A DNA stretch of 64,000 nt from Halopiger aswanensis (GTDB lineage Archaea; Halobacteriota; Halobacteria; Halobacteriales; Natrialbaceae). Shown in pieces: positions 1-64,000 of the stretch; the stretch's first letter is position 1, and each line of letters begins with the position of its first letter. The notes under the pieces were generated by a model. The model had not been told where the DNA came from. It made no database searches and saw nothing but the letters and a program-made list of their open reading frames with translations. The stretch covers positions 1,178,001 through 1,242,000 of the forward strand of contig NZ_RAPO01000001.1 of NCBI RefSeq assembly GCF_003610195.1, given 5' to 3'. A program made the translations under genes and the position numbers.

Positions 1-401
1 CACGTGAGCGAAGCGAACGAGGGCTCGGAAGTCGCAGCACCGAGCGAAGCGAGGTGACCGTCTTCCGGCGTTCAAATCGGGGAGAGCGGACTTCCTTCTT
101 CGTCGCATTACAACTGACGCCGAGAGATGTGTTTACACCGGGTGTACGGACGCGACGCTCGAGTGCTCGTTTACCCATCCACGAACGATGACCGTCGAGT
201 TGATTGTCGCGGGAACGGAACCGGCCGTAGCTGCGATACTCGCAGTCGTCCTGTGCAGTTTGGGACGCAGCCAGCGCACTGAATCCGTTTTCGAGTCGGT
301 TTCGCTCCGTACGTAAGCGTCGGTAACTGTTTCCCATATTATTACGCCCATTCTTTCACTTCGAAAAATACACTTATAGTTAGAATACTAACAATCATCA
401 A
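1..401. other. Gene-free upstream region with GCGAAGCGA-type repeats
   Basis: No convincing gene lies here. The first 55 bases hold two copies of a short motif (GAGCGAAGCGAACGAG near 5-20 and CGAGCGAAGCGAGG near 41-54), a type of low-complexity intergenic repeat common in haloarchaea. Bases 65-90 contain a T-loop-like string (GTTCAAATC) followed by a G-rich 3' side. It recalls the 3' part of a tRNA but has no partner acceptor strand. The last 40 bases are A/T rich and carry the promoter of the CapA-like gene. A 72-codon minus-strand reading frame at 133-351 is judged spurious. Confidence 0.5.
372..379 (+). promoter_or_regulatory. TATA-type promoter of the CapA-like gene
   Basis: The element CTTATAG is centred about 26 bases before the ATG at 402. 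That is the normal spacing from an archaeal TATA box to the transcription start, so the mRNA is probably leaderless. The surrounding 50 bases are far more A/T rich than the rest of the window. Confidence 0.55.
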
Positions 402-2540
402 ATGAAAGATCGACGGTTGAACCGTCGACAGTTCCTCGGAACCGTCGGCGTCGGCGTCGCAAGCGGGGTCGCAGGGTGCGGATATCTCGAGCAGCGCGAG
501 GAGACGGCGACCGAGCGCGAGCGACCGATCGAGGGCGTCGTTCGCTCGGTCGGCGGTGATCCGATCGCCAGCGCGTCGGTCGCCGTTCGGGCACCCACTG
601 CGAGCGACGAACCGAACCCGACGTCGACGGACGGAGACGGGCGCTTTTCGCTCGAGGCGAGCGGGCCCGTCCAGTTGACCGTTCGCCAGGACGGGTACAA
701 CAGTCGCGTCCGCGCGGTCGCGCCTGGGGAGACGCCGGAGATCAGACTCGCCGAAGACGACGCCGTCTCCATGGCGTTCGGCGGGGACGTGATGTTCGGC
801 CGTCGGTACTACGACGCGCCCGAGGACGATCTACGCCCGCGATTCCAACTCGATCCGGACGATCGACTCGCGTCCCACCGAGAACTGCTCGCGGACGTCG
901 CACCGTACTTCCGGGCGACGGATATCGGCTCGATCAATCTCGAGACGTCGCTGACGACGACGGAATGGTGCCACCCCTCGAAAGCCTACACGTTTACGGG
1001 CCATCCCGTCGCGGCCGAGGCGCTGGCCGACGCCGGAATCGACTACGCGGCGCTGGGGAACAACCACATCTTCGACGCACTGGAACCGGGGCTGAAGGAG
1101 ACGCTCGAGACGCTCGAGGCGGCCGACATCGCCCACTCCGGTGCGGGAGAGAACAGCGACGCAGCGTGGGAACCCGCACTCGTCGAGCGCGGCGGGACGA
1201 CGGTGGCGTTCCTCTCGTGTACGACGGTCGTCGGTGGCGGCTACGACATCGACTGGTCCGCCGACCGGAATCCCGATCGAACGCACGAAGTCGAGCCGCA
1301 GGAGGGAGTCGACGCCGACTCGTCGCTCCAGCTTTCGGGCGCGATGGGCGCCGCCGAGCCGACGCCGGAGCGGCTGCGAACGGCTGCCGAGCGCGCTGCC
1401 GACGCCGCCGATCTCGTCGTCGTCCAGATCCACGGCGGGACCCAGTACGTTCGCGAGCCGACCGACGAGATGGTCGCCCTGATCGATGCCGCGATCGACG
1501 GCGGCGCGGATCTGGTCGTCAACCACCACCCCCACGTGACCGGCGGCGTCGAACGCCGCGACGGCGCGCTCGTGGCCTGGACGCTCGGCAATCTGGTCTT
1601 CGACCAGCAGTTCTGGGCGACGCTCCGGTCGTTCGTCCTCACCGTCGACGTCGACGAGAGCGGGATCGTCCGAGCCAACACCGAGCCGGTCGTCATTCAG
1701 GGATACAAACCCCAGCCGGCGACGGGGCGGTCGCGACAGCGCCTCGCTCGCCGCACGGCGGCGCTGGCCGACGATCCGTTCGGACTGACCGCGGACGGCG
1801 TCCGTACCGTCGGCAGCGAGCCCGACTCGAGCACGGAGACGGTTAGCGGCGACGGCGAGCTGTTTCGGATCGTCGACGGCTGGGTGGCGGACGTCAGCGG
1901 GGACGGGACGGTCCGGTTCGGCCGCGACAGACTTCGGTTCGGGAGTTTCCGCAACGAGTTGGTGACGGAATCCCCGGTCGAGGGGCCGCTGTGGCGGTTC
2001 GGTCGCTCGCACGCCGCCGTCAGTCCCGACCTCGCACCCGGGGACGTCCCGCGCTCGCCGGTCAATGCACTCGAACTCGAGCGGTCGGCGGACAACAGCT
2101 ACCGCGCCATGCTGTCACCCCGTCACCGAATCCCGATTTCCGGGGCGCCGCTGGTACTGACCGGCTGCTACCGGTTCGACGGAGCCGACGAACTCGAGGT
2201 GCAGCTGTCGTGGTACGACGACACGAGCGGCGAGTCGTTCGACCAGACGCGTTACTCCCCCGATGGAACCGAGGGAGACTGGCACCGATTCCGGTACGAC
2301 CTCGAGCCGCCGGCCGACGCCGAGTACGTGATGCCGTATAGCTTCCTCTCGCCGCCCGAGTCCGGCGACGTCACTGTCCGCGTGACTGATCTCCGGCTCG
2401 TAGAACTGGCCGACGAGCCGACACCGGGCGCCGACCACCTCCTCGTCGACGGGGCGACGACGGTGGAACTCGCACAGTACCCAGGGACAGACAGCGGAGA
2501 AACCGAACTCGAGCCGCTCGAGGACCCGGGAGAATCGTAG
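402..2540 (+). CDS. CapA-family metallophosphatase-like lipoprotein
   Basis: This 712-residue protein begins with a twin-arginine signal (NRRQFLG at 7-13) and a lipobox ending at Cys26, so it is probably Tat-exported and lipid-anchored. Residues about 43-118 resemble a carboxypeptidase-regulatory beta-sandwich. Residues about 124-420 are a CapA/PgsA-type domain of the calcineurin-like fold: GGDVMFG near 127, a GNNH motif in the middle, HGG, NHHPHVTGG near 373 and GNLVFDQQF near 396. The last 290 residues form an extra beta-rich domain without clear identity. The family is linked to poly-gamma-glutamate or capsule-like surface polymers. The substrate here is unknown, and no pgsB or pgsC partner lies nearby. 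The ATG at 402 fits the leaderless promoter and gives a complete signal peptide. Confidence 0.85.
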   Translation: MKDRRLNRRQFLGTVGVGVASGVAGCGYLEQREETATERERPIEGVVRSVGGDPIASASVAVRAPTASDEPNPTSTDGDGRFSLEASGPVQLTVRQDGYNSRVRAVAPGETPEIRLAEDDAVSMAFGGDVMFGRRYYDAPEDDLRPRFQLDPDDRLASHRELLADVAPYFRATDIGSINLETSLTTTEWCHPSKAYTFTGHPVAAEALADAGIDYAALGNNHIFDALEPGLKETLETLEAADIAHSGAGENSDAAWEPALVERGGTTVAFLSCTTVVGGGYDIDWSADRNPDRTHEVEPQEGVDADSSLQLSGAMGAAEPTPERLRTAAERAADAADLVVVQIHGGTQYVREPTDEMVALIDAAIDGGADLVVNHHPHVTGGVERRDGALVAWTLGNLVFDQQFWATLRSFVLTVDVDESGIVRANTEPVVIQGYKPQPATGRSRQRLARRTAALADDPFGLTADGVRTVGSEPDSSTETVSGDGELFRIVDGWVADVSGDGTVRFGRDRLRFGSFRNELVTESPVEGPLWRFGRSHAAVSPDLAPGDVPRSPVNALELERSADNSYRAMLSPRHRIPISGAPLVLTGCYRFDGADELEVQLSWYDDTSGESFDQTRYSPDGTEGDWHRFRYDLEPPADAEYVMPYSFLSPPESGDVTVRVTDLRLVELADEPTPGADHLLVDGATTVELAQYPGTDSGETELEPLEDPGES

Positions 2541-2634
2541 CGACCGCTTCGCTCGTCCTTGCTCGGTCTCGCTTTCGCAGGACGGAGTGCTGGAGCGTAG
2601 CTGTTCGATAGCCAGGATCGGTATCCGATAGCCG

Positions 2635-5600
2635 TTACTCCGTGTTACTCGCGTCGGACAGCGTAAACGAGAACGTCGATCCCTCGCCGGGGTCGGAGTC
2701 GACCCAGATCTCGCCGCCGTGGCGGTCGACGATCCGCTCGCACAGCGCGAGCCCGATTCCCGTACCGGCGTGTTCGTCCTGGGTGTGCAGCCGCTCGAAG
2801 ACGTCGAAGATCCGATCAGCGTCGTCGGGATCGATCCCGATCCCCTCGTCAGCGACCGAAATTACCCAGTCGTCGCTTCGTTGATCTACTGAGAGGGTGA
2901 TCGATGGGGGCTCGTCGCCGCTGTACTCGATCGCGTTCTCGAGCAGGTTCTGGAACACCTGCCGCAACTGGTTGCTGTCGCCCTCGACATGGGGCAGTTC
3001 CGGGACGCTGATATCGGCGTCAGTTTCCTCGATGCGGAACTGCAGATCGTCGAGAACCTCGTCGACGACCGCGTTCAGGTCCGTGGGCTCGAGGGGGTCG
3101 CCGCGTGTCTCGACGCGAGAGTACTCGAGGAGGCCGTCGATCATCGCCCGCATGCGCTCGGCGCCGTCGACCGCGAACTCGATGAACTCCCGCCCGTCGT
3201 CATCGAGTTCGTCCTCGTACCGATCCTCGAGCAGGCTCAGGTAGCTCGAGACCATCCGGAGCGGTTCCTGCAGATCGTGAGAGACGGCGTAGGCGAACTG
3301 CTCGAGTCGCTCGTTCGAGTCCTCGAGTTTGCGCTCGTACTCGCGGCGTTCGGTGACGTCCTGTGCGACGGCCATACCGGCGTAGATGTCGCCGTCGGCG
3401 TCCCTGACGGGAACGGTGTGGAGCCGGAAGTGACGGTCGTTATACGTGACCTCGAAGTCGGATTCCTCGCCGTTAAGGGCAGCGTGAAACGCTGGTTCGA
3501 TCTCGGCGACGATATCGTCCGGATAGACCTCGGAGACGTGGTGACCGACTCGGTCGTCGGGATCTGCCTCGACGACATCGAAGTAGTGGCCGCCGACGGC
3601 GGTGTACTCGAGGTCCTCGTCGAACAGCGCGACTGCGCCGTCGGGGAAGTTCTCGACGAGCGTCCGATGGCGGCGCTCGCTGGTCTCGAGTCTGCGGCGG
3701 TACTCCCGACGCTCCGTGATGTCGGACTGCGTGACGACGCCCCTGACGACCTCGCCGTCGGCGTTCCGGACCGGCATGCCGCGGACGGCGATCGTCCGGC
3801 GCTCTCCGCCGTCGGCCTCGATTTCGAAGACGTCGGGTTCGGTGACCTCCTCGCCTTGGAGCACGCGAGCCATCGTCCATTCGTCGGGGGCGACCGGGGT
3901 TCCCGTATCCGCCCACCAGCCGGTGAACTGCTCGTAATCGTCGATACAGTCCGCATCGAAGACGTTGCCACCCCAGATCGCCTTCGAAACGTCGTTGGCC
4001 CTGACGAGCGAGCCGTCGGCTTCGGCGACGACAACACCGACCGGCAGTACCCCGATCAGCGTCTCGAGTTGCGTCTTCGTTTCCTCGAGAGCCTGTTCAG
4101 CCCGCTTTCGTTCCGTGATGTCGGCGAGTGCGCCGGGGAACGTAATCGGGTTCCCGTCCCCGTCGCACTCGACGTGGCCGCGGGCGACGACCCACCGCCA
4201 CTCGCCGTCGGCGTTGCGGACCCGGTACTCGGCCTCGTACTCGCCGCAGGTTTCGAGGGCCTCATCGATCGCGTCTTCGACGCGGTCGCGGTCGGCCTCG
4301 TGGATCGACGAGACGAACCGCTCGAGCGAGACGCCCTCGCGGGCCGCCTCGGGATCGACGTCGAACGTTCTGGCGAACGAGGCACCGGCGACGAACCGGT
4401 CCTCGGGGACGTGCCACTCCCAGGTCCCGACCGCGCCGGCTTCGGTCGCGGCCTCGAGTTGCGATTTGGCCTCGCGAAGTTCCCGTTCGCGCTCCCTGCG
4501 CTCGGTGACGTCGGCGGCGATCCCGACGATACGAACGGGCGTGTCCTCCTCGTCGCGGACCGGGACGCCCTGAGCGTGGACCCACCGGGTCGACCCGTCG
4601 GAGCGGACGACGCGGAACTCCTCGTCGTACTCGCTGTCGGGTAGTGAACCGTAGGCCTCGGCGACGCGGTCGCGGTCGTCGGGATGGACCGACTCGAGGA
4701 ACGAGTAGGGGTCGTCGTAGAGTGACTCGCGGCTCCGGCCCCACACGTCCTCGTAGACAGGGTTGATATACAGCATCTCCTTGGTATCGGGCGTCGACAT
4801 CCAGACGATCTCGTCGACGTTCTCGGCGAGGGTTTGGAACCGCGCCTCGCTCTCGCGGAGTTCCTGCTCGATCTCCTTGCGCTCAGTAATATCACGGAAG
4901 TACACCGAAACGCCGCTCTCGGAGGGATAGATGGTCGCCTCGATCCAGACCCCGAGTATCTTGGAGTAGTGTTCGAGGTCGATCGTCTCCTGGGTCTCCA
5001 TCGCCGTCTCAAAACGCTCGCGGATGTATCGGCGTTCGTCCGATTCCGGAAAGAGGTCTGCGATCCGTTCACCGAGCAGGTCGTCCTCGTCGTACCCGAG
5101 CAGTTCCGCGGCGCGGTCGTTGACGTGCGTGAACCGCAGGTCCTCGTCGACCGCATAAAACGCGTCCGAGACGCGGCCGAACACCTCTCGGAGTTCGCTC
5201 TCGAGTTTGCGTTCGCGCTCCTTGAAGGCGGTCACGTCCTCGGCGGCGGAGACGATGCGGTCGATTTCGCCGCGCTCGTCGGTGATCGGCACCGTATTGA
5301 CCGACAGCCACCGCGGATCGCCCTCGGGACGTTCGATCCGCAGGATGCGTTCGTACTCCGGGTCGCCCGTCGTCAGCACCCGTTCGGACGGGTACTCGTC
5401 GGGGGAGAGTCGGTCGCCGGTTTCGTCGTACACCGGCCGGTCCTGCAGGGCAAACGACGCCGGGTCCGTGACGCCGAACAACTCCGCCGCGCGGTCGTTG
5501 AGCCGTGTCACCTCACCGTCGGTGTCGAGGACGATTCCGCCGACCGGAATCGCGTCGAGGATCCGATCCGTGAGGTCGCGCTCGCGCTCGAGACGGCGCT

Positions 5601-6921
5601 CGTCGCGGATTCGGTCGAACGTCGCCGCGAGGTTCGACGCGACGATCTTCGCGAGGGTGACGTCCTCATCGTCGAAGGCAGCCTCGTGCTCAGAGCCGAT
5701 AAGGGCGACGCCGTGGTCGCCCAGCGGCAGGACGATCTCGCTTCGGATCGGCGTTGCCGGATTGTACACGGTTTCGGCTTGGGTCACGTTGTCGTAGATC
5801 GCTGGCTCGCCGGTCTCGAAAACCTGCCAGGCTATCCCATCGGCGGGCTCGAACGTCGGAAGTTCGCCAAGCAGCGCTTCGGCGTCTTCGGTCCAGCTCG
5901 TCGGCTGGAGCGTCCCGTCGTCCTCGAGGAGGTAGATGGCGTTCGTCTCCAACTGAAGAATGTCCTGCAGGTGCTGCGAGGCCTGCTCGGCGACCGCCTC
6001 ACGCGAGGTTTCTGCGAGCCACTCGCTGACGGCCTCGTTGACCCGCTCTAACTGGGCGGCACGGCGGTACTGGTCGGTCACGTCGTAGTAGAGTTCGACC
6101 CGTCCGCCAGCGTAGCGACCCGACTCGATCGGTTTGCTCCTGTGCTCGAGCCACCGCTCCTCGCGGCCCTCGCCTGGCGTGACGCGACACTCGAAGTGTT
6201 CGACGTAGCTGTTGTCGTCGTAGGTCGCCAGCACCGTCTCCGCGAACGTGTCTCCGTCCGCGACGCAGTCACGGATGGTCTCCTCGACCAGCGTTCGCTT
6301 GTCGCGGCCGATCGTTTCGGCTCGGCCGAGACCGAAGTACCGAGAGACGGTCTCGTCGGCCCACGCGACGTCGAACGACTCGTCGAGAACGAACACACCC
6401 ACCGCGGCCTCGTCGAGGACGCTGGTGATCGTCTCGTAGGACTCGAGTGCCGTTTCGGCCCACTCCCGGCGGCGTTTTCGCTCGGAGATGTCGCGAGCAA
6501 CGCCGACCGTCCCCTGAAACGACTCCTCCTCGAGCAGCAGCGAGGTCCGCAGTTCGACGGGGACGCGCTCGCCGACAGCGGTCTCGATCTCGAGGTCGAA
6601 CGTACCGACGACGGCGTCGTTCGCGGCGGTCGCGTCGCTCGTTTCGCCGACAGCCGCCAGTCGGTCGTCGATTGCGCGCTCGATGCGTGTGACGTCGTCG
6701 CCATCGAGGAGGACGGAGACGTGTTCCCCGATGAGTTCCTCTCGAACGTAGCCCGTCGTTTCCAGCAGGACGTCGTTCGCCGCGACGAAGCACCCGTCGG
6801 CATCGAGTTGATACAGACCGTCGTCGATCGCGTTCACGAGTGTCCGATACCGCTGGAGCGCCGCGGACTCATCTGCATTCCCCCAGAACGCACTGTCGGT
6901 GGCGTCCGCTCGCTCACTCAT
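2635..6921 (-). CDS. Multi-PAS/GAF sensor histidine kinase (1428 aa)
   Basis: This very large soluble sensor kinase has no membrane segment. In order I read PAS (about 25-150), PAS (155-285), GAF (295-445), then six more PAS units between about 450 and 1200. Most end in the typical DITERK or DVTERR linker. HisKA follows at about 1205-1275 with the phospho-accepting His in SHDLQEP, then a HATPase at about 1315-1425 with an N box (NLLENAIEYSG), DEGIGI and GTGIGLAL. There is no receiver domain, and no response regulator is adjacent. Haloarchaea often encode such orphan kinases. The ligand cannot be deduced, but PAS stacks commonly sense light, redox state or oxygen. The transmitter closely matches the kinase at 38067-40979. 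The start at 6921 places the first PAS 25 residues in. Confidence 0.92.
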   Translation of the reverse strand: MSERADATDSAFWGNADESAALQRYRTLVNAIDDGLYQLDADGCFVAANDVLLETTGYVREELIGEHVSVLLDGDDVTRIERAIDDRLAAVGETSDATAANDAVVGTFDLEIETAVGERVPVELRTSLLLEEESFQGTVGVARDISERKRRREWAETALESYETITSVLDEAAVGVFVLDESFDVAWADETVSRYFGLGRAETIGRDKRTLVEETIRDCVADGDTFAETVLATYDDNSYVEHFECRVTPGEGREERWLEHRSKPIESGRYAGGRVELYYDVTDQYRRAAQLERVNEAVSEWLAETSREAVAEQASQHLQDILQLETNAIYLLEDDGTLQPTSWTEDAEALLGELPTFEPADGIAWQVFETGEPAIYDNVTQAETVYNPATPIRSEIVLPLGDHGVALIGSEHEAAFDDEDVTLAKIVASNLAATFDRIRDERRLERERDLTDRILDAIPVGGIVLDTDGEVTRLNDRAAELFGVTDPASFALQDRPVYDETGDRLSPDEYPSERVLTTGDPEYERILRIERPEGDPRWLSVNTVPITDERGEIDRIVSAAEDVTAFKERERKLESELREVFGRVSDAFYAVDEDLRFTHVNDRAAELLGYDEDDLLGERIADLFPESDERRYIRERFETAMETQETIDLEHYSKILGVWIEATIYPSESGVSVYFRDITERKEIEQELRESEARFQTLAENVDEIVWMSTPDTKEMLYINPVYEDVWGRSRESLYDDPYSFLESVHPDDRDRVAEAYGSLPDSEYDEEFRVVRSDGSTRWVHAQGVPVRDEEDTPVRIVGIAADVTERRERERELREAKSQLEAATEAGAVGTWEWHVPEDRFVAGASFARTFDVDPEAAREGVSLERFVSSIHEADRDRVEDAIDEALETCGEYEAEYRVRNADGEWRWVVARGHVECDGDGNPITFPGALADITERKRAEQALEETKTQLETLIGVLPVGVVVAEADGSLVRANDVSKAIWGGNVFDADCIDDYEQFTGWWADTGTPVAPDEWTMARVLQGEEVTEPDVFEIEADGGERRTIAVRGMPVRNADGEVVRGVVTQSDITERREYRRRLETSERRHRTLVENFPDGAVALFDEDLEYTAVGGHYFDVVEADPDDRVGHHVSEVYPDDIVAEIEPAFHAALNGEESDFEVTYNDRHFRLHTVPVRDADGDIYAGMAVAQDVTERREYERKLEDSNERLEQFAYAVSHDLQEPLRMVSSYLSLLEDRYEDELDDDGREFIEFAVDGAERMRAMIDGLLEYSRVETRGDPLEPTDLNAVVDEVLDDLQFRIEETDADISVPELPHVEGDSNQLRQVFQNLLENAIEYSGDEPPSITLSVDQRSDDWVISVADEGIGIDPDDADRIFDVFERLHTQDEHAGTGIGLALCERIVDRHGGEIWVDSDPGEGSTFSFTLSDASNTE

Positions 6922-7063
6922 ATACGGCCACCTTGCTCTCCGGGCGGAAAAGTCCCCGGCACGGATTCAGGTGTGGAGCCTTTGTTACGGCGGTTCGGCC
7001 GCCGCCGGCGTCACGGATGTCGGTTAGATTCGCCGTGAAGAATGGACTTAGTGCCCCGTCACC

Positions 7064-7069
7064 GGAGGT
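7064..7069 (+). promoter_or_regulatory. Shine-Dalgarno site GGAGGT
   Basis: A perfect GGAGGT lies six bases before the ATG at 7076. This stands out here because most genes in the window look leaderless. It supports 7076 as the start and implies a transcript with a 5' leader. Confidence 0.6.
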
Positions 7070-7075
7070 ACAAAT

Positions 7076-8104
7076 ATGGTCAGATTTGGCTGGTTTGCCT
7101 CTCTCGAGGAGTTTACGCCCGATGAGTGCCTGCACCAGGTCGAACTCGCCGAGGAGGCGGGCTTCGATACTGCGTGGGTGAACGACCACTTCCACCCCTG
7201 GTTCGACCACAAGCAGGACGGATCGTCGGCCAACGGCGGGAACGCTTGGTCGTGGCTCCCCGCGGCCCTCGAGCGCACCGACGACCTCGTCATGGGGACG
7301 GGCGTCAGCGCGGTCATTCACCGCTATCACCCGGGGAACGTCGCCCATCGACTGGCGACGCTCGCAGAGATGTACCCCGACCGAATCTTCCTCGGACTCG
7401 GCTCCGGCGAAGCACTGAACGAGAGCCCGCTCGGGCTGCCGATGCCCGAGTTCGGCGAGTCCGCCAAGCGCACCGCCGAAGCGGTCCGGATAATGCGTGC
7501 CCTCTTCGAGAACGACTTCGTCAGCTACGACGGGAACTTCTGGTCGCTCGACGAGGCGAACCTCTACACCGGCCCCGACGAGATGCCGCCGGTCTACATC
7601 GCCAGCAACGGCCCGACGCTCGCCCGAATGGCCGGCGACCTCGGCGACGGCTACGTCACCGTCTTCGAATCGCCCGAGCGCGTCCAAGAGGAACTGTTCC
7701 CGTCGGTCCGAAAGGGCATCGAGCGGTCCGAGCGAAACGACTCCCTCGAGGAGATGGACCGCTCGATTCACCTCCACGTTTCCTACGACCCCGACAGCGA
7801 GGAGGCCGCCCTCGAGCCGTGTCTCCCGTGGCGCGGCACGATGCTCGACATCTTCTTCGAGGCGAACATCGCCGACCCGCGGGTCGTCCAGCGCCACGGC
7901 GACAAGGTCGATCCCGACGTCCTCAAGGAGGAGATGACTATCACGACCGATCCACAGGACATCGTCGACGTCACCGAGAAGTACGTCGACGCCGGCTTCA
8001 ACCACATCGTCTACCAGAGCCACAGTCCCGACCAGGCGGCCTTCTGTGAAGTGATCGAAGAGGAAGTCATCCCGCGCTTCGGGGACGTAACGGCGACGCC
8101 GTAA
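7076..8104 (+). CDS. LLM-class F420-dependent oxidoreductase
   Basis: This 342-residue protein is a luciferase-like monooxygenase-fold (LLM) enzyme, closest in pattern to the F420-dependent glucose-6-phosphate dehydrogenase-related family. The N-terminal strand FGWFASLEEF, the segment AGFDTAWVNDHFHPWF, the motif GTGVSAVIHRYHPGNVAHRLATL (split over the flavin-like pocket) and GLGSGEALNE are typical. It would transfer hydride between F420 and an alcohol, aldehyde or similar substrate in the cytosol. Without the substrate-binding detail, glucose-6-phosphate cannot be claimed. It is divergently oriented to the large PAS kinase, 154 bases away, and has its own Shine-Dalgarno site. Confidence 0.85.
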   Translation: MVRFGWFASLEEFTPDECLHQVELAEEAGFDTAWVNDHFHPWFDHKQDGSSANGGNAWSWLPAALERTDDLVMGTGVSAVIHRYHPGNVAHRLATLAEMYPDRIFLGLGSGEALNESPLGLPMPEFGESAKRTAEAVRIMRALFENDFVSYDGNFWSLDEANLYTGPDEMPPVYIASNGPTLARMAGDLGDGYVTVFESPERVQEELFPSVRKGIERSERNDSLEEMDRSIHLHVSYDPDSEEAALEPCLPWRGTMLDIFFEANIADPRVVQRHGDKVDPDVLKEEMTITTDPQDIVDVTEKYVDAGFNHIVYQSHSPDQAAFCEVIEEEVIPRFGDVTATP

Positions 8105-8454
8105 CCTGCCGGCGCGCAGCGTCAGTTCTCGAGTTTTTCCGCGATTCGTCCGGTCACCCTGAGCGGCTACACTCGCCGCCCGAGTCGAAAATGACGAATG
8201 ACCCTGGAGAACAGGTAGCCGCTGGGCAACGCGCCACCATCAACCAGGGCCAATTCCGGGTTGGTGTCGGGGACACATAAACTATCGTTGACTATTGTGC
8301 AAGCCGCTCAAATAGGGATAGATAACACGTGGCAGGGTTCGAATCCCGGAGGCGGCGTCGGGAAAGGGGAGCGCTCGAGCCGTCTTCCCACAGGACGAGC
8401 GGGCCCGCAAACGCCGGCCGGTCCCTTTTCGCTCGCCTCGTGAAAGCGCCGGGT
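8105..8454. other. 350-base gene-free interval with a structured segment
   Basis: No open frame here looks like a haloarchaeal protein. The interval contains an inverted repeat (ACCCTGG at 8201-8207 against CCAGGG at 8244-8249). A second possible stem (CACCATCAACC at about 8234-8245 with GGTTGGTG at about 8259-8266) overlaps the first, so the two pairings compete. A tRNA-like T-arm follows at 8331-8357. It may encode a small RNA or be a decayed tRNA or integration site. Confidence 0.4.
8331..8357 (+). pseudogene. Possible tRNA 3'-end remnant (T-arm plus acceptor strand)
   Basis: The string GGGTTCGAATCCC forms the top of a T-arm and is followed by AGGCGGC, which equals the 3' acceptor strand I remember for haloarchaeal tRNA-Asn. 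No matching anticodon arm or GCCGCCT 5' strand lies at the right distance upstream, and the T-stem has an A-G mismatch. It is therefore not an intact tRNA. It could be a relic of an integration into a tRNA gene, or a coincidence. No integrase is nearby. Confidence 0.3.
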
Positions 8455-8841
8455 ATGAGCGAGGACGGACCGAACCGCGACCGCGCACAGGACCGCATCG
8501 GACAGCGCAAGTCGGAGCGGGCCGACCACACCGAGGCCATCTTCGAAGACGTCCAACGACACCTCGGCGAACTCGAGTATCCCGTCACGAGCGAGGAACT
8601 GGCCTCGGAGTACAGCAACGAGGCGATCGACATGCCCAACGAGACGGAGTCGCTGGGCAGCGTCTTCGATCGATTGGCGGGCGAACAGTACGACGACCCG
8701 GAGGAGGTTCGGGAAGCGGTGTACGGCGAGATCACGGGTGAAGCGAGCAGTCCGAACGAGGCTAACGCCGAACGCGACCTTACGGCGTTGGACGCCGAGA
8801 AACAGGGATCGCCCAGCGAGCGGGGCGGCGACTCGCTATAA
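8455..8841 (+). CDS. Conserved haloarchaeal acidic protein (DUF5789-like)
   Basis: This 128-residue, strongly acidic protein has a helical core (QRHLGELEYPVTSEELASEY) followed by FDRLAGEQYDDPEEVREAVYGEI. This resembles a small haloarchaeal family annotated as DUF5789, but the match is from memory. No catalytic motif, signal or membrane segment is visible. The ATG at 8455 is preferred over upstream frames because codon use becomes typical only from here. It precedes the aIF-2beta gene by 109 bases on the same strand. Function unknown. Confidence 0.65.
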   Translation: MSEDGPNRDRAQDRIGQRKSERADHTEAIFEDVQRHLGELEYPVTSEELASEYSNEAIDMPNETESLGSVFDRLAGEQYDDPEEVREAVYGEITGEASSPNEANAERDLTALDAEKQGSPSERGGDSL

Positions 8842-8920
8842 CCCGCGGTGGGGCGGATACCGACCCTCGAGAGCGTCGATAGTCATCGCCGCGCCGTCGC
8901 CGGATCGTGATAGCAGAACG

Positions 8921-8928
8921 GATTTACG
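8921..8928 (+). promoter_or_regulatory. TATA-like element of the aIF-2beta gene
   Basis: GATTTACG is centred about 27 bases before the ATG at 8951, consistent with a leaderless transcript. The element is weaker than those of the cobalamin operon and aIF-1A. Confidence 0.4.
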
Positions 8929-8950
8929 TTCCAATCTCCTTCGTTCGCGT

Positions 8951-9562
8951 ATGGATTACGAATCGAGTCTCGACCGTGCGATGGACGATGTCCCCGACAT
9001 CGGGGGCGACGAACAGCGGCTCCAGATCCCGGACGCCGAGACCCAGAAGGACGGCGCATTCACGCGCTTTACGAACCTCGGCGACATCGCCGACGTCCTC
9101 TCGCGCGAGGACGAGCACCTCCACCGGTTCATCCAGCGCGAGATGGGGACCAGCGGCAAACTCGAGGACGGCCGCGGCCGATACAACGGGACCTTCTCCG
9201 AGCAGGACTTCGACATGGCCGTCGACGCCTACGTCGACGAGTACGTCCTCTGTTCGGAGTGTGGTCTGCCGGACACCCGCCTCGTCCGGGAGGACCGCAC
9301 GCCGATGCTGCGCTGTGACGCCTGCGGTGCGTTCCGCCCGGTCACCAAGCGCTCCGCGAGCAGCCAGCAGCAACAGCAGGCCGACGCCGTCGAGGAAGGC
9401 GAGACCTACACCGTCGAGATCACCGGCACCGGTCGCAAGGGCGACGGTGTCGCCGAGAAGGGCGAGTACACGATCTTCGTCCCCGGCGCCGAAGAGGGCG
9501 ACGTCGTCGAGATCTACATCAAGAACATCTCGGGCAACCTCGCGTTCGCGGAACTGGCCTAA
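8951..9562 (+). CDS. Translation initiation factor aIF-2 beta with C-terminal TRAM domain
   Basis: This 203-residue protein is the beta subunit of archaeal initiation factor 2, which helps deliver initiator tRNA to the small ribosomal subunit. The eIF5/eIF2B-type fold covers about residues 30-110 (FTRFTNLGDIADVLSRE, then GTSGKLE). A zinc ribbon follows with CSECG and CDACG, a CxxC pair about 20 residues apart. After a Q-rich linker at about 138-145, the last 60 residues form a TRAM domain (YTVEITGTGRKGDGVAEKGEYTIFVPG), an RNA-binding module. The TRAM extension is a haloarchaeal version of the subunit. The ATG at 8951 suits the promoter spacing. Confidence 0.93.
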   Translation: MDYESSLDRAMDDVPDIGGDEQRLQIPDAETQKDGAFTRFTNLGDIADVLSREDEHLHRFIQREMGTSGKLEDGRGRYNGTFSEQDFDMAVDAYVDEYVLCSECGLPDTRLVREDRTPMLRCDACGAFRPVTKRSASSQQQQQADAVEEGETYTVEITGTGRKGDGVAEKGEYTIFVPGAEEGDVVEIYIKNISGNLAFAELA

Positions 9563-9626
9563 CGGGAGCCACTCGAGTTCTTCCCGATCTTCTCGCGGCG
9601 TCGATCACCGAGAGCCGTCGGACCGA

Positions 9627-9639
9627 TTACTTAAAGTAA
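9627..9639 (+). promoter_or_regulatory. Promoter with 13-base palindrome before the cobalamin operon
   Basis: The sequence TTACTT-A-AAGTAA is a perfect 6+1+6 inverted repeat. Its right half contains the TATA element (TTAAAG, 9631-9636), centred 27 bases before the GTG at 9661. A regulator bound here would block TBP, so this could be the operator of the B12 salvage operon. No other strong promoter is seen until the end of cbiZ. Confidence 0.5.
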
Positions 9640-9660
9640 ATTTGTCCTAGTAACACTGTC

Positions 9661-10347
9661 GTGGGAGTATCGTTCGACCTCTTCGGAACCCTCGTGGCCG
9701 CCGAGACGCCGGCCGATCCGGCCGACGCCGTCGCGACCGAACTCGCCGAGCGGGACGTTCCGGTCCCCGACGACTGGCAGGCCGCGTACACGGAGCCACA
9801 CGTCGACGCCCCCGAGGGCGCCGAGGTACCGCTTCCGGCTCACGTCGCCCGCGCGCTCGCGAGCCGCGGCATCGACTACGAGCGAAACGCGGTCAGACGG
9901 GCCGTCGTCGCGGCGTTCGACCCCGACGTGACGACCAGAGACGGGGCCCGCGAAGCGGTCGCCGCGGCCCGCGAACTGGGGCCGGTGGCGATCTGCTCGA
10001 ACTGCAGCGTTCCGGAACTCGTCGCCCGAACGCTGATCCGCGCCGACCTCGAGCGCGACGCCTTCGACGCCGTCGTCACGAGCGTCGGCTGCGGCTGGCG
10101 CAAGCCGGCCCCCGAGATCTTCGAACTGGCGGCCGACGAACTCGGCGTCGACCCGGCCGACCTCGTTCACGTCGGCGACGATCCGGACACCGACGGCGGC
10201 GTCGAGGCAGTTGGCGGGACGGCGCTATTGCTCGACGGCCGAGGCGATGACGGTGACGGCGACGACGGATTGACGCTCGAGGACGTTCCGGAACGACTGT
10301 CGGACCGATCGAACGCGAACGCATCGACACGGGATTCGGAGCGATGA
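9661..10347 (+). CDS. HAD-family phosphatase heading the cobalamin salvage operon
   Basis: This 228-residue haloacid dehalogenase-superfamily hydrolase has motif I FDLFGTLV near the start, motif II in ICSNCSVPE, motif III lysine in GWRKPAPEIF and motif IV HVGDDPDTDGG. All catalytic positions are present, so it should be an active phosphatase or related hydrolase. It is the first gene of the cbiB-cobS-cobY-cobT-cobD-cbiZ run and begins with GTG at the predicted transcription start. The position suggests a role in the pathway, possibly removing phosphate from alpha-ribazole phosphate or from the cobamide 5'-phosphate, a step with no other candidate in the cluster. That role is inference. Confidence 0.8.
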   Translation: MGVSFDLFGTLVAAETPADPADAVATELAERDVPVPDDWQAAYTEPHVDAPEGAEVPLPAHVARALASRGIDYERNAVRRAVVAAFDPDVTTRDGAREAVAAARELGPVAICSNCSVPELVARTLIRADLERDAFDAVVTSVGCGWRKPAPEIFELAADELGVDPADLVHVGDDPDTDGGVEAVGGTALLLDGRGDDGDGDDGLTLEDVPERLSDRSNANASTRDSER

Positions 10348-10396
10348 CGCCAACGGCGCGATCAGGGCCGGACCGCGACCAACAGGAGGGAGCCGC

Positions 10397-11416
10397 GTGA
10401 TCGCGACGCTGGGGATGATCGGTCTGGCGTTCAGCCTCGATCTTCTCCTGGGTGAGCCGCCGAACGCCGCCCACCCGGTCGCGTGGTTCGGCCGCCTCGT
10501 GGGCGCGCTCGACCGCGACTGGAGCGCGGCGACGGATACCCGCACCGAGAACGCGCCTCGACGGCAGCGCCGTGTCGGCATCGTGATTGCCCTCCTCGCG
10601 CCGCTGCTACCCGCCGTCGCGGCTGCCACCCTCGTCATCGCCGCGAGCGCGCTCGCTCCGCTCGCGGGCGCCGTCGCCGCCGCGCTCGTCCTCTTTCTGT
10701 CGATGAGCCTGCGTTCGCTGCTCGAGCTTACCGACACTGTGGTCGCAGCGACCGCGAATGCGAACGACCTCGAGACCGCCCGCGACCGGGTCCGCGGACT
10801 CGTCGGCCGCGATACGTCGGCGCTTTCGGCGGCGGAGCTTCGCAGTGCGGCCGTAGAGAGCGCGGCCGAGAACCTGGCGGACGGACTCGTGGCGACGCTG
10901 GTTCCGTTCGCCGTGCTCGCCCCGCTCTCGCCGCCGGCCGCGGCCGCCGCAGCCGCGTGGGTGAAGGGGGTCAACACGCTCGATTCGATGCTGGGCTACC
11001 CGGACAAGCCGATCGGCACCGCGAGCGCGCGACTCGACGACCTCGTGATGTGGCTCCCGGCGCGGCTCAGCGCGCTGGCGATCGCCGTCGCCGCCGGCGA
11101 CCACCTCGCACTAGAGCGTGCGCGACGGTGGGCTCGAGCACCGCCGTCGCCCAACTCCGGGTGGCCGATGGCGACGCTCGCCTGCGCGCTCGGGGTTCGA
11201 CTCCGCAAGCCGGGCGTCTACGACCTCAACCCGGACGCTCCGCTCCCCACAGTCGCTGACGGCGAGCGAGCCGTGCGCGTCGTCGGACGCGGGGCGGCGG
11301 TCGCGGTGCTCGTCGCCGTCGCGCTGGCGATCGGCGTCGACGCGGTCGCGGCCGATACGGTCGCGACGCCGCTCGAGGCGCCTCGACTCGCGGCGCCGGA
11401 GGTGACGCTCCGATGA
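10397..11416 (+). CDS. cbiB: Adenosylcobinamide-phosphate synthase CbiB
   Basis: This 339-residue integral membrane enzyme joins adenosylcobyric acid to aminopropanol phosphate, giving adenosylcobinamide phosphate. Diagnostic segments are LDLLLGEPPNAAHPVAWFG near the N-terminus, the central DGLVATLVPFAVLAPLSPP and KGVNTLDSMLGYPDKPIGTASARLDDL (split over the active site). Several Ala/Leu/Val-rich membrane helices are evident. A good Shine-Dalgarno site (AGGAGG, 10384-10389) precedes the GTG start. It overlaps cobS by four bases (ATGA), which indicates translational coupling. The length is normal for the family. Confidence 0.93.
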   Translation: MIATLGMIGLAFSLDLLLGEPPNAAHPVAWFGRLVGALDRDWSAATDTRTENAPRRQRRVGIVIALLAPLLPAVAAATLVIAASALAPLAGAVAAALVLFLSMSLRSLLELTDTVVAATANANDLETARDRVRGLVGRDTSALSAAELRSAAVESAAENLADGLVATLVPFAVLAPLSPPAAAAAAAWVKGVNTLDSMLGYPDKPIGTASARLDDLVMWLPARLSALAIAVAAGDHLALERARRWARAPPSPNSGWPMATLACALGVRLRKPGVYDLNPDAPLPTVADGERAVRVVGRGAAVAVLVAVALAIGVDAVAADTVATPLEAPRLAAPEVTLR

Positions 11417-12180
11417 CCGCACGCGGCCGAGGGTGGCCCGGCGCGATCCGCGCCGCGGTCGGGTTCCTGACGCGACTGCCGGTCCCTCACCGCGAGGGTG
11501 ACTGGGACGCGTTCCGCTCGCGGCCCGCCGCGTTTCCGATCGTCGGCCTCGTTTCGGGGTCGCTGGCGGCGATGCCGCTGCTCGCCGTCGACGTACTGCC
11601 GGCGTCGACCGTCGCGCTCGGCTACCTGCTCGCGGTCTATGCCGTGACTGGTGTCCACCACCTCGACGGGATCGCCGACCTCGGCGACGCCCTCGTCGTC
11701 CACGGTGATCAGGAGCGGCGGCGCGAGGTGCTGAAGGATACGACGACCGGTGTCGGCGCCGTGCTTGCAGTAGCGCTGACCGTGGCCGCTCTCGCCCTCG
11801 CGGGGCTCGGGCTGGCGGATCTGCCGCCGCTGACGGCGGTCGGGATCGCGATCGGCGCCGAGATCGGCGCGAAACTCGGGATGGCCGCGATGGCCTGCTT
11901 CGGCACCGCGGAGTTCGAGGGGATGGGCCGGCAGTTCACCGAGGCGTCGACGCCGGGACGGTTCGTCGTTCCGACGGGTGTCCTCGCCGGTGTAACTGTC
12001 CTCGTCTGGCCCGACCCGGCCGCTGTGGCACCGTGGAGTGCGCTCGCCGGAATCGGCCTGCCCTGGTACTGGGCGAACCGCAGCCTCGGCGGCATCAACG
12101 GCGACATCTTCGGCGCCGCGAACGAGATCGGCCGCATCGTCGGCGTTCACGCGGGGGTGATCGCGTGGACGCTCTCGTGA
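11413..12180 (+). CDS. cobS: Adenosylcobinamide-GDP ribazoletransferase (cobalamin synthase) CobS
   Basis: This 255-residue multi-pass membrane enzyme condenses adenosylcobinamide-GDP with alpha-ribazole or its phosphate, the step that closes the nucleotide loop. The N-terminal VGFLTRLPVPH and the acidic motif HHLDGIADLGDAL, which binds magnesium, are characteristic. FGTAEFEGMGRQF and NRSLGGINGDIFGAANEIG near the end are also conserved in the family. It overlaps cbiB by four bases and cobY by sixteen, so these three are made together. Confidence 0.93.
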   Translation: MTARGRGWPGAIRAAVGFLTRLPVPHREGDWDAFRSRPAAFPIVGLVSGSLAAMPLLAVDVLPASTVALGYLLAVYAVTGVHHLDGIADLGDALVVHGDQERRREVLKDTTTGVGAVLAVALTVAALALAGLGLADLPPLTAVGIAIGAEIGAKLGMAAMACFGTAEFEGMGRQFTEASTPGRFVVPTGVLAGVTVLVWPDPAAVAPWSALAGIGLPWYWANRSLGGINGDIFGAANEIGRIVGVHAGVIAWTLS

Positions 12181-12800
12181 TGTGCGGCGGAAAGGGAACG
12201 CGCCTCGAGAGCCCCCACGAGAAACCCCTGCATCCGATCGGCGGTACACCGATGGTCGATCGCGTCGTGGCGGCGCTCGCGGAGAGTCGCGTCGAGACGA
12301 TATCCGTCGCCGTCTCGCCGAACGCACCCGAGACGCGGGCCCACCTCGAGCGCGCCGCGCGCGAGCGCGAAGCCCTGACGACTGTCGAGACGCCGGGCGA
12401 GGGGTACGTTACAGATTTGATGCAGGTCCTCGAGCGCGACGACGTCTCGACGCCGATCCTCACCGTCGCCGCCGATCTCCCGCTGCTCGAGGCGCCGGTC
12501 GTCGATCGGGTGCTCGCCCGCCACCGTGACAGTGACCGGTCGCGGACCGTCTGCGTCCCCGTCGCACTCAAACGACGGCTCGGCGTCAGCGTGGACGCGC
12601 GCCTCGAGTCGCGCTCGCATCTCGCGCCGACGGGCCTCAACGTCGTCGGCGACGCCGACGCCGATTCGATCGACATCCATTACGATCCGCGACTCGCAGT
12701 GAACGTCAACCGACTCGAAGACGCACGGATCGCAGCCGAGCGAATACCGAACCGAACGGGCGAACCCGTACGAGATCGAGACGAACCCGACACGCAGTAA
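12165..12800 (+). CDS. cobY: Adenosylcobinamide-phosphate guanylyltransferase CobY
   Basis: This 211-residue protein is the archaeal enzyme that activates adenosylcobinamide phosphate with GTP. It replaces the bacterial kinase/transferase CobU. The nucleotidyltransferase signature MCGGKGTRLESPHEKPLHPI is at residues 6-25, followed by GGTPMVDRV and a VAADLPLLEAP metal-binding strand. I chose the GTG at 12165 because it gives MDALVMCGGKG, matching the usual N-terminus. The alternative ATG at 12180 would start at the P-loop itself. The start lies inside the end of cobS. The C-terminal 20 residues are charged and probably disordered. Confidence 0.9.
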   Translation: MDALVMCGGKGTRLESPHEKPLHPIGGTPMVDRVVAALAESRVETISVAVSPNAPETRAHLERAAREREALTTVETPGEGYVTDLMQVLERDDVSTPILTVAADLPLLEAPVVDRVLARHRDSDRSRTVCVPVALKRRLGVSVDARLESRSHLAPTGLNVVGDADADSIDIHYDPRLAVNVNRLEDARIAAERIPNRTGEPVRDRDEPDTQ

Positions 12801-12815
12801 TACGGAGACAACACG

Positions 12816-13853
12816 ATGCGCGTACTACTCGCAGCCGGCACGACCGACACCGCACTGATCGAGGGGATAAGCGCCGCCGGCGCGTCCCCGGAACTGATGG
12901 CCCACACGCCCGCGGCCGACGCCGAGATTCTCGCCTACGGCGAGCCGACCCGCGCGCCCGTGACGCCGGTGAGTCCGACGGGCTGTCCGACGCCCGCGGC
13001 GGTCACTCGCGCCGTGCGAGAAACGGTTGGCTTCGACATCGCGATCGTCGACGCCGGCCTCGCCGAGCCGACGACCGCGCCGACGGTCGGTATCGGGGAC
13101 GTCGCGCCGGGTGCGGACGTTCGCGAAGACGAGGCCGTCTCGGACGCTGGGGCGATCTTCGACCGCGCGCACGGGTACGGCACGAGCCTCCCCGACGACG
13201 ACCTCCTGATCGGAGAGACGATTCCCGGCGGGACCACCACGGCGCTGGGCGTTCTCACCGCGCTCGGCGAACCGATCGGCGTCTCCTCCTCGCTCCCCGA
13301 GAACCCCCTCGAGCACAAGCGCCGGGTGGTCGACGAGGGACTCGCAGCCAGCGACCTCGAGCCCGGCGCGTGCGCGGGAGCACCGCTCGAGGCGATCCGC
13401 GCCGTCGGCGATCCCGTCCAGCCGACGGTAGCCGGCGTCGCGGCCGGCGCGCTCGAGTCCGGCACCGGGGTGACGCTCGCGGGCGGCACGCAGATGATTG
13501 CCGTCGCCGCCCTCTTGCGCCACGCCGGCGTCGATGCACCGCTGTCGATCGCGACGACGTCGTTCGTCGCCGATGAGCGGGGGGACGATCTCGAGGCCGC
13601 TTGCGAGCGTCTCGACTGTGAGCTAACGGTGACGGACCCCGGATTCGCCGATCACGAGCGCGACCACGTCGCGATGAACCGCTACTGTGCCGGCGAGGCG
13701 AAGGAGGGCGTCGCGATGGGCGGTGCGCTCTCCCTTGTGCCGGACGGACAAATGGCCGACGTGCGCAATCAGTTCGAGACGGTCTGTTCGCGGCTCGGGA
13801 TCGACGCCGAACAGGGAGGACAGCACGACGACGAAGAATGCGGAGGTGACTGA
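12816..13853 (+). CDS. cobT: CobT-like nicotinate-nucleotide-dimethylbenzimidazole phosphoribosyltransferase
   Basis: This 345-residue protein belongs to the archaeal CobT family, which forms alpha-ribazole phosphate (or another lower-ligand nucleotide) from nicotinate mononucleotide. The N-terminus MRVLLAAGTTDTALIEGISAAG and the glycine-rich segments IPGGTTTALGVLTALGE and VTLAGGTQMIAVAALL are typical. The last 20 residues are a short acidic tail. It sits 15 bases after cobY with a purine-rich site (CGGAGAC) before the ATG, within the same operon. The true lower ligand in this organism is not known from sequence. Confidence 0.87.
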   Translation: MRVLLAAGTTDTALIEGISAAGASPELMAHTPAADAEILAYGEPTRAPVTPVSPTGCPTPAAVTRAVRETVGFDIAIVDAGLAEPTTAPTVGIGDVAPGADVREDEAVSDAGAIFDRAHGYGTSLPDDDLLIGETIPGGTTTALGVLTALGEPIGVSSSLPENPLEHKRRVVDEGLAASDLEPGACAGAPLEAIRAVGDPVQPTVAGVAAGALESGTGVTLAGGTQMIAVAALLRHAGVDAPLSIATTSFVADERGDDLEAACERLDCELTVTDPGFADHERDHVAMNRYCAGEAKEGVAMGGALSLVPDGQMADVRNQFETVCSRLGIDAEQGGQHDDEECGGD

Positions 13854-13857
13854 TACC

Positions 13858-14910
13858 GTGGACCCTGCCGCGATCCGCACCGCCGAGCGCGTCCCCCACG
13901 GCGGCGAGACCGACACGGACATCCTCGATTTCTCGGCGAACACGAACCCCCGAATACCCGACGGCGTCGAGGGCGTCTACGCCGACGCCCTCGAGGATGC
14001 CCGGCGCTACCCGGACGACGACTACCCCGATTTCCGCGCCGCGGCCGCCGGGTTCGTCGGCTGCGAACCCGACGACGTGGTTCCGACGCCCGGCGGACTG
14101 GCGGCGATTCGGCTCGCTATCGAAATCACGCTCGAGCCCGGCGACGAGGCCCTGGTTCCCTACCCGAGTTTCGGCGAGTACGCCCGCGAGGTTCGACTGC
14201 AGGGCGCACAGCCGCGGTTCATTCGGTACGACGACCTGTTCGCCCTCGAGCGCGAGGGCCTCGAGTCGGCTGCGCTCGCGGTCGTCTGCACGCCGAACAA
14301 TCCGACGGGCGAGGCGGCCGATCCCGACGAACTGGCCGCCTTCGCGGCTCGGTGCGAGCGGGCGGGCACGACGCTGTTGGTCGACGAGGCGTTTCTCGGC
14401 TTCACCGACCTGCCGTCGGCGGCCACCCTCGCGCGGGACCGCGACCTCGAGAACGTGATCGTCGCGCGTTCGTTGACCAAACTGTTCGGACTCCCCGGGT
14501 TGCGGGCGGGCTTCGCTGTTGCGACCGGCGAGCGGCGCGACGCGCTCGAGACGGCCCGCCGCGCGTGGTCGCTCGGGACGCCGGCCGCGCGGGTTGGCGC
14601 CCACTGCCTTCGGCAGGACGAGTTCGTCCGGGAGACGCGCGAGCGCGTCGCGAGCGAGCGCGAGCGACTGCGCGAGGCGCTCGGCGAGCGGTTCGACGTC
14701 TACTCGTCGGACGCCCCGTACCTCCTGTGTGACGTCGGCGACCGCGACGTCGCTGACGTGATCGCATCGGCCCGCGACCGCGGGGTTGCGATTCGGGACG
14801 CGACGACTTTCCGCGGCCTCGAGTCCCACGTTCGCGTCGCCGTCAAGGATCGCGCGGCGAACGACGAACTGCTCGCAGCGCTCGGTGTGCAGGGCAACCG
14901 CGACCGATGA
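13858..14910 (+). CDS. cobD: Threonine-phosphate decarboxylase CobD (PLP-dependent)
   Basis: This 350-residue fold-type I PLP enzyme decarboxylates L-threonine phosphate to aminopropanol phosphate, the linker used by CbiB. Key features are DFSANTNPRIPDG near the start, CTPNNPTGE, DEAFLGF and the PLP-lysine motif RSLTKLFGLPGLRAGF. The GTG at 13858 gives a standard MDPAAIRTAERVPHGG start. An in-frame GTG at 13846, which overlaps the cobT stop, would add four residues and cannot be excluded. It overlaps cbiZ by four bases. No dedicated threonine kinase is seen in the cluster. Confidence 0.9.
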   Translation: MDPAAIRTAERVPHGGETDTDILDFSANTNPRIPDGVEGVYADALEDARRYPDDDYPDFRAAAAGFVGCEPDDVVPTPGGLAAIRLAIEITLEPGDEALVPYPSFGEYAREVRLQGAQPRFIRYDDLFALEREGLESAALAVVCTPNNPTGEAADPDELAAFAARCERAGTTLLVDEAFLGFTDLPSAATLARDRDLENVIVARSLTKLFGLPGLRAGFAVATGERRDALETARRAWSLGTPAARVGAHCLRQDEFVRETRERVASERERLREALGERFDVYSSDAPYLLCDVGDRDVADVIASARDRGVAIRDATTFRGLESHVRVAVKDRAANDELLAALGVQGNRDR

Positions 14911-15785
14911 CGATGGAGACGACCGACGACAGCGATCGCGAGCGCGCGTACGAGGCGGAGCGTCGGGACGGCGTCCTCCGGGTTCGTCGCTCCGATCATG
15001 ACGCCGACGCCGAGTGGCTCTCGACCGGCTGGAACGGCGGCCGCCGGACCGCCGACTGCGCGTACAACGTCTCGGTTCCGGACGGCTGGGATCGGACCGA
15101 TCTCGAGGCGTACGTCGACGAACGGCTCGAGCGGGCGGACTTCGCCGATAGCGGCGACGGAGACGGTACTGCCGTCGCCGGTGGCGAGGACGAAACCCGC
15201 GACGCCGGCGGCGAGCCGCCCGTCCTGCTGACCGGCGTCGACCTCGAGGACGCCCGCGGTGCCCAGTGTGGCCCGGTAACGGTCTACGCCACCGCCGGCA
15301 TTTCGAATCCGGCGGCGCTGCCGATGGCCCCCGATGCTTCGACCGATGCCGACGCGGATCCGGGACCGGACTCGGACTTCGACTCGGAATTGGATCCGAC
15401 CGGCACCGTCAACCTCATCGTCGGGACGACGCGGGCCCTCGAGCCCGGCGCGCTGGCGAACCTGATCGCCGTCGCCGCGGAGGCGAAGGCGGCGACGCTG
15501 CTCGCGGCGACCGGATTTCCCGGCACCACGACTGACGCGGTCGTCGTCGGCCACGATCCGTCGGGTCCGGCCACCTCGTTTTCGGGTTCGGGAACGGCGG
15601 TCGGCGCGGCGACGCGGGCTTGCGTCCGCGACGCCGTTCGAGCGTCGCTGCGCGCACACTACGCGGGAATCGACCAACAGGTACCGTCGTCGGTCGACGC
15701 GGCGACCCACGGCGTCTCGACGGACGTTCGCGCCAGCGTGTTTCGACCGACGCCGTCCGACGGGTCGCCGGGGCAGGGCAATTAA
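14907..15785 (+). CDS. cbiZ: Adenosylcobinamide amidohydrolase CbiZ
   Basis: CbiZ removes the aminopropanol side chain from scavenged adenosylcobinamide, giving adenosylcobyric acid that CbiB can re-attach. This is the archaeal route of corrinoid salvage. The 292-residue protein has the family motif STGWNGGRRTADCAYNVSVP (residues about 37-56) and VNLIVGTTRALEPGALANLI followed by AEAKAATLLAATGFPGTTTDAVVVG, shown here only in part. An acidic insertion rich in D lies at about residues 145-165. An ATG at 14913 is an alternative start. It is the last gene of the operon. Confidence 0.9.
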   Translation: MTMETTDDSDRERAYEAERRDGVLRVRRSDHDADAEWLSTGWNGGRRTADCAYNVSVPDGWDRTDLEAYVDERLERADFADSGDGDGTAVAGGEDETRDAGGEPPVLLTGVDLEDARGAQCGPVTVYATAGISNPAALPMAPDASTDADADPGPDSDFDSELDPTGTVNLIVGTTRALEPGALANLIAVAAEAKAATLLAATGFPGTTTDAVVVGHDPSGPATSFSGSGTAVGAATRACVRDAVRASLRAHYAGIDQQVPSSVDAATHGVSTDVRASVFRPTPSDGSPGQGN

Positions 15786-15786
15786 A
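15780..15786 (+). promoter_or_regulatory. TATA-like element overlapping the cbiZ stop
   Basis: AATTAAA spans the TAA stop of cbiZ and is about 29 bases before the ATG at 15812. The next gene therefore probably has its own leaderless promoter rather than belonging to the cobalamin operon. Confidence 0.45.
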
Positions 15787-15811
15787 CGCGTTCGCCGCTA
15801 ACGACTGCTCG

Positions 15812-16264
15812 ATGGGAGAGGACGGAACCGACGAGAGCGATCCAACCCGGATCCGGTCGCTCGCCGTATCGGCGGAAGACGCCGTCAACGCGTACGCCTA
15901 CGGGCAGGAGAACCCCGGCGAGGCCGTCCTCCGCGTGACCTCGCCGTTCCACGGCCGGATGCGGGCGCGGCTTCACGTCTATCGAGTCGACGATACGCAG
16001 GTAACCGGGGCGATCCACGTTCCGCCCGAAGACGTCATCGCGGACGACGTGCTGGCGGCGTATCCGCACCTCGAGGACGAATTCGACGACCTCGCGGCGG
16101 ACACTCTCGATGAGCTGGACGACGCGGAAGCCGAACGGCTCCGAAAACGCCACGCCGAGGCCGTCGAAGAGTGGCAGGAGCGGGCCGAAGCCGCCATCGT
16201 CGAGACGGTGACGCTCGAGACCGACGACGGGCCCCACCAGGTCGACGTAAAACGACTCGGCTGA
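15812..16264 (+). CDS. Conserved haloarchaeal protein of unknown function
   Basis: This 150-residue acidic cytosolic protein has a compact alpha/beta N-terminal part (RSLAVSAEDAVNAYAYGQ, then VLRVTSPFHGRMRARLHVYR). A long charged helix follows (about residues 95-130, DELDDAEAERLRKRHAEAVEEW) with a short C-terminal strand. It has no signal peptide, cysteine motif or recognisable catalytic pattern. I do not recognise a family. Codon use is normal for the window. It follows cbiZ by 26 bases but appears to have its own promoter. Confidence 0.7.
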   Translation: MGEDGTDESDPTRIRSLAVSAEDAVNAYAYGQENPGEAVLRVTSPFHGRMRARLHVYRVDDTQVTGAIHVPPEDVIADDVLAAYPHLEDEFDDLAADTLDELDDAEAERLRKRHAEAVEEWQERAEAAIVETVTLETDDGPHQVDVKRLG

Positions 16265-16402
16265 GCCGCGCAGTAGCACGACTGTCGGAGCGCCACGACC
16301 GAGTCGACGACACGGATTTGGAGGGGACACGTCTCATGTCCTGCACTTTCACTTTCACTCCGGACGGATCGGTTTGACGTACCGTCTGTCCAATTGAGAG
16401 GT

Positions 16403-16612
16403 ATGGCACTGATCGTAGACGCGGCCGACGACCGGAGCGAGGTGGACAGCCGACGCGAAGGGACCGTGACGACCGCCGAGCGGCGTCGTCGCATCGACGT
16501 GACCGACCTCCGGACGGCCGGCATCGAGGAGTTCGTCCGCGCGAACGTCTCGACCGAACGCGTCTCGCTCGAGCACTGCGGCGCGCGGACGTATCTCGTG
16601 CTCGAGGAGTGA
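16403..16612 (+). CDS. Small conserved protein of unknown function
   Basis: This 69-residue protein starts MALIVDAADDRSEVDS and has a basic middle (TTAERRRRIDVTDL) and a C-terminal beta-like end (CGARTYLVLEE). The ATG at 16403 follows a purine-rich GAGAGGT and is preferred over the TTG at 16394. No domain is recognised. It stands alone on the plus strand between two convergent gene groups. Confidence 0.5.
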   Translation: MALIVDAADDRSEVDSRREGTVTTAERRRRIDVTDLRTAGIEEFVRANVSTERVSLEHCGARTYLVLEE

Positions 16613-16685
16613 GACGCAGCCCGCTGCTGACGGGGCGATAGACGTACTGACTCGAGTGCAAACTGTACCGACTGCTATCGACCCG

Positions 16686-16886
16686 TTAGCGGAATCGTCG
16701 GTAGGCCCGGAGCAGGAGCGAGACGGCGGTGCCGAAGCCGGGAATCCGCGACGAGGCGAGCGCGGAGCCCAGCAGGAGGACGCCGCTCTTGGGTCGGCCC
16801 TTCGAAAACTCCATGACGGCGTCGATGAGCGTCGTGACGACGCCGGCGTTTTTCAGCAGTTTCGTGCGGTTGGACGTAGCTGTCAT
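16686..16886 (-). CDS. Small basic protein of unknown function
   Basis: This 66-residue protein (MTATSNRTKLLKNAGVVTTL at the start) is basic, unlike most proteins here, with a hydrophobic stretch GVLLLGSALASSRIPGFGTAVSLLL and an RAYRRFR tail. This suggests membrane association. I chose the ATG complement at 16886 because the longer upstream frame loses haloarchaeal character. It lies downstream of the lipoprotein gene on the same strand, 92 bases away. Confidence 0.55.
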   Translation of the reverse strand: MTATSNRTKLLKNAGVVTTLIDAVMEFSKGRPKSGVLLLGSALASSRIPGFGTAVSLLLRAYRRFR

Positions 16887-16978
16887 GGGTCTAGCGAGAA
16901 CGAGCAGCGAGAAACGGATCGGGGTTGCATATGCCACGAACGAGCTTCGTGTCGTCGCGGTCGGCACGGACGCACGTC

Positions 16979-17656
16979 TCAGTCGAAGGCGGCGACCAGC
17001 GTCCCGTCGGTGAGCGGATCGGGCGCTTCCGATTCCAACTCGCCGGTCTTCCCCGGACGCGCCTCGGGGAACCCGGCCCTGGCGACGCCGGTCTCGTCGA
17101 CCGCGTACACGACGCCGCCGTAGCCGATGTCGGCGGCCCATTTCTGACCGTTTCCGGACACGCCCGCGGTCGCACCGGCGGCTCGAAGGAGGAAAACGTG
17201 CGTAATCCCGTCCGTTCGGTCGAACGTCTCGCGCGCTCTAACGGCGTGGCTAATGCTGAGGATCGCGCCGTCCGACCCCTGCCGATCGCAGAGGACGTCG
17301 TGAGTCAGGTGCGCGTGATCGAACGCCTCGACGTACTCGACGACGGCGTCGTCGGCGAACGAGTCCGGGGGATCGGGGTACGGGATCGTCGTTGCCGTTT
17401 CGGCCGTCTCCGTTTCGCCGCCGGACTTGACCGTGACCGTTTCCGACTCGAGTTCACACTCCGGTCGCGTCGGTTCGGTCTCGAAGTGGCTACGAACCGT
17501 CCCGTCGGTCGAGCCGGTCGACCCGTTCGCGGTCGCCGCGTGCTGCTCGTCGCCCGTCTCGCCGCCGGCGTTCCCGCCGTCCGTCCGATCGCTCACACAG
17601 CCGGCGAGGGCGCCCGTCGTCGTTCCGACCGCAGCCAGTATCGTCCGTCGGTTCAT
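16979..17656 (-). CDS. Haloarchaeal lipoprotein of unknown function
   Basis: This 225-residue secreted protein begins MNRRTILAAVGTTTGALAGC. The RR pair, hydrophobic core and Cys20 lipobox indicate Tat export and lipid anchoring. A D/E/G/S/T-rich linker follows to about residue 55, then a globular domain with two cysteine-containing segments (ECELESETVTVKSGG; CDRQGSDGAILSISH). No enzyme motif is visible. The start at 17656 is favoured because a TATA element lies 28 bases upstream and the signal peptide begins there. Its role on the cell surface is unknown. Confidence 0.75.
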   Translation of the reverse strand: MNRRTILAAVGTTTGALAGCVSDRTDGGNAGGETGDEQHAATANGSTGSTDGTVRSHFETEPTRPECELESETVTVKSGGETETAETATTIPYPDPPDSFADDAVVEYVEAFDHAHLTHDVLCDRQGSDGAILSISHAVRARETFDRTDGITHVFLLRAAGATAGVSGNGQKWAADIGYGGVVYAVDETGVARAGFPEARPGKTGELESEAPDPLTDGTLVAAFD

Positions 17657-17680
17657 CGGTTCGTATGCTGTCAGACGGCG

Positions 17681-17687
17681 TATAAAA
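17681..17687 (-). promoter_or_regulatory. TATA promoter of the lipoprotein gene
   Basis: On the minus strand this reads TTTTATA, centred 28 bases before the start codon at 17656. It is one of the clearest TATA boxes in the window and implies a leaderless mRNA. Confidence 0.6.
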
Positions 17688-17825
17688 ACCGGCGCAGCGT
17701 GAAACGATCCTTTCAGCTTGGCCGCGGTCGCGGGAACCCTGCCATCGCATCCTCGTAAGTCCTCGAGCACCGAGTCCGTCGCCGGAATCGGTACCACTAA
17801 TCCGCCGGACGCCCCAGCGCCGATA

Positions 17826-18554
17826 ATGCGACTCGCGAGACTCGAGACATCCGATGGACCGGTACGCGGACGCTACGAGGACGGCGTCGTCCACGCGGAC
17901 GACGAGACGTACGCGGTCGGCGAGGACGGCGACCTCCTGCCGCCCTGCGAGCCCTCCGCGCTGTACTGCGTCGGCCGCAACTACGCCGAGACCTTGGAGC
18001 AGATGGAGTACGAGCGCCCCGAGGAACCCGACTTCTTCATCAAGCCGCCGGCGTCGCTGCTGGCCCACGAGGAGCCCATCGAGTACCCCGAATTTACGAA
18101 CGAACTCACCTACGCCGGCGAACTGGCCGCGGTGATCGACGAGCGCTGCCACGACGTTTCCGAGGCCGAAGTGCCCGACGTCGTGCGGGGCTACACCATC
18201 ATGAACGACGTCGACGCGCTCGACCAGCAGGGGCGGACTGCGCGGAAGGCCTTCGACGGTTCCGGCCCGCTCGGGCCGTGGCTCGAAACGGACCTCGATC
18301 CGCGGGGGATCGACATGCACACGGACGTCGCGGGCGAGCGCCGGCAGGAGGCGAACACGGAACTGATGCTGTTCGATCCCTACGAGGTCGTCTCCTACCT
18401 CTCGCGGCGGTTTACCTTCCGGCCGGGCGACGTGATCGCCTTCGGCAGCCCGGCGAATCCGGGACTGGTCGAACCCGGCGACACGGTCGAGATCACCTAC
18501 GAGGGCGTCGGAACGCTGCGGAATACGGTGATCGAGGCGGACGAAACCGCCTGA
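17826..18554 (+). CDS. Fumarylacetoacetate hydrolase-family protein
   Basis: This 242-residue FAH-fold protein has ALYCVGRNYAETLEQM followed by PDFFIKPPASLLAHEEPI, and the metal-binding acidic triad appears as ELTYAGELAAVID. NDVDALDQQGRTARKAFDGS and GDVIAFGSPANPGLVEPGD are also typical. Such enzymes cleave C-C bonds in 2-oxo acids, or hydrate or decarboxylate them. Known members include acylpyruvate hydrolase, 2-keto-4-pentenoate hydratase and HHDD isomerase. The substrate is not evident. A second, only distantly similar FAH protein occurs at 56422-57255. The gene stands alone on its strand. Confidence 0.87.
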   Translation: MRLARLETSDGPVRGRYEDGVVHADDETYAVGEDGDLLPPCEPSALYCVGRNYAETLEQMEYERPEEPDFFIKPPASLLAHEEPIEYPEFTNELTYAGELAAVIDERCHDVSEAEVPDVVRGYTIMNDVDALDQQGRTARKAFDGSGPLGPWLETDLDPRGIDMHTDVAGERRQEANTELMLFDPYEVVSYLSRRFTFRPGDVIAFGSPANPGLVEPGDTVEITYEGVGTLRNTVIEADETA

Positions 18555-18686
18555 ACCAGACGGCGAGACCGAAACCGCCGTATCCCGCGTCCCGTCGATC
18601 GACGGAATCGGAATCAGCTCACGCCGCGTTCCGCTGCGCGTTTGGCGGCGACGCTAAGGGCCCGCCCGTAGTAGCCGATCCATCCC

Positions 18687-20021
18687 ATGGCCTCCCCTCG
18701 AGACCGAACGGCGACCGATCGGCGGACGGAATCGGACCGGCTGGATCCGTTCGCGTCCGGTATCGACCGACGACGCCTCATGCGCTCGTCGGCTGCGGGC
18801 GCGAGCGCCGCCGTCGCCGGCTGCCTCGGCGACGGTGCGGCCGTGGAGCGCGAACCGACCGTCTACGTCTTCAACAACGGCGACCGGACGGTGACCGTCG
18901 TCGACGCGGAGCGCGACGAGGCCCTCGAGACGGTCCACGTCGACACCACCGCGTCGTTTCCGGCCAACCAGTACGGCACGGGCGCGGACTCCGAGTACGA
19001 CGTCCTCTGGCTCAACGTCGACGGCGGCGTCGCGGCGCTGGACGCGCACACGCTCGAGGAGGTCGCCCGCGTCGAGACCGGCTTCGAGCCGAACTATCCC
19101 AACCTGACGCCGGACGAGGAGCACCTGCTCGTCGCCGCGGGCGGGACGACGACGCTAGATCCCGATCCCGAATCGGACGGCGCCGACGAATCGGACGAGT
19201 CGGCGGCCGCCGAGGACCACGCGATCGTTCGAATCGACGCCGACCGCGACGGGGATACCTTCGGCGAGGTCACTGAGGAGATCCGAACCGGCTATACCGG
19301 TCCGTGCGACGCGACGCTCGACCCGGGCGGCGAGTACGCGTTCGTCCCCGAGATCGCCGCCGAACGGCTTCGGGTCGTCGAGGTAGACCCCTTCGAGACC
19401 GCGGCCGAGGTCGACGTCGGCGAACCCGCGGGGGACGGACAGGTGTTGCCGTTCATGGCGACGGCGTCGTTCGACGGCGACCTGCTGCTGGTCGAGAACG
19501 GCGAGGGCGCGCTCGGTCCCGATCCCGAGGTGCCCCGCGAGGGGTCCGAGAGCATCTGGGACGTGTCGACGCCCACCGAACCCGTCGAACTCGAGCGCAT
19601 CACGCGTTCGGACGGCCTGCCGGCGACGCCGATCACGAGCGAGATCGGTCCGGAGTGCGAGACGGGCTACCTGTTCACGCCGGACGCCGAGGCCGTGACG
19701 GTCCTCGACCTCGAGGACCGCGAAGTCGACCGCGTCCTCGACGTCGGCGGGAGCGCGATTTCGGGCGCGTGGGGGCCGCGCCGGGAGAAGCTGTACGTGC
19801 CGGTCCAGACGGCGAACCGCGTCGCCGTCGTCGATCACGCGCGCCGCGAGGTCGTCGCGACGATCGACGCGGGCGAGTCCCCGACCGGTGCGGTCGGCGG
19901 GATGGTCCGGCCCGAGACGAGCGCGGACCAGCGGCTCCGGGCCGCACTCGCCGGACTGGGCCTCGAGTTCGGCGAGCGGGAGGCGACGGCGTGTCCCGAC
20001 GGGAACTGTTACTGCGGCTGA
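18687..20021 (+). CDS. Tat-exported beta-propeller (YVTN/YncE-like) lipoprotein with Cys tail
   Basis: This 444-residue protein has an unusually long charged N-terminus, then a twin-arginine signal (RRRLMRSSAAGASAAVAGC) ending at a lipobox cysteine near residue 53. The body contains repeated blades such as VYVFNNGDRTVTVVDAERDE, DVLWLNVDGGVAALDAHTLE and VAVVDHARREVVATIDAGES, typical of YVTN-type seven-bladed propellers. The extreme C-terminus is CPDGNCYCG, a CxxxxCxC cluster that looks like a metal ligand set. The protein is probably anchored outside the cell. The next gene encodes a YkgJ-type cysteine-cluster protein, which may be functionally linked. Binding partner unknown. Confidence 0.78.
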   Translation: MASPRDRTATDRRTESDRLDPFASGIDRRRLMRSSAAGASAAVAGCLGDGAAVEREPTVYVFNNGDRTVTVVDAERDEALETVHVDTTASFPANQYGTGADSEYDVLWLNVDGGVAALDAHTLEEVARVETGFEPNYPNLTPDEEHLLVAAGGTTTLDPDPESDGADESDESAAAEDHAIVRIDADRDGDTFGEVTEEIRTGYTGPCDATLDPGGEYAFVPEIAAERLRVVEVDPFETAAEVDVGEPAGDGQVLPFMATASFDGDLLLVENGEGALGPDPEVPREGSESIWDVSTPTEPVELERITRSDGLPATPITSEIGPECETGYLFTPDAEAVTVLDLEDREVDRVLDVGGSAISGAWGPRREKLYVPVQTANRVAVVDHARREVVATIDAGESPTGAVGGMVRPETSADQRLRAALAGLGLEFGEREATACPDGNCYCG

Positions 20022-20109
20022 CGGAGCGTCCGCCGCGGCGCCGCAGCGCCGACCCCGGTCGCAGCCGCGAGGAGCAACACACTTCCGCGCGCGGTCCCTC
20101 CCCACTGCC

Positions 20110-20625
20110 GTGAGCACCGAGGAGGCCCCGCGCCGCGTGGAAGTCTACCCCGACCGCGAGGTCGTCGTCGAGTTCGACCCCGACCTCACCTTCGAGTGCG
20201 TCGACGACTGCACCTGGTGTTGTCACCACGGGGTCTTGCTCTACGACAAGGATTTACTCGAGTTAGCCCAGCGGGCGAACCTCGCCGAGACGACGACCGA
20301 CTTTCGCGGCGAGAAGTTCGTCACCCGCGAGGAGAAGGGACGCGAGGACCACGTCGCCGAGGACGGCTGTGCCTGCGCCTTCCTTCGCGAGGACGGACTC
20401 TGTTCGCTGCATCTTGAGGAAGACTGGAAGCCGACTCGGTGTTCAGTGTTCCCGCTCGGCGTCTGGCGCGAGGACGGCGACCTCCACGTCGACATCCGCG
20501 ATTCGGCCCACGACCACTGCGAGGGACTGAACGTCAGCGAGCGGTCGGTCATCGACAACCTCGAGGCCTTCCTCCCCGAGGTGCTGTGGGAACTCGAGAA
20601 TCCGGATTCGGACCGCGAACTGTAA
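20110..20625 (+). CDS. YkgJ-family cysteine cluster protein
   Basis: This 171-residue cytosolic protein has the cysteine pattern of the YkgJ (Fe-S or zinc-binding) family: CVDDCTWCC near residues 29-37, then CACAFLREDGLCSLH, KPTRCSVFPLG and a late DHCEG. These eight or more cysteines probably hold one or two metal centres. Family members are poorly understood, and some act in metal-cofactor or flagellar-related roles. Start GTG at 20110 gives MSTEEAPRRVEVYPD. It lies 88 bases after the propeller lipoprotein on the same strand, possibly co-transcribed. Confidence 0.85.
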   Translation: MSTEEAPRRVEVYPDREVVVEFDPDLTFECVDDCTWCCHHGVLLYDKDLLELAQRANLAETTTDFRGEKFVTREEKGREDHVAEDGCACAFLREDGLCSLHLEEDWKPTRCSVFPLGVWREDGDLHVDIRDSAHDHCEGLNVSERSVIDNLEAFLPEVLWELENPDSDREL

Positions 20626-20717
20626 CCGGTGCGTCCGTCGACGCTCGTTTTCCGAACCCCAGCGTCTCGAAAACGAATTTTCGGTATCGGGAGGCGTGTT
20701 ACCACGACTCTCCAACC

Positions 20718-20724
20718 TTTTAAA
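20718..20724 (+). promoter_or_regulatory. TATA promoter of the aIF-1A gene
   Basis: TTTTAAA is centred 27 bases before the GTG at 20748. The transcript should begin at or next to that codon, which settles the start in favour of 20748 over the upstream ATG-like frame at 20733. Confidence 0.65.
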
Positions 20725-20747
20725 CGTCTTCGGTGCGTAGTTATCTT

Positions 20748-21032
20748 GTGACAGAAAACTCCGGGCGTCGGAACCTCCGTATGCCCAACAACGATGAAGT
20801 ATTCGCCGTCGTCACCGAACACCTCGGTGGAAACCACGTTCAGCTTCGCTGCGAGGACGGCGAGGAGCGTCTGGGCCGCATCCCCGGACGGATGAAATAC
20901 CGAACCTGGATCGAGCAAGACGACATCGTCGTCGCCGAACCCTGGGACTGGCAGGACGAGAAGGCCACCATCGAGTGGCGCTACACCAGCCAGGACGCGG
21001 ACCAGCTCCGCCGCGAAGGTCACATTGACTGA
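20748..21032 (+). CDS. Translation initiation factor aIF-1A
   Basis: This 94-residue S1/OB-fold protein is the archaeal eIF1A. It binds the ribosomal A site during initiation and helps scanning-free start selection. The segments [39 protein letters not shown] and [25 protein letters not shown], each seen in part, are diagnostic. The GTG at 20748 gives the usual short basic N-terminal tail ([13 protein letters not shown]) and coincides with the expected transcription start. The length is normal. It is monocistronic. Confidence 0.93.
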
Positions 21033-21234
21033 TAGCGGTCGCAGCGCTGACTAATTTCGTCGCTTTCTCCGCTAGTACTGGGCTCCGAGAGCGTACGCCG
21101 CGATAGCAGTGCCGTTGTGCGTACGGGGAGTGCACCGTCTGCTACTGCGCTCGATTTCCGATAGCAGTCGCTACCCGGGAACCCATCCAAAAATCGCACC
21201 GCTCACCGCGTCGAAGCAACCGAATCCGACCGCG

Positions 21235-21351
21235 TCAGTGGTAGCCGCGCTGGGTCTGGTGCATCATGTCCCACAGCGCGTCCTCGATGGACTCGTCGGT
21301 CTGTTCCTCGAGCTTTTCGTACAGTTGTTCCGAGACGGTGACTTCCGGCAT
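21235..21351 (-). CDS. 38-residue conserved protein (VapB/DUF7557-like)
   Basis: This very short gene encodes MPEVTVSEQLYEKLEEQTDE followed by SIEDALWDMMHQTQRGYH. The N-terminal beta strand plus amphipathic helix looks like the ribbon-helix-helix start of an antitoxin or AbrB-like DNA-binding peptide, as in small haloarchaeal DUF7557 proteins (recognised from memory only). No toxin gene is adjacent. A TATA-like element on the minus strand (GTTTTACA, 21378-21385) lies about 30 bases upstream, supporting expression. Function unknown. Confidence 0.55.
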   Translation of the reverse strand: MPEVTVSEQLYEKLEEQTDESIEDALWDMMHQTQRGYH

Positions 21352-21377
21352 CGTTTCTCCGTACGCGATCCGGCCTT

Positions 21378-21385
21378 GTAAAACT
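21378..21385 (-). promoter_or_regulatory. TATA-like element of the 38-residue gene
   Basis: The minus strand reads GTTTTACA about 30 bases before the start at 21351, suggesting a short or absent leader. It supports this tiny frame as a real gene. Confidence 0.4.
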
Positions 21386-21456
21386 ACTCGGATACGAAAC
21401 TGAGTTAATTATTGCGGTGACGGTCACCGCTCGATACCGGTTCCGATCGATCGTGC

Positions 21457-22164
21457 CTACCGCGTCGCGCGTTTCCACTCCCGCAGCCCGAGCACCGATC
21501 CGTCGAGGTCGTCCGCGTCGGCCTCGGTCGCCGCCCAGACGAACAGCTCCGCGACGTCGGCTGGGTCGCGGCCGGTACCGCCCGTCAGGTCCGTCGCGAC
21601 GTGCCCCGGATCGAGACAGCCGACGACGTAGTCGGTGTCGGCGGCGAATCCGCGAACGACGGCTTCGGCGGTCGCCTTCGAAATGGCGTAGGACCCGTAC
21701 CCAGGAGCGGACTTACGGGCGACCGGTCCGGTCGGGACGAGCACCCGCGCGCCGTCGTTCAGGTGGGGCAGCGCCTCGCGGATCGTCGCGAAGACGCCGC
21801 GCCCGTTCGTCCGCCAGTGGTCGTCGAACGCCGCGTAGGACTCGTCGTCGGTCGGCGTCGCCCCCGGTTCGCCGTGGTAGACGCCGGCCGCGGGAACGAC
21901 GACGTCGACCCCGCTGCGGGCTCCCGTTCTCGAGGCCGTCTCGAGGAAGCGTTCGACGTCGTACTCGTCGCGAACGTCGGTTCGGTGCCCCGCCGCGGTC
22001 GCGGTCTCGGCCGTCGCGTCCTCGAGCGCCCCGACGGTCGCATCGACCTCGTCCCCGTCTCGAGCCCCGACGACGATCGTCGCGCCCGCCGCCGCGAACG
22101 CGTCGGCGACGGCGCGTCCGATGCCGTGCGTACCGCCGGTGATGGCGGCAGTCAGTTGCGTCAT
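21457..22164 (-). CDS. Short-chain dehydrogenase/reductase
   Basis: This 235-residue classical SDR starts MTQLTAAITGGTHGIGRAVA, with the TGxxxGxG cofactor motif. The NNAG equivalent is VPAAG, and the catalytic YxxxK is intact in GYGSYAISKATAE. The residue after the second strand (GARDGDE) and the following basic positions do not settle NAD versus NADP. The C-terminal region is shorter than in many SDRs and has PGHVATDLTGG. Substrate unknown. It is transcribed away from the FNT-Usp gene end and has no obvious operon partner. Confidence 0.88.
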   Translation of the reverse strand: MTQLTAAITGGTHGIGRAVADAFAAAGATIVVGARDGDEVDATVGALEDATAETATAAGHRTDVRDEYDVERFLETASRTGARSGVDVVVPAAGVYHGEPGATPTDDESYAAFDDHWRTNGRGVFATIREALPHLNDGARVLVPTGPVARKSAPGYGSYAISKATAEAVVRGFAADTDYVVGCLDPGHVATDLTGGTGRDPADVAELFVWAATEADADDLDGSVLGLREWKRATR

Positions 22165-22288
22165 ACGTCGCGTACAACTGGGAGGAACTGAAACCTACCC
22201 CCGACGATGCCGGCACCGACCGGAGCGGACGAGGGGCTGGCGGGATAGCGATTGCCTAGCTACCGAGAAGGTGATCTGCGTTATAGCA

Positions 22289-22307
22289 GTAACTCGGCTC
22301 GAGTTAC
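22289..22307. repeat. 8-bp stem inverted repeat beyond the FNT-Usp gene
   Basis: GTAACTCG and CGAGTTAC form a perfect 8-bp stem with loop GCT. It lies about 95 bases past the stop of the minus-strand FNT-Usp gene and before the SDR start. It could be a 3'-end structure of that transcript. There is no clear T-run next to it. Confidence 0.4.
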
Positions 22308-22401
22308 CGGCGACCGACACTTGCCGCGTCGTCCGATCGGAATCGCGTCGAAAAAGGGTTGCTCTCGGAGCCTCGCGGTCGACCGAATCCGGTTCGGCGC
22401 G

Positions 22402-24300
22402 CTATCGTCGACCGAAGATTCGCTTGTAGAGGCTGCGCTCCGTCGGTCGCTCTGCGAGCAACACCGACGCGTCGACCTCGTTGATGACGTCCAGATGGAG
22501 CGTGCTGGTGACGAGCCGCGAGAGCAGGCCGCGTTCGGTCGCCCCGATCAGGACCATCGTGTGATCGTCGGCGGCGCGACAGATCGCGTCCTCGACGTCG
22601 CCCGAGTCGTCGACGATGATCTCGGCGTCGGGTAAGTCGTGATCGATAGCCCACTCCGTGAGGAACTGTTCGCCGGCATCGCGCTCCTCGGGGCTGTCGA
22701 CGACGTGCAGGAGGGACACCTCGGACCCGTCTGTATCGGCGAGCGTGCGCGCGACCGCCGCACTCAGGTCCGAATCGGGACCCCCGGCCGTCGGCAGGAG
22801 GAGCCGCGACGTGTCCAGCCCGCGGTTCTTCAGGATGAGGTAGTCACACGGCAGCCGCGTCGTCAATTCGCTGAGCGGTCGTTCGGCCCGCGCGGCGCTC
22901 CACAGCGTGTTCTCGTCCCACCCCATCAACACGAGGTCGGCGTGCTCGCGGTCGGCCGTGTCGAAGATTTCCTCGAACGATCGGTGCGTGACGACCGTCG
23001 AGGTTTGGCAGTCGACCGCCTGACCGGTGACGATCTCCTCGAGATCGGCGAGCAGTTCTTCGGACTCGGAAACGATCCGATCGCGCTGTCTGTCGGCCGT
23101 CGCCGAGCTGCCGGGTGTCTGGACGATGTGTTCGACGTGAACGGTCGCGTGCTCGTGATCGCTCGCGAGCCGTGTGGCGAACTCGACGATCGGCGCTTCG
23201 GTCCGCGGATTGGCGATCGGAACCACGATCCGGTACGTCTCGTCGTCCTCGGGCGCCGTCGTTTCCGCAGTGTCGATCAGCGGGACGTACGATCGCCCGG
23301 CGAGGCTGCCGAACAGCCACTCCTGTGGGGTGAGCCGGCGTTCGATACCGTCGAACCGCGCGGACTCGAGGCGTTCCTCGCTGGTCTGGTAGTAGTTGAC
23401 GACGGTCACCAGCAGGATACCCCCGAGCGTGTTGCCGAGCAACACCGGCAACACGAAGTCGGTCACGCCGACGAGGACGGCGAGTTCGCCGGCGAAGACC
23501 AGATAGAGCATCTCGGTGAACGAGACGACGACGTGGAACAGGTTGCCGAGCGGAATCGCGAGGAAGGCGAGGTAGACGACGACGAGGCGGGAGATCGTAT
23601 CGCGAGAGGCGAAGGTCACCCAGACGACGCCGGCGACGATCAGTCCCGCAAAGGCCGCCTTGAAGAACAGTTGCCACCACGAGGTCTCGATTCCGTGGTG
23701 TGCGATAGACATCGCTGCATCCGCCGCATCGGGGTCGAAGACGCCGCCCCACGTGAGTGCGACCGCACCGAGAGCGCCGCCCGTGAAGTTACCGGCGAGG
23801 ACGATCAGCCAGTGGCGAAGCAACATCGGAAGGCTGGCCAACCGCTCGAGGGTCAGGGCGACCGGCGGGAGCGTGTTCTCGGTGTAGAGCTGGTAACCGC
23901 CGATAATGATGTAGATGAACCCGAGCGGGTAGAGCAGCGAACTCAGGATCGGATCGCCGCCGGTCGCACCGTACAGCGAGGCATACAGCAGAAACGTAAT
24001 CGTGATCGCGAAGCCGGCGGCCAACCCGCTGAAGAACAGTTCCCGGTTGCCGGACGTGACCTCCTCGTCGGCGGCCGCGACGATCCGTTGGAAGACCTCG
24101 TCGGACGAGAATCGATCGCGGACGACCGAGCCGACCGCCGGCGCGCCGTGTCTGGATCGCTCGACGGCGTCTCGGACGGCCGTACCCTGCTCGGCGACCG
24201 GGTCAGCCGACGCTGGTTCCGCCTGCTGACCGGAATCAGCATCGTCCGCGTCCCCCTGCGGGGGCGGGGAGCGTTCGGATTCGGGTTCGGGATCAGCCAT
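22402..24300 (-). CDS. Formate/nitrite-type channel fused to two UspA domains
   Basis: The 632-residue protein combines three modules. After an acidic, Q/E-rich cytosolic N-terminus, residues about 80-330 form a six-helix FNT channel domain: FFSGLAAGFAITITFLLYAS, LGFIYIIIGGYQLYTENTLP, LIVLAGNFTGGALGAV, a re-entrant-type LAIPLGNLFHVVVSF and LPVLLGNTLGGILLVTVVN. Residues about 365-510 and 515-625 are two universal-stress-protein domains. The second ends in a degenerate ATP-binding loop (LIGATERGLLSRL). FNT proteins conduct formate, nitrite or other small anions. Fused Usp domains probably sense nucleotide or energy state and gate or regulate transport. The ATG at 24300 is preferred, since an in-frame upstream extension lacks acidic character. 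No formate dehydrogenase or nitrite reductase is adjacent. Confidence 0.85.
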   Translation of the reverse strand: MADPEPESERSPPPQGDADDADSGQQAEPASADPVAEQGTAVRDAVERSRHGAPAVGSVVRDRFSSDEVFQRIVAAADEEVTSGNRELFFSGLAAGFAITITFLLYASLYGATGGDPILSSLLYPLGFIYIIIGGYQLYTENTLPPVALTLERLASLPMLLRHWLIVLAGNFTGGALGAVALTWGGVFDPDAADAAMSIAHHGIETSWWQLFFKAAFAGLIVAGVVWVTFASRDTISRLVVVYLAFLAIPLGNLFHVVVSFTEMLYLVFAGELAVLVGVTDFVLPVLLGNTLGGILLVTVVNYYQTSEERLESARFDGIERRLTPQEWLFGSLAGRSYVPLIDTAETTAPEDDETYRIVVPIANPRTEAPIVEFATRLASDHEHATVHVEHIVQTPGSSATADRQRDRIVSESEELLADLEEIVTGQAVDCQTSTVVTHRSFEEIFDTADREHADLVLMGWDENTLWSAARAERPLSELTTRLPCDYLILKNRGLDTSRLLLPTAGGPDSDLSAAVARTLADTDGSEVSLLHVVDSPEERDAGEQFLTEWAIDHDLPDAEIIVDDSGDVEDAICRAADDHTMVLIGATERGLLSRLVTSTLHLDVINEVDASVLLAERPTERSLYKRIFGRR

Positions 24301-24562
24301 TATGAGGAAACGAGTGGGTTGAAGAACTAAGACGTTGGCATTTCCGACGGTATCGAACTGGCTCAGATTTTCACATTCTCCCGTAAAAATAGACACGTGA
24401 TCGAATATCCGCCAACTCAGGACGCGAATATAAGCATCGACTCGGGGCGGCCGATGGACGCGCTACGCCCGCCGGACGCGCGGCCGACAAACGGCAAACG
24501 AGTCCGGAACCCGACGTATGTATGATACACGTTTTTCAGTTGGCCGATACTCACAACGACTC

Positions 24563-26050
24563 ATGCAATCGCTGGCCGGTTCGTCCGTCGTCGTGATCGG
24601 GGCCGGCGTCGGCGGTCTCGCGACGGCGTGTTACCTCGCCGACGCGGGCGCCGACGTCCAAGTCATCGAGAAAAACGAACAGTTGGGCGGACGCGCGAGT
24701 CACCTCGAGCGCGACGGCTTTCGGTTCGACATGGGACCCTCGTGGTACCTGATGCCGGACGTCTTCGAGCGCTTTTTCGCCGATTTCGACCGAACGCCCT
24801 CGGACTACTACGAACTCACCCACCTCGATCCCCACTACCGGATTTTCTTCAAGGACGGCGATCAGGTCGACATCACACCCGACCTCGAGCGGACCAAGGA
24901 CGTCTTCGACGAGTACGAGGACGGCGCCGGCGAGGCCCTCGAGCGATACCTCGCGAAGTCCAAGGAGAACTACGAGGTCGGGATGGAGCACTTCGTCTAC
25001 GAGGACCGACCGCGCCTGCGGGACTACCTCGATCTCGACGTCGCGCGCCAGGCCCGGGGCCTCTCGCTGCTGGGCTCGATGCAGGGCCACGTCGAGGGCT
25101 ACTTCGACCACCCGAAGCTCCAACAGATCATGCAGTACACGCTGGTGTTCCTCGGCGGCTCGCCGAAGAACACGCCCGCGCTCTACAACCTGATGAGCCA
25201 CGTGGATTTCAACCTCGGCGTCTGGTACCCCGACGGCGGGGTCGCCGCGGCCGTCGACGCGATCGCGGATCTCGGCCGGGAACTCGGCGTCGAGTACGAC
25301 ACGAACCGGCCGGCAACGGCGATCAAGGGCCGGGAAGGCGCCTTCCTCGTCGAGACTCCCGACGGCCCGCTCCGGCCGGATCTGGTCGTCAGCAACGCCG
25401 ACTACGCCCACACCGAGCAGGACCTGCTGCCCGCCGAACGGCGCGGCTACGACGCCGACTACTGGGAGTCCAGGACCTACGCTCCCTCCGCCTTCCTACT
25501 GTACCTCGGCCTCGAGGGCGAGGTCGACGACCTGGCCCACCACACGCTCGTCCTGCCGACCGACTGGGAGGAACACTTCGACCAGATCTTCGAGGACCCG
25601 CAGTGGCCCGATAACCCGGCCTACTACATTTGCGTCCCCTCCGAGACCGACGACGACGTCGCCCCGGACGGCCACAGCGCGCTGTTCGTCCTCGTGCCGA
25701 TCGCGCCCGGTCTCGAGGACACCCCCGAGATCCGCCAGCAGTACCGCGACAAGATCTTGGACGACATCGCCGACTACACCGGCACGAGCCTTCGCGATCG
25801 GATCGTCGTCGAGGAGCGGTTCTGCGTCGAGGACTTCGCGAACCGGTACAACAGCTACGACGGGACCGCGCTCGGGCTGGCCCACACCCTCCGCCAGACC
25901 GCGCTCTTCCGGCCGCCCCACCGCTCGAAGGGCGCCGACGGCCTCTACTTCGTCGGCGGCGACACGACGCCGGGGATCGGCGTCCCGATGTGTCTCATCA
26001 GCGGCGAACTGACCGCGGAGAAGGTGCTCGCGGATCACGGAGACGAGTGA
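24563..26050 (+). CDS. crtI: Phytoene/lycopene desaturase CrtI
   Basis: This 495-residue FAD enzyme introduces double bonds into phytoene, or into later C50 intermediates, during carotenoid synthesis. The dinucleotide-binding motif VVVIGAGVGGLATACYLADAG is at the N-terminus with EKNEQLGGRASHLERDGFRFDMGPSWY following, both given in part. The C-terminal FAD segment is LYFVGGDTTPGIGVPMCLIS. ATG at 24563 gives MQSLAGSSVVV, the usual start. An in-frame ATG at 24518 would add 15 residues. It heads a three-gene run with the elongase and hydratase, so its products feed bacterioruberin. Confidence 0.92.
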   Translation: MQSLAGSSVVVIGAGVGGLATACYLADAGADVQVIEKNEQLGGRASHLERDGFRFDMGPSWYLMPDVFERFFADFDRTPSDYYELTHLDPHYRIFFKDGDQVDITPDLERTKDVFDEYEDGAGEALERYLAKSKENYEVGMEHFVYEDRPRLRDYLDLDVARQARGLSLLGSMQGHVEGYFDHPKLQQIMQYTLVFLGGSPKNTPALYNLMSHVDFNLGVWYPDGGVAAAVDAIADLGRELGVEYDTNRPATAIKGREGAFLVETPDGPLRPDLVVSNADYAHTEQDLLPAERRGYDADYWESRTYAPSAFLLYLGLEGEVDDLAHHTLVLPTDWEEHFDQIFEDPQWPDNPAYYICVPSETDDDVAPDGHSALFVLVPIAPGLEDTPEIRQQYRDKILDDIADYTGTSLRDRIVVEERFCVEDFANRYNSYDGTALGLAHTLRQTALFRPPHRSKGADGLYFVGGDTTPGIGVPMCLISGELTAEKVLADHGDE

Positions 26051-26093
26051 CTGCGAGACGAATGTCCCAGTATCGCGATCCTCCGATCTGCCG

Positions 26094-27011
26094 ATGACCG
26101 ACGACCCGAACCCCGACGCCGGCGACCGGGAATCGCGGCCCTCGAGCGGCGCGTCGACGGCCGGCGATGCCGGGCTCCGCGATCGACTCGGCTATCTGCT
26201 CGTCCTCTCGCGGCCGCGGTTCTGGCTCTACCTCGCGGGACCGGTGCTGGTCGGGGTCGCGTACGCGGCGGAGTCACGAGCGGAGCTCTTCACTCCCGCG
26301 TCGGTCGTCCTCTTCGCGTACTTCCTGCTCCCGGCGAACGTCTTCCTCTACGGGATCAACGACATCTACGACCGGGATATCGACGCCGCGAACCCCAAAA
26401 AGGAGGAGCAGGAAGCGCGGTACCGCGGCCAGCGATACGTTCCTCTCGCGGTCGGCGTCTGTGCGGCGCTGCCGCTTGTGTTCGCGCCGCTTCTCGAGCC
26501 CGCGGTCTGGCCCTGGCTCGTCGTCTTCCTGCTGCTCGGGGCCGGCTACAGCGCGCCGCCGGTTCGGTTCAAGACGACGCCGATCCTGGACTCGGTCTCG
26601 AACGGCCTCTACGTCGCGCCGGGCGCCGCGGCCTACGCCGCAGTCGCCGGCGCACAGCCGCCAGCGATCGCCATTCTCGGCGCGTGGCTGTGGGCCATGG
26701 GCATGCACACCTTCTCGGCGATTCCCGACATCGAACCCGACCGCGCGACCGGCATCCGCACGACCGCGACGGTGCTGGGCGAACGGCGCACCTACGCCTA
26801 CTGCGGGGCGTGCTGGCTCGGCAGCGCCCTCGGGTTCGCCGCCGTCGACGTCCGACTCGGCGCCGTCATGCTCGTCTACCCGGCGCTAATCGGGGCGATC
26901 GTCTCCTCGAGCGTCGCGGTCGACCGGGCCTACTGGTGGTTCCCGGCGATCAACACCGTCGTCGGCGCGGTGCTGACGATGGGCGGACTCTGGAGGATCG
27001 TCAATGGATAG
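26094..27011 (+). CDS. lyeJ: Lycopene elongase (UbiA-family prenyltransferase)
   Basis: This 305-residue multi-pass membrane prenyltransferase adds C5 units to lycopene, making dihydrobisanhydrobacterioruberin, the first committed C50 step. The two aspartate-rich UbiA motifs are NDIYDRDIDAANPKKEE and PDIEPDRATGIRTTATVLG. Eight or so hydrophobic helices are visible. The position between crtI and the C50 hydratase gene is the known haloarchaeal arrangement and gives strong support. It overlaps the next gene by eight bases. The first 20 residues are acidic and probably cytosolic. Confidence 0.9.
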   Translation: MTDDPNPDAGDRESRPSSGASTAGDAGLRDRLGYLLVLSRPRFWLYLAGPVLVGVAYAAESRAELFTPASVVLFAYFLLPANVFLYGINDIYDRDIDAANPKKEEQEARYRGQRYVPLAVGVCAALPLVFAPLLEPAVWPWLVVFLLLGAGYSAPPVRFKTTPILDSVSNGLYVAPGAAAYAAVAGAQPPAIAILGAWLWAMGMHTFSAIPDIEPDRATGIRTTATVLGERRTYAYCGACWLGSALGFAAVDVRLGAVMLVYPALIGAIVSSSVAVDRAYWWFPAINTVVGAVLTMGGLWRIVNG

Positions 27012-27906
27012 GACCGACGCACACGATGCGGGCGGCGCTCCCGCTACGCACGCCCAAGAACACGGCGAGACGCGGACCGCCGTCCAGCGCCGCCTCGAGC
27101 GTCTGATCCGGGAGAACCGGTTTACGATCGCGGTCGTCTTCCCCGTCGTCGGCGCGCTGTTGCTGGTCGCGAGCGCCGAGAACCTCCTGCCGGCGCCGCT
27201 CGCGTACAATCCGCTGTTGATCTTCGTCGGGACCGCGGTCATGCGCTCGCCGCTGATCGTCGGCCTCCTGCCCCGGATCGATAGTCGGGCGCTGGCCTGT
27301 CTCGGTCTGCTGACGGCCTACACCTACGCGATCGAGACCGTCGGCGTGCGTACGGACTGGCCCTACGGCGCCTTCGAGTACGGCATCGAGTTGGGGCCGA
27401 TGCTCAACGGCGAGATACCGCTCGCGCTGCCGCTGTTTTTCATCCCGCTCGTGCTGAACGCCGTTCTGCTCACCCTGCTGGTCCTCGAGCGGTGGTGGCC
27501 GCGCGGCCTCGAGCGGGCGCTGGTCAGGCTGCCGGTCGCCGTCGCCGCCGTCGTCGCGGTCGACCTCGTCCTCGATCCGGGCGCGGTCGCGATCGGCTTC
27601 TGGAGCTACGAGACGGGCGGCTACTACGGCGTCCCGCTCTCGAACTATCGGGGCTGGCTCCTCTCGGGCGCGGTCGCCGTCGCGCTCGTCGATCTCGCCT
27701 TCGACCGGGCGGCGCTGCTCGAGCGCGTCCGGACCTGCGAGTTCGTGTTGGACGATCTGGTGAGCTTCGTGCTGCTGTGGGGGGCGATCAACCTACTGTA
27801 CGGCAACTGGATCGCCGCGGCCGTCGCGGGGCTGTTCTGCGCCGGCCTGTTCAGCACCGATCGCTACGACTGGGCGATGGTCCGAACGGCGCTCTCGAGC
27901 GGGTAA
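27004..27906 (+). CDS. cruF: Bisanhydrobacterioruberin hydratase CruF
   Basis: This 300-residue membrane protein of the carotenoid 1,2-hydratase (DUF422-type) family adds water to the C50 chain ends, giving the four hydroxyls of bacterioruberin. After a charged N-terminus it has seven or eight hydrophobic helices. These include AFEYGIELGPMLNGEIPLAL, IGFWSYETGGYYGVPLSNY with the downstream GWLLSG, and conserved polar positions in VRTDWPYG. The eight-base overlap with the elongase shows tight coupling. With crtI, the elongase and crtB nearby, the pathway from phytoene to bacterioruberin is essentially complete here. Confidence 0.88.
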   Translation: MDRTDAHDAGGAPATHAQEHGETRTAVQRRLERLIRENRFTIAVVFPVVGALLLVASAENLLPAPLAYNPLLIFVGTAVMRSPLIVGLLPRIDSRALACLGLLTAYTYAIETVGVRTDWPYGAFEYGIELGPMLNGEIPLALPLFFIPLVLNAVLLTLLVLERWWPRGLERALVRLPVAVAAVVAVDLVLDPGAVAIGFWSYETGGYYGVPLSNYRGWLLSGAVAVALVDLAFDRAALLERVRTCEFVLDDLVSFVLLWGAINLLYGNWIAAAVAGLFCAGLFSTDRYDWAMVRTALSSG

Positions 27907-27937
27907 CGCCCTCGAGCGGGGAGGCGTTCTCGGACGG

Positions 27938-28099
27938 TCAGAGGAAGAGGCTCGTGATGCTGTCGCCGGCCACCAGCAGGATCCCGACGGCGAGCAGCGT
28001 TAGCGCGAGCCAGACGCCCAGCGAGACCGCGGCGGTGCGGACGAACTCCTGGTCGTTCTCCGTTACTTCGAACGGACCGGAACTGGTGCGTTCGGCCAT
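27938..28099 (-). CDS. 53-residue single-span membrane protein
   Basis: This small gene encodes MAERTSSGPFEVTENDQEFV, then a membrane helix (WLALTLLAVGILLVAG) and a short tail DSITSLFL. It lies between the convergent cruF and crtB, on the crtB strand, downstream of a strong hairpin. A TATA-like GATATAGT on the minus strand near 28139-28147 could start it. I do not recognise a named family. Its location suggests, but does not show, a link with carotenoid membrane biology. Confidence 0.5.
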   Translation of the reverse strand: MAERTSSGPFEVTENDQEFVRTAAVSLGVWLALTLLAVGILLVAGDSITSLFL

Positions 28100-28160
28100 A
28101 CCTATCGGTACGCACTGCGGCGATACGAAAGGGAATCCACTATATCAGGGGCTTTGATAG

Positions 28161-28196
28161 GCGCCTCGAGTCCGTCCACAAGCGGACTCGAGGCGC
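28161..28196. terminator. 14-bp perfect hairpin between crtB and the small membrane gene
   Basis: GCGCCTCGAGTCCG pairs exactly with CGGACTCGAGGCGC around the 8-base loop TCCACAAG. It starts six bases past the crtB stop. This is the strongest inverted repeat I found. It may act as an RNA processing or termination structure for crtB, or as a repeat element. There is no long T-run after it on the minus strand. Confidence 0.5.
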
Positions 28197-28201
28197 TAGA
28201 A

Positions 28202-29212
28202 TTATCGCGTCGGGAGGCCGTCGCCGCGGTCGGGTCTGTGCGGCTCAGGGTCGGGATCGGAGTCGGGGCCGGGACCGGGTTCGGAGTCGGTCTCCGCGTC
28301 CGACTCGAGCGTCGGCACCGCAGAGACCCGTTCGAAGACCGCCTCGGGGTCGCGGGTCCACTGCCAGTGCCACCGCGTCTTCGCGAGACACCACAGCTTC
28401 CGCGTCGTCGACAGCGACGGTTCGGAAGAGAGCACGTCGTACTCCTGTCGTCGGATCAGCGCGTGGTGCTCGGCGTAGAGCACGGCCGCCAGCAGCACCG
28501 GCAGTTGGCAATCTTCGGGGAGATACCGAATGCCCGCGACGCCCTCCCGGTAGAGCGACTCGGCGCGGTGGAGTTCCTCGCGCATCGCCGCCGCGAACGC
28601 GTCCGAGTACTCGAGGCGCTCGATTTCGTCGTTCGAGACCCCGTGTTGCCGCAGCGTCTCCTGAGGGAGGTAGATTCGCTCGCGCTCGAGCATATCCTCG
28701 CGAACGTCCCGCAGGAAGTTGGTGAGTTGGAAGGCCTCGCCGAGTTTTCTGGCGTGCGGGAGCGCCGTCGCCTCTTTTTCGGGTTCGAGGTCCATGATCG
28801 CCGTCATCATCACGCCGACCGCGGCCGCCGAGCCGCCCATGTACGACTCGAGGTCGGCGTAGGTCTCGTACCGGCTCGTCTCGATGTCGGTCAGCATCGC
28901 GTCGACGAATTCGTCGACCGTCGCGTCGTCGATGTCGTACGCCGTTCGCAGCTCCTGAAACGCCTCGAGGACGGGATCCTCGGGCTCGGCCTCGCCGAGC
29001 GCCTGCGCGCGGAGCGACTCGAGTTCGGCCCGCTGTTTTGCGGGCGGTACGCCCTCGGCGTCGTCGACGACCTCGTCGGCGATGCGGAAGAACGCGTAGA
29101 GGACGTGCGTCGCGTGGCGAACTCGCTCCGGCAGGAATTTCGTCGCGAGGTAGAACGTCTTTCCCGTCCGTCGCTGGATGGCCTTGCCGGCGTCGATGTG
29201 TTCCTGTTGCAT
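28202..29212 (-). CDS. crtB: Phytoene synthase CrtB
   Basis: This 336-residue squalene/phytoene-synthase-family enzyme condenses two geranylgeranyl diphosphates to phytoene, the entry to carotenoids. Both aspartate-rich motifs are present: FRIADEVVDDAEG and NFLRDVREDMLERERIYLP. The arginine-rich substrate region and YMGGSAAAVG are also typical. The C-terminal 35 residues are an acidic, low-complexity tail (SDAETDSEPGPGPDSDPDPE), probably disordered and unusual for the family. It is convergent to crtI-lyeJ-cruF and downstream of the Bat-like regulator on the same strand. Confidence 0.92.
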   Translation of the reverse strand: MQQEHIDAGKAIQRRTGKTFYLATKFLPERVRHATHVLYAFFRIADEVVDDAEGVPPAKQRAELESLRAQALGEAEPEDPVLEAFQELRTAYDIDDATVDEFVDAMLTDIETSRYETYADLESYMGGSAAAVGVMMTAIMDLEPEKEATALPHARKLGEAFQLTNFLRDVREDMLERERIYLPQETLRQHGVSNDEIERLEYSDAFAAAMREELHRAESLYREGVAGIRYLPEDCQLPVLLAAVLYAEHHALIRRQEYDVLSSEPSLSTTRKLWCLAKTRWHWQWTRDPEAVFERVSAVPTLESDAETDSEPGPGPDSDPDPEPHRPDRGDGLPTR

Positions 29213-29286
29213 TGCTGAACTTCATCCGAGTCGACGACGCGAACGCAACCGTCACCGACCGTCGGATGTCTGACAACGACGGATGG

Positions 29287-29295
29287 TTATAAAAT
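29287..29295 (-). promoter_or_regulatory. TATA box upstream of crtB
   Basis: The minus strand reads ATTTTATAA just after the end of the Bat-like gene, about 78 bases before the crtB start. The predicted transcript would have a leader of about 50 bases, unlike most genes here, leaving room for regulation. Confidence 0.55.
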
Positions 29296-29297
29296 AC

Positions 29298-30929
29298 CTA
29301 GGCCTCACTAGTGGGGTCGCCGGCAAACAGTTCCTCGAGCAGCTTTCGCTGTGCGGCCCGGAGGTGCTGGTGGAACGTCGACCGGGAGACGTCCATCGAT
29401 TCGGCCAGTTCCTCGCCGGAGACGCCCCGCGGCCAGTCGAAGTAATCGGCGTAGTAGGCCTTCCGTAACGCCGTCTGCTGGCGGTCCGTCAGTTTGGTTT
29501 CGATCGTCGACTGCAGATCTCGGGGCGTCCGCGTCGGCTGGTCCGTCTCGTGGTAGCTGCGCAGTTCGACGCGATCGTACCGCTCCTCGAGCAGGTCGTA
29601 CGCCGAGCGGGCGGCCTGGCCGTTTGGCAACTCCAGGGCCAGATCGAGTACCCGATCGTCGGCGTCGAATCGCTGGATCACGGCGCCGTGGTCGGCCAGT
29701 GCGGTGATGACGCCGTTTCCGAGCGCTAACTCGAGGACGACGCTGTCGTCGTACTCGGTCAGCACGGACGCGTTCTCGACGTCCTCGAGGGCGGTCGCAG
29801 CGTCGACGGCGCGGTCGGCGTCGGCCGTTTCGACGCGGAAGAACGCCAGCGGCGTGCCGCCCTCGTCGTAAGTCAGCCCGCGGTAGATGACCGTCGTCGA
29901 CAGCGCGTCGGCGAGTTCCGTGACGAACAGCGACGGGTCCTCGATCGTCGCCTCGAGTTCGACGACGGTCTCGGTCGTCAGCATGCGCCGCGCCTCGATG
30001 GCGTTCAGCGCCGTCGAGACCGTCTCCGCGAGCGACTCGAGGATCGGGAGCTCGCGTTCGTCGAACACCGCCGGCTCGGCGGCGAAGAGCGTGAGCACGC
30101 CGTAGGTGACGTCGCCGTAGGTCAGCGGGATCGCAGCGACTGCGTGATACTGCTCGCCCGCTCCGGTCGGCCACCACCGGTCGGCGTCCTCGAACTCCGC
30201 GAGATCCTGAATCACGTAGGGCTCCGCTTCCTCGAGCGCGCGGACGGCAGGATGCGTCTCGTCGGAGCCGAGAACGAGATCGTCGTCCTCGAGGGGGACG
30301 TCGTCCCGACCGGCCCACTCGCGGGGCGAGACCCGTCGCGTCGTCACGTCGACGCGGCCGATCCAGGCGAGGACGTAGGGATCGGTGTCGACGAGTCGGC
30401 GACAGACCCGCCGCTCGATCTCGTCGCGGCTGCCGGCGCCGACCGCGGCGTCGGTAACCTCGCGGACGAGTCCGTCGACGCGCTCGAGGACGTGTTCCAG
30501 CGCGCGGTGCTCTTCGCGCACCTGTTCGGCGGATTCCTCGGCGGCGATTTCGGCCAGTTTCCGCTCGGTGATCTCGAGGTGGACGACCGTCACCCGCACC
30601 GCATCATCGGCGGTGAACCGGCCCGCTCGCATCATGAACCACCGCTTCTGATCGGGCGAGTGACAGGGGTACTCCATCGAAAACGAGTCGCGCTCGCCCT
30701 CGAGCACCGACTCGAGGCCCTCGGTCGCGCGCTGGGCGTGTTCGTCGTCGTCCGCGTCCATCGCAGCGGTGGCGACGTAGTCGTAGCCGACGTGGTCGTC
30801 CGTCTCGCCGGCTTCGAACTCGCGCCAGGAGCGATTCGTCAGGAGGATCTCGCCGTCGTCGTCGAGTACGGCGACGGTGATCGGGAGCGTCTCGAGAGCC
30901 GCGGCGGCGAGTGCATCCCCGGTGGCCAT
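29298..30929 (-). CDS. Bat-like transcriptional regulator (PAS-GAF-HTH_10)
   Basis: This 543-residue protein has the layout of the haloarchaeal bacterio-opsin activator family. A PAS domain (about 8-125, VLDDDGEILLTNRSWREFE) is followed by a short coiled linker (about 120-150), a GAF domain (about 150-315) and a Bat-type middle domain. The C-terminal HTH_10 (about 478-530) reads LTDRQQTALRKAYYADYFDW and GEELAESMDVSRSTFHQHL. In Halobacterium, Bat responds to light and oxygen and controls bop and carotenoid genes. Its position just upstream of crtB suggests control of phytoene synthesis here. No bop, brp or blh gene is in the window. A longer in-frame start exists, but the ATG at 30929 matches the TATA box. 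Confidence 0.85.
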   Translation of the reverse strand: MATGDALAAAALETLPITVAVLDDDGEILLTNRSWREFEAGETDDHVGYDYVATAAMDADDDEHAQRATEGLESVLEGERDSFSMEYPCHSPDQKRWFMMRAGRFTADDAVRVTVVHLEITERKLAEIAAEESAEQVREEHRALEHVLERVDGLVREVTDAAVGAGSRDEIERRVCRRLVDTDPYVLAWIGRVDVTTRRVSPREWAGRDDVPLEDDDLVLGSDETHPAVRALEEAEPYVIQDLAEFEDADRWWPTGAGEQYHAVAAIPLTYGDVTYGVLTLFAAEPAVFDERELPILESLAETVSTALNAIEARRMLTTETVVELEATIEDPSLFVTELADALSTTVIYRGLTYDEGGTPLAFFRVETADADRAVDAATALEDVENASVLTEYDDSVVLELALGNGVITALADHGAVIQRFDADDRVLDLALELPNGQAARSAYDLLEERYDRVELRSYHETDQPTRTPRDLQSTIETKLTDRQQTALRKAYYADYFDWPRGVSGEELAESMDVSRSTFHQHLRAAQRKLLEELFAGDPTSEA

Positions 30930-30953
30930 CGCCCGTAGTTTCGGGTTCGAGTG

Positions 30954-30960
30954 TAATAAC
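30954..30960 (-). promoter_or_regulatory. TATA box of the Bat-like gene
   Basis: The minus strand reads GTTATTA, centred 28 bases before the start at 30929, which argues for a leaderless transcript and for this start codon. Confidence 0.5.
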
Positions 30961-31067
30961 GAATCTGGAGCGCGCGCGATAGGCAGGTCCAAGTGTGATT
31001 ACAGAATGGGGAGCCGCTATTGACCGGCGAGCGGGGCGTCGCCGTCCTCACCTCCCGCCTCAAGTAC

Positions 31068-32336
31068 CTACTCGAGCAGTTCGTCCCGGAGCATGGGGAT
31101 GAACGTCCCGATGTCGGTGACCATGCCGATCGCTTGCGCGCTGCCGCGGTCGAGCAGTTGGGTGACCGTCGCGGGGTTGATGTCGACGCAGACGGTCTTG
31201 GTGGTCGAGGGCAGGCAGTTCCCGACGGCGACGGAGTGCAACAGCGTCGAGAGCATGAGCACGAGGTCGGCCTCGTGGGCCTGCTCGCGGATCGCGTTCT
31301 GGGCCTCGATCGAGTCGGTGATCGTGTCCGGGAGCGGGCCGTCGTCGCGGATCGAGCCCGCGAGCACGAAGGGGACGTCGTTCGCAACGCACTCGTACAT
31401 CACGCCCTCGTCGACGACGCCCGCCTCGACGGCTTCCTCGATGCCGCCCAGCCGGACGATCTCGCTGATCGTGTAGATGTGGTGCTTGTGGCCCTCCCGC
31501 GGGTGCTCTAAGTTCTCCGTGTCGACGCCCAGCGAGGTGCCGTACAGGTCGCGCTCTAAATCGTGGACCGCGAAGCCGTTGCCGGCGCTGAGTGCGTCGA
31601 CGTAGCCCGCACCCACGAGGTCCGCGAGGGCGTCCCGGCCCCCTGCGTGGACGATCGCCGGACCGCAGACCGCGAGCACGTTCCCGTCCTCGGCCTGCAC
31701 TTCGCGCATCTCGTCGGCGATCTCCTCGATGAGCGACTCGGAGGGACGCTCGCTCGAGACGCCGCCCTGCATAAACCCGAAGGAGCCGCCGCCGTCGCGG
31801 GGCCGCTCGGGTGGTTCGACGCGGATGCCGGTCTCGCCGGTGACGACGAGGTCGCCCTCCTCGACGGCGTTCAGGACTTTGGTGGAAACCCGTGGCTCAC
31901 CGTCGCCTTCGCCGGCGTCGCCGGTTCCTTGCGGATCCGCCGGATCCCCCCGCTCGACCACGAGTGCACAATCCATCTCGGGGTCTGCGACCTCGACCCA
32001 CTCACCGTCGACGCGGACGTAGGTCGGGTGGTTCGTCGTCGAGTAGAAGTCGATCGGCACGACCCCGTCCTCCGGCGCCGGCTCGAGCGTCGCGTCGCGG
32101 GGGTCGGCGACGGTCGCGCCCTGCTGGTTGAGTTCGTGGAGGATCGCCCGCAAATCTTCTTCGGTGTCGGCCATGACGGTCATCCGGCAGTACGTCTCGG
32201 CGTGTTTGTGGCGGCCGACCTCGAACTCCTCGACTTCGAACTCGCCGCCCATGTCCATCACGACGCCGAAGCAGTGGCCCATCGTCCCCGAATCGATGAT
32301 GTGGCCCTCGAGTTCGACGGTACGCGCAACTGTCAT
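31068..32336 (-). CDS. LOR/SDH bifunctional-domain protein (archaeal ornithine cyclodeaminase-like)
   Basis: This 422-residue protein belongs to the TIGR00300 family, with an N-terminal LOR/SDH conserved domain (about 1-110; LEGHIIDSGTMGHCFGVVMD, RMTVMADTEEDL) and a Rossmann-like C-terminal part. A methanogen member has been characterised as an NAD-containing ornithine cyclodeaminase that makes proline and ammonia, so this is the likely activity. AVCGPAIVHAGGRDALADLV and VFVLAGSIRDDGPLPDTI-like segments lie in the nucleotide-binding half. Alternatively it may act in arginine breakdown. It is alone on its strand, 139 bases from the Bat-like gene. Confidence 0.82.
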   Translation of the reverse strand: MTVARTVELEGHIIDSGTMGHCFGVVMDMGGEFEVEEFEVGRHKHAETYCRMTVMADTEEDLRAILHELNQQGATVADPRDATLEPAPEDGVVPIDFYSTTNHPTYVRVDGEWVEVADPEMDCALVVERGDPADPQGTGDAGEGDGEPRVSTKVLNAVEEGDLVVTGETGIRVEPPERPRDGGGSFGFMQGGVSSERPSESLIEEIADEMREVQAEDGNVLAVCGPAIVHAGGRDALADLVGAGYVDALSAGNGFAVHDLERDLYGTSLGVDTENLEHPREGHKHHIYTISEIVRLGGIEEAVEAGVVDEGVMYECVANDVPFVLAGSIRDDGPLPDTITDSIEAQNAIREQAHEADLVLMLSTLLHSVAVGNCLPSTTKTVCVDINPATVTQLLDRGSAQAIGMVTDIGTFIPMLRDELLE

Positions 32337-32852
32337 TGGGGGTAGTTAGACGGCATGGCCTAAGACAGTGGAGGTTTTCGACCAGCACGTTCGCGGTCAG
32401 CCGGTGTTCATCGCAGCGCCGCTCGGCAGGCGGTATCGAGGTAATCGTACCGAAACCGTTACTTTCACAACTCCGAAACTGATATAATTGCGAACACTTT
32501 TGTACGGAGTCGTGGACTCCTCCCACGGAGATCGCACGTGCGTCCGATTCGCCGACGGCAACCGGACGTCGTCGCCCCTGTCACGACGACGGTAGACACG
32601 CTGTCGTCGGCCGACGCGACGCGCTCGAGGGAACGCCGGCGACGGAACGTGGGACGATCCGCGGCGAGCGGCGGGCCGACGAAGAGATCTCCGAGTGACC
32701 GGCAACTCGAGTCGATCGGCGAGACGCGATCGTGACCGCAATCGCGATCGCCCGCCGAACCGAGTGCCGTCACACGCTCCCCCATCCTTCCCTAATTCGG
32801 CGGCGTCGCTCCCGGAGCAACCTATATGGCACTCGGTGACATACCATCGCGT
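32337..32852. other. 515-base gene-free interval with a promoter-like element and hairpins
   Basis: No frame here has haloarchaeal protein character; the 65-114-codon frames are arginine-rich. The minus end holds the upstream sequence of the LOR/SDH gene. At about 32481-32488 GATATAATT is TATA-like on both strands. About 27 bases further on the plus strand, GGAGT-CGTGG-ACTCC (32506-32520) overlaps CGTGG-ACTCCTC-CCACG (32511-32527), so two hairpins exclude each other. A small RNA is possible. The last 30 bases carry the promoter of the zinc-finger gene. Confidence 0.45.
32822..32828 (+). promoter_or_regulatory. TATA box of the small zinc-finger gene
   Basis: CTATATG is centred 28 bases before the ATG at 32853. 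This decides between that ATG and the earlier in-frame ATG at 32826, which overlaps the box itself. Confidence 0.6.
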
Positions 32853-33011
32853 ATGGCCACCGACACAGCCACAGCGCTCTCACGATGTCGTAACTGCGGC
32901 TTCGAGGCGCCGGGCGGCGACGACGCGTGGATCCGACTCGAGGTCCCGAAACTGGGCCGGATGACACAGTGTCCGAACTGCGAGAGTACGGACGTCATTA
33001 CGCGACGGTAA
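32853..33011 (+). CDS. 52-residue zinc-finger protein
   Basis: The protein has two CxxC knuckles, CRNCG (about 12-16) and CPNCE (about 39-43), separated by about 25 residues. This is the pattern of the many haloarchaeal CPxCG-type small zinc-finger proteins. These bind one zinc and probably act as adaptors with RNA, DNA or protein. Its start is set by the TATA box. It stands alone, upstream of msrB by about 96 bases on the same strand. Confidence 0.75.
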   Translation: MATDTATALSRCRNCGFEAPGGDDAWIRLEVPKLGRMTQCPNCESTDVITRR

Positions 33012-33107
33012 CGCCGTCGCGACGGGGTCGAGCGCAAGTTGTGAGCAGACAACTGGGAACTCGCGCGACGCGGACAAACTCTTGAACGTCACCCTCCTAC
33101 ACCACGT

Positions 33108-33524
33108 ATGGAATCCGAGAACGACCGCACCGCAGACGACCTACCGAAAAGCGACGCGGAGTGGCGCGAGCGACTCAGCGACGAGGAGTACCGCATCCTC
33201 CGCGAAGCCGGCACCGAGCCACCGTTCAGCGGCGAGTACGTCGACCACAAGGACGACGGCAGCTACGCCTGCACGGCCTGCGGCGCCGAACTGTTCGACT
33301 CCGAGACGAAGTTCGAGTCGGGCTGTGGCTGGCCCAGTTTCTACGACGTCGACGACGACAAGGTCGAGACCCGTCTCGACACCAGCCACGGCATGCGCCG
33401 CACCGAAGTCCTCTGTGCCGAGTGCGGCGGCCACCTCGGCCACGTCTTCGAGGACGGCCCCGAGCCGACGGGCAAGCGCTACTGCATCAACAGCGTCGCC
33501 CTCGAGTTCGAGGACGACGAGTAA
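33108..33524 (+). CDS. msrB: Peptide-methionine (R)-S-oxide reductase MsrB
   Basis: This 138-residue cytosolic enzyme reduces methionine-R-sulfoxide in oxidised proteins. The two structural zinc CxxC pairs (CTACG and CAECG), CGWPSFYD and the catalytic cysteine in [13 protein letters not shown] are all present, with the usual length. A resolving cysteine is not obvious, so thioredoxin or another thiol may finish the reaction directly. The stop codon lies in an 18-base tandem duplication. Confidence 0.93.
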
Positions 33525-33549
33525 CAGAATCACGACGAGTAACGGAATC
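33514..33549 (+). repeat. Tandem 18-base duplication across the msrB stop codon
   Basis: ACGACGAGTAACAGAATC is followed at once by ACGACGAGTAACGGAATC, differing at one base. The first copy contains the msrB stop, and the second copy repeats the stop sequence in the same frame. It looks like a recent slippage event without effect on the protein. Confidence 0.7.
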
Positions 33550-33648
33550 GCGGGACGGCGCGCGACCGAGATCGCCACAACGCGCCAAATCGGGCGAGGC
33601 GAGTGCAGGCAGCATTCTTTTCGACGTACCCGGCCGATCACCACCCGT

Positions 33649-33855
33649 ATGTCGAGCGAACGCCCTACCGCCGAGGAACTCCGCCAGGGAATCACCGTCG
33701 AGATCGTGCAGGGCGATCAGGACGTCCAGTCCGAGGATCAGGAGCCGATCGTCGGCGAAATCGGGACGATCTACGGCGACGATCCGAAGGGGCCGGAGGT
33801 GGAGCTGAAAAGCGGCGTCGTCGGCCACGTGCAGTCGGTCGTTGCGGACGAGTAA
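33649..33855 (+). CDS. YwbE-family protein
   Basis: This 68-residue protein has the compact beta-barrel-like pattern of the YwbE family (GITVEIVQGDQDV, VGEIGTIYGDDPKGPEVELK, GVVGHVQSV). It has no signal and no cysteines. The family is widespread but without a firm function; an RNA- or ligand-binding role is possible. It has its own ATG 125 bases after msrB and a weak upstream T-rich element. Confidence 0.75.
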   Translation: MSSERPTAEELRQGITVEIVQGDQDVQSEDQEPIVGEIGTIYGDDPKGPEVELKSGVVGHVQSVVADE

Positions 33856-34002
33856 CGCTCACGCGACGTTCTCCTTGCGCTCGTCTTCGTCCGATTTCGA
33901 TCACGAGCCAGTCACGAGCAGCGTCGGCTCCGCCCGGTAGGGACACCGTACCGGCACAAGGAACTTCCTGCCGTCCGTTGAGGGCGGGATCGAACGCAGT
34001 TC

Positions 34003-34872
34003 ATGGCTGACTCCGACTCGAGACCCAGACTCCGAACGCTCGCCCGCGACGTCGCCGCGGTCGCCCGCGAGCGCCAGCTAAGCGTCAAGTCAGCGGGACT
34101 GGCCTACCACGCCGTCAATACGCTCGTCCCCTTGCTCATCCTCGCGCTCGTCGGCGCCGCGCTGGTCGACTCGCTCGAGCCGCTGCTCGCGGCGGTCTCG
34201 AGTGCGACCGGACTCGGCGGAACGGGACTCGAGGGGGCGGCGGCGACCGCAAACGGTAGCGCTCGGAGGCGAGCCGCCGTGCTGGCGCTGTGTATCCTCC
34301 TGTGGAGTGCGGTTCGGCTGTTTCAGGCGATCAACAGCGCGTTCACCGACGTCTACGGCTCGCGGAAGGACGCGTTGTACGTCGACGCGGCGACGACCGT
34401 GACGCTCGTGACGGCGCTCTACGTCGTCCTCGCGACGGCGACGCTTTCGGTCGGCGTCGCGCTGGTCAGCGTCGTCGGACTGAGCGTCTCGGTGCTTGGT
34501 GGCCTCCCGCTTGCCGCGGGCGGGTCTGTCCTCCTCGCGGCGCTCTTGACTGGCGTCTTCCTGCCGATGTACTACTGGTTTCCGCAAGCCGACGTCTCGG
34601 TACGGGAGGTGCTCCCGGGAACCGCGTTCGCGGCCCTCTCCTGGACCGCGCTGGCCGGCGGCTTCCGGCTCTACGTCGCGACCTCCGAGAGCGTCGCCCT
34701 GTTCGGCGTCGCCGGCGCGGTCCTCCTGATTCTGACGTGGGTGTACCTCGGCGGGCTCTGCCTACTGCTCGGTGCAGTCTTGAACGCCGTGCTCGCGGGA
34801 CGCGTCGAACCGGAGGACGGCTGGGTGCCGATGCGGGACCTGTGGTCGGAGTACGCGGACGTGTTCAAGTGA
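34003..34872 (+). CDS. YihY/BrkB-family membrane protein
   Basis: This 289-residue protein is an integral membrane protein with the YihY/UPF0761 pattern. Early residues SVKSAGLAYHAVNTLVPLLI, then LFQAINSAFTDVYGSRKDAL, WFPQADVSVREVLPGTAFAA and a last helix ILTWVYLGGLCLLLGAVLNA are diagnostic. About six transmembrane helices are visible. The family was once called ribonuclease BN or BrkB by mistake, and its true role (perhaps lipid or envelope related) is unclear. It is followed 46 bases later by another membrane protein on the same strand. Confidence 0.87.
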   Translation: MADSDSRPRLRTLARDVAAVARERQLSVKSAGLAYHAVNTLVPLLILALVGAALVDSLEPLLAAVSSATGLGGTGLEGAAATANGSARRRAAVLALCILLWSAVRLFQAINSAFTDVYGSRKDALYVDAATTVTLVTALYVVLATATLSVGVALVSVVGLSVSVLGGLPLAAGGSVLLAALLTGVFLPMYYWFPQADVSVREVLPGTAFAALSWTALAGGFRLYVATSESVALFGVAGAVLLILTWVYLGGLCLLLGAVLNAVLAGRVEPEDGWVPMRDLWSEYADVFK

Positions 34873-34918
34873 CCGCCAGACGTATTGGCTGTCCGAGAGA
34901 AGAGCCGTTCAGCCTCCG

Positions 34919-35401
34919 ATGTCGACCCCGCTGCGTTCGGCGATCGCCCGCAACCTGACTGTTGCCAAGCTCGCGGTCACGGTTGGCTTCCCCGCAGCGA
35001 CGGTGACGTTTCTGACCCTCTCGATCGTCCTCGAGGGCACGGGATTGATGAGTGCGGAGCGGATCCTGTCGTCGCGTCCGGAACTCGTCGGTCTCCTCGG
35101 CTGCTCGCTGCTGATCGGCTTGCAGGTCGCGGCCGAAGTCGCCGCCGTCCGCGTCGACGGCGCGGGCGCCGTCAATCGCGGGCCGTGGCCGATCGTCGTC
35201 GGCCGATACCTGTTGGGGATCGGCGGTATCGGCCTCTTTCTGATCGCGGTCTCGTGGGTCGGACTCTCGGCGGCGCTGGCGGCGCTCAGCGGCGAAACTA
35301 CCGATCCGAGCCTGCTGATCGGTATCGCAGCCGCCTACCTCTGCTACAGAAGCGCGAGTGCGTTCCGCGACGGGTTCCGAAGCCGGAGCGACGAGGGGTA
35401 G
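34919..35401 (+). CDS. Four-helix membrane protein of unknown function
   Basis: This 160-residue protein has four hydrophobic spans, in about residues 15-40 (LAVTVGFPAATVTFLTLSIV), 58-80, 90-120 (YLLGIGGIGLFLIAVSWVG) and 130-145. It ends in a basic RDGFRSRSDEG tail. No family or catalytic motif is recognised. It follows the YihY-family gene closely and converges on the XPF-type nuclease gene, so it may share the YihY transcript. Confidence 0.65.
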   Translation: MSTPLRSAIARNLTVAKLAVTVGFPAATVTFLTLSIVLEGTGLMSAERILSSRPELVGLLGCSLLIGLQVAAEVAAVRVDGAGAVNRGPWPIVVGRYLLGIGGIGLFLIAVSWVGLSAALAALSGETTDPSLLIGIAAAYLCYRSASAFRDGFRSRSDEG

Positions 35402-35429
35402 GAGGGCGACGCCGCTATCGGCCACTCTG

Positions 35430-36083
35430 TCATTCCCGAAACGCTGCGTAGATCGTCTCCGCCCGCGTCTCGCCGATCCCGTCGATCCGCGTGAGGTCCT
35501 CGAGGTCGGCCGCGAGCAGCGATTCGACGGTTGGATACCGCTCGTACAGCGTGGTCGCAAGTTCGGGACCGATACCGTCGATGCAGCCGTACATCCGCTT
35601 GGTCGTCGGTTCCCTGCGACTCGCGACCGCGCCGACCGGGAGTCGCCGGCTCGAGGGATCTTCCGCGTGTTTCCGGCCGAGCCGAATCGCGAAGTCGACG
35701 AGTCGGCTGCGATCCGTACAGGGGACGACGGGTACCTCGTGGCGGGCCGTAATCGAGGCCATCGAGCCGCGGATCGACTCGGGGGAGACGGCCGTCCGCA
35801 GCGACTCGAGGTCGAGGAAGTCGCCCTCCAGCAGGAGGTAGGAGTGGTCGTAGGAGTCGGCCATCCGCGCGACCTGCTCCTCGAGGTCGGGGCCGGAGCG
35901 GCCCATCGCCGTGCTGACGTAGTCGCGGGGCGTCTTCCGTTCGAAGCCGATCGAGTCGATCGCGATGTCACCCGACGGGAGCCGGTCGACGACGACCTCC
36001 GTCACGTCGGGGTGCTCGCGGACGGCCTCGACGAGGCCCGCGGGCTCCCGGTCGTCGACGGTGACGACGACGCGCATACTCAT
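35430..36083 (-). CDS. Short ERCC4/XPF-type nuclease with helix-hairpin-helix domain
   Basis: This 217-residue protein has an ERCC4 nuclease domain at about 1-140. The metal-binding motif appears as VDDREP near the start and GFERKTPRDYVSTAM, an ERKxxxD core. The C-terminal part is a double helix-hairpin-helix (CIDGIGPELATTLYERYPTV and IDGIGETRAETIYAAF). Proteins of this type cut branched DNA 3' flaps. It lacks the helicase module of full-length archaeal Hef, so it resembles crenarchaeal XPF in length. It may work with PCNA, but no PIP box is clear. Start is MSMR at 36083; an ATG two codons later is possible. Confidence 0.85.
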   Translation of the reverse strand: MSMRVVVTVDDREPAGLVEAVREHPDVTEVVVDRLPSGDIAIDSIGFERKTPRDYVSTAMGRSGPDLEEQVARMADSYDHSYLLLEGDFLDLESLRTAVSPESIRGSMASITARHEVPVVPCTDRSRLVDFAIRLGRKHAEDPSSRRLPVGAVASRREPTTKRMYGCIDGIGPELATTLYERYPTVESLLAADLEDLTRIDGIGETRAETIYAAFRE

Positions 36084-36240
36084 ACCGGGTGGAGGGGCTC
36101 GAACGATGAACGGGTGTCGGTTCGACGCGGCGTCGCTACGTCAGTTCGGTATGGCGAGCGGCCCGATCGGGCTGACTCGAGCGGAGTACCACTGTGACAC
36201 CGCGCGTACTTTTTTCTCCCCAGACTGTGGCTCTGTTGAT

Positions 36241-36465
36241 ATGGTCAGTTCGGTCGTCGTACTCCTCATCGCCGCCCTCCTGATCCAGTTCCCGATCGCT
36301 GTCCTCGTCTACGTCGACGCGAGACGACTCGATCTCGAGCGGCCGGCGATGTACTCCCTCGGCATCCTTTCGGTTCCACTCGCCGGGTGGGTCGTCGTGC
36401 TCTGGTATCTCTCGCAGCGGTCGGAACTGCCGCGAGCGGACGAGGCGACGGCCGATTCCGATTAG
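36241..36465 (+). CDS. 74-residue two-span membrane protein
   Basis: The protein starts MVSSVVVLLIAALLIQFPIA (helix 1), has a short charged loop (DARRLDLERP), a second helix (LGILSVPLAGWVVVLWYL) and an acidic tail. Such small proteins are frequent in haloarchaea and unassigned. A T-rich upstream element (ACTTTTTTCT, about 36206-36215) is near the expected TATA position. Its stop overlaps that of the convergent phosphoribosyltransferase gene by four bases. Confidence 0.6.
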   Translation: MVSSVVVLLIAALLIQFPIAVLVYVDARRLDLERPAMYSLGILSVPLAGWVVVLWYLSQRSELPRADEATADSD

Positions 36466-37100
36466 GAGCGGCCGCCCAGCCCCTCGAGATAGCGAATCGC
36501 TTCCTCGTCGGTCACCTGCCCGAACTCGCGGTAGAACTGCCCGACCGCGCGGAAGTTCTCGGGGGTCTCGAGCGCGATCACTTCGTCGGCTTCGGCCTCG
36601 AGGTCCGCGACGGACTGGGGCGAGCCGACGGGGACCGCCAGGCCGACGTAGTCGGCGTCGGCCGCGCGAACCTGTCGGAGACACGCCGTCGCGGTCGCGC
36701 CCGTCGCGACGCCGTCGTCGACGACAAGGACGCGTTTTCCCTCGATATCGGGCAATCCGTCGGCGTCGCGGTACCGGTCGGCCTTCTCGCGGGCGTTTTG
36801 GGCTTCCTCCGTGCGGATCCGTTCGAGGTAGTCGTCGGAGACGCCGAGCCGATCGATGAGGTCGTCGTTGTACCAGACGCTGCCGTCGCTGGCGACCGCG
36901 CCCAGCGCCAGTTCCGGGTTGTTCGGTGCCCCCATCTTTCGGGCGACGACGACGTCGAGATCGGCCTCGAGCGCGTCCGCGACCGGCCGCGCGACGGGCA
37001 AGGCCCCGCGCGGGATGCCGAGGACGACGTCGGCTTCGACGCCCCGCGCCTCGAGTTCGGCCGCGAGTCGATCGCCCGCTTCGCTTCGAGTGGTGAACAT
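36462..37100 (-). CDS. Phosphoribosyltransferase-family protein
   Basis: This 212-residue protein has the type I PRTase fold. The PRPP-binding loop is VLVVDDGVATGATATACLR (about 122-140). The N-terminal LGIPRGALPVARPVADAL and ARKMGAPNNPELALGAVASD are typical of a stand-alone PRTase group often annotated as predicted phosphoribosyltransferase. The base or substrate is not known. The family may act in nucleotide or sugar-phosphate salvage. The ATG at 37100 gives MFTTRSEAGDRLA, the common start; the longer frame upstream is not coding-like. Confidence 0.85.
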   Translation of the reverse strand: MFTTRSEAGDRLAAELEARGVEADVVLGIPRGALPVARPVADALEADLDVVVARKMGAPNNPELALGAVASDGSVWYNDDLIDRLGVSDDYLERIRTEEAQNAREKADRYRDADGLPDIEGKRVLVVDDGVATGATATACLRQVRAADADYVGLAVPVGSPQSVADLEAEADEVIALETPENFRAVGQFYREFGQVTDEEAIRYLEGLGGRS

Positions 37101-37264
37101 GGTCGGGACTAGGCGGGCAACGCCCTTTGCGTTACCGTAGCACACGACGGGGCTGACGTTCGACGCAAGAGGAAGTCGGGAAGCCTCGAGCACGGTCGCA
37201 CCCTGGCGACCGGACTGGAACACGCTTGCCGAACCACTACCCGTTCCGGTTCGGGAAGTGGCGT

Positions 37265-38041
37265 ATGGGACGACTCCAGCGAACGCTCTCGAACGTCTCC
37301 GAGGAGTCGGGGATGGACAACGGCCGCGTCGCCGTCGTCGGCGGCAGCATCGACTACCCGAACCAGCCGGCGATCACCGGCATGGCGGCGCTGCGGACCG
37401 GGTCGGACCACGTCCGGGCGCTGGTCGCCGAGAACATCTACGAGATCGTCGCGAGTCACTCGCCGAACCTGCTGACGAGTTACTACGCCGGCGAGCGGTT
37501 CAGCGAGGACGCCGTCGAGCAAACCCTGGATATCTGCGAGTGGGCCGACGCGCTCGTGATCGGTCCCGGACTCGTCGACGCGGAGACCGAAGCGGTCTGC
37601 GAGACCATCGACGGCGTCGACGTGCCGGTCGTCGTCGACGCGCTCGCGATCGAGCCCGCGCTCGACGCCGACCTCTCGAGTGCGATCCTCACGCCGAGCA
37701 GTTCGGAGGACGATCCGATTCGGGACGGCTACGGCTCGCTCGAGGCGTTTACGGAGGAGACGGGCGCGGTCATTACGCTGACCGGCGGCGTCGACGAGAT
37801 AATCACCGGCGGCGAACGGCTGCGCAACGAGACGGGAACGTCGGCGATGACCGTCGCCGGGACCGGCGACACGATGGCCGGGATCACGGCCTCGCTGCTC
37901 GGACAGGGGATGGACCGGACGGAAGCCGCGGAACTAGGCGCGTGGATCCTCGGCAAGAGCGGCGAACTCGCGACGGCCGAGTACGGGCCGGGCGTCCTTG
38001 CGACGGACGTGATCGAGCGGATCCCGGATACGATCCGGTAA
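37265..38041 (+). CDS. NAD(P)HX dehydratase-like (YjeF C-terminal, ribokinase fold) protein
   Basis: This 258-residue protein resembles the dehydratase half of YjeF, which repairs hydrated NAD(P)H. Matching segments are VAVVGGSIDYPNQPAITGMAALRTG, ALVIGPGLVDAETE, VVVDALAIEP and the Gly-rich TVAGTGDTMAGITASLLGQG. The usual TPHxGE motif is replaced by ILTPSSSEDDP and the KG loop by LTGGVDE. It may therefore be a divergent paralog with a changed substrate or lost activity. It lacks the epimerase domain. The ATG at 37265 is preferred over a TTG 13 codons upstream. Confidence 0.72.
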   Translation: MGRLQRTLSNVSEESGMDNGRVAVVGGSIDYPNQPAITGMAALRTGSDHVRALVAENIYEIVASHSPNLLTSYYAGERFSEDAVEQTLDICEWADALVIGPGLVDAETEAVCETIDGVDVPVVVDALAIEPALDADLSSAILTPSSSEDDPIRDGYGSLEAFTEETGAVITLTGGVDEIITGGERLRNETGTSAMTVAGTGDTMAGITASLLGQGMDRTEAAELGAWILGKSGELATAEYGPGVLATDVIERIPDTIR

Positions 38042-38066
38042 GAGAGCACAAATCGGCGGCGGCCGA

Positions 38067-40979
38067 TTATCGACCGCGCACCGCGGGCAGCGTGAACGAG
38101 AACGTCGAGCCCTCGCCGGGTTCGGAGTCGACCCAGATGTCGCCGCCATGGCGCTCGACGATCCGTTGACAGAGCGCCAGCCCGATGCCCGTCCCCTCGT
38201 ACTCCTCGCGGCTGTGGAGGCGATCGAAGACGGTAAACACCCGATCCTGATCGGCCGGATCGATGCCGATCCCGTCGTCTTCGACCGAAATCACCCACTC
38301 CCGTCCGCGGCGGGTCGCATCGACGCGGATCGCCGGCGGGGTATCGCCGCTGTACTGGATCGCGTTCTCGAGTAAGTTCTGGAAGACCTGGCGCAACTGG
38401 CTCGCGTCGCCCTCGACGCGGGGGAGGTCGTCGGTCGCGATCTCGGTGCCGGTCTCTTCGATCTGAATCTGGAGGTCCGCTCGAACGTCGTCGACGAGCG
38501 CGTCCAGTTCGACCGGCTCGAGCGGATCGCCCTGGGTCTCGATCCGGGAGTAGGCCAGCAGGCCGTCGATCATCTCGCGCATGCGGTCGGCGCCGTCGAC
38601 CGCGTACGCGAGGAACTCCCGGCCGTCCTCGTCGAAGGCGTCGGCGTAGCGGTTCTCGAGGAGTTGGAGGTAGCTCGTGACCATCCGCAGGGGCTCCTGG
38701 AGGTCGTGGGAGGCCGCGTAGGCGAACTGCTCTAAGCGCTCGTTGGACTCCTCGAGCGCTCGTTCCCGTTGGGTTCGCTCGAGTTCGTACTGGATCCACT
38801 GGGCCATGAGCTGGTGGAAGGTCCGTTCGGCGTCCGTGAACGGGCGGTCGCGCGAGCCCGTCGAGACGAAGAAGAAGGTCCGATCGGGCTCGGTCTCGAG
38901 TTCGATGCGCGTGCCGAGGTACGTCTCGACGCCGAACTCCTCGTAGGCGAGGGTGTTGCCGAACCCGGCTCGTTCTGGATCGGTGATGTCCGCCAGCGGG
39001 TCGTCGTCGACGGTGGCCCGACAGTAGGTTTCCGAGAGCGGCGCCTCCGCGCCGGGCTGGAGGTGGTCGTGGTCGTAGTCGCCGTTTACGGCCTGTACGG
39101 TGAACGAATCGGTCGCGGGATCGATTTTCGCGATGCCGCCCAGTTCGAGATCGAACCGCTCGCAGCCCAACTCGAACAGATCGTCTACCTTCTCCTCGAA
39201 CGATCGATCGGGATCGGCGGCGATCCGAGTCAGCGTCTGCTGGTGGTGTTCGCGCTGTTCGCGCTCGAGTTCGTAGCTGACCCACTGGCCCAGCAACTCG
39301 AGGAACGTCCGCTCGGTCTCGGAGAACGGCCGGTCGCGGGGCTCCGTACTGCCGAACCAGAACGTTCCGTACGGCGTCGATCCGTCCATCACTCGCGTCC
39401 CGATGTAACTCGTCAACCCGAACTCGCGGTGGATCCGATCGTGCTCCCAGTCGGTGCCGCCAACGTCCGCCATCGCGACCGGTTCGTCGGCTTCGATGGT
39501 CCGTCGGCAGAAACACCCGTACCCCGGATCCGACCACAGTTCCTCGTCGGGATCGACGCCGAGACCGACCCCCTTCTCCAGCCGGAACTCGCCGCCCCAC
39601 GCCGGGAGGTGGTTCAGCCCGCCCATCTCGAGGCCGAACCACTCGCAGCCCAACTCGAGCAACTCCTCGAGTTTCTCGTCGAAGTCGCGCTCGGGGTCGG
39701 CCGTGATCCGGTAGCTCTCCCGCAGGAACTGCTCGCGTTGTCGGCGCTGGAGTTCGTACTCGATGCACTGTCCCATCAGGTCGAGGAACGTCCGTTCGGC
39801 GTCCGTAAACGGGACGGGACGCGCCCTCTCGGAGGCGAAACACAGCGTGCCGTACTCCTCGCCGCCGACGTGGACGGTCGTGCCGAAGTACGCGTCCAGG
39901 CCGAACCGCTCGTAGGCGGGGTCGTCGGTCCACCCGGCCTCGGCCGCGTCCTGCACGGCGATCGTTCCCGGCGAGGCGAGGAGTTTCTCGCAGTACGTGT
40001 CACAGAGCGAGTCGGTAACGCCCGCCCGAATGCGGTCGTGCTCGCCGACGGCTTCGACGATCTCGAACGACTCCTCGCCGCGGGTTTCCGTGAAGTAACC
40101 GATCTCGAGGCCGAGCCGCTGGCGGCCTAGCTCGAGCAGGCGCTCGATCTTCTCGCCGAGCGATGCAGTCGGGTCCGCGATCGTCTCGTAGAGTTCCCGC
40201 TGGTACCGCTCGCGGCGCTCGATCGTCGTTCGCGCGTCGGTCCGATCGACGAGCGTCGCCAACTTCCGGTCGAGTTCCCGCGACGGCCGGTCGTCGCCGA
40301 AGTACTCCTCGGGCGGCGTGTAGTAGAAGTTCTGACAGACGGTCGCGTCCTCGTAGACGAGAAACGGATGTGTGTTGAGGACGTCGTGGAGAACCTCGGC
40401 CGGGAACCGGTTTCGGTTGTACTGACAGAGGACCGCGTAGTCTTCGCCGTCGTAGAGCGGATTGAGGAGTTCCTCGTACTCGCAGACGTCGTCGAGTTCC
40501 GTCTCGTCGTCCTCGAGCGCCCACGTCATCTCGGCGGTCGCTCTGAGGCCCGTAAACTCGTCGGCGGTCGCGTCCGCGAGGGCGTCCGCCCAGAACTCGA
40601 GCATCGCCTCGCGGTCGAACTCGCCGGTCCGGCGGTAGGTCTCCGCGGCCGTGTGAACGACGAGCGCCCCGGACTCGAGGGCACGATCGACCTCGATCCC
40701 GCGCGTTCGCATCGCCTCGAGGACCTCGTCGACGGTGTTGTCGTCGGCGACGTAGAGACACTGTTCGCCGCGCTCGAGTCCTTCTTTGATAAACCGGACG
40801 GCCGTTTCGAACTGCTGCTGTCGATCTTCGTAGATGAGGGCGAAGTGGTCGTTGTCGTCGTGGGTCTCGACCGATCCGGGCGGGCCGCGAACATCGCCGG
40901 TCGACGCTGTGGACGTGAACCCGCGTTCGTCGTCGGCTGTCTGGTAGCGGCTGGTGTGGGTAGATACCTGTTTGCTCAT
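38067..40979 (-). CDS. MEDS-GAF3 sensor histidine kinase (970 aa)
   Basis: This soluble kinase begins with a MEDS-type sensory domain (about residues 40-240: HFALIYEDRQQQFETAVRFI, ERGEQCLYVADDN, then FPAEVLHDVLNTHPFLVYE). MEDS domains occur in methanogens, methylotrophs and haloarchaea, often in C1- or redox-related sensing. Three GAF repeats follow (about 265-420, 425-580 and 585-740), each introduced by a YxITADP-like helix and ending in a YELxR helix. Each has a cysteine at a matching place (DTYCEK, GCFCRR, ETYCRA). HisKA (SHDLQEPLRM) and HATPase (NLLENAIQYSG, GTGIGLAL) close the protein. The transmitter is highly similar to that of the PAS kinase at 2635. It has no receiver and no adjacent regulator. 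Confidence 0.9.
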   Translation of the reverse strand: MSKQVSTHTSRYQTADDERGFTSTASTGDVRGPPGSVETHDDNDHFALIYEDRQQQFETAVRFIKEGLERGEQCLYVADDNTVDEVLEAMRTRGIEVDRALESGALVVHTAAETYRRTGEFDREAMLEFWADALADATADEFTGLRATAEMTWALEDDETELDDVCEYEELLNPLYDGEDYAVLCQYNRNRFPAEVLHDVLNTHPFLVYEDATVCQNFYYTPPEEYFGDDRPSRELDRKLATLVDRTDARTTIERRERYQRELYETIADPTASLGEKIERLLELGRQRLGLEIGYFTETRGEESFEIVEAVGEHDRIRAGVTDSLCDTYCEKLLASPGTIAVQDAAEAGWTDDPAYERFGLDAYFGTTVHVGGEEYGTLCFASERARPVPFTDAERTFLDLMGQCIEYELQRRQREQFLRESYRITADPERDFDEKLEELLELGCEWFGLEMGGLNHLPAWGGEFRLEKGVGLGVDPDEELWSDPGYGCFCRRTIEADEPVAMADVGGTDWEHDRIHREFGLTSYIGTRVMDGSTPYGTFWFGSTEPRDRPFSETERTFLELLGQWVSYELEREQREHHQQTLTRIAADPDRSFEEKVDDLFELGCERFDLELGGIAKIDPATDSFTVQAVNGDYDHDHLQPGAEAPLSETYCRATVDDDPLADITDPERAGFGNTLAYEEFGVETYLGTRIELETEPDRTFFFVSTGSRDRPFTDAERTFHQLMAQWIQYELERTQRERALEESNERLEQFAYAASHDLQEPLRMVTSYLQLLENRYADAFDEDGREFLAYAVDGADRMREMIDGLLAYSRIETQGDPLEPVELDALVDDVRADLQIQIEETGTEIATDDLPRVEGDASQLRQVFQNLLENAIQYSGDTPPAIRVDATRRGREWVISVEDDGIGIDPADQDRVFTVFDRLHSREEYEGTGIGLALCQRIVERHGGDIWVDSEPGEGSTFSFTLPAVRGR

Positions 40980-41240
40980 GAATTCCCTCCGATCGCCCGG
41001 CGATCCAGAGACAAACGGATCCTCGGCTTCGGCAGCCGGGCAGGTGCTTCGTACCGGACGGTGCTCGTCGGGCAAAGAGATGAGACCGAGGACAAAAAGG
41101 GTGTCGAGGAACCCGTTATACTGGGGGTTTGGAGGTTCAGACGAGAGCGGTGAGTCGCCGGCACGAGCGATGCGGGGACGCCAGTCTCGACGGCTGTTCG
41201 ACGGCGTAGACTGAATACCGAGCCCGTGCTACGTGCACAC

Positions 41241-41996
41241 ATGTCGGAGCAATCAGCTCGACCGACGACCGAAACCGAGACCGAGGCCGAAACCGATGAC
41301 ATCGACCACCCCGTTTTCGCCGCGCTCTACGATCTGCTCCCCGACTCGGTGCTGCTCAGACCCCACCGCGAGTACCTCGCACGGGACCTCTCGGGACGGG
41401 TCCTCGAGATCGGCCCGGGAAGCGGGGCGATGTTCCCCTACGTCGCCGACGGCGCGGCGGCCGACCTCGAGTACCACGCGATCGAACCGGATCCGAACAT
41501 GCGCACGCGTGCAGCGAAAGCGGCCCGCGAGGCCGGACTGTCCGTCGACCTGCGCGACGCTCGGGCCGAGTCGCTGCCCTACCCCGACGACTCGTTCGAC
41601 GCGGTCGTCTCCGCGCTGGTCTTTTGCACCGTCCAGGACCCCGACGCCGCGCTGGCGGAGCTCGCTCGCGTCCTGCGACCCGACGGGGAGTTTCGGTTCC
41701 TCGAGCACGTCGGCAACGACGGCTGGCGCGGAACCGGCCAGAATCTGTTGAACCCGCTCTGGAGCCGGGCGTCGGGCGGCTGTAACCTCACTCGGAATAC
41801 CGTCTCGCGGTTCGCCGGCCACGACGCGTTCGCCGTCGAGGAGATCGAGCGCCTCGAGTTCGGGTTCTTTCCGGTGACGCCGGTCGTCCGAGGCACGTTG
41901 CGCCGGGAGCGCGGCGGTTTGGGAGACGCGCTCGGTGACGAGCCGCTCGAGAGCCTCGGGGATTTATCGGGCTCGGGGTCCCGGCTGTCGATATGA
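41241..41996 (+). CDS. Class I SAM-dependent methyltransferase
   Basis: This 251-residue protein has the SAM motif VLEIGPGSGAMFPYV (about 54-68), motif II acidic DAVVSALVFCTVQDP and post-motif LRPDGEFRFLEHVGNDG. It resembles UbiE/arsenite- or phospholipid-type methyltransferases. The substrate is unknown. The first 35 residues are Glu/Thr-rich and probably disordered. It overlaps the aminotransferase gene by four bases (ATGA), so they form a two-gene unit, but I cannot name a shared pathway. Confidence 0.85.
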   Translation: MSEQSARPTTETETEAETDDIDHPVFAALYDLLPDSVLLRPHREYLARDLSGRVLEIGPGSGAMFPYVADGAAADLEYHAIEPDPNMRTRAAKAAREAGLSVDLRDARAESLPYPDDSFDAVVSALVFCTVQDPDAALAELARVLRPDGEFRFLEHVGNDGWRGTGQNLLNPLWSRASGGCNLTRNTVSRFAGHDAFAVEEIERLEFGFFPVTPVVRGTLRRERGGLGDALGDEPLESLGDLSGSGSRLSI

Positions 41997-43117
41997 GCAG
42001 CGATCGACTGCGGATGACGCCGGGGCCGACCGAGGTCCCCGACGCGGTGCGCCAGCGGATGGCCGAACCGACGCCGAACCCCGATATCGAGAGCGAATTC
42101 TTCGATATCTACCGGTCGCTAACGGCTAACCTCGAGCGGATCTACGCGGCGGGCGGGGACGCCGACGATTCGAGTCTCGACCGAGACGTCGCCGTCCTCG
42201 GCGGCGAGGGAATTCTCGGCCTCGAGGCCGCCGTCGCCTCGCTGCTCGAGGAGGGCGACCGCGTGCTCTGTCTCTCGAACGGGCTCTACGGCGACGGCTT
42301 CGCCGACTTCGTCGAAGACTACGGCGGCGAGGCCGTCACCTGCGAGTTCCCCTGGCGGGAGACCCTCGAGGCCGACGCCGTCCGCGAAGCACTGGAACGC
42401 GCCGCCGACGCCGGCGAGCCGTTCGACCTCGCGACGATGGTCCACTGCGAGACGCCGACGGGAACGCTGAACGACCTCGAGCCGGTGCTCGACGCGCTCG
42501 AGGAGCACGACCACGACGTACTCTCGATCGTCGACGCGGTCTCCGCGGTCGGCGGCACGCCCGTTCCGACCGACCGGATCGACGTCTGTCTGGGCGCGAG
42601 CCAGAAGTGTCTGAGCGCGCCGCCGGGGCTGACGACCTGCGCGGTCAGCGACCGCGCGTGGGAGCGCATCGAGACCGTCGAAACCCGGTCGCTGTACACG
42701 AATCTCGAGCCCTGGCGGAACGCCGCCGACGAGGACGTCGAGTGGTTCCCCTACACCCACCTCTCGGCGAACGTCGCCGGCCTCGAGACCGCGACCGACC
42801 TGCTGCTCGAGGAGGGTCTCGAGAGCGTCTTCGAGCGCCACGAAGCGGCGGCCGAGCGGTGTCGCGAGCGAGCCGCGGAACTCGGCCTCGAACTCTATCC
42901 CGAAGCGGACGCGGCCTCGCCGACGGTGACCGCGCTCGAGGTCGAGGGCCGGGCCGCGGAACTGCAGGAACGAATGCGAGAGAACCACGACATCGTCCTC
43001 GCGACCGGCCTCGGCGACCTCGAGGACGACGTTCTCCGCGTCGGCCACATGGGCCACAACGCGCGTCTGGAGCGGGTCGATCGGACGATGGACGCGCTCG
43101 AGGCGGTGCTCGAGTGA
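41993..43117 (+). CDS. Class V aminotransferase (serine/alanine-glyoxylate type)
   Basis: This 374-residue PLP enzyme has RMTPGPTEVPDAVRQRMAEP at the start, GGEGILGLEAAVASLL, VDAVSAVGGTPVPTDRIDVC and the PLP-lysine GASQKCLSAPPGL. It belongs to the group with alanine-glyoxylate and serine-pyruvate aminotransferases. The C-terminal VLATGLGDLEDDVLRVGHMGH is typical. Likely reactions are transamination of serine, alanine or glyoxylate, though phosphoserine-like substrates cannot be excluded. It is coupled to the methyltransferase gene upstream. Confidence 0.87.
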   Translation: MSSDRLRMTPGPTEVPDAVRQRMAEPTPNPDIESEFFDIYRSLTANLERIYAAGGDADDSSLDRDVAVLGGEGILGLEAAVASLLEEGDRVLCLSNGLYGDGFADFVEDYGGEAVTCEFPWRETLEADAVREALERAADAGEPFDLATMVHCETPTGTLNDLEPVLDALEEHDHDVLSIVDAVSAVGGTPVPTDRIDVCLGASQKCLSAPPGLTTCAVSDRAWERIETVETRSLYTNLEPWRNAADEDVEWFPYTHLSANVAGLETATDLLLEEGLESVFERHEAAAERCRERAAELGLELYPEADAASPTVTALEVEGRAAELQERMRENHDIVLATGLGDLEDDVLRVGHMGHNARLERVDRTMDALEAVLE

Positions 43118-43223
43118 TCAGCCCGGCTTCAATCGAAGCGGTGAGGCCCCGAACTGCGGGATGAACGCGTAGCCGGAACCTGCAGGTCCAACCGTTTCCC
43201 GGACGTCGGCCCTAGCGTCGTCC

Positions 43224-43502
43224 ATGTCCGAACCCGATCGGGAGCCAACCAAGAAACCGACGAACACGAAGAAGGAGGCGAAACACGAGGACCAGTGGAT
43301 GATCCGTAACTGGATCGGGGTCGCCGTCGTCTCGATCTTCGGCCTCCTGTTGCTTATGATCGCGTTGATGCAGGCGACCGGCGTCATGGACGTGTTCGGC
43401 TCCGTCGCGGAGACGGGGACCCAGCAGTGGGCCGTCTTCGGTGTGCTCGCGCTGATCTGGCTCGCGCTCGCCGGCTGGAGCTGGAAAGCGATCTCCGGCT
43501 AA
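43224..43502 (+). CDS. 92-residue two-span membrane protein
   Basis: After a charged, lysine-rich N-terminus (REPTKKPTNTKKEAKHEDQW, unusually basic for this genome) come two helices (IGVAVVSIFGLLLLMIALMQ and WAVFGVLALIWLALAGWSW). It appears in the haloarchaeal small-membrane-protein repertoire but has no recognised function. The ATG at 43224 follows a purine-poor leader, with no clear promoter. It lies 106 bases after the aminotransferase gene on the same strand. Confidence 0.65.
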   Translation: MSEPDREPTKKPTNTKKEAKHEDQWMIRNWIGVAVVSIFGLLLLMIALMQATGVMDVFGSVAETGTQQWAVFGVLALIWLALAGWSWKAISG

Positions 43503-43596
43503 CGAGGGCAACGGCGGGTTCCGTTTCGGTTTCGATCGGCTTTGTAACGTCACGCATTCTCTGCGCTCTCCCATCCGTGTGCTCGAGCCACCCATC

Positions 43597-43615
43597 GTCA
43601 GCGCTTCGCGCTGAC
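43597..43615. repeat. 7-bp stem hairpin in an intergenic region
   Basis: GTCAGCG and CGCTGAC pair around the loop CTTCG. The structure lies about 95 bases after the small membrane gene and 140 before the YchF gene. It is short, and similar GC-rich stems can occur by chance, so it is only a weak candidate for a transcript end. Confidence 0.35.
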
Positions 43616-43687
43616 GCGCAGCAGAACCGCGCTGCGATTCGGCGACGGCGACGATGAACGACCGACGCGACCGAACGACTGATTCGC

Positions 43688-43708
43688 GTGTGTTTTCTCG
43701 TAACACAC
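43688..43708 (+). promoter_or_regulatory. Inverted repeat upstream of the YchF promoter
   Basis: GTGTGTT and AACACAC form a perfect 7-bp inverted repeat spaced by seven bases, ending 20 bases before the TATA-like element at 43729-43734. The geometry, about two helix turns upstream of the TATA, is that of a dimer operator or activator site. Confidence 0.45.
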
Positions 43709-43728
43709 TCTCGTCGGAAGGAAACGTG

Positions 43729-43734
43729 TTTAAT
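43729..43734 (+). promoter_or_regulatory. TATA-like element of the YchF gene
   Basis: TTTAAT is centred 26 bases before the ATG at 43757, implying a leaderless transcript and supporting that start over an upstream in-frame one. Confidence 0.55.
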
Positions 43735-43756
43735 CGGGCCGCTCCTGGGACGGCTA

Positions 43757-44956
43757 ATGAGTACGAGTTACCGGATCGGACTGGTCGGCAAACCGTCCGT
43801 CGGCAAATCTTCCTTCTTCAACGCGGCGACGATGAACGACGTGCCCGAGGGTGCCTACCCGTTCACGACGATCGATCCCAGCGTCGGCGAGGCCTACGTC
43901 CGCGTCGACTGCGCGGCCCCCGAGTTCGACGAGGAGTGTACGCCTAACGTCGGCTACTGCGATCACGGCACGCGGTTCGTCCCGACGAAACTCGTCGACG
44001 TCGCCGGCCTCATCCCCGGCGCTCACGAGGGCGCCGGGCTGGGGAACCAGTTCCTGACCGACCTGAACGAAACCGACGTGCTCGTCCACGTCGTCGACTT
44101 CTCCGGCCAGACCGACCTCGAGGGCGAACCCACCGAGGACCACGATCCCCGGAAGGACATCGACTTCCTCGAGGAGGAACTCGACCAGTGGTACCTCGGT
44201 ATCCTCGAGAAAGGTATCGAACGCTACGAATCCGGCTACACGACCGAAGACGACGCCATCGAGGAGGAACTCGCCGAGCAGATGAGCGCGTTCAAGACCA
44301 ACGAGGACGAGATCAAACGGCTCATCCGCCGAATAGACATCGGCTTCGACCCCGAAGAGTGGGAGGACGACGATAAACTCGAGCTCGCCCGCGAAATCCG
44401 CAAGGAGACCAAGCCGATGGTCGTCGCGGCGAACAAGATGGATCTCCCGGAGGCCCAGGAGAACTACGCGGAGATCACGGACGACCCCGACTACGACCAC
44501 CTGACGTTCGTTCCCTGCAGCGCCCACGCCGAGAAGGCGCTCAAGTCCGCTGACAAGGCCGGCGTCGTCGACTATCGCCCCGGCGATGCGGACTTCGAAA
44601 TTACGGGCGACATCTCGGGCGAGCAGGAGGAGGGTTTAGAGCAGATTCGCGACTTCCTCTCCGAGTACGGCGCGACGGGCGTCCAGGCCGCGCTCGAGAC
44701 GGCGCTGTTCGACGTGCTCGGCGTCGTCCCGGTGTTCCCGGGCGGCGCGAACGGGCTGGGCAACGAGCGCGGCGAGGTGCTGCCCGACTGCTACCTGATC
44801 CCGCCGAACTCGACCGCGGAGGACTTCGCGTACAGCCTCCACTCCGACATCGGCGACGGGTTCCTCCACGCGATCGACTGCCGGACGAACCGGCAACTGG
44901 GCAAGGACTACGAGGTCGAGTCGCGGGACGTGATCGAAGTTATCACGACGAACTGA
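43757..44956 (+). CDS. ychF: Redox-regulated ATPase/GTPase YchF (OLA1-like, Obg superfamily)
   Basis: This 399-residue P-loop protein has G1 GLVGKPSVGKSSFFNA (about 8-23), G3 VDVAGLIPGAHEGAGLGN, G4 NKMD in AANKMDLPEA and a C-terminal TGS domain with LPDCYLIPPNSTAEDFAYSLHSDIGDGFLHAIDCRT (only parts listed). A coiled insert at about 135-215 separates G3 and G4, as in the archaeal branch. Members associate with ribosomes or translation and often prefer ATP. The TATA box sets the ATG. It is monocistronic. Confidence 0.9.
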   Translation: MSTSYRIGLVGKPSVGKSSFFNAATMNDVPEGAYPFTTIDPSVGEAYVRVDCAAPEFDEECTPNVGYCDHGTRFVPTKLVDVAGLIPGAHEGAGLGNQFLTDLNETDVLVHVVDFSGQTDLEGEPTEDHDPRKDIDFLEEELDQWYLGILEKGIERYESGYTTEDDAIEEELAEQMSAFKTNEDEIKRLIRRIDIGFDPEEWEDDDKLELAREIRKETKPMVVAANKMDLPEAQENYAEITDDPDYDHLTFVPCSAHAEKALKSADKAGVVDYRPGDADFEITGDISGEQEEGLEQIRDFLSEYGATGVQAALETALFDVLGVVPVFPGGANGLGNERGEVLPDCYLIPPNSTAEDFAYSLHSDIGDGFLHAIDCRTNRQLGKDYEVESRDVIEVITTN

Positions 44957-44995
44957 GCGCTTCGCACCCCCTCTCAGCTCGATTTTTGCTGTCGT

Positions 44996-45232
44996 TCACC
45001 GGCCCCAAGTGAGCCGCTCTACCGCCGTATCGAGGCGCGACGAGACGCGGTCCATCCAGCCGTCGGGAGAGAGCGACCGGAGCCGCCCCTCGTCGACCTC
45101 GATCCGCTCCGGGCCGAAGAGGTCGCGTCCTGCGCGTTCGTCGCCGTTCCCGCCGTCGTCCTCCCCCTCGGTGACGGCCTCGAGCGCGATCGACGTCGAA
45201 CACCGACCGCAGGCCTCGCGTTCTTTTGGCAT
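44996..45232 (-). CDS. 78-residue conserved protein with a CxxC motif
   Basis: The N-terminal MPKEREACGRCSTSIALEAV contains CGRC, perhaps half of a zinc site. The middle is acidic and Gly-rich (EGEDDGGNGDERAG) and the C-terminus is globular-like (GRLRSLSPDGWMDRVSSRLD). No family is recognised with confidence. It is divergent from the gene at 45458, with a TTAAG element (about 45265) upstream on its strand. Confidence 0.5.
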   Translation of the reverse strand: MPKEREACGRCSTSIALEAVTEGEDDGGNGDERAGRDLFGPERIEVDEGRLRSLSPDGWMDRVSSRLDTAVERLTWGR

Positions 45233-45326
45233 GATTATTCATCCAGCAGTACGGCCCGCCGCGACTTAAGCGCTGGCTCCGGGCCCGGGGCGACGCGCTT
45301 TTGGTCTCGGCGTGGCATTTCATCGC

Positions 45327-45461
45327 ATGGTCGATGGTGTCGTGAACGGCGATTCGGGCGCGCGGACTCGAGACGCGCCCGCCCGCCGCTCGAGTTCGCA
45401 GTCGCTCGGGGGTCGGACAGCCGCGAAAAGAACGAAAGAGCAATCGGGGGACCGGACATGA
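45327..45461 (+). CDS. Possible 44-residue leader peptide overlapping the next gene
   Basis: A frame from the ATG at 45327 to the TGA at 45459-45461 (MVDGVVNGDSGARTRDAPAR at the start) overlaps the ATG of the next gene as ATGA. A GCTTTTGG element is centred about 27 bases upstream, so a leaderless mRNA would begin right at this ATG. The peptide is basic, unlike typical proteins here. It may be a coupling leader or a coincidence. Bases 45356-45380 also hold a GGGCGCG/CGCGCCC inverted repeat. Confidence 0.3.
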   Translation: MVDGVVNGDSGARTRDAPARRSSSQSLGGRTAAKRTKEQSGDRT

Positions 45462-46114
45462 GCGACCACGAGAGACGGAGTGGGGATGTTGCCGGTTCGG
45501 AGCACTCGGTCGAGGGACCGGAGTCGGAAACGGGGACGAGCGAACCCGACGTCCCCGACTGGGACGACGACTACGTCGACCGCGTGAGCGACCGGCTCAT
45601 GCACAACTACGACTTAGAGAAGGACCGCACCGTCGCCGGCGAGCGCTTTACGCTGTACGGGCGGATGAACCTCGTCAGCCAGAAGCACTTCCTCCACCCG
45701 GCGATCTCGCTCGCCGAGCACGAGTCGAACGAACACCTGTTCGTCCAGCGCGTCGACCGCGTCGACGACCGCACGCTCGATCGGTACGTCGACCTCGGGC
45801 ACGAACTGGCTGATTCGGATGCGTGGCTCGAGCCCGACGAGGAACACTTCGCGACGGAGTTTACGTTCGTCGCGGTCGCGCCGTCGATTCCCGACGACCT
45901 GGGCCGTCGCGTCGCGGACTTTTCGGAGCGAACGCTACTGAAGTACGGCTACCACGGCCACTACGAAATCAACCTGGTCGTCGTCGCACCGGAGCAGGAA
46001 GAACTGGTCGCCAACGAGAACGCCGACGTCGAAGCGGCGTTTCGACTCTGGGAAGAAATCGAGCGCGAGGAGCCGGGAATTCTCGGGCTGATCGCCCGCC
46101 GGCTCCAGCTATAA
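45458..46114 (+). CDS. Conserved haloarchaeal protein of unknown function
   Basis: This 218-residue protein has an acidic, low-complexity N-terminus (about 1-45), then a globular region with DRLMHNYDLEKDRTVAGERF, LYGRMNLVSQKHFLHPAISL and a C-terminal TFVAVAPSIPDDLGRRVADFS. It has no membrane segment, and the conserved His/Arg/Lys pattern suggests a ligand pocket. No named family comes to mind. It may be translationally coupled to the short upstream frame and converges on the cstA gene. Confidence 0.7.
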   Translation: MSDHERRSGDVAGSEHSVEGPESETGTSEPDVPDWDDDYVDRVSDRLMHNYDLEKDRTVAGERFTLYGRMNLVSQKHFLHPAISLAEHESNEHLFVQRVDRVDDRTLDRYVDLGHELADSDAWLEPDEEHFATEFTFVAVAPSIPDDLGRRVADFSERTLLKYGYHGHYEINLVVVAPEQEELVANENADVEAAFRLWEEIEREEPGILGLIARRLQL

Positions 46115-46118
46115 GCTG

Positions 46119-47963
46119 TTAGTCGTCAGTCCGTTCTGCGTCGCCGCCGTCGGCTGCGACGGGTTCGTCGCCGATACCGCGGATCGACGAGATGTTGCCG
46201 TAACCGATCCGGAGCAGCGCCAGCGCCAGCGCGAGCAGCGTCAGGTTAATGACGATCTGTCCGCCGCCGGCGATCCAGGTCCAGACCGTAGGGTCGCCCG
46301 ACAGGAGCCGGCTGTACAGCACCTGGTAGAACGCGACCCACAGGAGGCCACACACCGTGATGAAGGCCATCAGGGCTAACGGAGCGCCGGTACTGTACAG
46401 CTGCTTGCTCCGGTCCCAGTTGGCGAGCCAGACAGTCCCGGTCAGCAGCGCGAGCGCGGCCAGCAGCTGGTTCGCGCCGCCGAACAGCAGCCACAGGTCC
46501 TCCCAACTCCCCGTGCCCAGCAGCACGAAGGCGAAGCCGACGACGAACGTCGTGTTGACGTAGCGGTTCGCGCCGTAGCCCTCGATCGCCGTCTCGGGCG
46601 TCCCGACGATCTCCTCGACCATGTACCGGCTCAGTCGAACGGCCGTGTCCATGCTCGTCAGGAGGAAGCTAGCAAGCACCAGCGCCATGAACGGCGCGCC
46701 GTAGGTCTCCGGAATGCCGAAGGCCGTGAGGATCACGCCCCCGCCGGTCGCGAAGTTCGGCAGCGCCGTCCCGATTCCGCCGGCGCCGGCGATGCCGGCG
46801 ACGCCGATCGTACAGAGCGCGACGGCCGCGAGCAGCCCTTCGCCGAGCATGCCGCCGTACCCGATCAGGCGCGCGTCGGTCTCCTTATCGAGTTGCTTCG
46901 CGGTGGTCCCCGAGGACACCAGCGAGTGGAACCCGCTGATCGTCCCGCAGGCGATCGTGATGAACAGCAGCGGGAACAGCGGCATCAACTCGTAGGCCGC
47001 GTTATCGCTGCCGAACAGCCCGTACCACGCGTCGATCTGGAACTCGAGCGGTTGGCTGGTGGTCGTGACGAACGTCCCGACGATCACGGCCAGCAGCGCG
47101 CCGCCCACGCCGGAGTACAGCAGGAACGACGAGAGGTAGTCGCGGGGCTGGAGCAGCATCCAGACCGGCAAGACGCTCGCGAGCCCGCCGTAGACGAGCA
47201 TCACCAGCACCCACGCCCCGACGTTCGCGTTGAAGCCGAGTTCGGGGATGATCGACGGCGCAGTCTCGCCGAACAGCACGATCGTCTCGGTGTTGGTCAC
47301 GTTGTCGAAGCCGCCGACCTCGCCGAACAGTGCGATCGGGTACTGGATGCCGACCCACACCGTCGCGAAGATGCCGGCGACGAACACGACCGTGCCGACG
47401 GAGAACGGCAGGTTCAGCTGGTACAGCCAGAACCCGAACACGAACGCGAGCCCCACGTAGAGGAGGCTCGCCGTCGCCGCCTGCGGATAGGCGTCGAACA
47501 CGATCCCGATGACCAGCGCGAACACCGCGACGACGAGAATCGTCAGCAGGAACGCGAACCACAGCAGCATGTTCTTGCCGCGTTCCCCGACGTACTCGCC
47601 GATGATGTAGCCGATCGACTTCCCCTCGTGTCGCAGGCTGCTCGAGAGCGAGACGAAGTCGTGGACCGCGCCGATCAGCGGGTTCCCGATCGCGACCCAC
47701 AGCAGCGCCGGAACCCAACCCCAGACCAGCGCGGCCGTGATCGGGCCGACGATCGGCGCCCCGCCCGCGATACTCGAATAGTGATGCCCCAGTAAGACCG
47801 GTTTCTTGGCCGGTACGTACTCCTGCCCGTCTTGGTACTTGTGTGCTGGCGTCTCTCGACTGTCGTCTAGGTCGACGAACTGCGAGAGGTAACGCCCGTA
47901 CCCGATGTACGCGACGCTAAACAGTACCAGCACCAGTGCCACGATCCAGATCACTCCTGCCAT
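46119..47963 (-). CDS. cstA: CstA-family carbon starvation/peptide or pyruvate transporter
   Basis: This 614-residue membrane protein has the CstA signature: GYGRYLSQFVDLDDSRETPA, LLGHHYSSIAGGAPIVGPIT and WVPALLWVAIGNPLIGAVHDF. There are some sixteen hydrophobic helices and AIACGTISGFHSLVSSGTTAKQL-like text (seen as IACGTISGFHSLVSSGTTAK). CstA proteins are tied to peptide uptake or pyruvate transport in starvation. An acidic C-terminal tail (DGGDAERTDD) is cytosolic. A strong TATA (48003-48011) lies 44 bases upstream, giving a short leader. Confidence 0.88.
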   Translation of the reverse strand: MAGVIWIVALVLVLFSVAYIGYGRYLSQFVDLDDSRETPAHKYQDGQEYVPAKKPVLLGHHYSSIAGGAPIVGPITAALVWGWVPALLWVAIGNPLIGAVHDFVSLSSSLRHEGKSIGYIIGEYVGERGKNMLLWFAFLLTILVVAVFALVIGIVFDAYPQAATASLLYVGLAFVFGFWLYQLNLPFSVGTVVFVAGIFATVWVGIQYPIALFGEVGGFDNVTNTETIVLFGETAPSIIPELGFNANVGAWVLVMLVYGGLASVLPVWMLLQPRDYLSSFLLYSGVGGALLAVIVGTFVTTTSQPLEFQIDAWYGLFGSDNAAYELMPLFPLLFITIACGTISGFHSLVSSGTTAKQLDKETDARLIGYGGMLGEGLLAAVALCTIGVAGIAGAGGIGTALPNFATGGGVILTAFGIPETYGAPFMALVLASFLLTSMDTAVRLSRYMVEEIVGTPETAIEGYGANRYVNTTFVVGFAFVLLGTGSWEDLWLLFGGANQLLAALALLTGTVWLANWDRSKQLYSTGAPLALMAFITVCGLLWVAFYQVLYSRLLSGDPTVWTWIAGGGQIVINLTLLALALALLRIGYGNISSIRGIGDEPVAADGGDAERTDD

Positions 47964-48002
47964 GGTAGTATCTCCCGTGCGACCGATAGTGCGGGATGAC
48001 CA

Positions 48003-48011
48003 TAAATATAA
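48003..48011 (-). promoter_or_regulatory. TATA box of cstA
   Basis: The minus strand reads TTATATTTA within an A/T-rich block, about 44 bases before the cstA ATG, so the mRNA would carry a leader of roughly 17 bases. Confidence 0.55.
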
Positions 48012-48107
48012 TTCATTGAGGTCCGATGAGACCGAGAATAATACCGGGTCAAGAGGCGGTTACCCGGCCGAAATACGAACTAACGGGGAACGGAACTCGC
48101 GTATAAC

Positions 48108-49121
48108 TCAGTTCACTGAGACGTTAAGTTCCGCAGCAACCTCCTCGAGCAGGCTACCTCGAACCTCCTCGACGCGGGTTTCGATCGTCGCGACGACCGG
48201 CACGTCGAACTCCCGGTCGATCCGCTCGAGGCGATCGCGCTCGGTTTCGACGCGCTGGCGGAGGTACGTCGCGCCGCGCCCCTCCTCGTGGGACTCGGGT
48301 TCCGGCGTCAGTCGGTTGACGACGAGTCCCTCGACGGGGAGGTCGGCGTCGTGCAGTTGGGCGAGCGAGCGCTGGGTTTCCCGGATCGAAAGTTCGTCGG
48401 GATTCAACACGAGGTAGAACGACGACTGCTCGCGCAGCACCTCGCCGGCGAACTCGAACCGTTCCTTCCGCGCCTGCAGGCGTGCGAGGATCGGGTCGCC
48501 GTCCATCACGCGTCGGGGCGCCTGATTGCCGATCGCGGCCTTCTCGTAGAGGTCGATGCTGTGTTCGCGTTTATCCATCAGCCGGTCGATCCACCCTTGA
48601 AGCAGGTCCGGCAACGCGAGCAGCCGCAGGGTCGCCCCGGTCGGCGAGGTGTCGAATACGACCCGATCATAGGGGTCGGCGTTGCGCATCACCTCGATGA
48701 ACCGATCGAACAGGGCCGCCTCGTACGCGCCGGGGGTCTGGTGGGCCATCTCGAGTTGCGCGTCGACCTCGTTGACCATCCCCGCACTCAGCTGGTCGTT
48801 TAGCTGGCGCTTGAGATCGGTGAGGTGCTCTTGGACCTCCTGATCCGGGTCGATCTCCATGGCGGAGAGCCCGTCGTACCCCTCGACCGGCTGCGGGTCG
48901 TCATCGAACGTCTGCTCGAAGACGTCGGCCGTGCTGTGGGCCGGGTCCGTCGACACGATCAGCGTCTCGAGTCCCGCCTCGACGCATTCGAGGGCGTAGG
49001 CGCTCGAGACGGTTGTCTTGCCGACGCCGCCCTTGCCGCCGACGAAGACGAACTCGGTCCCTGTACTATCATCGACCGCAGTCGCGTCCTCGGATCGGGT
49101 TGTCGTAGTAGACTCGCTCAT
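48108..49121 (-). CDS. ArsA/Get3 (TRC40)-family ATPase
   Basis: This 337-residue P-loop ATPase has the deviant Walker A VFVGGKGGVGKTTVSSAYAL, the switch region STDPAHSTADVFEQTF and a later FDTSPTGATLRLLALPDLL. Archaeal members resemble eukaryotic Get3, which handles tail-anchored membrane proteins, more than bacterial arsenite pumps. No arsenic gene is near. The first 20 residues are acidic and unstructured. It is preceded one base upstream by a 100-residue protein gene that probably shares its transcript. Confidence 0.88.
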   Translation of the reverse strand: MSESTTTTRSEDATAVDDSTGTEFVFVGGKGGVGKTTVSSAYALECVEAGLETLIVSTDPAHSTADVFEQTFDDDPQPVEGYDGLSAMEIDPDQEVQEHLTDLKRQLNDQLSAGMVNEVDAQLEMAHQTPGAYEAALFDRFIEVMRNADPYDRVVFDTSPTGATLRLLALPDLLQGWIDRLMDKREHSIDLYEKAAIGNQAPRRVMDGDPILARLQARKERFEFAGEVLREQSSFYLVLNPDELSIRETQRSLAQLHDADLPVEGLVVNRLTPEPESHEEGRGATYLRQRVETERDRLERIDREFDVPVVATIETRVEEVRGSLLEEVAAELNVSVN

Positions 49122-49122
49122 A

Positions 49123-49425
49123 TCAGAAGTGGTACTGGTGGCCCTTGCGTTCGATCAGCGACTGCCGATCCCACATCCGACGCTCCCAGGCCGCGTACTC
49201 CTCGCCGAGGTACGGCAGGAGTTCGGCCGTGTAGTAGGATACCGGCGACGGGATGCCGAAGGCATCGGGGAAACACGCGAGCATGAACGCGTCCTCGAGG
49301 TCCTCGGCCTCCTGTTCGATCTTCTCAGTGGCCGGATGGGCGATCATTCCGTGGTAGAGCCCGTGGAGCCACTCCTCGAGCGTCGCACGGAACGTGGCGA
49401 TTCGATCGGCGAGTTCCATCATCAA
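49123..49425 (-). CDS. 100-residue partner of the Get3-like ATPase, unknown function
   Basis: This small acidic alpha-helical protein (MELADRIATFRATLEEWLHG, LYHGMIAHPATEKIEQEAED, DAFMLACFPDAFGIPSPVSY) ends one base before the ATPase gene. It has no signal or metal motif. The tight coupling suggests a cofactor or client-related role in membrane-protein targeting. The start has three in-frame ATGs at 49425, 49422 and 49419; the first is used here. Confidence 0.7.
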   Translation of the reverse strand: MMMELADRIATFRATLEEWLHGLYHGMIAHPATEKIEQEAEDLEDAFMLACFPDAFGIPSPVSYYTAELLPYLGEEYAAWERRMWDRQSLIERKGHQYHF

Positions 49426-49546
49426 TCATGCGTGACGCTGCGGATAAAAAGATATCGCGTCCCGTGACGGCGAACGGCCCGTCGGCTCCCCTCACGACGG
49501 GACGGACCGCGAACCGATCCGGTCGAGCGTCGGTGGTCGCCGTACC

Positions 49547-49960
49547 TCAGGCGAACTCCGTGGCGATGTGGTCGAGGGCGCGCTCGAGTTCGCCCCTTCG
49601 TTTCCACGCAGCGATCCGGTCGGTAAACGGCAGCGAGACGGCGAGCGAGACGGTCGAGCGCAGCAGGACGCGCGTCCCCGAGCCTCCGTCGACTGGCTCA
49701 AGGTCGAGCCACGTCTCGAGGTGCGAAAACGGGCCGCCGTCGCCCTCCTGCGTGTAGTAGAGTTCGCTCTCGCGGTCTTCGAATCGGAGCGGGACCTGCA
49801 GTCCGGGACCGCCGGCGACGACGACCGTCGCGCCGTCGCGCTCGTGGACGGACTCGACGGTGAAACTCCCCTCTGCCTCGACGATCGTCGGCGGATCGAG
49901 CCGCGCCGACAGCTCTGCTGGCGAAGCGTCGACGACGCGCGACGCGGTGACCTCCCGCAT
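49547..49960 (-). CDS. SRPBCC/START-fold protein
   Basis: This 137-residue protein shows the helix-grip pattern of the polyketide cyclase/CoxG-like SRPBCC group: VTASRVVDASPAELSARL, EDRESELYYTQEGDGGPF and a final long helix AAWKRRGELERALDHIATEF. These proteins bind small hydrophobic ligands in a cleft. No ligand or partner is evident. It sits 121 bases upstream of the Get3-partner gene on the same strand, and a shared transcript is possible. Confidence 0.75.
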   Translation of the reverse strand: MREVTASRVVDASPAELSARLDPPTIVEAEGSFTVESVHERDGATVVVAGGPGLQVPLRFEDRESELYYTQEGDGGPFSHLETWLDLEPVDGGSGTRVLLRSTVSLAVSLPFTDRIAAWKRRGELERALDHIATEFA

Positions 49961-50107
49961 ACGGCCACGTTCGGGCTACGTGCCATAAACCTCGGTGGCG
50001 TGACAGCGGTGCCGGACACCGGCTTCGACGATCGCGGGAGTCGACAACGGGACCGAAGAAACCGGCGAGGGGAAACGGCTAAGTGGCGAACGGCCGCGTT
50101 TCCACGC

Positions 50108-50329
50108 ATGGCATCCGACGGGGAACGGGACGGACTCCAGGAAGGACTCGAGTCGTCACAGGGCGATCCGCGGCTGCTGACTGCCCTCAACGCCGTCCTC
50201 TCGACGGCCTTTGCCGCGCTGGTTCTCTGGGGATTGGATTTCATCGGCGCCCGCGAGTTTACCCTCACGACGCTGGCGGTCGTCGCCGTCTGTCTCTTCG
50301 TGCTCACCTATACCGTCGTTCAGTCCTGA
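50108..50329 (+). CDS. 73-residue two-span membrane protein
   Basis: A charged N-terminus (MASDGERDGLQEGLESSQGD) is followed by two helices (LNAVLSTAFAALVLWGLDFI and LTTLAVVAVCLFVLTYTVV). No recognised function. Proteins of this size and topology are frequent in haloarchaea. It is oriented with the spermidine-synthase-like gene 135 bases downstream. Confidence 0.6.
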   Translation: MASDGERDGLQEGLESSQGDPRLLTALNAVLSTAFAALVLWGLDFIGAREFTLTTLAVVAVCLFVLTYTVVQS

Positions 50330-50464
50330 ATCCGCCATTTCCCGGCGCTTCGCGACCGTTCGCTCGAGCACCTAGCACCTACGCTATCGCGGTCGCCGCG
50401 TCTCGAGCGAGGACTGTACGCCGAGGCGACAAGTACTCACCCGCGGACCCCGTCCCATGGGGTG

Positions 50465-52186
50465 ATGGACGTTGATGGACGGACCATCGCCTCGTACCGC
50501 CCCACGAAACCCGGCCTCGCCGTGTTCGTCTCGGGGGTCACGAGCATGGGTATCGAGATTCTCGCGCTCCCGATCGTCGCCCCGCAGTACGGCAGCCACA
50601 TCTACACCGTCGGCGGCATCCTCACGGTCTGTCTCGCCGCGCTGAGCCTCGGCTACTGGCAGGGTGGCAAGCGCGCCGCGAGCGCGACGACGCGGGAGAT
50701 GACCTGGATCATGCTCGCGACGGCGGTCTACATGGGCGTCGTGATCTACGCGAACGAACTGTTGGTCGTCCAGACGTCGACGCTCGCGCTCCCGGCGCGG
50801 TACGCCGCCTTACCCTCGGTGGTCGTCCTCTTCGGCCCGCCGACCTACCTGCTGGGCTTTATCAGCCCTTACGCGGCCGAACTCTCGGCGAAAGAAAGCA
50901 CCGGCGAAGCGTCGGGCCACGTCTACGCGCTCGGAACCATCGGCAGCATCGTCGGCTCCGGCGCGACGACGTTCCTGCTGATCCCGCTGCTGTCGATCGG
51001 CCAGATCGCGCTCCTGTTCGGGTTCATGCTCGTCGCGACCGCGCTGGCCATCGAGGCACCGTCGCTCCCGCGGAAGCCGACGGCCGCGTCGGTCGTCGTC
51101 GCGGCCCTGCTCGTCGTCGCCGCCGGCGGCGGCCCCGTCGCACTCGACTACCGCGGCGACGTCGTCTACGAGACCACCACCTCCTACCAGCAGCAACTCG
51201 AGGTCGTCGACGACGGCGACGTGCGGACGATGTACTTGGACGACGCCCGCCACAGTGCGATGGACCTCGAGGATCCCGACCGGCACGTCTTCACCTACAC
51301 GAAGTACTTCCACCTCCCGATGCTCATGGCCGACGACCCCGACGAGATCGATCGCGTGCTGTTCATCGGCGGCGGCGGATACACGGGGCCACAGGACTTC
51401 GAGGAGCGCTACGACGTGACTGTCGACGTCGTCGAGATCGATCCGACGGTCACGGACGCCGCGAAGGAGTACTTCGGCCTCGAGGAGAGCGAGAACCTGA
51501 CGGTCCACACGGGCGACGGCCGCCAGTACCTCGAGCGGACCGACGAGACCTACGATCTGATCGTCCTCGACGCCTACCAGAAGGATCAGGTCCCGTTCCA
51601 CCTGACGACTGAAGAGTTCATGACCCTGGCATCGGAGCGGCTGACCGACGACGGCATGCTGTACGCGAACGTCATCTCGGCACCCAGCGGCTCCGCCGGC
51701 GCGTTCTACCGCGCTCAGTACCGGACGATGGAGCGGGTCTTCCCCGAGGTCTACAGCTTCCGAACCTCGGAGCGCGAATCGATCCAGAACATCGAGGTCG
51801 TCGCCACGAAGAACGCCACCGAGCTTTCGACCGGAGAACTCCAGCAGCGCAACGCCGAGCGCGACCTCGGCGTCGATCTCGAGGATGCGATCCACAACCG
51901 GATGGACGAACCCGAAACCGACGACGCGCCGATACTGCGCGACGACCGCGGCAGCGTCAACGGACTGCTCGATCCGATGCTCGGCCAGCGCTACGTCGTC
52001 GAGGAGACGAACGGGTCGAACGAGTCGGTGACCGACGCTGAATCCGCCACACCGGCCGCGATCGGCTCACCGTCATCACTCGAGGCGATTGACTCACCGT
52101 CGTCGCTCGAGGCGATCGACTCGCCGTCACCGGCATCTGGGATCGAAAACGACGGCGCGCGGCCCGTCCCGGCGAGCGCGACCTGA
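50465..52186 (+). CDS. Membrane-fused spermidine synthase-like protein
   Basis: This 573-residue protein joins an N-terminal membrane part with about six to eight helices (residues 15-225; FVSGVTSMGIEILALPIVAP, LGYWQGGKRAA, FGPPTYLLGFISPYAAEL) to a SpeE-type methyltransferase-fold domain. That domain shows VLFIGGGGYTGPQDFEERY, VVEIDPTVTDAAKEYFGLEE, TGDGRQYLE and DLIVLDAYQKDQVPFHL. The fused form is widespread, and its substrate, possibly a polyamine or another amine, is untested. The C-terminus has a 9-residue tandem repeat (AIDSPSSLE). ATG at 50465 is used; a GTG one codon upstream is also possible. Confidence 0.83.
   Translation: MDVDGRTIASYRPTKPGLAVFVSGVTSMGIEILALPIVAPQYGSHIYTVGGILTVCLAALSLGYWQGGKRAASATTREMTWIMLATAVYMGVVIYANELLVVQTSTLALPARYAALPSVVVLFGPPTYLLGFISPYAAELSAKESTGEASGHVYALGTIGSIVGSGATTFLLIPLLSIGQIALLFGFMLVATALAIEAPSLPRKPTAASVVVAALLVVAAGGGPVALDYRGDVVYETTTSYQQQLEVVDDGDVRTMYLDDARHSAMDLEDPDRHVFTYTKYFHLPMLMADDPDEIDRVLFIGGGGYTGPQDFEERYDVTVDVVEIDPTVTDAAKEYFGLEESENLTVHTGDGRQYLERTDETYDLIVLDAYQKDQVPFHLTTEEFMTLASERLTDDGMLYANVISAPSGSAGAFYRAQYRTMERVFPEVYSFRTSERESIQNIEVVATKNATELSTGELQQRNAERDLGVDLEDAIHNRMDEPETDDAPILRDDRGSVNGLLDPMLGQRYVVEETNGSNESVTDAESATPAAIGSPSSLEAIDSPSSLEAIDSPSPASGIENDGARPVPASAT
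52058..52138 (+). repeat. 27-base tandem repeat in the C-terminus of the spermidine-synthase-like gene
   Basis: Units begin GCGATCGGCTCACCGTCATC at 52058, GCGATTGACTCACCGTCGTC at 52085 and a partial GCGATCGACTCGCCGTCACC at 52112. They encode AI(G/D)SPSSLE repeats. The last unit diverges after 20 bases. Unit number may vary between strains. Confidence 0.7.
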
Positions 52187-52188
52187 TT

Positions 52189-52404
52189 TTAGCGGTAGAT
52201 GTCGTTATACCGTTCGCGGTACTCTCGGAGCGCGATTCGCGCCTTTCGGCGAGACGTGAAGCCGAATCCGACGGCCGGACACGACTCCTCGGGGCACGCC
52301 CACAGGAACGTCTCCGTGCGGGGGTCCTTCGTTACCGTCGCGTCCGCGTCACACCGGGGACACTGCCAGCCCCACCGCAGCTCGTCAACGTAGTCTCGAG
52401 ACAT
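52189..52404 (-). CDS. 71-residue zinc-ribbon protein
   Basis: This protein has CPRCD (about 16-20) and a second Cys pair in CPEESCPAVGFGF, giving a CxxC...CxxxxC ribbon. A basic helix (SRRKARIALREYRERYN) ends it and suggests nucleic-acid or ribosome contact. The start MSRDYVDELRWGW at 52404 is preferred; an in-frame ATG at 52458 would add 18 poorly conserved residues. Its stop is only two bases from that of the convergent gene. Confidence 0.7.
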   Translation of the reverse strand: MSRDYVDELRWGWQCPRCDADATVTKDPRTETFLWACPEESCPAVGFGFTSRRKARIALREYRERYNDIYR

Positions 52405-52590
52405 ACAGTCGTAGGATGTGATCGGAGGGGCTCGCGGCGGATAGGGTCCCGACTTCATCCGTCCGTTCTTTATGAGCCTGCCGCTGTCGGTTCCGACTCG
52501 AGCGCGCAGTTGACCGCCGACAGCGGACTATCGACTTCGGAGAGTACCAGCCCTCGGGTCACGGAGCAAATCTGGAACCGCTTCGGAACG

Positions 52591-53331
52591 CTATCGGAAC
52601 GACTCGAGCATCTCGGCGCCGTGAGCCATCGATTCGCGGGGGTTCTCGGGGTTGTCGTGCTCGTAGATGTACCACTCGACGTCGGCGCGGCGGACCGCCT
52701 CGAGGGTGCGCTCGAGGTCGAGGTCGCCCTCGCCGAGTTCGACGCAGGTCATCGTCTCGCCGTCGGCGTCGGCGAAGTGGGCGTGGGAGATCCGGTCGGC
52801 GTACCGATCGACGACCGTGACGGGGTCGGCGCCGCCCGCTCGCGCCCAGCCGAGGTCGATCTCGAAGCCGACGTTTTCGGCCCGCCCGAGCAGTTCGTCC
52901 AGGCCCGTCTTGGTGCCGAGCGAGACGAACTCCTGATCGTGGTTGTGATACTGCAGGTCGAACCCGTCGGCGGCGAGGTCGTCCGCGACGGCCGCGAGGC
53001 GCTCGGCCGCGTCGGCGATCGACGCCTCGGACGCGAACTGCTCGGGCTCGAGCCACGGGACGACGAGCGTCCGGCAGCCGAGACGGTCGTACAGTTCCGT
53101 CACCGCCTCGTAGTCGTTCTCGAGGTCGTCGAGTCCGACGTGGGCCGCGGCGACCGCGAGATCGTTCCGCTCGAGGGCGTCGATCACTGCCTCGAGGTCG
53201 GTCTCGTCGTCCCGGATGCGGGTGGCGAACTCGACCCCGTCGAAGGACGTCTCGCCGACCAGATCGAGGACCTCCGGCAGCGGTGCGTCGATATCGCGCA
53301 GCGAGTACAACTGAACGGCAGTGCGAACCAT
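52591..53331 (-). CDS. Sugar phosphate isomerase/epimerase (xylose-isomerase-like TIM barrel)
   Basis: This 246-residue TIM-barrel protein has metal ligands on successive strands: QYHNHDQEF, FEIDLGWARAGG, ISHAHFADADG and YIYEHDNPENPRES. The family includes IolE/IolI-type inositol and hydroxypyruvate isomerases. The exact sugar is unknown. It is divergent from the next gene, with a strong TATA box 28 bases upstream, and stands alone on its strand. Confidence 0.83.
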   Translation of the reverse strand: MVRTAVQLYSLRDIDAPLPEVLDLVGETSFDGVEFATRIRDDETDLEAVIDALERNDLAVAAAHVGLDDLENDYEAVTELYDRLGCRTLVVPWLEPEQFASEASIADAAERLAAVADDLAADGFDLQYHNHDQEFVSLGTKTGLDELLGRAENVGFEIDLGWARAGGADPVTVVDRYADRISHAHFADADGETMTCVELGEGDLDLERTLEAVRRADVEWYIYEHDNPENPRESMAHGAEMLESFR

Positions 53332-53354
53332 ACCTTGAGAAGAAATACCTTACC

Positions 53355-53363
53355 AAATAAAAT
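53355..53363 (-). promoter_or_regulatory. TATA promoter of the sugar isomerase gene
   Basis: The minus strand reads ATTTTATTT centred 28 bases before the ATG at 53331. This supports a leaderless transcript and the chosen start. Confidence 0.6.
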
Positions 53364-53452
53364 TGATGACACACTCGCGTTCGTGACAGCCGACTGAATT
53401 GGTCCCGTGGAGGGACCAGAACGGCCACTTCGGGGCTGCCCGCTTCCGTTCA

Positions 53453-53459
53453 CTTAAAG
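53453..53459 (+). promoter_or_regulatory. TATA-like element before the conserved membrane protein
   Basis: CTTAAAG lies about 55 bases before the ATG at 53511, which would leave a leader of about 29 bases. The GTG at 53466 is only seven bases after this element, too close to be transcribed, and is rejected as a start. Confidence 0.45.
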
Positions 53460-53510
53460 CGAACAGTGACGCAGGAGAATGGCTATCGGCCGGTCGGACG
53501 GAGAGCCGAT

Positions 53511-54008
53511 ATGCAACTCGAGAAATCGTCGCAGCGCGGCGAGTGGAGCGGCTCGGTGCCGACCGCTGTGGACGTCCGGGTGCTCGGGCTGGTCGTTGCG
53601 ACGGCCGGGCTCGCAGCGTCCGTAAACATCCCGTACGGCGGCGTGTCGTTCGCGATCGTCGCCTTCGTCGTTCTCGCAGCCGGCGGCATCGGCGTTCACC
53701 TGTTAGGCGAACGGCAACTGCGCCGGATCACCGACGGACTCGTCGAGCGGTGGGTCGAGGCCGGCGGCGAGATCGAGTCGGTGACGCGCTCGTCCGACGG
53801 GATGCGGACCGAGTGGACCGTCCACACCGCCCGCGGCGACGTCGTCGTCGGCGGCGTCGCGCTGGCACCGATCACGAAGCTGACGATCGAGTGGCAGGGC
53901 ATGGACGACACGATGGACGCGTCCGACGCGGAGGAGAACCTGGACCGACTCGCAGACGGCCTCTATACGGAAATCTTCGAGATCGGATCGGCGACGCAGC
54001 GGGCGTAA
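53511..54008 (+). CDS. Conserved membrane-anchored protein of unknown function
   Basis: This 165-residue protein has two hydrophobic spans near the N-terminus (about 25-45 LGLVVATAGLAASVNIPYGG and about 47-65 FAIVAFVVLAAGGIGVHLLG). A cytosolic domain follows (RRITDGLVERWVEAGGEIES, TVHTARGDVVVGGVALAPIT, NLDRLADGLYTEIFEIG). The fold and role are unknown. Its position next to the sugar isomerase gives no hint. Confidence 0.65.
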   Translation: MQLEKSSQRGEWSGSVPTAVDVRVLGLVVATAGLAASVNIPYGGVSFAIVAFVVLAAGGIGVHLLGERQLRRITDGLVERWVEAGGEIESVTRSSDGMRTEWTVHTARGDVVVGGVALAPITKLTIEWQGMDDTMDASDAEENLDRLADGLYTEIFEIGSATQRA

Positions 54009-54115
54009 CGCCACATTCGCGGTTCAGACCGCTCTTCTCGAGGGATCGATTTGATGGATGCCACTCGACGCCGGAAGTTGGACGCCGGATGTGTCGGACG
54101 ATATCACACCCCACA

Positions 54116-54122
54116 TTTTTAT
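54116..54122 (+). promoter_or_regulatory. TATA-like element of the rubredoxin-like small gene
   Basis: TTTTTAT lies about 41 bases before the ATG at 54160, so the predicted transcript would have a leader of about 14 bases. Confidence 0.45.
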
Positions 54123-54159
54123 CGGTGAATCCTGTACTCCGTGCACTGGGAGACGGAGA

Positions 54160-54297
54160 ATGAAGCGATACGAAAATCACTACGAGTGCGAAGAGTGCGA
54201 ATCCGAGGTGCATCCCGTCTCGTACCGGGCGCGCTGTCCGGACTGCGGCGGACCGCTCCGGGCTAGCCCGAGCTACGACGGGGCAACGGGGAGGTGA
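54160..54297 (+). CDS. 45-residue rubrerythrin-like/zinc-knuckle protein
   Basis: The protein contains CEECE (about 9-13) and CPDCG (about 26-30), the two CxxC pairs of a rubredoxin-like or zinc site, between HYECEE and GPLRA. Haloarchaeal proteins of this length are often annotated as rubrerythrin-like domain proteins. The bound metal is unknown. Start MKRYENHYECEE fits the usual length. Confidence 0.75.
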   Translation: MKRYENHYECEECESEVHPVSYRARCPDCGGPLRASPSYDGATGR

Positions 54298-54440
54298 CTG
54301 CGCTCTCCGCGCGGCTCCCGCGCCAGCGTGCAGTCGATTCAGCACCGTTTGCGATCGACAAATAGCGTGCCGCTCGAGCGCACCGCTTCGTACCGCTCGT
54401 CGAGCAACGACGCTATCCGCGTCGGAACCGTACCGCCGCC

Positions 54441-55094
54441 ATGCTCGTCCTCGGCGACGCCCACGCCGCCGATCCCGCCCGGCGCGAGACCCTCCTCGCA
54501 CTCTACCGGACGATCGACCCCGATCGCGTCCTTCAGGTCGGCGACCTCGAGTACTACGACCTGCCGGCGCCGACGTGGTTCATCGCCGGCAACAACGAGG
54601 ACTTCGACGTTATCGAGTCGATGCGTGCGAACGAGCGCCCGTTCGGCGAGCCCGACGTCCACCTGCTCGCGAGCACGGTCGCGACGGTCGACGGGTTGCG
54701 GGTGGCCGGCCTCTCCGGCAACTACGCGCCGACGAAGTACGACCAGCCGCGCTCGGCGCTCACGGGCGATCGCCGTCGCCACTTTACGCACGAGGACGTC
54801 GCGCAAGCGCGCGAACTCGAGGATATCGACGTCTTCCTCACCCACGAGGCGCCGACCGGGCTCCTCTCGTACGGGTACGATCCGGGCTGCGAGCGCGTCG
54901 ACGAACTTCTCGAGGCGATCGATCCGGAGTTGTGTCTGGTCGGTCACCACCACGAACATCACGAAGCCGAGATCGCTGGGACCCGCGTCGTGAGCCTCGC
55001 GCCGGCCTGGGAGCGGTACTACACGCTCGATTCGGAGACGCTAGCACTCGAGGCGCACGACCACGATTTGGGCGCGAACGCGAGCGACCCGTAG
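54441..55094 (+). CDS. Calcineurin-like metallophosphoesterase
   Basis: This 217-residue enzyme has the family motifs in order: LVLGDAHAAD (GDxH), LQVGDLEYYDL (GDxx), FIAGNNEDFDV (GNNED in place of GNHD), LTHEAPTG and LVGHHHEHHEAEI. These bind two metal ions for phosphate-ester hydrolysis. Haloarchaeal relatives are annotated as phosphodiesterases, and the substrate is unknown. It converges on threonine synthase with a gap of four bases. Confidence 0.87.
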   Translation: MLVLGDAHAADPARRETLLALYRTIDPDRVLQVGDLEYYDLPAPTWFIAGNNEDFDVIESMRANERPFGEPDVHLLASTVATVDGLRVAGLSGNYAPTKYDQPRSALTGDRRRHFTHEDVAQARELEDIDVFLTHEAPTGLLSYGYDPGCERVDELLEAIDPELCLVGHHHEHHEAEIAGTRVVSLAPAWERYYTLDSETLALEAHDHDLGANASDP

Positions 55095-55098
55095 CGGT

Positions 55099-56310
55099 TT
55101 ACGAACCGACGACGGCGGCGAGTTCCCGTTCGACCGCCTCGAGATCGATCGTCCGTGTTCGGGACTCGACGTCGACGTCGTACCGTTCCTTGTACCCCGA
55201 GCCGGTGAGGATCGTGACGACCTCGTCGTCCGCGTCGAGTTCGCCCCGCCGAGAGAGTTCGCGGACCCCGGCCAGTGCAACGGCGCTCGAGGGTTCGACG
55301 GAGAGTCCAGCCGTCGTCGCCAGCCGATCCATCGCCTCGCGGGTCGCCTCGTCGGAGACGGAGACGACCGCACCGCCCGTTTCGCGGGCGGCAGTTAGCG
55401 CGCGGGTGCCGCTGGGCGGATCGGCGTTCGCGATCGAGACGGCGATCGTCTCCCCCGGTTCGATCGCCGAGACGGTCGCTCGATCCTCGCGATAGGCCGT
55501 CGCGATGGGATCGCACGGGGCCGCCTGGACCGGGTAGAGCCGCGGCACGTCCTCGGAATCGAGCAGGCCCGCCGTCTCGAGTTCCCGGAGCGCCTTCCAG
55601 ACGCCGCTGGCCTGGCCGCCGCTGCTGACCGGGAGGACGATCGCGTCCGGCGCGCTCGGTCGGAACTGCTCGAGGATCTCGTACGCGACCGTCTTCTGGC
55701 CGGCGACCCGCAGCGGCGTATCCGAGTTGACGAAACGTCCACCGTCGGTCTCGAGCGCGAGCGTCTCGGCGTACAGCCGGCCGTAATCGCCCTCGACGCG
55801 GAAGATCCGCGCACCGTGGCGGGCGATCAACTCGAGCCGTTCCGTCGGGGTGTCCGCCGGCACGAAGACCGCCGCCTCGAGGCCGGCAGCGGCGGCGTAG
55901 GCGCTCGTGCTCAGCGCCATGTTGCCGTGGGAGACGGTGCCGATCCAGTCGTGACCGTCCCGACGGCCGTACGCGACGCCGACCGCGGTGCCGCGATCCT
56001 TGAAGCTCCCCGTCGGATTCTGCCCTTCCGGCTTCAGGTGGAGGGAACAGCCGGCGTACTCGTCCAGATCCGCGGCGCGGACGAGCGGCGTCGCGCCGGG
56101 AACGGGACCCATCGGCTCCGTGGCGGTGGCGGAGACGGGGAGCACGTCAGCATAACGCCACATTCCGGCGGTCCAGTCGTCGTCCGGCCACTCGAAGGTC
56201 GCCGCGTCGGCGTCGGTGTCGAACCAGAGCGGTTCGCCGCAGGAACAGCGCTGGCGCTCCTCGAGGCGGTACGTCTTCCCGCAGTCGTAGCAGCGGACCC
56301 GTCGATCCAT
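55099..56310 (-). CDS. thrC: Threonine synthase
   Basis: This 403-residue PLP enzyme converts O-phosphohomoserine to threonine. The N-terminus has a zinc ribbon (CYDCG and CSCG), typical of the archaeal class. The PLP lysine is in GQNPTGSFKDRGTAVGVA, with the phosphate-binding loop SSGGQASGVWKALREL near the middle. It aligns over the full length. Close paralogs with other amino-acid lyase activities exist, so this is the likely but not certain activity. It is alone on its strand. Confidence 0.85.
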   Translation of the reverse strand: MDRRVRCYDCGKTYRLEERQRCSCGEPLWFDTDADAATFEWPDDDWTAGMWRYADVLPVSATATEPMGPVPGATPLVRAADLDEYAGCSLHLKPEGQNPTGSFKDRGTAVGVAYGRRDGHDWIGTVSHGNMALSTSAYAAAAGLEAAVFVPADTPTERLELIARHGARIFRVEGDYGRLYAETLALETDGGRFVNSDTPLRVAGQKTVAYEILEQFRPSAPDAIVLPVSSGGQASGVWKALRELETAGLLDSEDVPRLYPVQAAPCDPIATAYREDRATVSAIEPGETIAVSIANADPPSGTRALTAARETGGAVVSVSDEATREAMDRLATTAGLSVEPSSAVALAGVRELSRRGELDADDEVVTILTGSGYKERYDVDVESRTRTIDLEAVERELAAVVGS

Positions 56311-56421
56311 TACGGTGAGCGTCGCTGCGGGAGCCTAAAACAGTGTTCGGTCGTCGGCGAGCGGTCGTTCGGTCCTACGGGCGTCCGGACCGGCGGTTCG
56401 CTCGGTCCGCGGACCCGGACG

Positions 56422-57255
56422 TTAGCGCACGACCGGCGCCTCGACCGACCTGATCCCCTCGACGTCCGCGCGAACCCGGTCGCCCGGTTCGATCGGCGCC
56501 GCGCCGGGCGTCCCGGTACTGAACAGATCGCCCGGCTCGAGGGTCATCACGTCCGAGTGGAACGCGACGAGCTCGCGGGGCGGGAACAGCATGTTCCGGA
56601 TCTCGTTTTCGGCGGCCACCTCGCCGTCGACGATCGTCCGAACGGTCAGATCCTCGAGCGCGAGTCCGTCGCCGGGCTCGGGAACGGCGATCGTCGGCCC
56701 GACGACGAGGAACGAGTCGAAGCTCTTGGCTCGCGTCAGGAATCGCGGGTTCCGCTGCAGCACGTCCTCCGCGGTCATGTCGATGACGGGGAGGTAGCCG
56801 GCGATCACGTCGTCGACGGCGTCGGCGTCGACGTTCCGGCACTCCCGGCCCACGAGGACCGCGAGTTCGGCTTCGGCCGTCACCCGCTCGCTCCGTTCGG
56901 TCGGCGGGAGCCGGATCGGCCCGCCCGGTCCGACCAGCGCACTCGAGGGCTTCATGAAACTCGCCGGCTCGTCGGGCCGTTGCTCGTCCAGGTCGCCGGC
57001 GTGTTCGGCGTAGTTGAGGCCGATTCCCCACAGCTTTCCGAACCGCTCGCGCTCGAGCGGCGGGCCGAACTGCAGCCCCGCGGCGGCGGTCCTGTCGGCG
57101 GGTGCGTCGTCGACGTCGGGTAACGTTCCCGCCGCGGCCCGCGGCAGGGCGTCGCGAACGGTCTCGAGTTCCGGCGCGGCGGCCGACAGCGGGACGAATC
57201 CCTCGTCGTCGCCCAGCAGCGGCCGGCCCTCGAGGGTGCGCGCGAGGTGCTTCAT
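56422..57255 (-). CDS. Fumarylacetoacetate hydrolase-family protein
   Basis: This 277-residue protein has the FAH signatures LWGIGLNYAEHAGDLDEQRP, PASFMKPSSALVGPGGPIRL, AEAELAVLVGRECRN (metal-binding acidic cluster), VIDMTAEDVLQRNPRFLTRA and LEPGDLFSTGTPGAAPIEPGD. The last step of several aromatic or sugar-acid pathways uses such enzymes on 2-oxo acids. The gene overlaps the cupin gene by four bases and is third in the SDR-cupin-FAH operon, so it probably acts on the same pathway. A different FAH paralog is at 17826. Confidence 0.87.
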   Translation of the reverse strand: MKHLARTLEGRPLLGDDEGFVPLSAAAPELETVRDALPRAAAGTLPDVDDAPADRTAAAGLQFGPPLERERFGKLWGIGLNYAEHAGDLDEQRPDEPASFMKPSSALVGPGGPIRLPPTERSERVTAEAELAVLVGRECRNVDADAVDDVIAGYLPVIDMTAEDVLQRNPRFLTRAKSFDSFLVVGPTIAVPEPGDGLALEDLTVRTIVDGEVAAENEIRNMLFPPRELVAFHSDVMTLEPGDLFSTGTPGAAPIEPGDRVRADVEGIRSVEAPVVR

Positions 57256-57641
57256 GCGTTCTCGTCGGCGGCGTCGTCCTCGTCGGTCCCGTCTCCGTCC
57301 TCGCGGTCCGTCCAGAAGTCGAACGAGCGACCCGGCGCGAACACGTCCAGCCCGACCGCGCGCTCGTCGCCGGTGTTTTCGACCCGGTGGGACTCCCAGG
57401 CGTCGAGCCAGACGGAGTCGTACTGCTCGAGCGTGACCTCGTCGTCTTCGGTGACGACCGTCAACTCGCCCTCGAGGCAGAGACAGACCTGCTCGTTCTC
57501 GTGGTCGTGCATCGGGGAGCTGTGGCCCGGCGGCTTCTCGAACCACTCGAAGGAGAAGCGGTCGCTGCCGGCCAGTGCGGCGCGCCGCCAGTCCGCGTCG
57601 GGCTCGTAGGTCTCGGCGTCGTCGAACTCGACGGGCTCCAT
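57252..57641 (-). CDS. Cupin-domain protein
   Basis: This 129-residue protein has a single cupin barrel with HDHENEQVCLCLEGELTVVT (metal-binding H-H-E cluster) and, in the second motif, WLDAWESHRVENTGDERAVG. It may bind a metal and act as an oxygenase, isomerase or decarboxylase, or as a sensor. The acidic tail is disordered. It overlaps the FAH gene by four bases and shares one base with the SDR stop, so all three are co-translated. Confidence 0.83.
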   Translation of the reverse strand: MEPVEFDDAETYEPDADWRRAALAGSDRFSFEWFEKPPGHSSPMHDHENEQVCLCLEGELTVVTEDDEVTLEQYDSVWLDAWESHRVENTGDERAVGLDVFAPGRSFDFWTDREDGDGTDEDDAADENA

Positions 57642-58429
57642 TATAGGTTCGAACCGGTCGTCCCGCCGTCGATGACGATACTCTGCCCGTTGATGAAGCC
57701 GGACTGGGGCGAGGAGAGGAACGCCACCGTATTGCCGAGTTCCATCGGGTCGCCGACGCGCTCGAGCGGGTTGTCGGCCCAGTTCTCGAGGCCCTCCTCG
57801 TAGGAGTCGTACTCGCCGCGCTCGACGGCCTGCTCGACGAGGTCCTCGATGCGCGAAGTCTCGTGGGGGCCCGGCAGCACCGCGTTCGCGCGCACGTCCG
57901 GCGCGAACTCCTGCGAGAGCGTCTTCTCGAGGCCGATGACGCTCATCCGGACGGAGTTCGAGAGCACGAGACTGTCGATGGCTTCCTTGACGCTCCGGGA
58001 GGTGATGTTGACGATCGTGCCGCCCTCGCCCTCCTGCAGGTGCGGTTCGGCCTCGCGAGCGAGTCGGACGACGCTCATCACGAGCAGTTCGTAGGCCTCG
58101 TACCAGTCCTCGTCGTCGGTCTCGAGGAAGGGGCCAGAGGGCGGGCCGCCGGCGCTCGTGACGAGGTGATCGAGGCCGCCGAACTCGTCGACGGTCGTCT
58201 CGACCAACTGCTCGATGTCGTCCTCGTCGGTGAGATCGCCCGTCTGGGCGACGACCTCGCCGGTCGCGACCGCCTCGATGTCGGCCTTCGCCTCGGCGAG
58301 TCGGTCCTCGTCGCGGCCGTTGATGACGACGTTTACGCCCTCGCGGGCCAGCGCCGTCGCAGACGCTTTCCCCAGCCCGCTCGAGGATGCCGTTACCAGC
58401 GCCGCGTTGCCGTCGATCTGCAGGTCCAT
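57641..58429 (-). CDS. SDR-family protein lacking the canonical YxxxK motif
   Basis: This 262-residue Rossmann protein has the cofactor motif TASSSGLGKASATALAREG (GxxxGxG form) and SAGGPPSGPFLE. However, at the position of YxxxK it has SNSVRMSVIGLEKTL, with Asn in place of Tyr and Arg in place of Lys. The preceding TSRSVKEAIDSLVL carries the usual serine. A known SDR subgroup has this Asn/Arg pattern, so catalysis may differ or use another residue. It leads the SDR-cupin-FAH operon. Substrate unknown. Confidence 0.83.
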   Translation of the reverse strand: MDLQIDGNAALVTASSSGLGKASATALAREGVNVVINGRDEDRLAEAKADIEAVATGEVVAQTGDLTDEDDIEQLVETTVDEFGGLDHLVTSAGGPPSGPFLETDDEDWYEAYELLVMSVVRLAREAEPHLQEGEGGTIVNITSRSVKEAIDSLVLSNSVRMSVIGLEKTLSQEFAPDVRANAVLPGPHETSRIEDLVEQAVERGEYDSYEEGLENWADNPLERVGDPMELGNTVAFLSSPQSGFINGQSIVIDGGTTGSNL

Positions 58430-58520
58430 ATCGTTCGTAATCGCCCACGAGAGGACGAAAAAGATTGTCGTTGCGGTAACGCGGCGGCCGGAACGGCAGA
58501 CAGCGGGCGGCCACGAGGTG

Positions 58521-59321
58521 CTACGGCTCGGTCGGCACCCGCTGCTGGACGAAGTTTCGCACCCGCTCGGTGTAGGTTCGCGGCCGGTGGAGGTTACAGA
58601 TGTGACCGGCGTCCGCGAGGACTTCGATCCGCCCGTCCTGGGCCGCCGCGGCGTGATCCTGTTCGCCGCGGCGCATGAGCTTGTCGTTCTCGCCGTTGAG
58701 GATCAGCGTCGGGCCGGGGTAGGTCGACAGTTTCGAGCGGAAATCCTGCCCCGCGATATCGGGGCCCGCATCGCCGAACTGCTTCGGGTAGAAGCCGGCC
58801 TCGATGATCTCGCGCTCGATATCCGGCGGGAGGTCGCGCTGGCGAACCCACCGCGTCGCGAACTCCTCGCCGGCGCGTTTGCCGACATCCGGCTTCGTCA
58901 GGAGCCGCGTGAGGCCGCCGGTTGCCCGCGTCATGATTCCCATGCCGCGAACCGGGTTCACGCTGGCGCCCGAGAGTACCAAGCCGTCGACGTTCGACGG
59001 GTAACGGTGGGCGTACTCCGTCACGACGTAGCCGCCAAGCGAGAGGCCGACGAGAATCGCCGTCCCGTCGGTGTGGGTTCGGATGGTGTCGTGAAGCTGG
59101 TCTATCGCGGGGTCCATCCGGAACTGTTCGCGGGCGCGCGAGCCGTGGCCCGGCAGATCGGGCGCGACGACGCGGAACTCGCCGGCGAGGTCGCGTCCCT
59201 GCGGCAGCCACATCTTTCGCGTCATGGCGGCGCCGTGGACGAAGACGATCGCCTGCGCGTCCGCGGGGCCGTCGACGTCGACGGCGCCCTCCGGTTCTCG
59301 ATCGGGCGGGGTTGTAGTCAT
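58521..59321 (-). CDS. Alpha/beta-hydrolase
   Basis: This 266-residue enzyme has the hydrolase fold: VFVHGAAMTRKMWLPQ (oxyanion HG), LPGHGSRAREQF, nucleophile elbow VGLSLGGYV (GLSLG), acid in LILNGENDKLM and histidine in DAGHICNLHRP. The catalytic Ser, Asp and His are all present. It could cleave esters, lactones or C-C bonds. It lies 91 bases upstream of the SDR-cupin-FAH operon on the same strand and probably feeds the same pathway. The ATG at 59321 is preferred over an upstream one. Confidence 0.83.
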   Translation of the reverse strand: MTTTPPDREPEGAVDVDGPADAQAIVFVHGAAMTRKMWLPQGRDLAGEFRVVAPDLPGHGSRAREQFRMDPAIDQLHDTIRTHTDGTAILVGLSLGGYVVTEYAHRYPSNVDGLVLSGASVNPVRGMGIMTRATGGLTRLLTKPDVGKRAGEEFATRWVRQRDLPPDIEREIIEAGFYPKQFGDAGPDIAGQDFRSKLSTYPGPTLILNGENDKLMRRGEQDHAAAAQDGRIEVLADAGHICNLHRPRTYTERVRNFVQQRVPTEP

Positions 59322-59473
59322 TGCCGGCGGTCGTATCACGAGCAGGTCCTTAGTAGTCGTGCCGGCTACTCGAGCGCGTAACGGTCGCACACGGCCGGAA
59401 GACTGTCTCCACCGACGGGAGTACCACCTGCGGAGAAGATTATGTTAAGCCGATAGCAGTGGTATGTGTACAC

Positions 59474-59908
59474 ATGTCTCGAAAGACGATGGTCGCGTAC
59501 GACGGCTCGCCCCAGGCCAAGGCGGCGCTCCGGTACGCGCTCGAGGAGTACCCCGAGGCGGAGATCACCGCAGTCCACGTTATCCGGCTCCCGGAGGGGT
59601 ACTGGACGCTGTTCGTCGAGTCGGAGGAGGACTTCCCGGGCCGCGAACGGGCGGAGGCGCAGGCCCGGGACCTCCTCGATGAGGCCGACGAGATGACGGC
59701 AGGGGCCGATCGCTCCCTCGAGACGGTGATAGTGAAAGGCGAACCCGCGCAGGAGCTCGTCGACTACGCGATCGACAACGACTTCGACCAGATCGTCATG
59801 GGCAGCCACGGGCGACAGGGGGCCAGCCGACTACTGTTCGGGAGCGTCGCCGAGAAAGTCGTGCGGCGAGCGCCCATGACCGTGGTGGTGGTCCACGAAA
59901 CGGAGTAA
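59474..59908 (+). CDS. Universal stress protein UspA
   Basis: This 144-residue single-domain Usp has the ATP-binding signature GSHGRQGASRLLFGSVAEKV (G2xG9xGS) near the C-terminus and MVAYDGSPQAKAALRYALEE at the start. The protein probably binds ATP and helps survival in stress. ATG at 59474 is used; an in-frame ATG at 59459 would add five residues. A TTATGTT element is near the expected promoter position. It is divergent from the hydrolase gene. Confidence 0.85.
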   Translation: MSRKTMVAYDGSPQAKAALRYALEEYPEAEITAVHVIRLPEGYWTLFVESEEDFPGRERAEAQARDLLDEADEMTAGADRSLETVIVKGEPAQELVDYAIDNDFDQIVMGSHGRQGASRLLFGSVAEKVVRRAPMTVVVVHETE

Positions 59909-59942
59909 CGCTCGTCCGGGCCGGCGATCGGAGCCTCGGCCA

Positions 59943-61649
<1,707 letters not shown>

Positions 61650-61673
61650 AGCGCCACTATCGACGGGATTCGC

Positions 61674-61681
61674 CTAAAGTA
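61674..61681 (-). promoter_or_regulatory. TATA promoter of the methylmalonyl-CoA mutase gene
   Basis: The minus strand reads TACTTTAG centred 28 bases before the ATG at 61649, supporting a leaderless mRNA. The palindrome TGGTACCA lies just upstream. Confidence 0.5.
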
Positions 61682-61781
61682 TTGGTACCACACACCACGA
61701 CACGAGTGAACTGAATCGCGCAGGAACGGGCGAGACGGTGCACTCGTGGGGCCGGGGTCGCTCCGCGCTCGCTGTCCCCGC

Positions 61782-62927
61782 TCACTTCCGCAGATGCCGG
61801 GCGATGATCTCCTTCTGTATCTCGCTGGTCCCTTCGTAGATCGTCGTCACCTTGGCGTCGCGGTAGTAGCGCTCGACGTCGAAATCGGTCGTGTAGCCGT
61901 AGCCGCCGTGGATCTGGACGGCCTCGTTGGCCACGTCGACCGCCGCCTCGCTGGCGAAGTACTTGGCCGTGCTGGCGGCCATCGGATCGACGTCGCCGTC
62001 GTTCTTCCGCGCCGCGTCGCGAGCGAGGAGTCGGGCCGCCTGCACCTGCGTCTGCATCTCCGCGAGTTTGTGCGCGATCGCCTGGTGGTCGGCGATCGGA
62101 TTGCCGAACTGCTCGCGCTCGGTCGCGTACTCGAGGGCGTCGTCCAGCGCCGCCTGCGCGAGCCCGACTGCCTGGCTCGCGATCGCGATCCGGCCGCCGG
62201 TCAGGATCGAGAAGGCGGCCTTCAGCCCCTTCCCGACCTCCGTCAGGCGGTTCTCCGCTGGAATCCGAACGTCGTCGAACACCAGCGTCGTCGTGTCGCT
62301 GGCCCGCAGGCCGAGTTTGTCCTCCTTCTTGCCGACCTCGAGGCCCGCCGCGTCCTTGGGCACGAGAAACTGGGTGATGGTGTCGGCATCCGAGTCACCG
62401 TTGGACTCGTCCGCTACCTTCGCAAACAAGATCACGACGCCGGAGCGCTCGCCGTTCGTAATCCACTGTTTCGTCCCGTTGAGCACGTACTCCTCCGACT
62501 CTTCGTCGAGCCGCGCCGTCGTACTCATCTCGGCGGGGTTCGATCCCGCGTCGGGTTCCGACAGCGCGAACGCGCCGACCGGTCGCCCGTCGACCATTTC
62601 GGGGAGCCATTCGTCCGTGTGGGATTCGGAACCGAACTCGCGGATGCAGGCGGTCGCGAGCGAGTGAACCGACAGCGCCGTCGCCAGCGAGAGGTGGCCG
62701 TAGGCGAGTTCCTCGTAGACGACGCTGGCCGTGAGCGGGTCGGCGTCGAACCCGCCGTACGCCTCGGGAACGGTGAGCCCGGTGAGATCGAGTTCCGCGA
62801 GGCCGTCCCAGACGTCCTCGGGAAACTCCCCGTTCGCATCTGCTTCCGCCGCGACGGGTCGTACCTCTCGCTCGACGAACTCCCGGACGCTGTCCCTGAC
62901 GAGTTCCTGTTCCGGTGAAAGCGACAT
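61782..62927 (-). CDS. Acyl-CoA dehydrogenase
   Basis: This 381-residue FAD enzyme introduces the alpha-beta double bond in acyl-CoA. Family features are AYGGFDADPLTASVVYEELA, FALSEPDAGSNPAEMST, GTKQWITNGERSGVVILFAK and the C-terminal IYEGTSEIQKEIIARHLRK, whose Glu is the catalytic base in the short-chain and branched-chain group. A branched or short acyl-CoA is likely. It lies upstream of the mutase gene on the same strand, 132 bases apart, in line with acyl or branched-chain amino acid breakdown. Start 62927 gives MSLSPEQELVRDS. Confidence 0.9.
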   Translation of the reverse strand: MSLSPEQELVRDSVREFVEREVRPVAAEADANGEFPEDVWDGLAELDLTGLTVPEAYGGFDADPLTASVVYEELAYGHLSLATALSVHSLATACIREFGSESHTDEWLPEMVDGRPVGAFALSEPDAGSNPAEMSTTARLDEESEEYVLNGTKQWITNGERSGVVILFAKVADESNGDSDADTITQFLVPKDAAGLEVGKKEDKLGLRASDTTTLVFDDVRIPAENRLTEVGKGLKAAFSILTGGRIAIASQAVGLAQAALDDALEYATEREQFGNPIADHQAIAHKLAEMQTQVQAARLLARDAARKNDGDVDPMAASTAKYFASEAAVDVANEAVQIHGGYGYTTDFDVERYYRDAKVTTIYEGTSEIQKEIIARHLRK

Positions 62928-63083
62928 GAGGCAAGTATTGCGGGCCGCCGTGGTAAACGTGCCGCCGAGCGGTCGGTCTCGAGGCGGAACCGCGAGAAGA
63001 TAGCGATTGCGACGGATCAGATAGCGCGCTGGTTCGTGTAATGATACCCACAACTACGTGTAATGGAGTCAATGTAACTACAT

Positions 63084-64000
63084 ATGAGCGATCCGTCAGC
63101 GCCGCCCGCGCGGACGTTCGAGTGGCTCGACGAGTCGATTCCCCGCTACGAGTCGTTTTTCTCGGTCCGCAAGCACCGCGAGCGCGATCGGGAACTCGCC
63201 GACGTACACGAGCACGTAACGTACGAAGGACTTGGCGAAAGCGCCGACGGGAACCCGATCTGGGCAGTGACCGTCGGCGAAGGCAGTCGGACCGCACTCC
63301 TGCTCGGCGCGCCCCATCCGAACGAACCGATCGGGTCGATGACCATCGATTTCCTCCTCCACGAACTCGCGACGAACGACGACCTCCGCGCGTCCCTCGA
63401 CTACGAGTTCGTCTGCGTCCCGGTCGCGGACCCGGACGGCGTCCGGCGGAACGAGGGCTGGTTCGACGGCCCGTTTACGCTCGCGAATTACGCGCAAAAC
63501 TTCTACCGGCCGCCGCCGGAACGTCAGGTCGAAGCCACGTTTCCGGTCGACCGCGAGGGTTACTCGTTCGACGACCCAATTCCGGCGACGCGAGCGCTGG
63601 CCGACCTGATCGGGGCCCGTCGCCCCGAGTTCGTCTACAGCTTCCACAACACCGCGTTCGGCGGCTGCTACTACGTCGTCACCGAACCGCTCGAGCCGCT
63701 ACACGACGCGCTGCGGTCGCTTCCGGCAGAATACGGCGTATCGCTCAACCGCGGCGAGCCGGAGCGGTTCATCGACGAGGCGTTCGACGACGCCGTCCGC
63801 CGGCTCCCGACGTTCGCGGATCGGTTCGACGCCGCCGAGACGGACGACGATGACGGAGAGGGTTCCGACGAACCGCTACTCGGCGGCAACGCCTACGATT
63901 ACGCGAGCCGCTTCGAGGACGACGTGGTCGAGTTCGCGGTCGAACTCCCGTACTTCTCCGCCCCGCGAATCGGCGATCAAACTCGACTCGAGCGCTCCCG
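63084..64000 (+). CDS. M14-type zinc carboxypeptidase-like protein (3' end cut by window)
   Basis: The visible 305 residues begin MSDPSAPPARTFEWLDESIP and show APHPNEPIGSMTIDFLLHEL, where His and Glu match the HxxE zinc motif of M14 peptidases. VCVPVADPDGVRRNEGWFDG and FVYSFHNTAFGGCYYVVTEP supply the third histidine. No signal peptide is seen, so it is probably cytosolic. The enzyme may hydrolyse peptides or amides, though some relatives act on acyl-amino acids. The frame is open to the last base, so the end lies beyond the window. Confidence 0.8.
   Translation, partial: MSDPSAPPARTFEWLDESIPRYESFFSVRKHRERDRELADVHEHVTYEGLGESADGNPIWAVTVGEGSRTALLLGAPHPNEPIGSMTIDFLLHELATNDDLRASLDYEFVCVPVADPDGVRRNEGWFDGPFTLANYAQNFYRPPPERQVEATFPVDREGYSFDDPIPATRALADLIGARRPEFVYSFHNTAFGGCYYVVTEPLEPLHDALRSLPAEYGVSLNRGEPERFIDEAFDDAVRRLPTFADRFDAAETDDDDGEGSDEPLLGGNAYDYASRFEDDVVEFAVELPYFSAPRIGDQTRLERS

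Follow-up and report, generated by a model that had tools for sequence, protein, structure and literature searches.

A 64,000-nt stretch of the Halopiger aswanensis genome, referred to here as the window, contains on its minus strand a 632-residue open reading frame (ORF) in which a formate/nitrite transporter (FNT) channel is continued, within one chain, by two universal stress protein (Usp) domains. This arrangement raises the question of what the channel passes and what the Usp domains contribute to it. A preliminary description of the locus had regarded the fusion as unusual, left the transported ion open and suggested that the Usp domains gate anion flux according to the energy status of the cell.

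Anatomy, distribution and surroundings of the fused gene

The Form_Nir_trans profile (PF01226, profile positions 1 to 240) matched the channel part with 173.9 bits against a cut-off of 34.6, and the two Usp parts, submitted separately, scored 45.2 and 33.2 bits, both of which pass the curated Pfam Usp cut-off of 24 bits (Table 1). The ORF and the Pfam matches thus confirmed that an FNT channel and two Usp domains are joined in one protein. Because near-full-length collinear orthologues with 59 to 95% identity occur across the whole class, we consider this ORF a real gene and not a chance frame, and the FNT-Usp-Usp anatomy, taken alone, is close to certain. An alignment of 40 sequences revealed that residues 43 to 66 of the N-terminal tail are highly conserved, and that the first 40 residues are variable and acidic. 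Two further FNT genes are present in the same genome, both without a tail.

Table 1. Features of the FNT-Usp-Usp gene, its divergent neighbours and the tail-bearing permeases of the same genome (positions refer to the window unless a locus is named)
Feature	Position	Strand	Basis or remark
Whole gene, FNT-Usp-Usp	22402..24300	-	632 aa plus stop; ATG at 24300, stop at 22402-22404; Pfam, orthologues
N-terminal cytoplasmic tail, residues 1-66	24103..24300	-	40-sequence alignment
FNT channel domain, assigned to the YfdC type, residues 68-304	23389..24099	-	Pfam PF01226, E 4.9e-51; pore residues; tree
Omega-loop T140-E141-N142 (FocA T91-S92-T93)	23875..23883	-	alignment
G219 at FocA N172, YfdC hallmark	23644..23646	-	40/40
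H256, central pore histidine (FocA H209)	23533..23535	-	40/40
Linker, residues 305-356, with conserved QTSE.RLESARF and GRSYVP	23233..23388	-	40-sequence alignment
Usp domain 1, residues 357-490	22831..23232	-	Pfam PF00582; five strands in AF2 model
Usp1 beta4-alpha4 loop, residues 460-474	22879..22923	-	alignment
Usp domain 2, residues 499-615	22456..22806	-	Pfam PF00582, 33.2 bits alone
Usp2 beta4-alpha4 loop, residues 586-600 (GATERGLLSRLVTST)	22501..22545	-	alignment
Bacterioruberin genes CrtID, UbiA, CruF	24518-27906	+	divergent from FNT-Usp-Usp
Two adjacent APC permeases with tandem Usp tail, same genome	locus L101, 4563-6878 and 7068-9437	-	tail search, Pfam

With the whole protein as the query, some match was obtained in 385 of 391 sampled Halobacteria genomes, and a match covering both channel and tail at E 1e-200 or better in 237 of the 391. 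Two of the genomes (G376 and G201) carry two near-full-length FNT-Usp-Usp genes each, on separate contigs. Among 72,556 plasmids, ten records with at least 80% query coverage were found, all of them haloarchaeal (Natrinema, Halocatena, Haladaptatus, Salinigranum and Halobaculum) and annotated only as "formate/nitrite transporter family protein". A scan of genome contigs that used this protein alone as the query recovered just three loci, the coverage of named organisms there being thin. Outside Halobacteria, but within the same phylum, every listed FNT frame measured approximately 200 to 345 aa, i.e., lacked the tail.

The fusion has also been described before. In the part of their paper that concerns these transporters, Anderson et al. 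(2011; PMC3102087) reported several haloarchaeal FNT transporters fused or adjacent to UspA domains, listed five of them (Htur_2705, Hlac_2299, Hmuk_1674, HQ1451A and NP6264A), proposed formate as the substrate since folate enzymes are neighbours of two members of the group, and noted that Usp domains are linked to APC as well as FNT transporters. Our comparison with these five proteins relies on the description in that paper and not on sequences fetched by name. A literature search for experiments on any FNT-Usp-Usp member found none. Collectively, the 237 genomes, the ten plasmids and the 2011 report rule out that the architecture is unusual; the FNT-Usp fusion is already known and widespread in haloarchaea, and its published description comes with a proposed, not a measured, substrate.

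The gene is flanked by an SDR gene and, divergently, by a bacterioruberin cluster, in which CrtID (phytoene/3,4-desaturase, NF058655) and CruF (hydratase, NF041333) both score above cut-off and which also includes a UbiA prenyltransferase. The earlier remark that no formate or nitrite enzyme is adjacent therefore holds. Of 40 loci sampled, the 9 with the bacterioruberin arrangement all belong to the family of H. aswanensis itself, and it was seen at none of the others. The genes up to 7 kb away from the fused gene in 40 genomes, representing nearly as many genera, included no cluster conserved across families, and no formate, folate or nitrite family appeared among the 25 commonest neighbour Pfams in a tally of the four nearest neighbours at 31 loci (136 further families are unlisted). 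The map of its neighbours thus revealed no functional partner, and genome neighbours were rejected as a clue to the substrate.

Pore type and substrate

In an alignment with FocA, NirC and YfdC of Escherichia coli, the channel kept T140 and H256, the counterparts of FocA T91 and H209, which are essential in that protein (PMC9380403). Each of the two is present in 40 of 40 genomes, as is E141, and N142 was found in 39. The FocA residues F75, L79, S92, T93, K156, N172, F202, A212 and N254 correspond to Y, F, E, N, G, G, I, V and F, respectively, and these nine positions match E. coli YfdC with the single exception of K156, which is Val in E. coli YfdC. FocA K156, N172 and F202 are hence replaced by G203, G219 and I249; the central constriction consists of Tyr124, Ile249, His256 and Val259 (YIHV), and aromatic residues, Phe128 and Phe282, occupy the positions of FocA L79 and N254. 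These hallmark pore positions were invariant or nearly so across the 40 genomes.

Residues by which the YfdC-alpha subfamily is recognized were found throughout (F128, E141, N142, G219, F282 and the Y124/I249/H256/V259 constriction). Two of its traits were absent, namely, the charged residue at G86 (G135, in 39 of 40) and the Pro at K100 seen in about 75% of members (L149, in 40 of 40); both traits are frequent, not invariant, and the YfdC placement rests on the other residues and on the tree. In the FNT tree, whose long branches call for caution, the channel joined E. coli YfdC with an SH-aLRT support of 91, and the wider split from FocA, NirC and methanogen FNTs received a support of 100. 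The scores of the subfamily models were far below the cut-offs for FocA (NCBIfam formate_focA, 74.7 against 290) and NirC (equivalog, 25.2 bits against 293), and K156, N172 and F202, which both of these subfamilies carry, are missing. Judged by its residues and phylogeny, the pore is YfdC-type and not FocA- or NirC-like. The designation as a formate/nitrite-type channel is hence right as to family but not as to subfamily.

This assignment bears directly on the substrate. Mukherjee et al. (2017; PMC5525234) found such a residue pattern to be typical of the uncharacterized YfdC subfamilies, into which most archaeal FNTs fall and for which they argued a different substrate. Since no substrate of a YfdC-type FNT is known, neither formate nor nitrite should be assumed. 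Moreover, a 2020 computation, as reported in a review (PMC10789880), suggested neutral or cationic solutes for YfdC-alpha, so that even the "anion" of the preliminary description is uncertain and should not be presupposed. There is a genuine question as to the substrate, and it should start from YfdC rather than from formate or nitrite. Formate is at most a possible substrate: apart from the folate enzymes beside two of the previously reported Usp-linked FNTs, the genome of H. aswanensis encodes two alpha subunits of formate dehydrogenase that score above the curated cut-off. These lie far from the fused gene, however, formyl-THF ligase was not found in the genome, and the pore is devoid of K156 and N172, both of which are necessary for the passage of formate through FocA (PMC9380403). 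Two observations provide a weak lead toward bicarbonate: a PDB search with the channel sequence gave the algal low-CO2 inducible FNT LCIA as one of its best matches, and carbonic anhydrases accounted for 2 of the 126 proteins neighbouring the fused genes.

The tandem Usp tail and its relatives

The canonical ATP loop of Usp proteins of the ATP-binding, UspFG-type class reads G-2X-G-9X-G-(S/T), and an Asp in beta1 contacts the nucleotide (PMC12159084). In Usp1, the last G-(S/T) is replaced by E473-R474 and beta1 reads A-N-P instead of carrying Asp, while W461, W467, R471 and R474 are each kept in at least 38 of 40 sequences. Usp2 has an invariant first loop Gly (G586), an equally invariant but shifted G591, and Ala505 in beta1; the last loop Gly is S599 in H. 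aswanensis and is Asp in 20, Gly in 9 and Ser in 6 of the 40 sequences. The strict motif was absent from the H. aswanensis protein and present in 3 of 69 tandem modules. By these residues, both loops are degenerate, that of Usp1 more strongly so, and the earlier statement that the second Usp domain has a degenerate nucleotide loop was correct but applies even more to the first. At the last loop position, tails linked to APC permeases carry Gly in 15 of 22 cases, versus 9 of 40 in FNT-linked tails. The last phosphate-loop Gly thus appears to be mostly lost in the FNT lineage, a pattern consistent with canonical phosphate binding having been lost once the tail was fused, if the direction that we infer is right.

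A search of the tail against all PDB chains by phmmer yielded no Usp or CCC (cation-chloride cotransporter) match, and relatives were found only by fold comparison. An AF2 model of the tandem tail, built from four sequences, reached a pLDDT of 71 and a pTM of 0.74. It matched the C-terminal domains (CTDs) of KCC4 (Z 17.9) and of a prokaryotic CCC (Z 17.7) as well as the tandem Usp proteins YdaA/UspE (Z 17.0) and TTHA0350 (Z 16.9); at 7 to 20% identity and with Z scores within 1, these matches are tied and do not separate the two groups. The tail is therefore predicted by the model to adopt a tandem Usp fold, which is also that of cation-chloride cotransporter CTDs. The model of the full-length protein was poor (pLDDT 51.7) and could not be used to position the tail with respect to the pore. 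A common fold does not show a common function. As precedents, KCC C-terminal domains resemble Usp proteins and have a Usp-like nucleotide site, and the Usp protein TeaD regulates the transporter TeaABC (PMC8280820).

These data allowed us to weigh the proposal that the protein conducts formate and that the cellular ATP level gates this flux via the Usp domains. As both Usp domains depart from the canonical loop and lack the beta1 Asp, gating by ATP is not supported and the suggested link to energy status is weakened. Yet degenerate Usp folds can still bind ATP, as in KCC1 (PMC8280820) and, according to a citation in PMC12159084, in TTHA0350, and the likeness of the tail to a KCC CTD with its nucleotide pocket keeps ATP binding open. 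With the pore residues that FocA needs for formate missing and no adjacent formate enzyme, we regard the combined proposal as unlikely.

A search of the H. aswanensis genome with the tail alone identified two copies with 52 to 53% identity. One lies at the C-terminal end of a protein of 789 aa, which also has an amino-acid permease domain (E 2.8e-45) and matches Usp in two stretches; the other is carried by a frame with a likewise permease-like N-terminus. The tail was present in 52 of 59 genomes searched, and the sampled tail loci comprised 40 with an FNT, 22 with an APC permease and 7 with the tail alone or nearly so; at three loci (L059, L065 and L075), APC-Usp permeases lie near the fused gene. 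What is new here is the close kinship of the FNT- and APC-linked tails. The genome of H. aswanensis holds about 75 Usp domain matches altogether, many of them in contig C4 (about 119 to 184 kb), where several tandem frames of 290 to 390 aa occur, and the window itself carries a separate Usp gene at 59474-59896 (+) with a strong match of 114 bits.

FNT-linked tails formed one clade (support 100/100), and so did the fused FNT domains (SH-aLRT 98). Since both are monophyletic, the simplest account suggested by these trees would be a single FNT-tail fusion followed by vertical spread. A split version, i.e., a tail-less FNT next to a separate copy of the tandem, was not found in 16 haloarchaeal regions searched over about 2 kb on each side, a search that was sensitive to this tandem and would miss other Usp types. 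One 664-aa frame (L168), considered as a further FNT fusion, was dropped, as no Pfam domain was detected ahead of its FNT part. In a genome of the same phylum but outside Halobacteria (G417), a tail-less FNT (L166) is 60% identical to the Halopiger channel and adjoins another FNT, which is divergent and encoded on the other strand; the tail-less FNT may represent a transfer from haloarchaea or a near outgroup.

Other haloarchaea retain close FNT relatives that lack the tail, so that the channel family as a whole can do without it. This fact, along with the degenerate loops, would suit a tail that senses nothing and serves a structural end, such as pentamer stability, membrane targeting or halophilic solubility. 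W461, W467, R471, R474, the R440-S441-F442 stretch and a GATE.G...R motif are strongly conserved across more than 30 genera, however, and the reuse of the same tail by APC permeases argues for a specific role; we find a purely structural tail quite unlikely. Finally, a tail that receives another nucleotide, e.g., c-di-AMP (compare the Usp domain of Staphylococcus aureus KdpD), and links the channel to osmotic signalling is distinctly improbable: Usp domains without an ATP loop can bind c-di-AMP (PMC8214093) and the first loop Gly of Usp2, which contacts the ribose in both ligands, is kept in 40 of 40 sequences, but the published KdpD-type motif, (A/G/C)XSXSX2N(Y/F), searched for as [AGC]-X-S-X-S-X2-N, occurred in 0 of 69 tandem modules.

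Proposed mechanism and comparison with known systems

The reading that we favour, and hold to be probable if only modestly so, is that of a YfdC-type channel with a regulatory tail, a portable tandem of Usp domains that pair with each other as a pseudo-dimer, the regulatory role being suggested by the architecture. By analogy with other FNTs, the channel would be pentameric, and pairing of the two Usp domains within one chain would place five self-paired units at its cytoplasmic mouth, which would spare a channel of five-fold symmetry the need for two-fold Usp pairing between subunits. The tail could then act as an allosteric, assembly or docking module near the Omega-loop gate. There it would respond to something other than canonically bound ATP, be it a ligand or a protein partner, and under stress would adjust the flux of a small metabolite that is either weakly acidic or neutral. 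The proton-coupled passage typical of FNTs would be in keeping with H256 and T140. A bolder version holds that, in haloarchaea, one portable tandem-Usp tail, resembling in build the regulatory tail of animal CCCs, controls two unrelated transporter folds, APC and the pentameric YfdC-type, that the tail of the channel lineage has swapped ATP for another ligand or partner read by the Trp/Arg cluster, and that the pore passes neither formate nor nitrite; we put this forward tentatively and find it doubtful as a whole.

Within their channel family, YfdC-type FNTs form an uncharacterized part, and there is no consensus on what Usp domains do at the molecular level. In a channel-Usp fusion that occurs naturally and is retained by most haloarchaea, a Usp domain is coupled to an output that can be measured, namely flux, and the common tail on APC permeases, with its KCC/NKCC-like fold, would allow Usp control of transport, and its ligand, to be tested.

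The proteins reported by Anderson et al. are, like the one described here, haloarchaeal FNT transporters with a UspA domain, fused or adjacent, and the passage on them in PMC3102087 contains no pore analysis, no mention of two domains and no reference to degenerate loops. E. coli YfdC has the T-E-N Omega loop, the Gly at N172, the aromatic residue at N254, the Y/I/H/V central constriction and the pore His in common with the H. aswanensis channel, but it has no Usp tail; the YfdC-alpha subfamily frequently carries Pro at FocA K100, where Leu149 is found here. In the APC permeases (e.g., L101 7068-9437), the tail is 52 to 53% identical and the domain order is alike, whereas the membrane domain is unrelated to FNT. 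Tandem Usp proteins (UspE/YdaA, TTHA0350, Rv2623 and the AF protein 3loq) also contain two Usp units per chain and match the modelled tail with Z scores of 15 to 17, yet they are soluble and not attached to a channel. The CTDs of CCCs (KCC, NKCC, NCC and the prokaryotic CCC 3g40) match it with Z scores of 17 to 18, have two Usp-like lobes and likewise form the cytoplasmic C-terminal tail of a membrane transporter, but they share only 7 to 15% identity with the FNT-linked tail. CCC domains sit on a dimeric carrier of the APC fold, whereas FNTs are pentameric channels.
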